Shown here: in pieces, positions 1 to 36,886 of the stretch | How the letters are laid out: each line of letters starts with the position of its first letter | How positions within the stretch are numbered: the stretch's first letter is position 1 | Source of the DNA: Desulfamplus magnetovallimortis | GTDB taxonomy: Bacteria > Desulfobacterota > Desulfobacteria > Desulfobacterales > Desulfobacteraceae | DNA: 36,886 bases | NCBI RefSeq assembly: GCF_900170035.1 | Contig: NZ_LT828541.1 | Span: forward strand, 1-36,886 | Direction of reading: 5' to 3' | Position numbers and translations under genes: made by a program | Notes under the pieces: model-generated | What the model saw: the letters and a program-made list of their open reading frames with translations, nothing else | Database searches by the model: none | What the model was told of the DNA's origin: nothing

Positions 1-191
1 CGATCAACAGTGGCAAGCTCGGATTCATCAGTAGCATCCATCACCTGGGCTTCAGTAACAAACGCAGATGCCTCTTCAACCAGATTTTTTCTGATATCAA
101 CAGCCATAACTTCAGCTTTGCGCTCTGACAGAGTCCGGGCAAGTGACATGCCAAATTGCCCAAGGCCAATGATCAATATCTGTTGAGACAT
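1..191 (-). CDS. TrkA/KtrA-type K+ uptake regulator, N-terminal part
   Basis: This is the first 63 codons of a cytoplasmic RCK (regulator of K+ conductance) protein; the rest lies outside the window. The visible part is the beginning of a Rossmann fold: a beta strand (QILIIGLGQFG) with the dinucleotide motif GLGQFG at residues 9-14, and an acidic residue, D32, at the end of the second strand (VMAVD), which in this family contacts the ribose of NAD(H) or ATP. The start is an ATG preceded by a perfect GGAGG. It lies downstream of the KtrB/TrkH transporter gene on the same strand, as expected for the gating partner of that transporter. KtrA and TrkA cannot be told apart from this fragment. Confidence 0.85.
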   Translation of the reverse strand, partial: MSQQILIIGLGQFGMSLARTLSERKAEVMAVDIRKNLVEEASAFVTEAQVMDATDESELATVD

Positions 192-224
192 TACACCTCC
201 AATTCCCATTTTTGACTGTCTCGC

Positions 225-302
225 AAAAAGTCCACAACACCAATGTGACTATTAATAATTTCAATGATTTATGAGTGAAAAATTTTCAAAATAGGACTTT
301 TT
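225..302. repeat. Spaced inverted repeat AAAAAGTCC / GGACTTTTT
   Basis: A perfect 9-base inverted repeat (225-233 and 294-302) lies in the spacer between the transporter gene and its TrkA-like partner. The 60-base loop is A/T-rich. It could form an RNA hairpin between the two cistrons or be a remnant of a dispersed element; nothing in the sequence decides. Confidence 0.35.
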
Positions 303-333
303 ACAAGCTCATCATTGTTATAACTTCTACTCT

Positions 334-2532
334 CTATGTTAAAGATATCCTGGCATCAAGGTAGCCAGAAGCAGAGACTGACCGTTCTCTACTCAAAATC
401 ATGAAAAGGGTGACAGGGCCTATTCTTCCAACAAACATTGCCATCAGGATAATAACTTTTCCGATTTCATCAAGCATTGGCGTAGCCCCTATGGACAACC
501 CAACTGTTGCAATTGCTGATGTTGCTTCAAATACAATTTCACGCATTGGAATCTGCTGCGTGATTTCCAGCATAAAAACCGTCATAAACCAGATAAAACA
601 GCCTGCAAAAACAATGGTAACAGCCCTGTAAACTGTTCCGGGATTAATTATACGACGACCTACAGTCACATCATCGCATGATTTTATATTGGCAATGAAG
701 GTCATGAACAAAATGCCAACTGTTGTGGTTTTGATTCCACCGGCAGTACCGCCTGGACTTCCACCTATAAACATAAGGCAGAGCATCATAAGAAAAGCCG
801 GACCTGTGGTTCCAGCAAGATCAATGGAATTAAAACCGGCTGTTCTTAATGTAACCGATAAAAACCATGCATTATTAATTTTGTCAAACAATGGCAATCC
901 TGACAAAATTCCGTTCCATTCACATGCCAGAAAAAAAATCATTCCTGCAAACAGAAGCACAATTGTTGTAATAATAGCAAGAGATGCTGCAACAGGCACT
1001 CTTTTGTTAGATAATAGAACCAATACTGTTGCAGGAGTAATTCCTCCCAATATGATTAAAAGTGAAATGACATGTAGTATGGCTGGCATGTGCTGAAAAG
1101 TGACAAGACTGTTACTTTGAAGAGCAAAGCCAGCATTACAGAAAGCAGAGACTGCTGTAAAAATCCCCTGCCATACGGACATGGGGAAGGATGGAGATGT
1201 TCCGGAAAAATGAAAAAGCAGGGTCAGGATAAATGCTCCTGCTGCTTCCACAAAAAAGGTATATTGCAGAATAAGAATAATGGAACGCACAAAATCATTG
1301 TGGCCACTGTTTGTAATGGCAGTCATTATCCGCTCATGACGAAGTGTCATCCGCCGCCCCATCGCATGTAGAGCAACAGTTGTAACACCCATAATGCCAA
1401 GACCACCAAGCTGAATAAGCAACAATATAAACAATTGACCTATCAATGTAAAATCAACTGAAGTATCAAGCACAACAAGGCCAGTTACGCAAACAGCACT
1501 TACAGAGGTAAAAGCAGCATCAACAGTGGCAATATCATCAGTAACAGAACATGGAAGCATCAAAAGAATAGTACCTGTTATGCACAATGCAAAAAAAGTA
1601 ATAAGCATCATACGTGCAGGATGCACAAGAAGTGGCTCCCAGATACTGATATCTTTTCCTGAAGGCATTGTATCAGGCGGCAATATAACAGCTATAATCA
1701 TTCCGGCTGCCATTGCTGCAACTTTTGTGAAGCCACCTGACAATGAAAAAATTACCATTGCGACTGCAACAATCATTACTAACAGCAGTATGAAAGACCT
1801 TACAAGTAATACCCTGTCTCCAGCCAAGAGTATCTTTCCAGATGGTATGTTATGTTTACCTGATCTTTCTTTACCGTGGAAACAGATACATGATTTCCAT
1901 GTTCGGGGGTGACGGAACGTCAGCCATGTCGGTTTAGCAATCTCTCTCATTATTTCAGATATCGCCTGAAAAAAATGGTGTATTACAAGAAATCCAACAA
2001 TAAGAGTGGATGCAGCCAATGAAGGATCAGCGAAACATTGATGATTGACAGCCAAATCAATGGATGACTCAACATGATGTTGTGAGATCATTGCAAAGGT
2101 GGCCATAATTGAAAGTGAAATGGCAGCAAAACGAATACGCTGGAAGGAACGTTGATTTTTGGAGCTTATCATAAGGTAATTGACAGAAGGCTCGTAATCA
2201 AAAAGGAAAAACAGGGTTGATATTGTTAGAACCGCCCCTGTCAAGGCAAAAAAGGGATTATTAAGAAACAGAGGAAGTCCGGAAAGAGTTGTAAAAGTAA
2301 GAGCAACTGCCGCAAAAGTTTTACCGTAACGAGGAGATCTCAGGATCAGGAAGGCACTGATAAAACAAAAAATTGTTCCATGTATTGCAAACAATGTGGA
2401 TAGATCAAAAGAGTTACCGGAACTGTTTCCGGCAACAGCATCAAGCAGAATAAAGGGAAAAGGAGACATTGCCATCAATGCCCCCTCAATCCCCACCTGC
2501 TGAAGAGATGTACGTGATTTTTTAACCTGCAT
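334..2532 (-). CDS. KtrB/TrkH-family potassium transporter with extended N-terminus
   Basis: Integral membrane K+ uptake subunit of 732 residues, about 250 longer than a usual TrkH/KtrB. The C-terminal two thirds contains the four pore repeats expected of the superfamily: AVCVTGLVVLD, SAFCNAGFALQ, LRTAGFNSIDL and SAIATVGLSIG, each with the filter glycine. The loop GGSPGGTAGGIKTTT precedes the last repeat and GRIGPVTLF sits near the C-terminus, both typical. The first roughly 250 residues hold several extra hydrophobic segments that I do not recognise as a named domain. The start is an ATG 32 bases after the stop of the mechanosensitive channel gene. Next downstream is a TrkA/KtrA-like gene, so the group looks like one transcription unit for K+ uptake and osmotic relief. 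Ion specificity is inferred from the family. Confidence 0.88.
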   Translation of the reverse strand: MQVKKSRTSLQQVGIEGALMAMSPFPFILLDAVAGNSSGNSFDLSTLFAIHGTIFCFISAFLILRSPRYGKTFAAVALTFTTLSGLPLFLNNPFFALTGAVLTISTLFFLFDYEPSVNYLMISSKNQRSFQRIRFAAISLSIMATFAMISQHHVESSIDLAVNHQCFADPSLAASTLIVGFLVIHHFFQAISEIMREIAKPTWLTFRHPRTWKSCICFHGKERSGKHNIPSGKILLAGDRVLLVRSFILLLVMIVAVAMVIFSLSGGFTKVAAMAAGMIIAVILPPDTMPSGKDISIWEPLLVHPARMMLITFFALCITGTILLMLPCSVTDDIATVDAAFTSVSAVCVTGLVVLDTSVDFTLIGQLFILLLIQLGGLGIMGVTTVALHAMGRRMTLRHERIMTAITNSGHNDFVRSIILILQYTFFVEAAGAFILTLLFHFSGTSPSFPMSVWQGIFTAVSAFCNAGFALQSNSLVTFQHMPAILHVISLLIILGGITPATVLVLLSNKRVPVAASLAIITTIVLLFAGMIFFLACEWNGILSGLPLFDKINNAWFLSVTLRTAGFNSIDLAGTTGPAFLMMLCLMFIGGSPGGTAGGIKTTTVGILFMTFIANIKSCDDVTVGRRIINPGTVYRAVTIVFAGCFIWFMTVFMLEITQQIPMREIVFEATSAIATVGLSIGATPMLDEIGKVIILMAMFVGRIGPVTLFMILSRERSVSASGYLDARISLT

Positions 2533-2564
2533 TCTTGTTATGCCTGTTTAAATGGCCTTCTGCA

Positions 2565-4352
2565 TTACTTGTCAGGATTTCCCAAATTATGATCAGCAGC
2601 ATGAAAATTATTGCATGGGTTCTCTATGGCACTCTGTGCATTATGCACCGTTATCTGTGTAAATGGTATGCCCCAACCATTTTTATTGCATGCATCAACA
2701 ACAATGGATTGCACAGCTCTGCCTATCATGTAATAGAATTCTGCTGCAGGCCCTGCAAATTTTACAAATATGAGAATATCAAGTGAAGATGCAGCAGCCT
2801 CCTTGAATTCAACAAGAAGATCAAGAAGATGCTCACCATATTCCCTTTTTACAATCTCTTCTGATACAGTTTTGTAAATTTTTGCAGGAATATCACGGGT
2901 TATATCTGCCTGATGATCGTAATCAATTCCAAATGTGACACCAATTCCAAAGCTGTTCATGGAGAGATTTATCGGATTCTGATCAAGAAATGAGCTGCAT
3001 GGATATGTTTTAACACAACCGCCAAGAACCTCAAGATTTACCATCTCAGGGCTCTGCATTATAACCCTGCCAAATGAACCGTCAGCCAAAACCACATAGT
3101 CATTTTTTCGCGTGGGAAACCAAAGTTCATCATTAACAAACGGACGGGATTGCAACCCCATCAGTGCCTGAAGCGGAAGGCGCCTGACACCACCTGCAAG
3201 CTCGGGATTTTCAAGGGTTGTCAAAAGATTAAGTGAAACTACCTTCCAGGGGACACCATCATAAATCAGCCGTTCCCCATCTCTTACGGTACCTATATTT
3301 AATATGAATTTTGCCTGCTCCCAGAACATTGCAAAACCGTTCTTTGTTGTCCATGCAACCCCTATCAAAAATATCATTGCAACGCTTAAAAGCATCCAGT
3401 CTCCAAAATTATATAGCAGAAGCAAGGATGCAGACACTGCAAGGAAAAATGTAAAAACATGGTAGATAACTTCAAAAAGACGACTGTAAAATGAGCGCTC
3501 CTTTGCAGAATTTGCCCTTCTTGATCTGAAAATCCACCAGTAGAAAAAACGAAACATGATAAAGACAACAAAAAAAGCAACCACAGAAAGCAGAAGGTTT
3601 ATACCCCTTGTTTTGAAAAAATCATCCCCAGCACCCTGAAGGACTTTTACTATTGATTTTTTTGATTCTATTTTCTGATCAAGCTGATATTGGGACTGGG
3701 TAATATGTCGCTGCACATCCTTCTCTTTCTCATGCAACTGTTTTTCAATTTCAGCCAATCTCTTTTTAACTTTATTATCAGATGCCTCTTTTATTAAAAC
3801 AGATGTATTGGAAATCCCCTGCTGGACAGCAGCAAGATGTTTTTCGTAAAATGCAATCTCCTTTCTGAGCTTCTCAATCTCCCGAGGATGGCTTGTTATA
3901 TCCTTTAACTCCTCAATAAATGGACGAAAAATTTCCTGAATCTCCTCTTTAAGATCAACTATCTTGAGAGGCTTTGAAATATCGCCCTGGGGCTGTATTC
4001 CAACAGCAATGGTTTTAAACTCATTCTCCCTGCTGTCAAGGCGCGTTATAATTTCGTTCATCTCATCGGTTATTCTCTGTTTTTTTTCCTCAGTCTCAGC
4101 ATTTTTCAACTCTTTTTTCTTAAGCTCCAGCTCCTTTTGAAGAAGAACCATTGAATCAAGAATATCTGCAAGGGCGGCAAGTTTATTCTGGCTTGGAGAG
4201 AGGGTTTTAGAATCCGGGTTAACTTGGTTGTCAGCGCCGACTTCAATTCCACCACTTGGCTCACTTCCCATAGTGTTGGAAGGAAACATACAGCAAACAA
4301 CAATTAAAGATATAGACAACCACCAAAATAAACTTTTATAACATAAAGCCAT
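2565..4352 (-). CDS. MscS-family mechanosensitive channel with coiled-coil periplasmic region
   Basis: A 595-residue inner-membrane channel predicted to release small solutes on osmotic downshock. Residues 1-29 look like a signal sequence. Residues about 45-250 are charged and Lys/Glu-rich with long heptad-like stretches, consistent with a periplasmic coiled coil. Hydrophobic segments follow between about 255 and 340, then an MscS-like beta domain (GERLIYDGVPWKVVSLNLLT) and a C-terminal alpha/beta region. The start has a strong GAGGAGG ribosome binding site. It is first in a minus-strand group with the K+ transporter and TrkA-like genes, a combination that makes sense for turgor control. It diverges from the sigma-54 regulator gene. 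The exact subfamily is uncertain. Confidence 0.8.
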   Translation of the reverse strand: MALCYKSLFWWLSISLIVVCCMFPSNTMGSEPSGGIEVGADNQVNPDSKTLSPSQNKLAALADILDSMVLLQKELELKKKELKNAETEEKKQRITDEMNEIITRLDSRENEFKTIAVGIQPQGDISKPLKIVDLKEEIQEIFRPFIEELKDITSHPREIEKLRKEIAFYEKHLAAVQQGISNTSVLIKEASDNKVKKRLAEIEKQLHEKEKDVQRHITQSQYQLDQKIESKKSIVKVLQGAGDDFFKTRGINLLLSVVAFFVVFIMFRFFYWWIFRSRRANSAKERSFYSRLFEVIYHVFTFFLAVSASLLLLYNFGDWMLLSVAMIFLIGVAWTTKNGFAMFWEQAKFILNIGTVRDGERLIYDGVPWKVVSLNLLTTLENPELAGGVRRLPLQALMGLQSRPFVNDELWFPTRKNDYVVLADGSFGRVIMQSPEMVNLEVLGGCVKTYPCSSFLDQNPINLSMNSFGIGVTFGIDYDHQADITRDIPAKIYKTVSEEIVKREYGEHLLDLLVEFKEAAASSLDILIFVKFAGPAAEFYYMIGRAVQSIVVDACNKNGWGIPFTQITVHNAQSAIENPCNNFHAADHNLGNPDK

Positions 4353-4385
4353 AATTCAGCCTCCTCGTAGAGTATTTATTTCAAA

Positions 4386-4414
4386 TTGACACAAAGACCA
4401 ATACACTCTATCAT
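4386..4414 (+). promoter_or_regulatory. Near-consensus sigma-70-type promoter
   Basis: TTGACA (4386-4391), a 17-base spacer and TATCAT (4409-4414) match the housekeeping consensus at 11 of 12 positions. It points toward the sigma-54 activator gene, whose ATG is 48 bases further on, leaving an mRNA leader of roughly 40 bases. It lies in the divergent spacer with the channel gene. Confidence 0.65.
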
Positions 4415-4461
4415 AAATCACAGGCAAAAACGAACGGGAATATTTTGGGAACAAAAGGCCT

Positions 4462-5964
4462 ATGACACCAACTGTTAACGATCTTATGAAATCCCCCCTT
4501 AATTTCAGGGGCCTTCTGGATGAGATGCCCCTGGGAATAACCATTGTTGATCTTGATTTCAGGATCGTACTTGTCAATCGTGTGTTTGAAGCACTGACCG
4601 GCTTTTCAGCATCTGATGCACGGGGTATTCCATGCTGCCATATAATAAGGAGTAGGCACTGCTCCGGAAACTGCCCTGCCACCTCTGCAACAGGCAACAT
4701 AAGACACCCTGTCTGTTTTGAAAGTGATATAATAAATCGTGACCGCCAGAAACTTCCTGTAAGAATAACACTTGCCCCTCTTTTAAACTCAAACGGTGAA
4801 CAGAGCGGATACATTGAAACGGTTGAAGATATAAGAGCAATAAAGCAAAGCGATGTCAGAAAAAGCAAGGCATACAGCTTCTCTGACATTGTTGGAAGAT
4901 GTACACAGATGGAAAAAATCTTCCAGACAATACCAATACTTGCCCAGAGCGACACATCCATTCTTATTACAGGAGAAACAGGAACCGGCAAGGATCTTGT
5001 GGCAGAAGCCATTCACCAGACATCCACAAGGGCAGCAGGCCCTTTCATCAAAATCAACTGCGGAGCACTACCGGAAACACTTCTTGAGTCAGAAATCTTC
5101 GGACACCAGAAAGGTGCATTCACAGGAGCTGTTGAAAACAAGCCTGGCAGGTTTCAACTTGCCCATAACGGAACCATCTTTCTGACAGAGATTGGAGACC
5201 TTCCGCTTGCTCTTCAGGTTAAACTGCTCACATTCCTGGATGATAAGGTTATCTACCCCCTTGGCAGCACCAAAGGCTTCAATGCCAATGTAAGGATGAT
5301 TGCAGCAACACACCGTAACCTTGAAACAATGGTAAGAGACGGACAATTTCGCCAGGATCTATTCTTCCGCCTCAACGTGGCACGAATCCACCTCCCTCCT
5401 TTAAGAGAACGGGAAGGCGATATAAGATTGCTGCTTGACCATTTTCTCAACACTTTTTCAAAACAGCTTAACAGAAGGAAAAGCCACTTTTCAAAGGATG
5501 CCTTGAATATCCTTATCCACTATGGGTACACAGGAAACATAAGGGAACTCAGAAACATTGTTGAATACGCTGTAAACATGGCAGGAGATCACCTGATTGA
5601 ACCTGAAAATCTGCCTGCATATCTTTTTGACTCTCCAATGAAGCTTCCTGTAAGAGGAGAGGATTACCATCAACAGGAGAGAGACAACAAGGAAAACAGG
5701 CAACTATCTGGAACGAATTATACAGAAAGAGAAGACCCCTCTTTGTCATATGACAAAGGGGAAACCATGCATTACTCTTCTGCAACTCAAACCCCTCTTT
5801 TCAACCAGAAATCAAATACAGGAGCTTCGTGGGCAGACAGGGAAAGGGAGATGATTCTTGATGCACTTCTCAAGGCAAAGGGTAGAAAACAGGTTGCATC
5901 GGAGATTCTTGGGTGGGGACGTACAACATTGTGGCGGAAAATGAAACAGTATGAAATAGAATAA
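4462..5964 (+). CDS. Sigma-54 activator: PAS-AAA+-Fis HTH
   Basis: Bacterial enhancer-binding protein of 500 residues that should activate sigma-54 RNA polymerase in response to a signal sensed by its PAS domain. PAS spans about 15-125 and contains a cysteine group C58, C59, C67, C71 in a CC-x7-C-x3-C pattern, so metal, cluster or redox sensing is possible. The AAA+ domain has Walker A GETGTGKD (171-178) and an intact sigma-54 contact loop GAFTGA (218-223). The Walker B segment reads GTIFLTEIGD: the usual Asp before the Glu is Thr242. A Fis-type helix-turn-helix lies at about 465-500 (RKQVASEILGWGRTTLWRKM). There is no receiver domain, so direct sensing is likely. The final A of its stop is the first base of the Uma2 start (TAATG). 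The target is unknown; the sigma-54 promoter at 33221 is one candidate. Confidence 0.93.
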   Translation: MTPTVNDLMKSPLNFRGLLDEMPLGITIVDLDFRIVLVNRVFEALTGFSASDARGIPCCHIIRSRHCSGNCPATSATGNIRHPVCFESDIINRDRQKLPVRITLAPLLNSNGEQSGYIETVEDIRAIKQSDVRKSKAYSFSDIVGRCTQMEKIFQTIPILAQSDTSILITGETGTGKDLVAEAIHQTSTRAAGPFIKINCGALPETLLESEIFGHQKGAFTGAVENKPGRFQLAHNGTIFLTEIGDLPLALQVKLLTFLDDKVIYPLGSTKGFNANVRMIAATHRNLETMVRDGQFRQDLFFRLNVARIHLPPLREREGDIRLLLDHFLNTFSKQLNRRKSHFSKDALNILIHYGYTGNIRELRNIVEYAVNMAGDHLIEPENLPAYLFDSPMKLPVRGEDYHQQERDNKENRQLSGTNYTEREDPSLSYDKGETMHYSSATQTPLFNQKSNTGASWADREREMILDALLKAKGRKQVASEILGWGRTTLWRKMKQYEIE

Positions 5965-6551
5965 TGGATAAAAAAATGAATGTGCAAGTTCAACCTCAAA
6001 GTAAAATGACCCCGGATGAGTACTTTGAATTTGATAATAAATCAGATATAAGGCATGAATTTTTCGATGGTGAACTCTTTGCCATGACAGGAGCTACAAA
6101 GAATCATAATCTCATCAACACAAGTCTTACTGTAAATTTGGTTAATGGCATCACCAATTCTACATGCAGAGTTTTTTCCAATGACATGAGGGTGAAAATT
6201 GAAAACGGCTATGTTTACCCTGATCTTGCAGTGGCATGTAGTGATCTTGAATTTGAATCCAACGACCTTGACACCTTAACTAATCCAATTGTTATAGTAG
6301 AGATTCTTTCAAACTCTACCGAGGCTTTTGACAGAGGGGATAAGTTTTCTTATTACCGGATGATTCCTACACTTAAAGAGTATATTCTTGTATCTCAAAA
6401 CAAATGCAGAGTTGAACAGTTCATCAGAAAAGAAAAAAAAATGTGGAGTATGCTTTATTATGAAGATATGGCGCAGATTATGAAAATCGAGTCTGTTAAC
6501 TGTGAATTATTGCTATCTGATATTTATAAGTGGGTTGAATTCAATAAGTAA
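5964..6551 (+). CDS. Uma2-family (DUF820) restriction-endonuclease-fold protein
   Basis: A 195-residue protein of the Uma2/DUF820 group in the PD-(D/E)XK nuclease superfamily. Recognisable family segments are MTPDEYFEF, RHEFFDGELFAMTGA (the N-terminal H-E-x-x-D-G motif), a YPDLAV segment carrying the likely catalytic Asp, VEILSNSTEAFDRGDKF with the downstream Glu, and YRMIPTLKEYILVSQ. The length is normal for the family. It starts on the last base of the preceding stop codon, so translation is probably coupled to the sigma-54 activator. Uma2 genes are abundant in cyanobacteria and some Desulfobacterota; their biological role is not established, and nuclease activity here is a family inference only. 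Confidence 0.85.
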   Translation: MDKKMNVQVQPQSKMTPDEYFEFDNKSDIRHEFFDGELFAMTGATKNHNLINTSLTVNLVNGITNSTCRVFSNDMRVKIENGYVYPDLAVACSDLEFESNDLDTLTNPIVIVEILSNSTEAFDRGDKFSYYRMIPTLKEYILVSQNKCRVEQFIRKEKKMWSMLYYEDMAQIMKIESVNCELLLSDIYKWVEFNK

Positions 6552-6584
6552 TATGATCTTACGGCCACAACGAATAGTGAAAAT

Positions 6585-6843
6585 TCTCAAAAACGACACC
6601 TATGAACTTATGAGCCTTGTTAATACTGTTTGAATCAGGATGCCCAGGATAACCAAGATTTACAGGATAAAAATCTTGAGCATCCTGTAAATCCTGGTTA
6701 TCCTTTATATGAAAGTCTCCGTAACAGCCTGTTTTGAAAATGACTTTCATCCCTTCGATTGTGGCGGTAATCCGCCATGTACGTTATTCAGACAAATGCA
6801 ATAAATGCCAAAAAAGCCAACAAGATGTCGATCTTGAGGAAAA
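6585..6843 (-). repeat. R1 dispersed element, copy 1 (interrupted)
   Basis: A minus-orientation copy of the CCAGGAT-rich element. 6585-6703 corresponds to the right end seen in the copies at 12297 and 22665 (reverse complement of a GACTTTGAG end, then CAGGATAACC-type repeats). The matching left end (reverse complement of TTGAGGATCGACATC-like sequence and ATTGCATTTGTCTGAA) resumes at 6787-6843. The two halves are separated by an R2 element at 6704-6786. This explains most of the gene-free stretch 6552-7054. Confidence 0.6.
6704..6786 (+). repeat. R2 dispersed element nested inside R1
   Basis: Shares TTTATATGAAAGTCTC, CGACTTTCATC-like sequence, CTTCGATTGTGGCGG and GCCATGTACG with the two tandem copies at 26354-26514. 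It contains a small hairpin GGCGG-TAAT-CCGCC. It sits exactly where the R1 copy is interrupted, so it appears to have inserted there. Confidence 0.6.
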
Positions 6844-6995
6844 TTAGAGACAACCCTTTGTGATTTCCGCCATACAGGGCAAACACTCAGGTCTCTCACT
6901 ACAGTTTTTTGCCCACTGAGATACCACTCAGTCACCATTTAGAATCATAATGAAACTTTATGCTACATATATTGAAAAACTATGACACAAAATGA

Positions 6996-7024
6996 TTGAC
7001 ACAAGCAGGTGATGAGGTTATGCT
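6996..7024 (+). promoter_or_regulatory. Sigma-70-type promoter for the NifX-like gene
   Basis: TTGACA (6996-7001), a 17-base spacer and TATGCT (7019-7024). Start of transcription would be near 7031, leaving about 24 bases of leader before the ATG at 7055. The bases between the R1 copy and this promoter (6844-6995) show nothing else recognisable. Confidence 0.6.
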
Positions 7025-7054
7025 TACCACTAATCAGGAGTCAACACTGCTGCC

Positions 7055-7420
7055 ATGATAAAAAGAATATTGATCCCCATATCCGGAGACGATGTTGCCC
7101 CAAGGTTTGATCTTGCAACTGAAGTTCTTGTAATTCTTATCTCAAGAAATAACGAAATTGAAGAAGAACGGACAGTTGTACTTCCAGGAGCCTCTGCTGA
7201 GAAACTGTGCCACCTTATCCTGACTGAAAATATCCATATCCTGATCTGTGGTGCCATTGAAGATGAGTTTTATCAATTTCTTAAATGGAAAAAAGTTACA
7301 ATATTTGATTCAGTTATAAGCAGTTGGCAGAATGCCTTTGACTGCTACCTCAATAACACTCTATCTCCTGGCGCCATACTATACCCACGAATAGTAGAAA
7401 ATACACCCTATCAATTTTGA
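7055..7420 (+). CDS. NifX/NifB-C-like FeMo-cofactor-binding-domain protein
   Basis: A 121-residue cytoplasmic protein of the dinitrogenase iron-molybdenum cofactor family (RNase H-like fold shared by NifX, NafY, the NifB C-terminus and MTH1175-type proteins). Supporting features are the N-terminal strand RILIPISGDDVAPRFDLA, with the family's V-x-P-R-F segment, and the later strand HILICGAIED. Only this one domain is present, and no nitrogenase genes occur nearby. Such stand-alone proteins are common in sulfate reducers, where some act in metal-sulfur cluster handling; the role here is unknown. The ATG has only a distant AGGAG-like site, so initiation may be weak. Confidence 0.65.
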   Translation: MIKRILIPISGDDVAPRFDLATEVLVILISRNNEIEEERTVVLPGASAEKLCHLILTENIHILICGAIEDEFYQFLKWKKVTIFDSVISSWQNAFDCYLNNTLSPGAILYPRIVENTPYQF

Positions 7421-7445
7421 TGTTTTTGCAAAAAACAAAAGCTTT

Positions 7446-7492
7446 AGTAATAGGGTTTAATTAGCTTCCCCCAAACTCCCACTCGCAAGTCT
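7446..7492 (+). repeat. R4 repeat, copy 1
   Basis: A 47-base stretch (AGTAATAGGGTTTAATTA, then CCCAAACTCCC and GCAAGTCT) that recurs inverted at 35205-35250 with 41 of 47 positions identical by hand alignment. It lies in the 385-base spacer upstream of the histidine kinase, directly before the tandem R3 array. Confidence 0.55.
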
Positions 7493-7524
7493 ATGAGAGG
7501 GGGCATGGGGACGATGTGAATAGG

Positions 7525-7754
7525 GAACTTAAAGCCCTTCAGGCGAACTTTTCCATAAACTTTTGCTTTTGCACGAGATAAAATGGAAATTCCTATACTA
7601 TGAACTTAGCGCCCTTCGGGCGGGCTTTTCCATAACCACTTGCTTTTGCAGGAGATAAAATGGAAATTCCTATACTATGAACTTAACGCCCTTCGGGCGG
7701 GCTTTTCCATAACCACTTGCTTTTGCAAGATAAAAATGGAAATTTCTATACTAT
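7525..7754 (+). repeat. R3: three tandem 77-base units upstream of the kinase
   Basis: Units at 7525-7601, 7602-7678 and 7679-7754 abut without spacers. Each runs from GAACTTA through GCCCTTCGGGCGGGC (a short GCCC-TTC-GGGC hairpin in units 2 and 3), TTTTCCATAA, a GATAAAATGGAAAT stretch that can pair with TTTTCCAT, and ends in TATACTAT. Units 2 and 3 are nearly identical and unit 1 is more diverged. A single related copy lies at 36801-36865. Together with R4 this fills the spacer 7421-7805. Confidence 0.8.
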
Positions 7755-7805
7755 CAAGTTATTAAAAATCAATTCCTTAACAAACCACATAGCAAAAGAA
7801 TCCTC

Positions 7806-9554
7806 ATGATTAACTTCAAAAATTCAAAAATTTATACCCTTTTAAGCAGCCTTTATAATCCGGGCAACAGCTCTCCTGAGCACTATGTTGTTTTAAGAAG
7901 GCTCATTATTACCATCATGCTAATTGTAACAACTCTTCCCATGGGAACAATGATTGTTATTAACCATTTCCAGTACAGAAACCACCTTAGAAATGAGATA
8001 ACAACCCCCATTCTCACCCTGGCAAACAAGACAAAACACTCCTTTGAAATACTTCTTGAGGCAAGGCTTTCAACTGTCCGGTTTATTGCCACAGCCTACA
8101 CATACGAGGAGCTTAACGACAGCCAGAACATCAAGCGTATTCTCATGTTTCTCAAAAAAGAGTTTGGAGGCTTTGTGGATCTCGGCCTTATTGACTCCAA
8201 TGGAATACTTAACAGTTACGCTGGCCCCTACCCGCTTCTTGGTAAAAACTACTCAGAACAGACATCTTTTCAGGAGACCCTGATCAAAGGTAAATATATA
8301 AGCAATGTATTTTTGGGGCACAGAAAATTTCCACACATTGTAGTTGCTGTTCAACACCTGACAGATGAAGGAAAAACCTGGATTCTAAGAGCCACAATTG
8401 ACACAGATAAGTTTGACAGCCTTATCCAGAGCATGGGGCTTGACCCCAAAAGTGACGCATTTTTGATTGACACCCAGGGAGTGTTCCAGACAAATTCAAA
8501 ATTTTATGGAAAAACCCTGGAACAGTGCCCCTTTGACATACCATCCCAGAAATTTGAGTCACACATATACGAAACAGTTGACCCTGAAGGACAGGAGGTT
8601 GTCATTGCAAGTGTGGGTTTTAATGCAGCCAACTACACCCTTGTCATTGTAAAACCCCGCTCTGTGGTTCTGCAATCGTGGTATGCCCTTAAAACAGAGC
8701 TTTTCATTGTATTTCTGATTGGACTTTTCTTTATTGTCATAGCCATTTTCAAAATCACCAACAGCCTTATATTGCGCCTTAAGGAGTCTGATGAAAAAAG
8801 GGAAAATACCCTGGCGGAACTCCAGCATACCCAGAAACTTTCGTCCATTGGACGACTTGCAGCAGGTGTTGCCCATGAGATCAATAATCCTCTTGCCATC
8901 ATCAACGAAAAGGCAGGTCTTATGAACGATATCATGGAGTTTTCAGCAGATTTTTCCCAAAGTGAAAAATTCAGGCTTCTTATAGCCTCGATCCTGAAAT
9001 CAGTTGAAAGATGCAGAAAAATTACCCACAGGCTTTTAGGATTTGCCAAACGGATAGAAGTTCAAAGAGAGTCCATGGACACCAATGCTGTTATAAAGGA
9101 GGTACTTGGATTTCTGGAAAGGGAAGCACTTTACAGAAAAATTGATATCCGTCTTAACCTCATGGAACCTCTCAACATTATTGTTTCAGACAGAGGACAG
9201 ATCCAGCAGGTTTTTCTCAATCTTCTCACCAATGCCTTTGATGCTGTAAAAAATGGTGGTATAATTAATATCAAAACAGAAAACATGGATGAAGGTGGAA
9301 TCAAAATTCAGGTCAATGACAACGGTTGCGGTATTCCGGAAGATATTATAAAACATGTCTTTGACCCGTTTTTTTCAACAAAAAAAGAGAAAGGCACAGG
9401 GCTTGGCCTTTCCATTTCCTACGGTATAATAGACCGGCTTGGAGGCAGCATAAGTGTTTCAAGCCATGTCAACCAGGGTACTGAATTTACCATAATCCTT
9501 CCAAAAATCTCAGAACATTCACCGGAGGAGCATAATGAGCACCCAACCAATTAA
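7806..9554 (+). CDS. Cache-domain sensor histidine kinase
   Basis: A 582-residue membrane sensor kinase. The first transmembrane segment is at about 34-54, a periplasmic Cache-like region at about 60-290 (EFGGFVDLGLIDSNGIL and GKNYSEQTSFQETL are typical) and the second transmembrane segment at about 300-320. The dimerisation domain carries the phospho-accepting H357 in GVAHEINNPLAI. The ATPase domain has the N box (QVFLNLLTNAFDAV), G1 (NDNGCGIP) and G2 (GTGLGLSI), so it should be active. The gene overlaps the following receiver gene by 20 bases, marking the pair as cognate. The R3 array lies immediately upstream. No strong ribosome binding site is visible before the ATG. The ligand is unknown; small organic acids are usual for Cache sensors. 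Confidence 0.92.
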   Translation: MINFKNSKIYTLLSSLYNPGNSSPEHYVVLRRLIITIMLIVTTLPMGTMIVINHFQYRNHLRNEITTPILTLANKTKHSFEILLEARLSTVRFIATAYTYEELNDSQNIKRILMFLKKEFGGFVDLGLIDSNGILNSYAGPYPLLGKNYSEQTSFQETLIKGKYISNVFLGHRKFPHIVVAVQHLTDEGKTWILRATIDTDKFDSLIQSMGLDPKSDAFLIDTQGVFQTNSKFYGKTLEQCPFDIPSQKFESHIYETVDPEGQEVVIASVGFNAANYTLVIVKPRSVVLQSWYALKTELFIVFLIGLFFIVIAIFKITNSLILRLKESDEKRENTLAELQHTQKLSSIGRLAAGVAHEINNPLAIINEKAGLMNDIMEFSADFSQSEKFRLLIASILKSVERCRKITHRLLGFAKRIEVQRESMDTNAVIKEVLGFLEREALYRKIDIRLNLMEPLNIIVSDRGQIQQVFLNLLTNAFDAVKNGGIINIKTENMDEGGIKIQVNDNGCGIPEDIIKHVFDPFFSTKKEKGTGLGLSISYGIIDRLGGSISVSSHVNQGTEFTIILPKISEHSPEEHNEHPTN

Positions 9555-9906
9555 AGTTGTATTAATTGACGATGAAGAGGAGTTTTCTTCAACACTTGCA
9601 GAACGTCTGACACTTAGAGGATATGAGACCCAGACCGCTGCCAGCGGAGAAGCAGGGCTTGATCTTGTCTCAAATCAACCCTTTGACATTGCCATACTTG
9701 ATCTTTTGATGCCAGGGATGAGCGGCCTTGATACCCTGCGTCAGATAAAGAGCCTCACTCCTGAACTTCCTGTGGTTCTTCTCACAGGACACGGTTCCAC
9801 AAGGGAAGGGATGGAAGGGATGCGCCTTGGCGCCTTTGACTACCTAATGAAGCCGCTTGATATAAATGAGCTGACAAAAAAAATACTCAGTGCTGTTAAA
9901 AACTAA
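9535..9906 (+). CDS. Single-domain response regulator
   Basis: A 123-residue stand-alone receiver. The acidic pair is in LIDDEEEF, the phosphorylation site is D56 (ILDLLMPGMSG), the switch Thr is in LLTGHGS and the conserved Lys is in YLMKPLD. No output domain is attached, so it probably passes phosphate on or acts by binding a partner. It overlaps the upstream kinase gene by 20 bases and is followed after 30 bases by a protein with a phospho-accepting-histidine domain. Its DDE-x-x-F-x-x-T-L-A-E-R-L segment is strikingly like those of the two receivers at 34188 and 34693. Confidence 0.92.
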   Translation: MSTQPIKVVLIDDEEEFSSTLAERLTLRGYETQTAASGEAGLDLVSNQPFDIAILDLLMPGMSGLDTLRQIKSLTPELPVVLLTGHGSTREGMEGMRLGAFDYLMKPLDINELTKKILSAVKN

Positions 9907-9936
9907 ACAGACATACATAAGGAGTAGATAACGGCT

Positions 9937-10596
9937 ATGAACAGCCAAGAGACATTAAAACCAAAATTTTTTGGAAAAATCACAGCTTCTGTATCCCATG
10001 AAATGCAAAACGTTCTGGCCATTATCAAGGAAAGCGCAGGTCTGATGGAAGACCTTCTCATGATGGCAGAGCGCCAAGGAGGGGATATCACGCCAGAACG
10101 ACTATTCTCATGTCTTGCCACAATCAAGAAGCAGGTAACAAGAGGAACAGAAATTACCTCATCCCTTAACAGCTTTGCACATACTGCCGACCATGAGACA
10201 GAGACTACAGATATTATTGAAATTACAACCCGTCTGCTTATTCTCACCGACCGACTTGCAAGAAATGCCGGCATGGAGATGGCCATTGCACCCTGCCATG
10301 AAGCACTGAAACTCAAAACTGACCCTCTCCAGATACAGGCATGCCTGCATCTGGCAATGGAATGCCTTTTTACATGCCTGAATCCAGGCACCATAGTAAC
10401 CTTTAAATTCAATGGCAGAGAGGGGCTTTTGTCAGAAATTGAAATAACAGCCTCAAATAAAGAGAACCCTGTTGATGATATAAGGGATAGACTCTCTTCA
10501 TCTTCAATGTTTACAAATCTAACAGATGCCCTGGAAAAAATTAATACAACTGCATCACCATTAACATCAGGCTTATTGCTTACCTTTAAGAAATGA
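9937..10596 (+). CDS. Histidine-kinase-like protein with DHp domain but no recognisable ATP site
   Basis: A 219-residue soluble protein. Residues about 12-75 match the dimerisation/phosphotransfer domain of histidine kinases, with the candidate phospho-acceptor H21 in ASVSHEMQNVLAIIKESAGL. The remaining residues have the rough length of an ATPase domain, but the N, G1 and G2 boxes are not visible. It therefore resembles a phosphotransferase of the Spo0B/ChpT kind more than a kinase. It follows a kinase and a single receiver, where a histidine phosphotransfer step would fit. AAGGAG lies 13 bases before the ATG, rather far. The relay role is inference. Confidence 0.7.
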   Translation: MNSQETLKPKFFGKITASVSHEMQNVLAIIKESAGLMEDLLMMAERQGGDITPERLFSCLATIKKQVTRGTEITSSLNSFAHTADHETETTDIIEITTRLLILTDRLARNAGMEMAIAPCHEALKLKTDPLQIQACLHLAMECLFTCLNPGTIVTFKFNGREGLLSEIEITASNKENPVDDIRDRLSSSSMFTNLTDALEKINTTASPLTSGLLLTFKK

Positions 10597-10647
10597 TTCT
10601 AATTTTCAAAAAATTTTGAACCATGATTAACTCAAAAGATGGTATTG

Positions 10648-10669
10648 GAGACAAGGCATACCTTGTCTC
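10648..10669. repeat. R5 palindrome GAGACAAGG / CCTTGTCTC
   Basis: Nine-base perfect arms around a CATA loop, between the phosphotransfer-like gene and the Ser/Thr kinase gene. A longer version occurs at 27933-27960. No T-run follows, so termination is uncertain. The rest of the 200-base spacer holds GATTAA-rich sequence without a recognised function. Confidence 0.5.
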
Positions 10670-10796
10670 TACGGTGCAGCCCCCGATTATGAAAATGATG
10701 AGGGATATTTTCACGGTAAAGGATTAACATTATGAAAAATCAGGATAATCCCTGATAAAGCAATCTGTAACAAAAAAATAGTGGGGGAGAAGAGAT

Positions 10797-12296
10797 ATGG
10801 TACCAGAAACCATACTGATGTTCGGCCTCACCAAATCAGAAGAGCTACTGACAAGGCGACTTACAAGGTCATTTGAGATAAGAGCCGAAGCTGTTGGGAA
10901 ACTGCCATTTAAAGAATACGAACAGTTTTTTCGTCAAAAAAAGATCTCTCTTGTAATAATTCATGTTGACGAAAACCGAATCCGGCAGGTGGAAAAAATT
11001 CGCCGAATTAAAAAAATTCTTGATCCGCCTGTGCCTCTCCTGGTTCTCCTACCCAAAGAGCTTCTATCTAATATAAATCACTACTTAAAAGCTGGTGCAG
11101 ATGATTTTATTGCAATGCCAATACAAGAAGAGAGCTTTGCAATAAGATTTTATGTGCTACTTGAATGCGGTCAGGCAATTTTACAGACAAGCCGTGCCAG
11201 CAATCATGACGGCAAAAAAAACACTTTTTTAAGTGAAAAAAACAGCACCCAAAAAAATAGTACACTAAAAGAAAAAAGCGATGCCCCCCCAAAAAATGTG
11301 TTAAAAGAGAAGAGCGAACACCAAACACAAAATGCATTAAAAGAAACAAACGAGACTGAAGAAAATCAGAGAATATATACAGGCTCTGAAAAAAAAGGGA
11401 CACCATGGAACCGTATTGTAGGCTACCTGCATGAAGGTCTTGGCTTTTTCACACCAAAATCCCAATTTGCAAGAAGGGAGAAAAAGCCGATTTTCAATAA
11501 ATGGCAACCTGTAAGAAAAATTGCCACTGGAGGCGACGGAATCATCTGGCTTGTCAAGGAAATTGGAAGGGAGAGGGAGGCTGTAGCAAAGATTCCGCAT
11601 AACAGCACAATGAACATATCTGCACTGCGAGCAGCAGCGGTTCTGAAAAGACTTGTCTATCACCCCAATGTTGTGCATTTGATAGAGATTGTAAAAGATA
11701 ATGATAAATTCATATTGATAAATGAGTATGTTGAAGGGTTGACTCTCCCAAAGCGACTTGAGACCAGGATGCCACCCCTTGAAAAAGAGAAAATATTCCT
11801 CCAGCTTCTCTCTGTCACTGCCCATGCCCATGACCACAAAATAATGCACAGGGATATAAAACCTGAGAATATAATGATAAGAAAAGATGGTATTCTGAAA
11901 CTGCTGGATTTTGGAAGTGCAAAAGAGATATCGTGGGTTGATGGCAACATCTCTCCCCATGGTACACTTAACTTTATGCCGCCGGAACAGATTCAGGGCA
12001 AAACCTGTCTTGCAAGCGATATCTGGGCACTGGGTATCATTTTATATATTTTTTCGCTTAACCGCCTGCCCTTCTGCAATCAGGACAACAGTGCATATCC
12101 AATGGACATAGAGCTTAATATGTGCGCTGTTCCACCTCGAAAGATAAATCCTGACATATCAAATGCCCTTGAAGAGGTCATTATGACCTGCCTTGAAGAG
12201 CACTTTGAAAAAAGATATCAGAATGCATCCGTGCTTCAGAATGATCTACTTGAAAAAATTCCGGATTTTGGTAATGGAACACATATTCCAGCTTAA
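10797..12296 (+). CDS. Ser/Thr protein kinase with N-terminal pseudo-receiver
   Basis: A 499-residue cytoplasmic Hanks-type kinase. Residues 1-120 fold-match a response-regulator receiver (ILMFGLTKSEE, LVIIHVDEN, AGADDFIAMPI), but the N-terminal acidic pair is absent and the conserved Lys before the last Pro is Met, so it is probably not phosphorylated normally. Residues about 135-195 are a low-complexity linker with three 12-residue N-x-L-K-E repeats. The kinase domain (about 235-495) has a glycine loop IATGGDGIIWLV, the ATP lysine K265 (AVAKIP), the catalytic loop HRDIKPEN with D353, the metal-binding DFG at D371, and APE as PPE, so activity is expected. GGGGGAGAAGAG precedes the ATG. It lies 200 bases after the two-component genes and may couple Ser/Thr phosphorylation to that relay. 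Confidence 0.9.
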   Translation: MVPETILMFGLTKSEELLTRRLTRSFEIRAEAVGKLPFKEYEQFFRQKKISLVIIHVDENRIRQVEKIRRIKKILDPPVPLLVLLPKELLSNINHYLKAGADDFIAMPIQEESFAIRFYVLLECGQAILQTSRASNHDGKKNTFLSEKNSTQKNSTLKEKSDAPPKNVLKEKSEHQTQNALKETNETEENQRIYTGSEKKGTPWNRIVGYLHEGLGFFTPKSQFARREKKPIFNKWQPVRKIATGGDGIIWLVKEIGREREAVAKIPHNSTMNISALRAAAVLKRLVYHPNVVHLIEIVKDNDKFILINEYVEGLTLPKRLETRMPPLEKEKIFLQLLSVTAHAHDHKIMHRDIKPENIMIRKDGILKLLDFGSAKEISWVDGNISPHGTLNFMPPEQIQGKTCLASDIWALGIILYIFSLNRLPFCNQDNSAYPMDIELNMCAVPPRKINPDISNALEEVIMTCLEEHFEKRYQNASVLQNDLLEKIPDFGNGTHIPA

Positions 12297-12480
12297 GATA
12301 CTCAAAATCGACATCTTATTGATTTTTCAGAAGTTATTGCAGTTGTCTGAACCAGGATAACCAGGATGGATAGGATGCTCAGGATAAATAATCCTGCCTT
12401 ATCTTGTTAATCTTGGGAATCCTGATTCAGACAGTGTTGACAAGGCTTACAAGATCATAGGTATCGACTTTAAGAAGATA
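12297..12480 (+). repeat. R1 dispersed element, copy 2
   Basis: Begins GATACTCAAAATCGACATC and ends TCGACTTTAAGAAGATA, giving imperfect inverted ends. Inside is a perfect-arm core GTCTGAA-CCAGGAT / ATCCTGATTCAGAC. Between the converging kinase and phosphoesterase genes, its palindromic core could form a hairpin on either transcript. Confidence 0.6.
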
Positions 12481-12549
12481 GGTTACCCAAATATATTGGG
12501 TTTTGCATCATAGGCCTCTTCCACAAGAGCAATAACGGAAAAACCATTA

Positions 12550-13284
12550 TCAGGAACCTGTTAACAGCCTGTCAGCAAGAAGTCCTGGTAAGCCAGCAGC
12601 CAGAATTTTGTTTGCAGCTCTTTTATGGTCATATTCAACCCTGTGAAACTCAACAACACTTTTTTCTGAATCATATATAATGTACGATGCCCTTGGGTCG
12701 CCATCCCTTGGCTGCCCAATGCTTCCACAGTTGAATATCTGCCGGTTGAGGCTGGCAACAGGCACAACCGCCCCGTTTTCGGGTTTTCTGATATATACAC
12801 AAAAAAAGTTTTTTCTTGTAATAACAGCCGCAGCATGGGTATGTCCTGCAAAAAGAATTTTTGCTCTGCTTCTGAAAAAGGTACGGGATATATATGCTTT
12901 TTCTGCAATATAGTACCAGTCAGATTTACCAGATGGGTTTGCATGACAGAAAAAAAGATTCTCCAGGGAGATGTTCTCACTCATTCCCTTTAAAAAACCT
13001 GTGTTCTGCAGAGTTAATCTTCTTTTTGTCCATAAAATCGCCCTGCCTGCATCGCCGTTCATGGCTACAATTTCACTGCCTGCCGCATTATCATGATTGC
13101 CAAGAACAAAAAAGATATCAGGTATGGACTGAAGCAGCCTGATGCATTGATTGGGGTTGGCACCATAACCAACAATATCACCAAGGCAGACATAACGATG
13201 AATGTTCCTTGTCATAGAGTGCTCAATAAAAGCAGACAAGGCTTCAAGATTGGAGTGGACATCTGAAAAAACAGCAATGCGCAT
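12550..13284 (-). CDS. Calcineurin-like metallophosphoesterase (YfcE/MJ0936 type)
   Basis: A 244-residue cytoplasmic phosphoesterase with the full metal-binding set: D-x-H in FSDVHSN (D8, H10), GD in LGDIVGYG, GNHD in VLGNHDNA, a His in FFCHANP, and GHTH in LFAGHTHAA. NCGSIGQPRDGD near the C-terminus is typical of the YfcE/MJ0936-like group. The usual members hydrolyse phosphodiesters or nucleotides; the substrate cannot be read from the sequence. The gene faces the Ser/Thr kinase gene across an R1 element and is transcribed away from the outer-membrane protein gene. A regulatory link to the kinase (phosphatase partner) is not supported: this family is not a Ser/Thr phosphatase family by default. 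Confidence 0.88.
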   Translation of the reverse strand: MRIAVFSDVHSNLEALSAFIEHSMTRNIHRYVCLGDIVGYGANPNQCIRLLQSIPDIFFVLGNHDNAAGSEIVAMNGDAGRAILWTKRRLTLQNTGFLKGMSENISLENLFFCHANPSGKSDWYYIAEKAYISRTFFRSRAKILFAGHTHAAAVITRKNFFCVYIRKPENGAVVPVASLNRQIFNCGSIGQPRDGDPRASYIIYDSEKSVVEFHRVEYDHKRAANKILAAGLPGLLADRLLTGS

Positions 13285-13330
13285 GGATTTTTCCCACTTT
13301 AGTTGCTTGTTTCTGATTTTGGTACTTTTT

Positions 13331-13372
13331 GGACAATAGAATCAGGAAAACCTTTTGGGTTCTGTATTGTCC
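13331..13372. promoter_or_regulatory. Inverted repeat GGACAATA...TATTGTCC
   Basis: Eight-base perfect arms, extended by GAA/TTC inside, lie in the divergent spacer between the phosphoesterase and the outer-membrane protein genes, 47 bases from the former. It could be an operator or a leader hairpin. The rest of 13285-13532 has no other recognised signal. Confidence 0.4.
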
Positions 13373-13532
13373 AGGTTAGGTATGAAGTGATGCCCCAAAA
13401 AAAACTAAAAATAACTTCTTTTCAGGCTGTTTTTAAGGTATATCCCAGGTTATGCAGTTTATCAAATAAAAAAATCAAAAGATGGCAAAACCTTTGCAAC
13501 AAACATGGAACTTGCCATTCTAAAAGGAATTC

Positions 13533-15035
13533 ATGAAACAAAAAGTTAAAATAATCCTTGCTTGTACCCTTCTGACAGGATTAACTTTTATTCCAATAAA
13601 ATATAGTAATGGAAAACCCTTCCCTATTCCTCTGCATGCCGAAGAACTGAAAGGATTAAAAGACAGCGAAACTGCAAATAAGCCACCCATAACAATAAAT
13701 TTATCAAACAATCTGAATGCACCTGACACTGTGAATGAATATGATGATGTGAATACATCCGAGACTGTTATTGAATCTTATGATGTGAATGCATCCGACA
13801 CTGTGAATTCACCTGATACCATAAATACACAGCGTTATCTATCAGGATTTAAAATCAGTGGATATGGTACATTAAGCTTTACAGTATATGACAATGGCGC
13901 CAATGTTGCTCCTGTAAGGGATATAACACAGAGTCCTGACAACAGATTTAAATCTAACCATACCGCAGTTATGGATTCTCGTCTGGGATTGCAGGCACAT
14001 TATCGCTTCAATTCTGACCTTGACTTTGTGACCCAGAGTGTCTTAAGAGATCAAGTTGAAATTGACTTTGAAAACTCCCTGGAATCGGCATATTTTGCAT
14101 ACAGGCCAACATACTGGTCAGAATTTCGCATTGGCAGAATGGGCTATGATGTTTTTCTAATGTCTGACACCCGCAATATGGGGTATGCATATCCCTGGGC
14201 AAGGCCACCTCTGGAATTTTATGGATGGATTCCTGTGTTTAACATGGATGGAGCAGATGCAACATTTAGAATCAACCAGGGAAATAGCCAGTGGCGTCTT
14301 CGTTTGCAGGCCGGAGAATATGCATTCCCGTTTGAAATAGAAAAAATTATATATGACTGTGAAACCGAGGGGCTTCACAATTTAACCATTACCCGCCAGT
14401 CAGGAAATCTGCTTCTCAAAGCAGGCTACTCACGCTTTTCATTCAAAAACGCAATGCCCCTTTTTACCCCTTTGCAGGAGGGACTTGAACAAATTGCAGA
14501 AGGCACACGAGAATTTTTTCCTGATATCAGTGACGAAGCTCAATCTCTGCGTGAAGATATAGCATTTAAAGACACCGAGATGACATACATGACGCTGGGA
14601 GCAGCCTACGATGACGGTCAATGGATTCTTCAGGCCGAAATTGCAAAATCCACAACAACAGCAGAAGTCCTCTCCCATGGGCAAATGGGATATGCAGCCC
14701 TTGGATACAGATCAGGAGACTGGACACCCTATCTTATATACAGTGCCATAAGAGCAGGAAATGACCTGCGCCAACCAAGTGCTGACTGGTCACCCATCGG
14801 AGAAACAGGACTTCAGGAGGATGCAATTGGCATAATCAACACAACCCGAATGGATCAAGATACTTTCTCCCTTGGCATCAGGTGGGATTTTAATCTCAAG
14901 GCGGCACTAAAATTGCAGTGGGACAGCATACATATTCATTCCAAAGGTTATGGACTATGGTACTGTAAGGACAGGATTAGCGGTCAGGACAACAGAGTAA
15001 ACCTTGGAACCTTAAGCATGGAGTTTATGTTTTGA
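13533..15035 (+). CDS. Outer-membrane beta-barrel protein (porin-like)
   Basis: A 500-residue exported protein. Residues 1-27 are a signal sequence. Residues 62-97 are three 12-residue repeats of the type N-[AT]-[PS]-[DE]-T-V, a flexible segment before the barrel. From about residue 106 (LSGFKISGYGTLSF) the sequence alternates polar and hydrophobic residues in short strands separated by Asp/Gly/Asn turns and ends in Phe (SMEFMF), the usual terminus of an outer-membrane barrel. Segments such as FRIGRMGYDVFLMSDTRNMGY resemble porins. The ATG has AAAGGAA 5 bases ahead. Its stop overlaps the TTG start of a PstS-like gene, a pairing that suggests a shared job in anion uptake or sensing. The transported solute is unknown. 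Confidence 0.75.
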   Translation: MKQKVKIILACTLLTGLTFIPIKYSNGKPFPIPLHAEELKGLKDSETANKPPITINLSNNLNAPDTVNEYDDVNTSETVIESYDVNASDTVNSPDTINTQRYLSGFKISGYGTLSFTVYDNGANVAPVRDITQSPDNRFKSNHTAVMDSRLGLQAHYRFNSDLDFVTQSVLRDQVEIDFENSLESAYFAYRPTYWSEFRIGRMGYDVFLMSDTRNMGYAYPWARPPLEFYGWIPVFNMDGADATFRINQGNSQWRLRLQAGEYAFPFEIEKIIYDCETEGLHNLTITRQSGNLLLKAGYSRFSFKNAMPLFTPLQEGLEQIAEGTREFFPDISDEAQSLREDIAFKDTEMTYMTLGAAYDDGQWILQAEIAKSTTTAEVLSHGQMGYAALGYRSGDWTPYLIYSAIRAGNDLRQPSADWSPIGETGLQEDAIGIINTTRMDQDTFSLGIRWDFNLKAALKLQWDSIHIHSKGYGLWYCKDRISGQDNRVNLGTLSMEFMF

Positions 15036-15520
15036 AACAAACGATCAAAAAGATTTCAATAATCATGATTGTCATATATATACTTTTCTGGCATACAGAT
15101 GGCACCTCGTGGTCAAACAGTAAAACAGACTCCACCGCCATCGCAGTAATCATCAATCCCGACATTAATATAGAGTCCCTTACCCCTAAAGAAGTTTCAG
15201 ATATCTTTCTGGGAAGACGCAGGGCATTTCCAACAGGAGAGCCTGTTCTTGTCCTGGAACAAGAGTGGGAAGGAGCGATTCGCGAACACTTTTTCAAGCT
15301 TCTTAACGGAATGACCCTCAAACGTCTCAATGCCTACTGGGCGCGCCTTCAGTTCAGTGGTGACGTTCAGCCCCCTCCAATTATGCCGGACAGCCTTGCC
15401 GTGCGTGAGACAGTAAAACTTTACAGTAATGCCATAGGTTATATTCCTGTTGATTATATTGATGAATCGGTTCGTGTGGTACTTGTACTCAATTCAAAAT
15501 CTCGGGATAACAAGGAATAA
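15032..15520 (+). CDS. Small PstS-like periplasmic binding protein
   Basis: A 162-residue exported protein from a TTG start that overlaps the preceding stop (TTGA), so translation is probably coupled to the barrel protein. Residues 1-28 form a signal peptide. The mature part matches the short phosphate-binding-like family: NPDINIESLTPKEVSDIFLG, then RRRAFPTGEPVLVLEQ and the C-terminal YSNAIGYIPVDYID. It is only about half the size of true PstS, and no ABC transporter genes follow, so it may serve the barrel protein or a sensor instead of a permease. Phosphate binding is a family inference. Confidence 0.75.
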   Translation: MKQTIKKISIIMIVIYILFWHTDGTSWSNSKTDSTAIAVIINPDINIESLTPKEVSDIFLGRRRAFPTGEPVLVLEQEWEGAIREHFFKLLNGMTLKRLNAYWARLQFSGDVQPPPIMPDSLAVRETVKLYSNAIGYIPVDYIDESVRVVLVLNSKSRDNKE

Positions 15521-15750
15521 GATTCTTTCCGTGTAATCTTTCTGTTTGATATGCACTTTTGACCAAAAGTGTTATGAGTTATAACTTGACTTATCCATGT
15601 AGTAAGGATAAACCCACTTAAACCTTCATGGCCGCATTCAGGAACCTGCCGACCATGAAAATAATGAAGGATACAGTCACATTTTAAAAGTATCCTGTTC
15701 ACGTTTTGCCAGTGGGAACACAAATAATTATCATAAAGGAGAGATATCCA

Positions 15751-16101
15751 ATGGCCAATTTTCTTTTTGTTTTAAGTAAAGATGATAACGAATCCGCAAC
15801 AAGATGCTTTCAATTTGCCAAAATAGCTCATTCAAAAGGTCACCATGTAAATCTTTTTTTCATTGATGGCGGAGTGGCATGGGCTGACAGGACAAGGGAT
15901 CTTACACTGAAAACAACAACTGGTGACTGCCCTGGAGATTATCTTCCCTACCTTGTTGAAAATGAAGTCAAAATCGGCATATGTACCCCTTGTGCAAAAA
16001 ACAGAGATATGGACGAAGCCGGTTTTTTCTCAAACATGCAGCTTGATGGCGGCCCCCACCTTATTGACATGGCTGCTGAAGCAAAGGTTTTTAATTTTTA
16101 G
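15751..16101 (+). CDS. DsrE/DsrF-like family protein
   Basis: A 116-residue protein of the DsrE/TusD fold. It opens with the family strand NFLFVLSKDDNESATRCFQFAKIA and has VNLFFIDGGVAWA in the second strand. A C-x2-C pair (ICTPCAKNRD) occurs where related proteins carry their reactive cysteine, followed by a short C-terminal strand (AKVFNF). DsrE-fold proteins handle sulfur or persulfide in sulfur-metabolising bacteria, but many single-gene homologues are uncharacterised. The start chosen is the ATG behind AAAGGAGAG; an upstream in-frame ATG at 15706 has no ribosome site. It stands alone, so no sulfur-relay partner is evident here. Confidence 0.78.
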   Translation: MANFLFVLSKDDNESATRCFQFAKIAHSKGHHVNLFFIDGGVAWADRTRDLTLKTTTGDCPGDYLPYLVENEVKIGICTPCAKNRDMDEAGFFSNMQLDGGPHLIDMAAEAKVFNF

Positions 16102-16176
16102 AGCCCCCATTAATGTTCTCGTGAGTTGTAAGTTCTAATCTAACTGCCACATATTGTTATTGCAAACAGCCATCCT

Positions 16177-16220
16177 CCCCCTTTCCATGACTGGAGAGGG
16201 GAAATTGATTAATTTTTTTT
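16177..16220 (+). terminator. Hairpin with distant T-run
   Basis: CCCCTTTCCA (16178-16187), loop TGAC and TGGAGAGGGG (16192-16201) form a 10-pair stem with one G-T pair; eight T residues follow 11 bases later. It lies between the DsrE-like gene and the binding-protein gene. The gap before the T-run makes it a poor intrinsic terminator. Confidence 0.3.
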
Positions 16221-16234
16221 AAGGAGTCGCTATT

Positions 16235-17002
16235 ATGAAAAAAAGAATTATCATGATTTCCTTGTACGCTTCAATGAGTTTCACTATTCTTTTGTCAGGA
16301 TTGTGCGTTGCAAAGCAGCAGCTGACTGTTTACGGTGATGCCAATTATCCACCCTATTCTTATGAAGAAAACGGACAACCAAAAGGCGTATATGTGGACA
16401 TTCTCACCGAGGCTTTCTCAAGAATGGAAGCATATGACGTAACAATTGAGATGAGGCCATGGAAGAGAGGAATTCACATGATCAAAGCAGGAAAAGTGTT
16501 GGCCTTGTTTCCGCCCTATTTTAATGAAGAACGAACTCTATGGATGAATTATTCCGAACCCATATTGCAAGAAGAGCTCATTATTTTTGCGAAAGCTGAA
16601 AAACTGGAAGGTAAAAGCATTTGGCCTGATGATTTTTACGGTAGTAAAGTGGGGTTGAACAGAGGATTTGATCCTATATCCATGGCTGGTGAAAAGTTTT
16701 CCCAGGCCATTGAAGCTGGGAAAATTGAACTTGAAGAAGCTGACAACAACGAAATGAACCTTAAAAAGTTGGAAGCGGGAAGACTTGATTATTACATCAA
16801 TGATAAATTGATTGATATAACAGCCTATCCATCCATCACACGAGGAATGACGACCAATCATAATTTTGGCTATCTTGGCTTTACAAGAAAATATGAAAAT
16901 TTCCCATATATCTCCGATTTCAAAAATGAGTTTGATCAAATCATCAAAGAGATGAAAGCAAAGGGAGAGATCGACAAAATACTACAACAATATCTCAAAT
17001 AA
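16235..17002 (+). CDS. Family 3 periplasmic solute-binding protein
   Basis: A 255-residue exported protein. Residues 1-27 are a signal peptide ending near LSGLCVAKQ. The mature part matches the amino-acid-binding (SBP_bac_3) family: LTVYGDANYPPYSYEENGQPKG at the N-terminus, GVYVDILTEAF, and the late KAKGEIDKILQQYL that closes many members. AAGGAG precedes the ATG. No permease or ATPase gene follows. Orphan members of this type in Gammaproteobacteria and sulfate reducers often resemble the sensor modules of kinases, so uptake cannot be assumed. The ligand is not readable. Confidence 0.82.
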   Translation: MKKRIIMISLYASMSFTILLSGLCVAKQQLTVYGDANYPPYSYEENGQPKGVYVDILTEAFSRMEAYDVTIEMRPWKRGIHMIKAGKVLALFPPYFNEERTLWMNYSEPILQEELIIFAKAEKLEGKSIWPDDFYGSKVGLNRGFDPISMAGEKFSQAIEAGKIELEEADNNEMNLKKLEAGRLDYYINDKLIDITAYPSITRGMTTNHNFGYLGFTRKYENFPYISDFKNEFDQIIKEMKAKGEIDKILQQYLK

Positions 17003-17178
17003 TAAATAAAACGGATAATTCTACAAGTATCAATCTAAATAAGTGTCCAAATCATCAAATATTGATGACTATATTCAAGAAAAAAGCAAACAATTGTAGA
17101 CTTATCCGTGATTATTATTGAGAATCACGTACTTTCATCTGAATTAGTGACGTACTTTGATACGGTCATGCTACCTCA

Positions 17179-17484
17179 TCAGGCAAAAGAAGGAGCTATA
17201 TATATCGGTTTTACATCTTTCCACCCTTCCGTGGAGTTTGCTGCACGCCACAGGTCGTGATTTTTCTGGAGATTCATCCATAATTCTGGTGTGGTGTCAA
17301 AAGCTATAGAAAACCTCAATGCCATTTCCGGCGTTACAGATTTCCGCTCATTCACAATAGAGGATATTGCTTTCCTTGACACTCCCAACATGTCTGCCAC
17401 GTAGGTAATAGTGAGATTCAACGGTTCAAGATACATATTTTTCAATATCCGGCCAGGATGAGCCGGTTTTCTTTTTGTAGTCAT
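17179..17484 (-). CDS. higA: HigA-family antitoxin (orphan)
   Basis: A 101-residue Xre-type DNA-binding protein of the HigA/VapI family. The N-terminal KPAHPGRILKNMYLEPLNLT is diagnostic, followed by a helix-turn-helix (YVADMLGVSRKAISSIVNERKSVTPEMALRFS) and the usual TPELWMNLQKNHDLW. Normally a HigB toxin gene lies just upstream on the same strand. Here only 228 bases separate it from the divergent fdhA start, and I could not read a HigB C-terminus there, so the toxin partner is missing or elsewhere. It may act as a plain transcription regulator. AAGGAT lies before the ATG. Confidence 0.85.
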   Translation of the reverse strand: MTTKRKPAHPGRILKNMYLEPLNLTITYVADMLGVSRKAISSIVNERKSVTPEMALRFSIAFDTTPELWMNLQKNHDLWRAANSTEGWKDVKPIYIAPSFA

Positions 17485-17712
17485 GATTATATCCTTCCAT
17501 CAATAAGGGAAAAAAGTTGTCGATTCTGACTCTGTAACCTTTCTGTAACTCACCTTATGTTATGAAAAATCCTGCCATAAATAACAAGATAATATACTGC
17601 CTCAAAACAAGAGGGCAATATACTGCTTAAAAAAAGTCCAATGCCCCCATTTAAATAACTTTTTGTGGCACATTTTCCCTCACCCCAAAGACCATCAGAA
17701 AGGAGATTTCAG

Positions 17713-20700
17713 ATGAATTTGAACCGACGAGAGTTTATTCAGGTATCAGGAGCTACGGCTGCCGGCCTTGCAGTCAGCACCCTTGGTTTTGACCTGAAAC
17801 CGGTCAAAAGCCATGCCCAGATGCTAAAAACAAAGTACGCGAAAGAGACAACAACCATATGCTGCTACTGCGCTGTGGGATGCGGTGCAATTGTCCACAC
17901 AAGCAAACGTGGCGACGGACGGGTAATTAACATTGAAGGTGATCCCGATCATGTCATAAACCGCGGCGCACTCTGCTCTAAAGGTGCATCAATAAAACAG
18001 CTCACAGAAAACGAAAACCGTCTGACCCGACCCATGTACAGAGCGCCCTACTCCACAAAATGGGAAGAGGTCTCCTGGGACTGGGCACTGGAAAAAATTG
18101 CCGAGAGAGTCAAAAAGACAAGGGATGATGGCTTTGAAAAGACCAATTCCAAAGGTCAGGTTGTAAACCGTACCACAAGCATAGCCTCTGTTGGTTCTGC
18201 TGCAATGGATAATGAAGAGTGCTGGATATATCAGGCACTTTTGAGATCCCTTGGACTTGTATATATAGAACATCAGGCCCGTATCTGACACAGCGCAACT
18301 GTAGCGGCTCTGGCAGAGTCGTTTGGACGCGGTGCAATGACAAACCACTGGATTGACCTTAAAAACAGTGACTGCATTCTCATCATGGGCAGCAATGCCG
18401 CTGAAAACCATCCCATTTCTTTCAAATATGTAACCCAGGCCATGCAAAATGGTGCAAAGCTTATAAGCGTTGACCCAAGATTCACAAGAACATCGGCCAG
18501 GGCTGACTTCTACACAGCCCTTAGATCAGGAACAGACATTGCCTTTCTTGGCGGCATGATCAACTACATCCTTAAAAACAACCTCTATAATAAGGAATAT
18601 ACAGCAGCCTATACAAATGCTCCTTTTATTGTGGGAAAATCCTATGGATTTAAAGATGGTCTCTTTTCCGGATATACCAAAGGAAAACCAGAGGCAGGCC
18701 CATCCCTTGGAGGTTACGACAAATCCCAATGGGCATTTGAGATGGATGAAAACAAGGTTCCTATGATGGACAGAAGCCTTGAAAATGAAAGATGTGTTTT
18801 TCAGCTTCTGAAAAAGCACTACTCAAGATACACTCCGGATATGGTATCAAAAATAACAGGAACATCCGAGGCGGATCTTATAAATGTTTATAAAACCTTT
18901 GCAGAGACAGGCGCAAAGGGCAAGGCAGGAACCATCATGTATGCCATGGGCTGGACCCAGCACACTGTGGGAACCCAGATCATCCGGACAATGGCCATAG
19001 TCCAGCTTCTTCTTGGCAACATGGGCATTGCCGGCGGGGGTGTTAATGCTCTTAGGGGGGAATCCAATGTTCAGGGTTCCACAGACCACTGTCTTTTGTG
19101 GCACATCTGGCCGGGGTACCTCAAAACTCCAAGTGCTTCTAAAGATTCTCTCTCCGTATATAATGCCAGTGCAACACCAAAAAGCTATGATTCTCTCTCT
19201 GCAAACTGGTGGCAGAACTATCCTAAATATTCGGTAAGTCTTCTTAAATCCTTCTTTGGGGAACAGGCAACCCAGGCCAACGATTTTGGCTACAACTGGC
19301 TTCCCAAGGTAGATGACGGAAAGGCATATTCGTGGTTTGACCTTTTTGATAAAATGTTTGACGAAAAAATAAAGGGCTTTTTTGCCTGGGGACAGAACCC
19401 TGCATGCTCCGGCTCCAATGCAGGAAAAATCAGAAAAGCCCTTGAAAAACTGGAATGGATGGTCAACGTTAATCTATTTGACAACGAGACAGGTTCTTTC
19501 TGGCAGGGACCTGGCGTAGATCCCACCAAGGTAAAGACTGAAGTTTTTATGCTGCCGGCATCTGTTTCCGTGGAAAAAGAGGGAAGCATCACAAACTCCG
19601 GCAGATGGATGCAGTGGCGATATCAAGGCCCAAAACCCATGGGCGACAGCCGGCCTGACGGCGATATCATTCTGGAGCTTGGCCACAAGATAAAGGAGCT
19701 TTACCACAAGGACGGTGTACTTGCAGAGCCAATTTTAAACCTCAAATGGGATTATGACACAAACGGAGCATATGACCCCCACAAGGTGGCAAAAGAGATC
19801 AATGGCTATTTTCTCAAAGATATCACCATTAAGGATAAACTCTACAAAAAAGGCACCCTTGTTCCAAGTTTTGCATTTTTACAGGCAGATGGTTCCACAT
19901 CTTCAGGCAACTGGCTCTACTGTAACAGCTACACAGAAAAAGGCAACATGTCTGCCCGCAGAAGCGACAAGGATGCTGTCAACAACATCGGCCTCTATCC
20001 TGAATTTGCATGGTGCTGGCCTGTAAACCGCCGTATCATATACAACAGAGCATCAGTGGATCCCAAGGGGCAGCCCTGGGACAAGGATCAGTGGGTTATA
20101 AAGTTTGAAGGGGAACAAAAAGATGGCAAATGGGTCTCCAACAAGTGGACAGGAGATGTACCTGACGGCGGATGGTATCCACTTGAAAATCCGGATGGTA
20201 GCAAGCGAGAAGATTCAAAGTATCCATTTATCATGAGAAAACACGGCCATGGCCAGATCTTCGGGCCAGGGAGAGCAGATGGTCCCTTTCCTGAGCACTA
20301 TGAACCCCTTGAGTGTCCGGTTGAAAAGAACTTTCTCAATCCCCAGAGGGTCAATCCAACGGCTGTTGTATATTCCAGCAGCGAGGATTCCCATGCCACA
20401 TGCGATCCAAGATTTCCTTTTGTGGGTACAACCTACAGGGTAAGCGAACACTGGCAGACAGGGCTTATGACCCGTCCCCAGCCATGGCTCATGGAGCTTC
20501 AGCCCCAGATGTTTGTTGAAATGAGTGAAGAGCTTGCAAAGCTTAAAGGCATAAAGAACGGAGAAAGGGTCAAAGTGACAAGTGCAAGGGCATCTGTTGA
20601 ATGTACAGCAGTTGTAACCAAGCGCTTCAAACCCTTTAACATTGGCGGCAACCTTGTGCATCAGGTGGGAGTTCCCTGGCATTTTGGATGGAGATGGCCA

Positions 20701-20808
20701 TCAACAGGAGCTGAAGAGAGTGCAAATCTTTTAACTCCGCCGGCAGGTGATCCAAACACCCGTATTCCGGAAACCAAGGCATTCATGGTCAATGTAATCA
20801 AACTTTAA
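17713..20808 (+). CDS. fdhA: Formate dehydrogenase alpha subunit, selenocysteine-containing
   Basis: Catalytic Mo/W-bis-MGD subunit of 1031 residues oxidising formate to CO2. Residues 1-36 are a Tat signal (NRREFIQVSG), so the enzyme is periplasmic. C-x2-C-x3-C and a later C (TTICCYCAVGCG, ALCSKG) hold a [4Fe-4S] cluster. The in-frame TGA at 18286-18288 encodes selenocysteine 192 in the context ARI-U-HSATVAALAESFGRG, the conserved active site with the following His. The C-terminal third has the molybdopterin dinucleotide-binding region. AAAGGAG precedes the ATG; upstream in-frame ATG 17665 lacks such a site and would spoil the signal. It is followed by fdhB after 13 bases. Length and partners fit the soluble FdhAB type of sulfate reducers. 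Whether W or Mo is used cannot be told. Confidence 0.95.
18286..18326 (+). promoter_or_regulatory. UGA Sec codon and SECIS hairpin
   Basis: Starting 17 bases after the TGA is a hairpin GGCTCT-GGC-AGAGTC (18306-18320) with six pairs including one G-U, and partly pairing flanks CAAC/GTTTG outside it. Position and size fit the bacterial SECIS element bound by SelB, and the GGC loop resembles known ones. Sec incorporation requires selA, selB, selC and selD elsewhere in the genome. Confidence 0.8.
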
Positions 20809-20821
20809 GGAGGTGATTGAA

Positions 20822-21538
20822 ATGGCAAAAGCATTTTTTATTGATACGACTCTCTGCACAGCGTGCAGAGGTTGCCAGGTCGCCTGCAAACAGTGGCATG
20901 ACCTTCCGGCTGAAATTACAACAAACAGAGGCACCTTCCAGAACCCTGCTGATCTAACCTTTTCCACCTACAAACTGGTGCGCATGACAGAAGAGGTCAT
21001 TGATAAAAAGCTGACATGGCTCTTTTTTCCTGATCAGTGCCGTCACTGCATTGAGGCACCATGCCTTGAGACTGCGGAAAACAGTGATGCAATTTACAGG
21101 GACGAAGATACAGGAGCTATCCTTTATACAATAAAAACAAAAGAGCTTGATGCTGAAAGCATTATTTCATCATGCCCCTACAACATCCCAAGAAAAGCTG
21201 AAGATGGAACTATTTCCAAATGCGACATGTGCAATGACAGGGTTCACAATGGCCTTAAACCTGCATGTGTTGCAACATGCCCAACCGGAACCATGAATTT
21301 TGGTGAGAGAGAAGAGATGCTTGCCCTTGGGGAAAAGCGTCTTGCAGAGGTTAAGGAAAAATTTCCCAATGCATCTCTGCTTGACACAGATGAGGTCAAT
21401 GTCATATATCTTGTGACTCACGACTCAAGGCTTTACCATGAGTATGCCATGGCACCCCAATCAAGAAAAAGCGGCATCAGCCGCAAGGTTGCACTCCGAA
21501 AAATGATGAAGCCTTTTGCATCTTTAATGCGAGTATAA
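20822..21538 (+). CDS. fdhB: Formate dehydrogenase beta (iron-sulfur) subunit
   Basis: A 238-residue electron-transfer subunit. Cysteines fall at 12, 15, 18, 22; 73, 76, 81; 118; and 134, 137, 149, 153: twelve in all, enough for three [4Fe-4S] clusters. The fourth position of the second motif is Ala85. This matches the three-cluster beta subunit of sulfate-reducer FdhAB rather than the four-cluster FdnH. There is no C-terminal membrane helix, so the dimer is probably soluble in the periplasm and carried across by the Tat signal of FdhA. The ATG follows AAGGAGGTGA; an in-frame GTG at 20813 lies inside that site and is rejected. No cytochrome subunit follows, so a cytochrome c3 encoded elsewhere is the likely acceptor. 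Confidence 0.93.
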   Translation: MAKAFFIDTTLCTACRGCQVACKQWHDLPAEITTNRGTFQNPADLTFSTYKLVRMTEEVIDKKLTWLFFPDQCRHCIEAPCLETAENSDAIYRDEDTGAILYTIKTKELDAESIISSCPYNIPRKAEDGTISKCDMCNDRVHNGLKPACVATCPTGTMNFGEREEMLALGEKRLAEVKEKFPNASLLDTDEVNVIYLVTHDSRLYHEYAMAPQSRKSGISRKVALRKMMKPFASLMRV

Positions 21539-21540
21539 AC

Positions 21541-21676
21541 TAATAAACGGCCATGGCAGCAACACCTGCCACAACGACGTAGAAAGTCCTCAAAAACCTT
21601 AAAAGACGGGGGCTTTCTAATAAACCCCCCATGTTTGCTGACGCATCACAATGAAACATGAAAGTCGTTGTATATC
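21541..21676 (-). repeat. R2-type element and left 48-base inverted arm before fdhE
   Basis: 21541-21620 is the reverse complement of an R2 copy similar to 26271-26353 (GCCACAACGACG, GAAAGTCC, GACGGGGGC). 21629-21676 is the left arm of an inverted pair whose mate is 22901-22948, 45 of 48 bases identical by hand alignment. Confidence 0.65.
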
Positions 21677-21708
21677 ACTATGTTATAGAGGCTTTCTAAT
21701 AAAAATAC

Positions 21709-21734
21709 GCCGGAAAGAAAAAATTCTTTCCGGC
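21709..21734. terminator. Strong 11-pair hairpin before fdhE
   Basis: GCCGGAAAGAA, loop AAAA, then TTCTTTCCGGC. On the plus strand it is not followed by T residues and may be a processing or attenuation structure between fdhB and fdhE. On the minus strand it is followed by TATTTTTATT, terminator-like, but no minus-strand gene ends nearby. Confidence 0.4.
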
Positions 21735-21753
21735 TTCCCTCCACGGAGATTTC

Positions 21754-22635
21754 ATGACAACAGAGACCTGCAACATAACAGAACAAATTAATAAAAGTGC
21801 TGAAAACCTTGTAAAGATGCGACCGGCATATGAAGAGATAATACCTTTTTACAGAGAGCTTTACCTTGCCCAGGAAGATAGTAAAAAAAACCTTGACCTT
21901 TCTCCTGTCATAATTGCAGATGATGTTTTAAAAATGAGAAAAGAGAATGAGCTTCCGCTGATATCTCCAGAGCAATTTCCCTTTGACCATAAACATGCAT
22001 CCATACTCCTTAAAAGACTTTGCACCATTGCAAAAAAGAGGGCTCCGGCACTTAAAAAGAGCGCCAACACTATCCTTGAAGCAGAACTTGATACAGAACA
22101 GCTATTTAATGACTTTATAAAAAACAATATCGCCTCTATTCGTGAAACAGTTAAAAAGCTTGCAATCCCTGAAGAGCACCTGATATTGCTGGCAGCGTCT
22201 GCAATTGCACCAGCCGTGGAAACAGGAGCTCAACAGCTTGCCCATTACCTTGAAAAAGAGAGCAGTGCTAAAGATAACACCACTGCATGGGACAAGGGCT
22301 TCTGCCCCATATGCGGAAGTCTGCCACAGATTGGATATATAAAAGAAAATGGCGAAAGGCACATGATATGCGGATTCTGCCTCCATCACTTTAAAACAGG
22401 CAGAACAGGATGTGCTTTGTGCAGGAATCGTGAAAAAGATCAGCAACAATACTTTTACAGTGATGATGAAAAAGAGTACAGGGTGGATCTTTGCAACCAC
22501 TGCAAAAGATACATCAAAATCGTTGATTTACGGGAACTTGAACGACCATTTTATCCACAGCTTGAACTTGTTGCCACAATTCATCTTGACATGAAGGCCA
22601 TTGAACATGGGTACTCAAATCTCCTTGAACAATAA
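21754..22635 (+). CDS. fdhE: Formate dehydrogenase accessory protein FdhE
   Basis: A 293-residue cytoplasmic maturation factor. FdhE proteins are thought to act on the Tat-targeted FDH catalytic subunit before export, binding metal or redox-active cysteines. Four C-x2-C pairs in the C-terminal half are diagnostic: CPIC (with GSLPQIG), CGFC, CALC and CNHC (followed by KRYIKIVDLRE). The N-terminal half is helical and charged. GGAG precedes the ATG. It is 215 bases behind fdhB on the same strand, with a strong hairpin in between, so it may be expressed less than fdhAB or separately. It is bracketed by 48-base inverted arms, which is unusual for an FDH operon. Confidence 0.92.
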   Translation: MTTETCNITEQINKSAENLVKMRPAYEEIIPFYRELYLAQEDSKKNLDLSPVIIADDVLKMRKENELPLISPEQFPFDHKHASILLKRLCTIAKKRAPALKKSANTILEAELDTEQLFNDFIKNNIASIRETVKKLAIPEEHLILLAASAIAPAVETGAQQLAHYLEKESSAKDNTTAWDKGFCPICGSLPQIGYIKENGERHMICGFCLHHFKTGRTGCALCRNREKDQQQYFYSDDEKEYRVDLCNHCKRYIKIVDLRELERPFYPQLELVATIHLDMKAIEHGYSNLLEQ

Positions 22636-22664
22636 TTTTCATTTAAAAGTCTCCATAACATATT

Positions 22665-22906
22665 GATATACTCAAAATCGACATCTTATTGCTTTTCCAG
22701 ATCTTATTGCTTTTTTAGATCTTATTGCTTTTTTAGATCTTATTGCTTTTTCAGAACTTATTGCATTTGTCTGAATCAAGATAACCAGGATGGATAGGAT
22801 GTCCAGGATAGATAATCCTGTATTATCCTGTTATAATCCTGAGAATCCTGATTCAGACAGTGTTGACAAGGCTTACAAGATCATAGGTGTGGACTTTGAG
22901 GATATA
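22665..22906 (+). repeat. R1 dispersed element, copy 3, with 18-base tandem expansion
   Basis: The longest copy. Left end GATATACTCAAAATCGACATC, right end GTGTGGACTTTGAGGATATAC (imperfect inverted ends), with a GTCTGAATCA / ATCCTGATTCAGAC core. The left side holds four 18-base units at 22683-22754, where the copy at 12297 has one. This and the next entry fill the gene-free stretch 22636-23003. Confidence 0.65.
22683..22754 (+). repeat. Four tandem 18-base units
   Basis: Units ATCTTATTGCTTTT(CC/TT/TT/TC)AG abut at 22683, 22701, 22719 and 22737; they differ only at positions 15 and 16 of the unit. A degenerate fifth begins at 22755. Confidence 0.85.
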
Positions 22907-23003
22907 CAACGATTTTAATGTTTCGTTGTGATGCGTCAGCAAACATGGGAGGGGTGATATAAAAGTCCCCGTAAGTAGCTGTTTAAAAAAAGACTTTAAT
23001 CAT
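22901..23003 (+). repeat. Right 48-base inverted arm and R2-like sequence after fdhE
   Basis: 22901-22948 is the inverted mate of 21629-21676. 22959-23003 (AAAAGTCCCCGTAAGTAGCTG, then AAAGACTTTAATC) is a short R2 relative, matching in inverse order the R2 copy on the far side of fdhE. It runs directly into the start of the next gene. Confidence 0.6.
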
Positions 23004-24251
23004 ATGCCAAAAAAGAGCATGTTGCCACATACAACCATTCCGGCACTGAAGCACATTATAATATCCACATGGTTCAGTTTCTCAATATTTTTCCTTTACT
23101 CCTGTCAGGATACTGTTGACACTGAAATGGCAGCCACAAGAAAATTTGGAATCACAAATGAACAGATAACCATTGGCTCATCCCTTGCCCTTGAAGGCCA
23201 CACAGGATACCTTGGCGCACAGACCCTGCATGGTGCCCTTGCATATATAAACCATATCAATGGACAAGGGGGAATCCATGGACGCAAGATAAAAATGATT
23301 GCATATGATGATGGATATGACCCTCCCCGCTGTGTTGCCAACACCCAGAAACTCATTGTAGAGGACAAGGTGTTCTGCCTGTTTAGCTATGTTGGTACCC
23401 CCACAACAGTAAAGATACTGCCACTTGTGGAAGATGCACAAATTCCCATTGTCGGGATGTTTACAGGAGCAAATGCCCTCAGAGAACCCCTGAACCGATA
23501 CATTATAAATGTCAGGGCATCCTATTATCAGGAGACAGGCGCTGCTGTAAAACATCTTGTTGAAAAGATGAAACTTGAAAGAATTGCAGTATTTTACCAG
23601 TATGATGCATATGGATTTGACGGCCTTAAGGGAACTGAAATTGCCCTGAAATCATATGGTTTTTTACCTGTTGCTACAGGAACCTATATCCGCGGAACCC
23701 TTGATGTGGAGGAAGGTCTTGAAAAAATCATGCAAAAAAAAGCACAGGCTGTTGTCCTCATAGGCACATATGAACCTTGTGCTAAATTTATAAAACTTGC
23801 AAGATCACGGGGATTTGAATCTGTATTCTGTAATGTCTCGTTTGTCGGAGCTGACAAGCTGGCAAAAATTCTTGGTCATACTGATGAACAGATAATCGTA
23901 ACCCAGGTTGTGCCGCCACCTGAAATACCCGATGGAGAAACAGAAAAATACAGCCGCAAATTATGGGGAACCAGGGAATACATTGAGCTTCTTGAAGAGT
24001 ATTACCCGGAAGATACGCCAAATTTTGCAGGCCTTGAAGGGTATATAAATGCAAAAGTTCTTGTAGAAGGAATCAGACGGGCAGGAAGGGAACTTGATCG
24101 GGAAGGGTTCATAAATGCCATTGAAACCATACGTGATCTGGATCTTGGTATTGACAATCCCCTCTCCTTTAATTCTCATGATCACCAGGGGCTTGAGCGT
24201 GTATATTTTACATATCTGAAAGGCGGGAAATTTGTATGGTTAACCGACTGA
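23004..24251 (+). CDS. LivK-like (type I periplasmic binding) lipoprotein
   Basis: A 415-residue binding protein of the branched-chain amino acid/amide family. A hydrophobic stretch ending in FLYSC gives a lipobox with Cys34. ITIGSSLALEGHTGYLGAQTLHGALAYINHIN and the following GIHGRKIKMIAYDDGYDP are typical of the first lobe; the second lobe contains FVGADKLAKILG. No transporter genes accompany it. Instead its end overlaps the start of a histidine kinase by 16 bases, so it is probably the ligand-sensing partner of that kinase, much as TorT or LuxP serve theirs. The ATG has no evident ribosome site and lies right after repeat DNA, so the true start may be Met6 (23019) or unusual. Confidence 0.85.
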   Translation: MPKKSMLPHTTIPALKHIIISTWFSFSIFFLYSCQDTVDTEMAATRKFGITNEQITIGSSLALEGHTGYLGAQTLHGALAYINHINGQGGIHGRKIKMIAYDDGYDPPRCVANTQKLIVEDKVFCLFSYVGTPTTVKILPLVEDAQIPIVGMFTGANALREPLNRYIINVRASYYQETGAAVKHLVEKMKLERIAVFYQYDAYGFDGLKGTEIALKSYGFLPVATGTYIRGTLDVEEGLEKIMQKKAQAVVLIGTYEPCAKFIKLARSRGFESVFCNVSFVGADKLAKILGHTDEQIIVTQVVPPPEIPDGETEKYSRKLWGTREYIELLEEYYPEDTPNFAGLEGYINAKVLVEGIRRAGRELDREGFINAIETIRDLDLGIDNPLSFNSHDHQGLERVYFTYLKGGKFVWLTD

Positions 24252-26245
24252 AAAGCCTTGTAAAACAACAAAATTACACCCAAAATCAAGAGGGCAGCCA
24301 AAACGGAATTTTTGCCAGCATAAAAAAAATCAATTTCAGAAACACAACCCTGAAAAACAGAATTTTCTTTTCAACAACGGCTGTAATCCTTCTGACAAGT
24401 GTATTGATTGCACTTTTTACACGCTGGATACTTATATCAAGCCTCACATCAGAGCTTAAAGAGAGGGGAATCGGTATTGGCCACAGTATTGCTGAAAGTT
24501 CAAGGGGATATATTCTTACAGAGGATATTCCCAACCTTATAAGCCTTATTTTTGATGCCCGTCTTGGTGTACGGAAAAACCTTATGGAGTACGCCTACAT
24601 CACTGATAAACAGGACAGAATCCTTGCACACACATTTACCATTGATTTTCCGCAGGAACTTTACAATGTCAACTTAATTGAACCTGAAAAAAATCACAAC
24701 GTGGAGCTTATTCAGCTTAACGGTAAAAAAGTCTATGATGTTGCAGTTCCTGTAACAGAAGGTATATACCGCATAGGCTCAGTTCATGTGGGGCTGAAAA
24801 AAAAACACATTGACCAGCTTATCGGAAAACTTCGCACCACCTTTCTGGCCTTTGTTTCAGCCGTCACCATACTCTTTTTCATCATAAGTCTTCACCTCTC
24901 CAAATATATCATACGCCCCATAACCAGACTGACAAAAGTGTCTGACGAGATCAGCAGTGGCAATTATGATATAACCCACAATCTGGACAATCTTTGCCAC
25001 TCCGGTGGCTCAATGGATGAAGTCCGGCAATTAAGTGACTCATTCCTTAACATGACCCAGCGAATAATTGACTCACAGGAGAAACTCAAGGAATCTGAAA
25101 GCAAATATCGCTCACTTTTTGCAGGAGGCCCCAATCCCATCTTTGTACTGGATCGTAAAACCCTGGAAATTATGAGTGCCAACCCTGCTGCTGAAGAGAT
25201 CTATGGATACTCCAAAAAAGCCTTAACTGGAAAGCCATTTACTGAACTTGGCCCTTTTGAGCTTCACGAGATACAGAAATCTGATTTTCAGGCACAGCAC
25301 TCAGGCAAGGTAACTTCTGTTGGCTCCAAGGTTCAGTGCAAAAGAAAAAACGGCCAGATTCTCTATGTCAATGTCCATGCATGCCCTGTAAGATACCAGG
25401 AAAAAGATGCTGTAATTATTGCCACAACCGACATAACAGAAATGGTGGAAAAGGACAGCCAACTTATACAGGCAAGCAAGATGACAACACTTGGAGAGAT
25501 GTCCGCCGGTATTGCCCATGAGCTTAATCAGCCCCTTAATGCAATAAAAATGGGTAATGAATTCATTGAGATGATGATTGAAAAAAGTCAGAAAATCCCT
25601 GATGATGAGCTTTCATGTATTGTCAATGAGATCAGCGGCCAGGTAGATCGGGCAGTGGACATAATCCGTCGTCTCAGGGATTTTGGACGCAAGTCAGATT
25701 TCACAAAGGAGCGTGTGAACATCAACAGGCCTGTCAAAAGCGTGCTTGATATTATCGGCCGACAGTTAAGACTTCAAAACATTGATATCAAACTTGACAT
25801 GGGTCATGATATTCCTCCCATACTTGCCCATCCCAACAGGATAGAACAGGTTATCTTCAACCTTATAACCAATGCAAGGGATGCCATAAACCAGAAACTT
25901 GAAGCAGATACCCAAAAGAGCGCAAGTGACCTCCAAAAGAGCGGAAATAATGCCCAAAAGAGTGGAATCAATGATGAAGATATTGCGAACCAGATTATGA
26001 TTACAACATCCACACATGGCAAACAGGTTATTGTAACAGTTTCCGATACAGGGATGGGAATAGATAAAAATATCAGGGAACGCATTTTTGAAGCTTTTTT
26101 CACCACAAAAAAAATGGGTGAAGGAATGGGGCTTGGTCTATCAATAACCAACGGAATTGTTGAAGATTATGGCGGGCAGATAACAATTGAGAGCGATGAA
26201 GGCAAGGGTACCACCTTTTGCCTGACGTTTCCCGCTGCTCAATAA
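24236..26245 (+). CDS. PAS-containing sensor histidine kinase
   Basis: A 669-residue membrane kinase. Transmembrane segments lie at about 45-68 and 203-225 around a periplasmic domain of some 130 residues, followed by HAMP (about 225-290) and PAS (about 290-410, PNPIFVLDRKTLEIMSANPAAEEIYGY). H428 in GIAHELNQPLNAI is the phospho-acceptor. The N box is IEQVIFNLITNARDAINQ, G1 SDTGMGID and G2 GMGLGLSI. Between the N box and G1 is an insert of three 7-residue repeats (TQKSASD, LQKSGNN, AQKSGIN; DNA 25908-25970). The 16-base overlap with the binding-lipoprotein gene indicates that the lipoprotein feeds the periplasmic domain. No response regulator gene is adjacent. Confidence 0.93.
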   Translation: MVNRLKSLVKQQNYTQNQEGSQNGIFASIKKINFRNTTLKNRIFFSTTAVILLTSVLIALFTRWILISSLTSELKERGIGIGHSIAESSRGYILTEDIPNLISLIFDARLGVRKNLMEYAYITDKQDRILAHTFTIDFPQELYNVNLIEPEKNHNVELIQLNGKKVYDVAVPVTEGIYRIGSVHVGLKKKHIDQLIGKLRTTFLAFVSAVTILFFIISLHLSKYIIRPITRLTKVSDEISSGNYDITHNLDNLCHSGGSMDEVRQLSDSFLNMTQRIIDSQEKLKESESKYRSLFAGGPNPIFVLDRKTLEIMSANPAAEEIYGYSKKALTGKPFTELGPFELHEIQKSDFQAQHSGKVTSVGSKVQCKRKNGQILYVNVHACPVRYQEKDAVIIATTDITEMVEKDSQLIQASKMTTLGEMSAGIAHELNQPLNAIKMGNEFIEMMIEKSQKIPDDELSCIVNEISGQVDRAVDIIRRLRDFGRKSDFTKERVNINRPVKSVLDIIGRQLRLQNIDIKLDMGHDIPPILAHPNRIEQVIFNLITNARDAINQKLEADTQKSASDLQKSGNNAQKSGINDEDIANQIMITTSTHGKQVIVTVSDTGMGIDKNIRERIFEAFFTTKKMGEGMGLGLSITNGIVEDYGGQITIESDEGKGTTFCLTFPAAQ

Positions 26246-26270
26246 TTTCTTTCGGGTCGTTCTTACACGA

Positions 26271-26353
26271 TTTTTATAAGAAAGTCCCCGTATTTTAAGG
26301 TTTTTTTCAGGGCTTTCATGCTTCGTTGTGGCAAGATGGTTTTGCCATGGCCG
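26271..26353 (+). repeat. R2 dispersed element, diverged copy
   Basis: TTATAAGAAAGTCCCCG, CTTCGTTGTGGC and GCCATGGCCG align with the inverted copy at 21541 and, less well, with the two copies that follow directly. Confidence 0.55.
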
Positions 26354-26514
26354 TTTATATGAAAGTCTCAGTAAGTGGCTGTTTTTAAAACGACTTTCAT
26401 CTCTTCGATTGTGGCGGTGATCAGCCATGTACGTTTATATGAAAGTCTCAGTAAGTGGCTGTTTTTAAAAACGACTTTCATCTCTTCGATTGTGGCGGGC
26501 ATCCGCCATGTACG
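26354..26514 (+). repeat. Two tandem R2 units
   Basis: Units 26354-26433 and 26434-26514 abut and are almost identical (TTTATATGAAAGTCTCAGTA, GTGGCTGTTTTTAAAA, CGACTTTCATCTCTTCG, GCCATGTACG). They differ by one A and a few bases near GATCAGCC/CATCCGCC. Together with the diverged copy they fill the spacer 26246-26547. Confidence 0.8.
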
Positions 26515-26547
26515 TTATACAAACACCATAATTCAAGAGGATTTTCC

Positions 26548-27120
26548 ATGAAAACAAAATATTTACATAAAACTGCTGTGCTTATCATCATTTTTTTGCT
26601 GCTGTCATTTTATTCAGAGGCATTTGAACCGGCAATAGGAAGAAAGGTTCTTGATGTTCAATTGCCTGTGCCGGAAAATTCACAATATCAATCCTACCTT
26701 GGTGTGAAGAATTTTCAAGGTAATTTCAGGGTTTCAGAGATTGATGCCACTGTTGTGCTTGTGGAAATTTTCAGCATGTACTGCCCACACTGCCAGAAAG
26801 CAGCTCCGGAGCTAAATGCCCTTTTCAAGCAGATTGAACAGAACGATAAATACAGGGGCAAAATCAAACTCATCGGCATAGGTGTGGGCAATTCTGACTT
26901 TGAGGTGGAATATTTCAAAAAAACATATAACATTGAATTTCCACTTTTTTCAGATCCTGATTTTACAATTCACAAAATGCTGGGTGAGGTGAGAACACCA
27001 TATTTTATAGGTGTCAAACAATCCCAGGATGGAAAGCCTGAAATTTTCATGTCAGAGGCAGGAAGGGAAAAAACACCCGAAGAACTTTTTGACCTTATTA
27101 CAACAATAACTGATTTATAA
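26548..27120 (+). CDS. TlpA/thioredoxin-like exported protein
   Basis: A 190-residue thiol-disulfide protein. Residues 1-25 are a signal sequence or membrane anchor. The thioredoxin fold has the active site C79-P-H-C82 in EIFSMYCPHCQKAAPELN and the cis-Pro segment VRTPYFIGV. Extra sequence between the strands is of TlpA/ResA type. The start is the ATG behind AAGAGGA; a longer reading from 26455 runs through repeat DNA and is rejected. A one-Cys peroxiredoxin gene follows after 26 bases, and this protein is the natural candidate for reducing it in the periplasm. Confidence 0.85.
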   Translation: MKTKYLHKTAVLIIIFLLLSFYSEAFEPAIGRKVLDVQLPVPENSQYQSYLGVKNFQGNFRVSEIDATVVLVEIFSMYCPHCQKAAPELNALFKQIEQNDKYRGKIKLIGIGVGNSDFEVEYFKKTYNIEFPLFSDPDFTIHKMLGEVRTPYFIGVKQSQDGKPEIFMSEAGREKTPEELFDLITTITDL

Positions 27121-27146
27121 CCCAAATCTTTTAAAATGGTGATTTA

Positions 27147-27770
27147 ATGATATTTACTTCAAAAAAGACTCTTATTATTTCAGGAATAACCCTTTTATCT
27201 TTAATTATCTTCTCAGTTTTCATACCATCAAAGTCCAATGCGCTTTCAGATATTTATGGAGACAAGATATTTGATACAGGCAATCTCAAACCGGTTGACA
27301 GCGAGCTTAAGGTCAAAACAGGAGAGAATGCCCCTGATTTTACCCTTGAAACAATTTCCGGCACAAAGATCACACTGAGTCAATTCCAAGGGAAAAAGAA
27401 TGTGCTATTAAGTTTTATTCCGGCAGCCTGGACACCTGTATGCTCTGACCAGTGGCCAGGATACAACATTGCAAAACCTCTCTTTGACAAGCACGACACA
27501 ATACTTCTGGGAATAAGTGTGGACAATCTGCCCACACTTTTTGCATGGACAAAGCAGATGGGAGAGCTTTGGTTTGAGGTACTCTCGGACTTCTGGCCCC
27601 ACGGTGCTGTGGCAGATTCCTTTGGCATTCTGCGCTCAGACGGCACAGCAGAGCGTGGGCTTTTTCTAATTGACAAACAGGGCATTATAAGATTCATACA
27701 TGTAGGGGACATAAATGTCCGCCCTGATCTTGGCATAATTGTCAAGGCCATGGAAAATCTTGAACCATGA
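27147..27770 (+). CDS. One-Cys peroxiredoxin, membrane-anchored or exported
   Basis: A 207-residue AhpC/TSA-family protein. Residues 8-30 are hydrophobic with a possible cleavage after SNA. GENAPDFTLETISGTKITLSQFQGK is the family opening, and the peroxidatic site is P-x3-T-x2-C (PAAWTPVC, C99). There is no other cysteine in the protein, so it must be re-reduced by another thiol protein. The thioredoxin-like gene just upstream is the obvious partner. Such a pair would clear peroxides outside the cytoplasm of an anaerobe exposed to oxygen. Only a weak GGTGAT precedes the ATG. Confidence 0.88.
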   Translation: MIFTSKKTLIISGITLLSLIIFSVFIPSKSNALSDIYGDKIFDTGNLKPVDSELKVKTGENAPDFTLETISGTKITLSQFQGKKNVLLSFIPAAWTPVCSDQWPGYNIAKPLFDKHDTILLGISVDNLPTLFAWTKQMGELWFEVLSDFWPHGAVADSFGILRSDGTAERGLFLIDKQGIIRFIHVGDINVRPDLGIIVKAMENLEP

Positions 27771-27932
27771 ATCTTGGTTTTATGGCACTTGATACTCATT
27801 AACCTGTACAGGCCAGAGAGGCCAGAGAACCAAAGATATTTTCCGATTTTCCTGCTCCAAAAAGCACAAAAATCGGAGAATAAAATGAAGACGACTGCAC
27901 TGTCAGCACATAGTTTTAGGGTTATCTGCAAC

Positions 27933-27960
27933 GTAGAGACAAGGCATGCCTTGTCTCTAC
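27933..27960. terminator. 28-base perfect palindrome between converging genes
   Basis: The half-site GTAGAGACAAGGCA and its exact complement meet without a loop, with outer arms TTAGGGTT / AACCCTAA at 27915 and 27969. It lies between the peroxiredoxin and proline dehydrogenase genes, which converge, so it may stop transcription both ways. It is related to 10648-10669, so it is also a dispersed repeat. Confidence 0.5.
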
Positions 27961-27997
27961 AATTAACCGAACCCTAATTGTTAGCTTTGACAATGCA

Positions 27998-28912
27998 CTA
28001 ACCCTTGAAGAATATCGCCTTGATGATGGCTCCGGCCATATTGGGATTCTCTTTAAGTCTTCTTGTGGAATAGCCGAACCAGTCCTTGCCAAATGGTATA
28101 TAGACACGCATCCTGTGCCCGTTATCCAAAATGGATTTTCTCAATGCAGGTGTAACACCGTAGAGCATCTGGAATTCATACTGATCCTTTGTTGCTCCAT
28201 ATTTTTCTATGAGCTTGTAGGCCCCTTCAACAAGATTTTTGTCATGGGTGGCAATGGCAGGATACATCTTCTCCTGAAACATCAGCTCAAGATCCTCAAG
28301 GTAATGGGTATTTATATCATTATACTTTTTATAAGCAATGGCTTCAGGCTCCACATAGATACCCTTGCAGAGGCGAAAATTCAAAGGCACCTCATCACTG
28401 TGAATATCCTTCATATCCCTAATATCCTGATTTGTACGTTTAAGATATGCCTGAAGGACAAGACCCACATTTTTGGGAAACTCCTCCTTTATTTTGCGGA
28501 AAAGCTCAATTTCAAGGTCAGTACATGGAGAATCTTCCATATCAATACGTACAAAATTATCGTATGAGGCAGCTTTTGCAACAATCTCCCTGATGTGATT
28601 AAAGGCAACTTCCTTGTCAATGAGCAACCCGAATGATGTAGGTTTCAGGCTGTAGTTAGAGTCAACATCAGCCTCTTCGACTTTATCAATAAGCCTGAGA
28701 TACTCCTGCTTGTTGGCTTCTGCCTCATCAAGATTCTTGATAAACTCACCAAGCACATCAATGGTTGCCATTATACCTTCAGAATTTAGCTGCCTTGCAG
28801 CCTCAATTGCATCGGCAATGCTCTCCCCTGCAATGTACTCCTTTGAAAATACCCAGACAAGATTTTTGGGCATGTACGGCAACATGTTTGAAATCAATTT
28901 GTTTATAAGCAT
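27998..28912 (-). CDS. Proline dehydrogenase, monofunctional
   Basis: A 304-residue FAD enzyme oxidising proline to pyrroline-5-carboxylate. The barrel shows family motifs: FVRIDMEDS on an inner strand, NFRLCKGIYVEP (the R-x2-K-G-x-Y-x-E flavin/substrate element), AIATHD, FQMLYGV, and the substrate-binding YSTRRLKENPN near the end. The length fits monofunctional PRODH rather than bifunctional PutA. I chose the ATG behind AAGGA (28912); the reading can extend to 29002 but without a comparable ribosome site. No P5C dehydrogenase gene is adjacent. It converges on the peroxiredoxin gene. Confidence 0.9.
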   Translation of the reverse strand: MLINKLISNMLPYMPKNLVWVFSKEYIAGESIADAIEAARQLNSEGIMATIDVLGEFIKNLDEAEANKQEYLRLIDKVEEADVDSNYSLKPTSFGLLIDKEVAFNHIREIVAKAASYDNFVRIDMEDSPCTDLEIELFRKIKEEFPKNVGLVLQAYLKRTNQDIRDMKDIHSDEVPLNFRLCKGIYVEPEAIAYKKYNDINTHYLEDLELMFQEKMYPAIATHDKNLVEGAYKLIEKYGATKDQYEFQMLYGVTPALRKSILDNGHRMRVYIPFGKDWFGYSTRRLKENPNMAGAIIKAIFFKG

Positions 28913-29236
28913 TTTCCTTAAAACTCCTATTACCATAAATTTTTTTATCAATGAATCCCCATGGAGATGAACTCCAAAAACAGGATATCCTTGCCACATC
29001 AAAACCCTTCTGCATCAAACCTTTGCAAAAAAGTGACCCTGGAGAATATCTTTATGGGATTTTATCACTTCTGGCACAACACAATCTCAATGGTTTAACC
29101 ATTAGTATGGAATAATTTTAACGGAGTCAAGAAAATTTTTAAAAAATTGCAAGTAACCTTTAAAAAATTGCCTGTTATATCCACCAAAGACCCAATTATT
29201 GACTCAAAACAGACATATTTATGGCTTGATAGTTTT

Positions 29237-29380
29237 TGCATTTGTCTGAACCAGGATGCCCAGGATGAAAAGGATGTTCAGGATATATATCATCCTGCCT
29301 TATCCTGTTTATCTTGGACATCCTGATTCAGACACTATTGACAATGTTCACAGGATTATATGTGTCATCTTTGAGTTATT
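29237..29380 (+). repeat. R1 dispersed element, copy 4
   Basis: TTGCATTTGTCTGAACCAGG, CCAGGATG-type units, a perfect ATCCTGATTCAGAC and the ending ATCTTTGAGTTATT. It abuts, and by two bases overlaps, the 3' end of the glycerate kinase gene, so its hairpin may end that transcript. The rest of the gene-free stretch 28913-29236 shows nothing recognisable. Confidence 0.6.
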
Positions 29381-30716
29381 AATCACATATAATCACTATC
29401 TGCATATCCATGACATTGGTCATTGTAGGCCCTGTTACAACAAGATCGCCAAGCTCTTTGAAAAAGATGTACGAATTGTTATCTGCAAGATAGCTTTCTA
29501 ATGATAAACCAATCTTTTTTGCATGCTTGACTGTGGAGCTGTCAGCAAAAGCTCCGGCAGCGTCTGTCGGGCCATCAGTTCCATCTGTGCCAGCAGAGAG
29601 AATAACAATTTTCTTGCTATCCTGAAGATTTATTGCCGCAGCAAGTGCAAGTTCCATATTTCTGCCACCTTTTCCTGTCCCTTTCAATGTCACTGTTGTT
29701 TCTCCTCCTGACAACAGACAGGCTGGCCTTTTTAACGGCCTGTCCCAAAGCTCTGTCTCTTTAGCAATGGCGCAAAGAACCTTTGCAACCTCAGTTGCCT
29801 CTCCCTGTATCATGGAAGATAATACAAGTGTGTTAAAGCCTGATTTTACTGACTCTTCTTCCGCAGCACTAAGGGCATGGGACAAAGTACCGCTTATGTA
29901 ATTATGGACATTTGCAAAAAGAGCATCCCCGGGTTTTGGCGTTTCTCTTATGGTTCCGGATATTCCTGATTCAATGTGCTGCCGAACAGCAATTGGAATC
30001 TTTTCCCACAATCTGTAATGCAAAAGAGTATCCCTGCAATCATTAAAAGTGCTGCCATCGCCAACTGTCATACCAGATGCAATAATATCAAGATCGTCTC
30101 CGATAACATCGGAAAGAATAAGAGATACAACATTGGCTCCATTGACATTTTTACAAAATTGCCCGCCCTTGATGAGGGAAAGGTGCTTTCTTACGGTATT
30201 TATCTCATGAATGGTTGCTCCGCATGCCAGAAGATGGCGGGTTGTCTCCTGTTTGTCCGCAAGTGATATTCCCTCAACAGGTGCAGGAGTAAGGGCTGAA
30301 CCTCCACCGGAAATCATACAGATAACAAGATCCCCGGGGCCGGCGCAGGAGATGAGTGAAAGAAGCTCACAAGTGGCCTTAACTCCATTTTCGTCAGGGA
30401 TGGGGTGCCCTGCCTCCATTAACCTGCATTTTTTAAGGGGCACACTGTGGCCATACTTTGTAATAACAAGACCATCATCAATATGATCTGCAAGAGTGGC
30501 CTCTGCCTCCCCTGCCATGGCAGCAGATGCCTTGCCTACTCCCACAAGGTAAATTTTTCCTGTCTCTTCAAGGGAGAACGAGCTTTTGCCAATTTTGATA
30601 GAGCCATTTTTCAGGGCAAGATTCTTTCTGACGCATATTTCAGGAGATACAGCAGCCACTCCCTTATAAAATATTTTTAATGCAGCTTTCTTCATTGATT
30701 CATAACTATATTCCAT
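29379..30716 (-). CDS. Glycerate 2-kinase (MOFRL family)
   Basis: A 445-residue cytoplasmic enzyme expected to phosphorylate glycerate to 2-phosphoglycerate, feeding serine or glycolate breakdown into glycolysis. Diagnostic segments are LVGVGKASAAMAGEAE, AGHPIPDENG, the ISGGGSALTPAPVEGISL loop, INTVRKHLSLIKGG, SDVIGDD, and the C-terminal MOFRL domain with LLSGGETTVTLKGTGKGGRNMELAL and SAGTDGTDGPTDAAGA. The length is normal. GGGAGGGAG precedes the ATG. Older databases call the same family hydroxypyruvate reductase (TtuD). No pathway neighbours are present. Confidence 0.93.
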   Translation of the reverse strand: MEYSYESMKKAALKIFYKGVAAVSPEICVRKNLALKNGSIKIGKSSFSLEETGKIYLVGVGKASAAMAGEAEATLADHIDDGLVITKYGHSVPLKKCRLMEAGHPIPDENGVKATCELLSLISCAGPGDLVICMISGGGSALTPAPVEGISLADKQETTRHLLACGATIHEINTVRKHLSLIKGGQFCKNVNGANVVSLILSDVIGDDLDIIASGMTVGDGSTFNDCRDTLLHYRLWEKIPIAVRQHIESGISGTIRETPKPGDALFANVHNYISGTLSHALSAAEEESVKSGFNTLVLSSMIQGEATEVAKVLCAIAKETELWDRPLKRPACLLSGGETTVTLKGTGKGGRNMELALAAAINLQDSKKIVILSAGTDGTDGPTDAAGAFADSSTVKHAKKIGLSLESYLADNNSYIFFKELGDLVVTGPTMTNVMDMQIVIICD

Positions 30717-30930
30717 AATCTCCCTCCCGCCAGCTAAGTGGATTTCCCTTGATTTTTCAGGTATTTTTAATTTATCGGTTTACACATTTTTTGAACCATG
30801 ATTTTCATGATTAAAGGATTTAGCTTGATTTTTTAATTATGTTAATCATAAATCCTGTTAATCATGGCCGTTATATTTCAGCATGTTATGCAGACTTTCT
30901 AATAAAACAGCAACGACAAAGGACAAACAT

Positions 30931-32139
30931 TTGAAAAACAGATTATTCAGGCTTCAGATTGCAGTATTTGCACTGGTTTCGGCAACATTTACAAATATTT
31001 ATATCACCCAGCCCATACTGCCGGTGCTCCAGGATGAATTTTCTGTCTCTCCTGCACAGGTATCCATGACTGTATCCATTGTTATTCTGGGTATTGTCTT
31101 CTCCAACCTTCTTTTCGGATATCTCGCAGACAGATTTTCCATCCGCCCTATAATTCTCACAGGCGGGATATGTGTTGCCATTGGGGGAATGATATCCTCA
31201 CAGACACACCAGTTTAATATTCTACTCATGGCAAGAATGTTTCAGGGGCTCTTCATTCCGGCTTTGACAACAAGCCTTGCTGCCTGGCTTGCCAAGACAC
31301 TTCCCAAAGAGAGATTGAAGGTTATCATGGGTTCATATGTTGCAGCAACTGTTCTCGGAGGACTTGGCGGGCGCCTTCTCGGAGGATGGATTCATCCGCC
31401 ATTTCATTGGCGATATGCCATGATATCGGCATCCGTACTTGTAATATTCACCATGATACTTGCACTGATAATGCTTCCGAAACCTCAAAAGAGTGCGATT
31501 TCCCTGAACGGAAACCGTGACAAAGCTGATCTTCCCATGAAAGAGAACCAGGAGAAACAAGAGAGTTCATATCTGTCCATTGTAATGCGAAAGGAGCTTT
31601 TCCTTATCTATGCCTGTGGTGCAGGGGGACTTATGATGTTCCAGCCGCTTTTCAATTTTCTGTCCTATCGCCTTGCAGCACCTCCTTTCAGCTATTCCAC
31701 CGAGACAATAACACTTGTCTATCTTGTCTATGCACTGGGTATTTTTCTGGGACCAATGGCAGGGCAACTGAGCAACAAACTTGGAGGTGGCAATATTTTA
31801 ATTGCGGGAAGTATTCTTATGGGCATCTCATTTATCCTTCTGCTGCTGCCAAGCATTACTGCTGTCCTTGCAGGAGTTGTTGGGGTATGTGCAGGCTTTT
31901 TCTCCATTCATGCTGTGGCAGTCGGGCTTTTAAACGAAAAACTTACCGGCAGCCAGGGAAAGGCCAATGCCGTATATGTTCTCTTTTACTATACAGGAGG
32001 ATGGCTTGGAATCACAGGGGCAGGCTTTACCTTTGAAAAATTTGGATGGTATGGGGTAATAGGTTTTGTGGTCTGTTTTCTTGCAATACCTTTGGCTACA
32101 GGTATCAACGAGAGAAATAGCTCAAAATATACATCATAG
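30931..32139 (+). CDS. Major facilitator superfamily exporter (YnfM/AraJ-like)
   Basis: A twelve-helix inner-membrane transporter of 402 residues. The helix 1 to 3 region NIYITQPILPVLQDEFSVSPAQVSMTVSIVILGIV and the loop FGYLADRFSIRPII (the G-x3-D-R-x-x-R-like motif after helix 2) are typical of drug-efflux-like members, as is AATVLGGLGGRLLGGWI in helix 5. A charged central loop (about residues 185-210, KPQKSAISLNGN) links the two six-helix halves. I prefer the TTG start at 30931 because AAAGGA sits 7 bases before it; an in-frame ATG at 30883 lies in repeat-like TTTCTAATAAAA sequence. The substrate is unknown. Confidence 0.85.
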   Translation: MKNRLFRLQIAVFALVSATFTNIYITQPILPVLQDEFSVSPAQVSMTVSIVILGIVFSNLLFGYLADRFSIRPIILTGGICVAIGGMISSQTHQFNILLMARMFQGLFIPALTTSLAAWLAKTLPKERLKVIMGSYVAATVLGGLGGRLLGGWIHPPFHWRYAMISASVLVIFTMILALIMLPKPQKSAISLNGNRDKADLPMKENQEKQESSYLSIVMRKELFLIYACGAGGLMMFQPLFNFLSYRLAAPPFSYSTETITLVYLVYALGIFLGPMAGQLSNKLGGGNILIAGSILMGISFILLLLPSITAVLAGVVGVCAGFFSIHAVAVGLLNEKLTGSQGKANAVYVLFYYTGGWLGITGAGFTFEKFGWYGVIGFVVCFLAIPLATGINERNSSKYTS

Positions 32140-32528
32140 ACGATTATCAGCGCCGTACCGACAAAGCTTGGTCGATATCTTATTGTCGATGACTGCCCCG
32201 CAGTGACCATCTTTTCCAGGCACACTCATAGAAAAAGAGTAGATTCTTATCTCTGATGGCACTCCTTGAGTCTCTTCTACGATGATGGGAGAGACTAATT
32301 CAACATCCTAAAGATAATGAGAAACAAAAAAGTGTCTTATCTCTTAAGCTGCAACTGGAGAGTAATACAACGGCATAAGTTGAAAGGAATTGGCTCATTA
32401 TTTGGCATCCTTCAGATGAACTAGAAAGTACTTTACACTTTTTTGTGAGAGATTCCCGCTATTCAGAGCTTTTTCTCCGAAAAGTGTAAAATAAGAAATG
32501 AAGCATGCCCATTATTTAAGGGGCATTC
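32140..32528. other. 389-base gene-free stretch with one inverted repeat
   Basis: The stretch separates the converging MFS and NlpC genes. It contains an 11-base perfect inverted repeat TTTACACTTTT / AAAAGTGTAAA (32432-32442 and 32480-32490). A reading from 32148 to the stop at 32253 looks coding-like (35 codons) and could be the remnant of a decayed gene, but I recognise no family. Nothing else is evident. Confidence 0.4.
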
Positions 32529-33038
32529 CTAAAAATCAATCCTTCTTGCTTTCCAATATCTGCCCCCCCAATATACATCATTCAGACAAGAGATCATCAC
32601 TCCCTTTTTTGTGGATACATGCAAAAACATATTGTTTTCAATATAGATCCCCACATGTCTTGTTTTCCATCCAATTTTAAAAAAAACCAAATCACCGGAA
32701 CGAAGCTCATTGAATGGGATAGCTCTGCCAATTTGTGCCTGCAATCTGGTTGTACGAGGTAAAGCGATATCAAACATTTCCAAATAGGTTACATAAACGA
32801 AACCAGAGCAGTCAATCCCATTTTTGTCAAGCCCGCCTAATCTGTATCTAATGCCTTTCCATTGCTCATAATGCTCATACAGCATCTCTTTAACAGTGGC
32901 TGTATCATCTGAAAAAATTTCTATCCCAACAGGAGAGTCAGGTTCTCCTGGTAAATTTGTCTCAATTACACCCCTGCTGCATGCTGTCATAAAAAAGCAT
33001 AAGAACAGTAGTGCAATTGATGTAATTAATCTATGCAA
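32529..33038 (-). CDS. NlpC/P60 lipoprotein peptidoglycan hydrolase
   Basis: A 169-residue lipoprotein with lipobox FMTAC (Cys20). The NlpC/P60 catalytic set is complete: C77 in DKNGIDCSGFVY, H127 in KTRHVGIYI and the third polar residue H139 in FLHVSTKKG. It should cut D-glutamyl bonds within peptide stems of peptidoglycan, acting at the outer membrane or periplasmic face as in Spr/MepS. The start is TTG with GGAAGG five bases ahead. It diverges from the signalling-transport operon across the sigma-54 promoter region and converges with the MFS gene. No functional link to either is evident. Confidence 0.9.
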   Translation of the reverse strand: MHRLITSIALLFLCFFMTACSRGVIETNLPGEPDSPVGIEIFSDDTATVKEMLYEHYEQWKGIRYRLGGLDKNGIDCSGFVYVTYLEMFDIALPRTTRLQAQIGRAIPFNELRSGDLVFFKIGWKTRHVGIYIENNMFLHVSTKKGVMISCLNDVYWGGRYWKARRIDF

Positions 33039-33103
33039 TTGCCCTTCCTCTCCATTTTATCAACACTTATTTTCGACCACTTAATTTTAAAGCAACCTTT
33101 CCA

Positions 33104-33160
33104 TATTGTTTCAATAAGGTTCACGACCTTTTCGGCTGTCCATTCCATTATGTTTCATAA
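33104..33160 (+). promoter_or_regulatory. Twin palindromes, candidate enhancer-binding sites
   Basis: TATTG-TTT-CAATA (33104-33116) and TTATG-TTT-CATAA (33148-33160) are two perfect 5-base-arm palindromes sharing the core TGTTTCA, 44 bases apart. They lie about 60 and 105 bases upstream of the -24 element, the range where sigma-54 activators bind. Confidence 0.5.
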
Positions 33161-33220
33161 AGTTTTACCCAAAAAGAATCAAAAATCTTAACTACTTGTT
33201 TTTATTAAAATAAAATACAG

Positions 33221-33236
33221 TGGCACACCTTTTGCT
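33221..33236 (+). promoter_or_regulatory. Sigma-54 (-24/-12) promoter
   Basis: TGGCACACCTTTTGCT has the invariant GG and GC separated by exactly 10 bases and matches TGGCAC-N5-TTGCW in full. It points toward the receiver-fusion gene at 33338; transcription would start near 33247, leaving about 90 bases of leader. Confidence 0.75.
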
Positions 33237-33337
33237 GTAGTTATTATCAAAACAATAACAGAAGCAATCGAAACAATGACAAAAACAGCAAAATATTGAA
33301 CAGAACAGAATATAAACGAAAAACCAAGGAGGATACC

Positions 33338-34570
33338 ATGGCTATTATATCAATAACAGGAGCAAAATTCACCCATTCCGATGAGACAGTTGCAAAACTT
33401 TCGGAAAAACTCGGATACAAAATCATAACTGACCAGGAGATCATGGAGGAGACTGCCCAAAATCAGGACATTCAGATTGCAACCATCCATAAGGTGGTTG
33501 ACTCAAAGCAGATACCCTTCAATGACTTTACACATGAAAAAGAGAAAACCATTGCAGCCCTGAGAAAAACCCTTGCCCTTCATATCAGTCAGGGCAATAC
33601 AATTTTCAACGGCATTCTTGGACACCTTATTCCATCATGGACAACACATGCTCTCAGGGTGCTCATTGTAACTGACAGAGAGACGCGAATCCAGAACGGC
33701 ATTAAACTTCTTGGAGTTCCTGAAAAAGATGCTGCCCACGAAGTGAACGAAGCAGACAAACATACAATGCTCTGGGTAAACAGCCTTACAGACAAAAAAG
33801 CCTGGGATAAGAGCCTATATGACATAGTTATTCCATCTGACAAACTTGATGTTACAGAATCTGTTGAGCTTATTTCCAAACACCATGAAACAATGGCTGC
33901 CATGAGTGAGGATCTTGTGAAAAAGGAAGCCTCTGACTTTGCACTTGCAGCCGATGTCTCCCTTGCCCTTGCAGAGACTGGTTCCGGTCTCATAGTTACG
34001 GCTGACAATGGTGATATTGTTGTGACCATTGACAAGAACGTACTCTTTCTCTCCAAACTTAAACAGAAAATCACCACCATTGCAAAACAGATTCCAGGGG
34101 TTAAGTCTGTTGATACCAAAATCGGCAAAAACTACTACAAGGCAGGCAGAAGCCACAACTTTGACTTTGAAACACCCCTGCATGTCCTGCTTGTGGATGA
34201 TGAAAAGGAGTTTGTCCAGACACTTTCAGAGCGCCTTAAGATGCGCCAGATAAGCAGCAACGTAGTATTCAGCGGCCAGGAAGCCCTTGATTCTGCCCAC
34301 AGAGATGAGACAGAAGTGATGGTACTTGACCTCAAGATGCCTGGTATTGACGGATTTGAAGTACTCCGGAAAATCAAGCAGACCAAGCCACACATAGAGG
34401 TGATAATTTTGACAGGACATGGTTCCGAAGCTGACAAGGCAACATGTATGGAACTTGGAGCATTTGCATATCTCCAGAAACCAGCAGACATTGACCAGCT
34501 TGCCGAGACCATGAAAAAGGCATACGAAAAAATTAATCAACGAAAACAAAATGAAGAAGATGCCCAATAA
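33338..34570 (+). CDS. Fusion: cytidylate-kinase-like, BON-like and receiver domains
   Basis: A 410-residue cytoplasmic protein. Residues 1-190 resemble the cytidylate-kinase-like family (SITGAKFTHSDETVAKLSEKLGYKIITDQEIM, later LRVLIVTDRETRI), but the expected glycine-rich P-loop is replaced by GAKFTHSD, so kinase activity is doubtful. Residues about 195-275 look like a BON domain (GLIVTADNGDIVVTIDKNV, QIPGVKSVDTKIG), a ligand- or phospholipid-binding fold. Residues about 285-400 are a full receiver: acidic pair in LVDDEKEF, phosphorylation at D331 (VLDLKMPGIDG), Thr in LTGHGS and Lys in LQKPAD. The start chosen has AAGGAGG; an upstream ATG at 33296 does not. First gene after a sigma-54 promoter, followed by another receiver and an anion transporter. 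Function inferred as signal integration. Confidence 0.75.
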   Translation: MAIISITGAKFTHSDETVAKLSEKLGYKIITDQEIMEETAQNQDIQIATIHKVVDSKQIPFNDFTHEKEKTIAALRKTLALHISQGNTIFNGILGHLIPSWTTHALRVLIVTDRETRIQNGIKLLGVPEKDAAHEVNEADKHTMLWVNSLTDKKAWDKSLYDIVIPSDKLDVTESVELISKHHETMAAMSEDLVKKEASDFALAADVSLALAETGSGLIVTADNGDIVVTIDKNVLFLSKLKQKITTIAKQIPGVKSVDTKIGKNYYKAGRSHNFDFETPLHVLLVDDEKEFVQTLSERLKMRQISSNVVFSGQEALDSAHRDETEVMVLDLKMPGIDGFEVLRKIKQTKPHIEVIILTGHGSEADKATCMELGAFAYLQKPADIDQLAETMKKAYEKINQRKQNEEDAQ

Positions 34571-34582
34571 ATAAAAAAAGGT

Positions 34583-34678
34583 AGGGTAGCAAACCTGTTG
34601 AAGGGCTCTTTCCTCTCTTCTGCATCTGCCAAGAGAAGATGCCGGCACAAGGTCAACAGGTTTGTAACACACTACCCT
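34583..34678 (+). repeat. Long imperfect palindrome between two receiver genes
   Basis: The left arm AGGGTAG-CAAACCTGTTGA (34583-34601) pairs with TCAACAGGTTTG followed by CTACCCT (34653-34678), with a four-base bulge in the right arm. A smaller GCATC/GATGC pair lies in the loop. On mRNA it would make a large hairpin inside the operon, close to the next ribosome site. Confidence 0.6.
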
Positions 34679-34692
34679 AAAAAGGAGAGACC

Positions 34693-35121
34693 ATGAAAGT
34701 TAAAGTGCTTTTAGCTGACGATGAAGTTGATTTTGCAAAAACCCTGGCAGAAAGACTTGAAATGAGAAATCTGTCAGTAACACCGGTATTTTCCGGAAAG
34801 GCTGCTCTTGAGATCATTGAGGAGATTGATTTTGATGTCATTGTACTTGATGTTCTCATGCCTGAAACAAACGGAATTGATCTTCTGAGGGAGATAAAGG
34901 AAAAAACCCCGTTGACCCAGGTTATTATGCTTACAGGGCAGGCAACTGTAAAAAATGCCATTGAAGGCATGAAACTTGGAGCCTTTGATTTTCTTCTGAA
35001 ACCCGCTGACATTGATATGCTGGAAGAGAAGATAAATGATGCATATGGAATCAAACTCAGACATGAAGAGCGCATCAGAAAGGCACAAATTGACTCAATT
35101 ATAAAGGAACGAGGCTGGTGA
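34693..35121 (+). CDS. Single-domain response regulator
   Basis: A 142-residue stand-alone receiver: acidic pair in LADDEVDF, phosphorylation site D53 (VLDVLMPETNG), Thr in MLTGQAT and Lys in LLKPADID. A charged helical tail of about 20 residues (HEERIRKAQIDSIIKERG) follows, possibly for partner binding. AAAGGAG precedes the ATG. It is closely similar to the receiver of the upstream fusion protein and to the one at 9535 over the D-x-x-F-x-x-T-L-[AS]-E-R-L region. It sits between the fusion gene and the transporter gene, so it probably takes part in regulating that transporter. The kinase is not adjacent. Confidence 0.9.
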   Translation: MKVKVLLADDEVDFAKTLAERLEMRNLSVTPVFSGKAALEIIEEIDFDVIVLDVLMPETNGIDLLREIKEKTPLTQVIMLTGQATVKNAIEGMKLGAFDFLLKPADIDMLEEKINDAYGIKLRHEERIRKAQIDSIIKERGW

Positions 35122-35204
35122 TATCATTGATGATGCACACCATAATGCTTTAGGAATTGATTTTTAACAACTTGTCCATTCAACTCGCCCCAGCCACATT
35201 TTAC

Positions 35205-35250
35205 AGACTTGCAAGGGGGAGTTTGGGTAAGTTAATTAAACCCAATTACT
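35205..35250 (-). repeat. R4 repeat, copy 2 (inverted)
   Basis: Reverse complement of the R4 copy at 7446-7492. It lies in the 180-base spacer between the receiver and transporter genes, 52 bases from the transporter start. Confidence 0.55.
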
Positions 35251-35301
35251 TAGTGCTGGCAAAGCACGTCAAAAATATTTTTTTAAATCAGGAGAAATAC
35301 A

Positions 35302-36774
35302 TTGACTACACAAACTATGGCCTCAACCGGCCCAAAAATAGACTGGAAACGGCTAATTTTTCTGACACTGGGACTTGCCCTCTTTTGTATAATCAACTTC
35401 AGCCCTGCATGGCCAGATGCTGTTGATCCCACAGGAAAACAGTTTGTCCTGACTCCGGAAGCAAAGGGAGCGCTTGCCGTATTTATGCTTGCAGGTATCT
35501 GGTGGGTATTTGAAGTTGTGCCGATAGGCGTAACAAGTCTTACCATTGGAGTAATGCAGGTACTTTTCATGGTTCGCCCTGCGAACAAGGCATTCAAGGA
35601 TTTCATGGATCCTTCGGTACTCTTTATATTTGCATCCCTTGTAATCGGCATGGTCTTTACCAAAACCGGACTTACAAAACGGCTTGCCTACAAAATGCTC
35701 TCGGTTGTTGGCGAGAAAACAAGCATGATCTACCTTGGATGCTTTGTTGTAACAGCAGCCTTGACACACATCATGGCACATACGGCAGTTGCAGCAACCA
35801 TGTATCCGCTTTTGATAACAATCTACAGCATGTATGCCGATGACAACAACCCCACAAAATTTGGAAAGGGGCTTTTCATAGGAATGGCTTATGTGGCAGG
35901 CGCAGGCTCCATTGTAACTCTTCTTGGAGCTGCACGCGGCGCTGTTGCTCTTGGATTTTACAAGGATATTGTTGGACATGAGATATCCTTTTTCCATCTG
36001 TCGTACTACATGTTCCCCATTGGCTGGATAATGGTATTTATACTCTGGGGCTTTTTCATGATATTTTTCAAGCCAGAAAAGAAAACAATACCGGGGTTAA
36101 AGGAAAAAGCTGTACGACTTAACTCAGAGATGGGCGGACTTACCCGCAATGAGATTCTGGCAGCCATCATTATCTTTACATGTATTGCAGTGATGTCTAT
36201 GAGATCATTTATTCCTGCCCTACAACCTATTGATAAAACGGCAATAATTCTCATATCAACCATTCTGTTCTTTATCCTCGGCATCCTGGATCTAAAAGAT
36301 CTTGAGGCAATTCCCTGGAACATAATCCTGCTTTTTGGTGGTGCCATGAGCATTGGATTCTGTCTGTGGGAAACTGGCGCTGCCCAGTGGCTTGCCATCA
36401 ACTGGCTGACCATGTTCCAAAACTCACACTGGTTTGTATTTGTAATGAGTATCGCATTCTTTGTCATGATGATGACAAACTTTATCATGAACGTTGCAGC
36501 CATTGCCATATCTCTTCCTGTGGCTCTCGTTATCGCCCCTTACCTTGGGGTATCGCCGGAAGTAATTGTATTTGCTTCGCTTGTAACAGCGGGTATGCCA
36601 TTCCTGCTTCTTGTCGGAGCTGCTCCTAATGCCATAGCATATGACTCAAAACAGTTCACAACAGGTGAATTCTTTAATTATGGTATTCCGGCAAGTATCA
36701 TACTTATGATCATTGTTGGAGTTGCAGTGGCTGTAATATGGCCTCTAATGGGTATGCCGATTCTTACCAATTAA
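35302..36774 (+). CDS. DASS/SLC13-family anion transporter
   Basis: A 490-residue inner-membrane Na+-coupled symporter of the divalent anion family (di/tricarboxylates or sulfate). About eleven to twelve hydrophobic segments are visible. Family landmarks include WWVFEVVPIGVTSL in the first third, a FASLVIGMVFTKTGLTKRLA segment, AHIMAHTAVAATMYPLL (hairpin 1 side), and MMTNFIMNVAAIAISLPVAL near the end, where the usual S-N-T motif is replaced by T-N-F-I-M-N. The start is TTG with AGGAG seven bases ahead; an ATG lies five codons on. It is last in the sigma-54-controlled group with two receivers. In a sulfate reducer sulfate or dicarboxylates are the likely cargo, but the sequence does not choose. 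Confidence 0.87.
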   Translation: MTTQTMASTGPKIDWKRLIFLTLGLALFCIINFSPAWPDAVDPTGKQFVLTPEAKGALAVFMLAGIWWVFEVVPIGVTSLTIGVMQVLFMVRPANKAFKDFMDPSVLFIFASLVIGMVFTKTGLTKRLAYKMLSVVGEKTSMIYLGCFVVTAALTHIMAHTAVAATMYPLLITIYSMYADDNNPTKFGKGLFIGMAYVAGAGSIVTLLGAARGAVALGFYKDIVGHEISFFHLSYYMFPIGWIMVFILWGFFMIFFKPEKKTIPGLKEKAVRLNSEMGGLTRNEILAAIIIFTCIAVMSMRSFIPALQPIDKTAIILISTILFFILGILDLKDLEAIPWNIILLFGGAMSIGFCLWETGAAQWLAINWLTMFQNSHWFVFVMSIAFFVMMMTNFIMNVAAIAISLPVALVIAPYLGVSPEVIVFASLVTAGMPFLLLVGAAPNAIAYDSKQFTTGEFFNYGIPASIILMIIVGVAVAVIWPLMGMPILTN

Positions 36775-36781
36775 ACCAAAC

Positions 36782-36865
36782 CCCAAGGAGATTTAAAATC
36801 TTTGGGCGGGCTTTTCCATAGCATCTTGTTTTTGACATGAGATAAAATGGGAACCCCTATACTAT
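36782..36865 (+). terminator. Hairpin and R3 copy after the transporter gene
   Basis: CCCAA-GG-AGAT (36782-36792) pairs with ATCT-TTGGG (36798-36806) with a two-base bulge, followed after CGGGC by four T. This overlaps a single R3-type unit at 36801-36865 (GGGCGGGCTTTTCCATA, GATAAAATGGGAA, TATACTAT). It probably ends the transporter transcript, though the T-run is short. Confidence 0.4.
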
Positions 36866-36886
36866 TAAAACAAAAAGAAGGTAAAA

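What the first reader, a model, noticed from the sequence alone, without database searches (positions are those of the whole stretch)
33221..36774. P-loop-less cytidylate-kinase-like / BON / receiver fusion heading a sigma-54 anion-transport operon
The first gene joins a cytidylate-kinase-like domain that has lost its glycine-rich P-loop, a BON-like domain and an intact receiver (D331). A second receiver and a DASS transporter follow, all behind a full-match -24/-12 promoter. A nucleotide-kinase fold without the P-loop may have become a nucleotide or lipid sensor that, with receiver phosphorylation, controls the transporter. I know of no described pathway with this architecture.
Basis: partly seen in the sequence, partly recalled or inferred. 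Interest (0 to 1): 0.7.

Follow-up and report, generated by a model that had tools for sequence, protein, structure and literature searches.

The report
Phosphorelay cassette beside sulfate transporters
A dead nucleotide-kinase-like protein fused to a phosphorylation switch sits next to sulfate-type transporters in sulfate-reducing bacteria, together with a likely chain of signalling proteins, which suggests that these cells control anion uptake through a signalling relay.

Summary
In detail: 33338-34570 encodes a P-loop-less cytidylate-kinase-like domain, a BON-like domain (weak by sequence) and an intact receiver, ahead of REC2 and a DASS transporter and behind a full -24/-12 site. The window also carries, at 4462-10596, the other half of the same cassette: sigma-54 activator, NifX-like protein, sensor kinase, lone receiver, and a kinase-shaped protein that keeps its histidine but lacks the N and G2 ATP-binding boxes. 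The halves adjoin in Desulfocicer vacuolatum; here 22.6 kb separates them. In 20 loci from a phylum sample, SulP is the neighbour in 18 (two contig ends), and kinase, receiver and phosphotransferase-like gene follow in that order in 16. I read it as a Spo0-like phosphorelay ending on a catalytically dead kinase-like effector that acts on sulfate-type transporters. Phosphotransfer, effector target, ligand and substrate are inferred. DASS and SulP clusters with two-component genes are in print (PMC11887813), with a promoter-binding-regulator model; my searches found no description of the fusion or of a relay. New variant of a known kind.

The parts
33221..33236 (+). sigma-54 (-24/-12) promoter element TGGCAC-N5-TTGCT
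   Evidence: conserved upstream of the fusion in DASS-type loci
33338..34570 (+). CK-BON-REC fusion, 410 aa: cytidylate-kinase-like domain without P-loop (residues 1-190), BON-like domain (197-262), linker (268-279), receiver (282-395, D331)
34693..35121 (+). REC2, stand-alone receiver of 142 aa, no other Pfam domain
35302..36774 (+). DASS / SLC13-type anion transporter, 490 aa, TTG start
4462..5964 (+). PAS - sigma-54 activator - HTH_8, first half of the split cassette
7055..7420 (+). NifX-like small protein (Nitro_FeMo-Co 23.6 bits, below its cut-off of 26.3)
7806..9554 (+). sensor histidine kinase: dCache-like (43.1 bits, cut-off 45), HisKA, HATPase_c
9535..9906 (+). REC1, stand-alone receiver of 123 aa
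9937..10596 (+). HPt-like protein of 219 aa: histidine-kinase fold, conserved H21, N and G2 boxes absent (Spo0B / ChpT-like)

Best explanation
The fusion is the effector of a Spo0-like phosphorelay tied to sulfate-type anion transporters. The membrane sensor kinase (7806-9554) reads a small molecule and phosphorylates REC1; REC1 passes the phosphoryl group to the histidine of the ATP-less kinase-shaped protein (9937-10596); that protein phosphorylates the receiver of CK-BON-REC (D331) and REC2. Neither of these carries a DNA-binding domain, so the output is most likely a change in the CK-BON part that opens or restrains the neighbouring transporter (SulP in most of the phylum sample, DASS here). 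The PAS / sigma-54 activator (4462-5964) sets how much fusion, REC2 and DASS are made from the promoter at 33221. Shown here: gene content and order, kept and lost residues, promoter, predicted folds. Inferred: every phosphotransfer step, binding to the transporter, sulfate as substrate, the signal.
For: Order fusion - kinase - receiver - HPt-like in 16 of 20 loci of a phylum sample, SulP adjacent in 18 of 20 with two contig ends. Anion transporter within three genes on the same strand in 20 of 20 family loci with the fusion; 3 of 365 control genes have one. HPt-like: H-[ED]-x-x-N in 38 of 38, N-box 0, G2 0, G1-like 2 of 38, histidine-kinase fold. Seven receiver-less, DASS-adjacent CK-BON genes nest in the fused DASS group, all with the sigma-54 site; around five of them kinase, receivers and HPt-like gene are missing while CK-BON and DASS stay. 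HPt-like gene within six ORFs of 34 of 41 fused but 1 of 24 unfused genes, edge loci set aside. Neither the fusion nor REC2 hits a DNA-binding family.
Against: No phosphotransfer or binding is shown. Some fused loci lack parts of the relay nearby: L104 (no HPt-like gene found), L113 and L117 (no kinase, no HPt-like gene) in the family set; L168, L170, L178 and L181 depart from the order in the phylum set. L054-L057 keep receiver, kinase, HPt-like gene, receiver and a DASS-type gene without CK-BON. pTM 0.65 leaves the placing of the domains open. The related loci are not independent observations.
Confidence: 0.55

Rival explanations
1. The CK-BON part is first of all a metabolite sensor: it still binds a nucleotide (for example AMP, ADP or APS) without catalysis and gates the transporter by energy or sulfur state, and the receiver only modulates it.
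For: Fold and pocket residues G92, R117 and D140 are invariant in 57 of 57 fused and 16 of 16 P-loop-bearing copies; CK-BON stays with DASS after loss of the receiver; some P-loop-bearing relatives also stand beside SLC13-type transporters. PMC11887813 proposes an APS link for the CBS proteins of such clusters (section 14).
Against: P-loop and lid arginine are lost (R143 in 7 of 57 fused against 16 of 16); no ligand is known; the CBS proteins could do the same job.
Confidence: 0.2
2. The relay controls transcription: phosphorylated fusion or REC2 acts on the sigma-54 activator (or on TetR in SulP-type loci) as a partner-switch or adaptor, and the transporter is reached only through its promoter.
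For: Sigma-54 site and activator travel with the DASS type; a TetR gene precedes SulP in L108; PMC11887813 proposes promoter-binding regulators.
Against: The activator has a PAS, not a receiver; SulP-type loci have the fusion but no such site (0 of 4; 0 of 16, best 13.5); SulP is encoded directly beside the fusion.
Confidence: 0.15
3. The receivers act as phosphate sinks or competing acceptors, the HPt-like protein as a phosphatase or scaffold, and CK-BON merely anchors the receiver near the membrane.
For: REC2 shares the HPt-like protein with the fusion in most loci of the phylum set; L054-L057 have a lone receiver in place of the fusion; phospholipid binding by the BON protein DolP is reported (title of PMC7806268; passages seen).
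Against: CK-BON is kept beside DASS after loss of the receiver, which an anchor for a receiver does not explain; the BON match is weak.
Confidence: 0.1

Closest known systems
DASS and SulP sulfate-uptake gene clusters of Desulfobacteraceae (PMC11887813; section 14 read whole, other passages by search)
   Same: Same kind of neighbourhood: DASS or SulP transporter, cache-domain sensor kinase, response regulators, CBS protein, TetR beside SulP
   Different: Main text names no cytidylate-kinase-like protein and no phosphorelay; regulators are called WalR-type and drawn as binding promoters, whereas the fusion and receivers here have no DNA-binding domain. Identity of their clusters with this cassette was not tested gene by gene
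Spo0 phosphorelay (KinA - Spo0F - Spo0B - Spo0A; recalled)
   Same: Kinase, single-domain receiver, ATP-less histidine-kinase-fold phosphotransferase, terminal receiver protein
   Different: Terminal protein carries a dead kinase-like and a BON-like domain in place of a DNA-binding domain; two candidate terminal receivers; tied to a transporter
CckA - ChpT - CtrA/CpdR relay of Caulobacter (recalled; ChpT abstract seen in the listing)
   Same: Phosphotransferase shaped like a histidine kinase that serves two receivers
   Different: Separate REC1, other output; only 1 of 38 HPt-like proteins hits the ChpT-type domain HPTransfase
Cytidylate_kin2 family (PF13189; 3fdi, 3hdt)
   Same: Sequence family and fold
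   Different: P-loop and lid arginine lost, fused to BON-like and receiver domains
PII-like SbtB with SbtA (recalled)
   Same: Soluble regulator encoded beside the transporter that it gates
   Different: Unrelated fold, no phosphorelay input

Membership tests
Cytidylate_kin2 (PF13189) | profile match above the cut-off | tested here: met
   74 against 28 bits; 43 of 43 members match at E<=0.01
Cytidylate_kin2 (PF13189) | kinase fold | tested here: met
   3hdt TM 0.83, 3fdi TM 0.73 by target length; profile hits E 2e-10 and 3e-11
Cytidylate_kin2 (PF13189) | P-loop needed for catalysis | tested here: not met
   0 of 57 fused proteins, 0 of 21
BON (PF04972) | profile match above the cut-off | tested here: inconclusive
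   13.5 against 27 bits; isolated domains 14 of 42 at E<=1, best 1.2e-5; no clear PDB relative
Response regulator receiver | acidic pair, phosphoryl-acceptor Asp, Thr, Lys | tested here: met
   43, 43, 42, 42, 43 of 43 rows; 21 of 21
Spo0-like phosphorelay | kinase, lone receiver and phosphotransferase encoded together with the terminal receiver protein | tested here: met
   16 of 20 loci of the phylum set in that order; split in the window
Spo0-like phosphorelay | phosphotransferase with conserved His and without ATP-binding motifs | tested here: met
   38 of 38 His, 0 N-box, 0 G2, 2 G1-like; HATPase_c hit in 1 of 38
Spo0-like phosphorelay | His-Asp-His-Asp phosphotransfer | not testable with these tools
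   needs purified proteins
Spo0-like phosphorelay | terminal regulator is a transcription factor | tested here: not met
   fusion and REC2 show no DNA-binding family
DASS anion transporter | family match above the cut-off | tested here: met
   TIGR00785 204.6 against 198.6 bits; VcINDY E 2e-27
DASS sulfate transporter | sulfate as substrate | not testable with these tools
   74% identity to a DASS of a chromosome matched to HRM2 by length; the review's passages on HRM2_40290 disagree with each other
sigma-54 promoter | GG and GC elements at the right spacing, conserved position | tested here: met
   21 of 22 aligned fused genes near DASS score at least 14 of 15.5; background 71 of 4300

The most novel reading that the evidence does not exclude
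The fusion is a phosphorelay-licensed, nucleotide-reading valve: a kinase fold that gave up catalysis to sense an adenylate such as APS or AMP and that binds and gates SulP or DASS transporters directly, joining outside sulfate (sensor kinase) and inside energy or sulfur state in one protein. That would be a response-regulator output and a form of transporter control for which I found no precedent, widespread in the phylum.
Probability: 0.25. Interest if true: 0.82.

Novelty: new variant of a known kind. Interest (0 to 1): 0.62.

Why it matters
Sulfate uptake strongly affects the rate of sulfate reduction, and how its transporters are switched is open. The cassette offers a complete candidate chain from sensor to transporter with a testable order of phosphotransfer, puts in question (for loci of this type) a published model in which the regulators bind promoters, and shows a dead nucleotide kinase as a receiver-controlled output, which my searches did not find described.

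Tried and rejected
Rejected: (1) that the fusion is an oddity of this genome: full-length relatives at E<=1e-90 are in 37 of 296 phylum genomes, this one included, and CK-BON matches at E<=1e-10 in 69 of 86 family genomes, this one included. (2) That linkage to transporters is chance: 20 of 20 regions with the fusion against 1 of 20 control regions hold an anion transporter. (3) That the -24/-12 site is chance: 21 of 22 near DASS; absent next to SulP only (0 of 4) and in 0 of 16 phylum loci scored. (4) That the hairpin at 34571-34692 is a conserved element: it folds well (z -3.25), and strong folds occur in L011, L012, L031 and L047, but most other spacers are short and weakly folded. (5) That the C4 cluster (L066) is the same cassette: its DASS is 28% identical.

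Led nowhere: paper searches on cytidylate kinase-like with response regulator, with and without BON domain (0 papers); BON domain with cytidylate kinase (one paper, whose main text does not hold the second term); cytidylate kinase with sulfate permease and response regulator (0); SulP with phosphorelay (255 papers, only 8 seen as a listing, so it proves no absence). Searches gave the papers used. The library holds open-licence papers only; supplements were not read. The BON-like profile found no clear PDB relative.

Rows dropped: of 54 loci, 40 gave the 42 homologue rows of A1 (L025 and L027 two each). Left out: L028 and L045 (cut), L029 and L038 (no full-length ORF after my overlap filter), L054-L058, L060, L061 (receiver or partial matches), L062-L064 (distant receivers). 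A4 omits L017 of the 43 rows. A2 omits one cluster member (L061:1-675, an ordinary kinase by sequence) and adds L059. The tree uses 87 distinct of 96 sequences. The 20 phylum regions are the first 26 of 38 listed matches outside G000, less six close to a contig end. Profiles were built from the named loci; that for SLC13-TrkA_C from one sequence. My overlap filter hid genes in some loci, so the phylum counts come from an unfiltered rerun.
Full report
WHAT IS THERE. The gene runs from ATG 33338 to 34570 and encodes 410 residues. Pfam gives Cytidylate_kin2 at 3-168 (E 2.2e-20) and Response_reg at 283-391 (E 6.6e-27); BON stays below its cut-off. REC2 (34693-35121) and a DASS transporter (35302-36774) follow. 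TGGCAC-N5-TTGCT at 33221-33236 is the only full -24/-12 match in the window, with a mean of 0.07 in shuffles. The AlphaFold2 model from 43 sequences has mean pLDDT 87.6 and pTM 0.65: three folded parts, with a disordered linker at 268-279 and uncertain relative placing. Foldseek ranks receivers first and puts the first part on 3hdt (TM 0.83 by target length, rmsd 2.8) and 3fdi (0.73); a sequence profile finds the same two entries. The middle part has the order helix, strand, strand, helix, strand, which fits a BON fold as I recall it; isolated domains hit BON in 14 of 42 cases at E<=1, best 1.2e-5. I call it BON-like, not proven BON.

P-LOOP. Among 87 CK-BON modules, G14 with a basic residue 15 occurs in 16 of 30 without receiver and in 0 of 57 with receiver; in 21 fused proteins (20 from the phylum set plus the window) again 0. 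R143, taken to be a lid arginine, is present in 16 of 16 P-loop-bearing copies and 7 of 57 fused ones; G92, R117 and D140 are invariant in both groups. The fusion keeps the fold and some pocket residues but not the phosphate-handling parts.

THE OTHER HALF. Around homologues the same genes recur: sigma-54 activator, NifX-like protein, sensor kinase, receiver, a kinase-like protein of about 220 residues, the fusion, a receiver, DASS, a CBS protein. Five of these are in the window at 4462-10596; they are 68, 77, 74, 76 and 42% identical to the genes that precede the fusion in Desulfocicer vacuolatum (L011). A Uma2 gene (5964-6551) lies inside the first half, and 22.6 kb (10597-33220) with other genes, none of which matched the cassette genes of the named loci over most of its length apart from a kinase, separates the halves.

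THE PHOSPHOTRANSFERASE-LIKE PROTEIN. In 38 aligned copies the H-box histidine is invariant. H-[ED]-x-x-N is present in 38 of 38, the N-box in 0, the G2 box in 0 and a G1-like string in 2; 39 sensor kinases of the same loci keep N-box in 37, G1 in 33 and G2 in 38. Pfam finds HisKA in 21 of 38, HATPase_c in 1 and HPTransfase in 1. The model (pLDDT 96.1) matches histidine-kinase DHp-CA structures at TM 0.4-0.5 over the chain. This is the anatomy of Spo0B and ChpT (recalled; ChpT abstract seen in the listing). In 19 copies (18 from the phylum set plus the window) the histidine motif is in 19 and the two ATP motifs in 0. There, REC1 keeps its catalytic residues in 18 of 18 rows and REC2 in all but one of 17 at most positions.

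LINKAGE. An anion transporter (DASS, SulP or SLC13-TrkA_C) lies within three genes on the same strand in 20 of 20 family regions with the fusion and 10 of 20 with unfused CK-BON; 1 of 20 control regions holds one, and 3 of 365 control genes have one so near. In the named set it is 27 of 42 loci by that rule and 37 of 42 within five ORFs on either strand; the misses are L017, L020, L023, L040 and L045, most of them cut near the gene, but L023 has several kilobases after it. In the phylum sample 37 of 296 genomes, in 29 of 199 genera, have the full fusion. In 20 loci taken from it SulP is the adjacent gene in 18 and the contig ends in the other two; kinase - receiver - HPt-like follows in 16, the exceptions being L168, L170, L178 and L181. 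Two SulP proteins checked carry STAS.

PROMOTER AND HISTORY. A sigma-54 score of at least 14 of 15.5 is found upstream of 21 of 22 aligned fused genes near DASS (17 of 17 where the activator gene was also found; the window's activator was entered by hand), 0 of 4 near SulP only, 1 of 2 near SLC13-TrkA_C and 4 of 15 without a transporter by that rule; background 71 of 4300. None of 16 phylum loci scored has it, best 13.5. In the tree the fused label needs three changes and the P-loop label two. Seven receiver-less, DASS-adjacent genes nest within a well supported group of 22 that is otherwise fused; the branch joining these seven is less sure (81/96). All seven have a 15.5 site. Around five (L119, L121, L123, L129, L130) no kinase, receiver or HPt-like gene was found; L132 keeps a receiver and an HPt-like gene; in L052 an antisense ORF may hide a receiver. 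HPt-like genes lie within six ORFs of 34 of 41 fused and 1 of 24 unfused genes away from edges. My reading: the receiver is the input from the relay and goes with it, and CK-BON is what stays with the transporter. Against it: L054-L057 keep receiver, kinase and HPt-like gene with a DASS-type gene and lack CK-BON; L104, L113 and L117 have the fusion without an HPt-like gene nearby.

WHICH ANION. The DASS is 74% identical to that of L118, on a contig of 5,589,073 bp, the published length of the Desulfobacterium autotrophicum HRM2 chromosome. There SulP, fusion, kinase, receiver and HPt-like gene face PEP-synthase-like, DASS and CBS genes, which would fit HRM2_40360 to HRM2_40290. That assignment rests on length and order, not on locus tags. 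Passages of the review PMC5840216 report both transporters as highly expressed at 15 mM sulfate and seen in membrane fractions, but another passage of the same review says that HRM2_40290 was preferred below 100 uM; it cites Tarpgaard 2017 for both, which I did not see. Both SNT motifs of VcINDY (recalled) are altered in the window's DASS (alignment). Sulfate is therefore an inference.

WHAT IS KNOWN. PMC11887813 (section 14 read whole, other passages by search) describes DASS and SulP clusters with cache sensor kinases, WalR-type regulators, CBS proteins and TetR, and proposes promoter-binding regulators. Its main text holds neither 'cytidylate' nor 'phosphorelay'; its supplements were not available to me. 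The passages search of PMC5840216 found no 'cytidylate', 'response regulator', 'histidine kinase' or 'two-component'. Searches for the combination found nothing. So the transporter clusters are known; the relay and its dead-kinase effector seem undescribed within the library searched.

VERDICT. The anatomy is well supported; the mechanism is inferred. New variant of a known kind; interest 0.62.

Noticed in passing
window 17665-20808: Formate-dehydrogenase-like molybdopterin gene interrupted by one in-frame TGA at 18286-18288, probably selenocysteine (U208); Fer4 and weak FdhE-like genes follow.
   Followed up: partly
window 10597-33220: 22.6 kb of other genes between the two halves of the cassette: protein kinase, phosphoesterase, solute-binding proteins, formate dehydrogenase, a PAS kinase, proline dehydrogenase, MFS and NlpC/P60 genes. 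How they came there was not traced.
   Followed up: partly
window 34571-34692: Strong hairpin between the fusion and REC2 (-39.5 kcal/mol, z -3.25); strong folds also in L011, L012, L031 and L047, not in most relatives.
   Followed up: partly
L067:5422-8966; L125, L127, L128: SLC13-TrkA_C transporter followed by two tandem CK-BON proteins and a receiver; where aligned, one copy keeps the P-loop and the other has lost it, as if an active-like and a dead copy pair up.
   Followed up: partly
L066 (G000:C4:150000-169999): Paralogous regulatory cluster: CBS, two USP-like, kinase, receivers, a DASS only 28% identical, then kinase, receiver, a SulP-like transporter and NtrC-type genes.
   Followed up: partly
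L108:14467-16891: After a SulP-type cassette: HTH-PTS_EIIA_2 protein and a CLC chloride channel with CBS; TetR upstream of SulP.
   Followed up: no
L025:8564-11041; L027:8619-11075: Two CK-BON-REC genes in tandem, from different branches of the tree.
   Followed up: no
L054-L058: Stand-alone receiver 58-61% identical to that of the fusion, without CK-BON; in L054-L057 it heads kinase, HPt-like gene, receiver and a DASS-type gene.
   Followed up: partly
L030-L032, L043, L046, L051: Mrp-type antiporter subunits (Desulfoluna) or a NhaD-like gene lie beside the cassette, so sodium handling may travel with it (names for these clusters are mine, from sequence look and recall).
   Followed up: no
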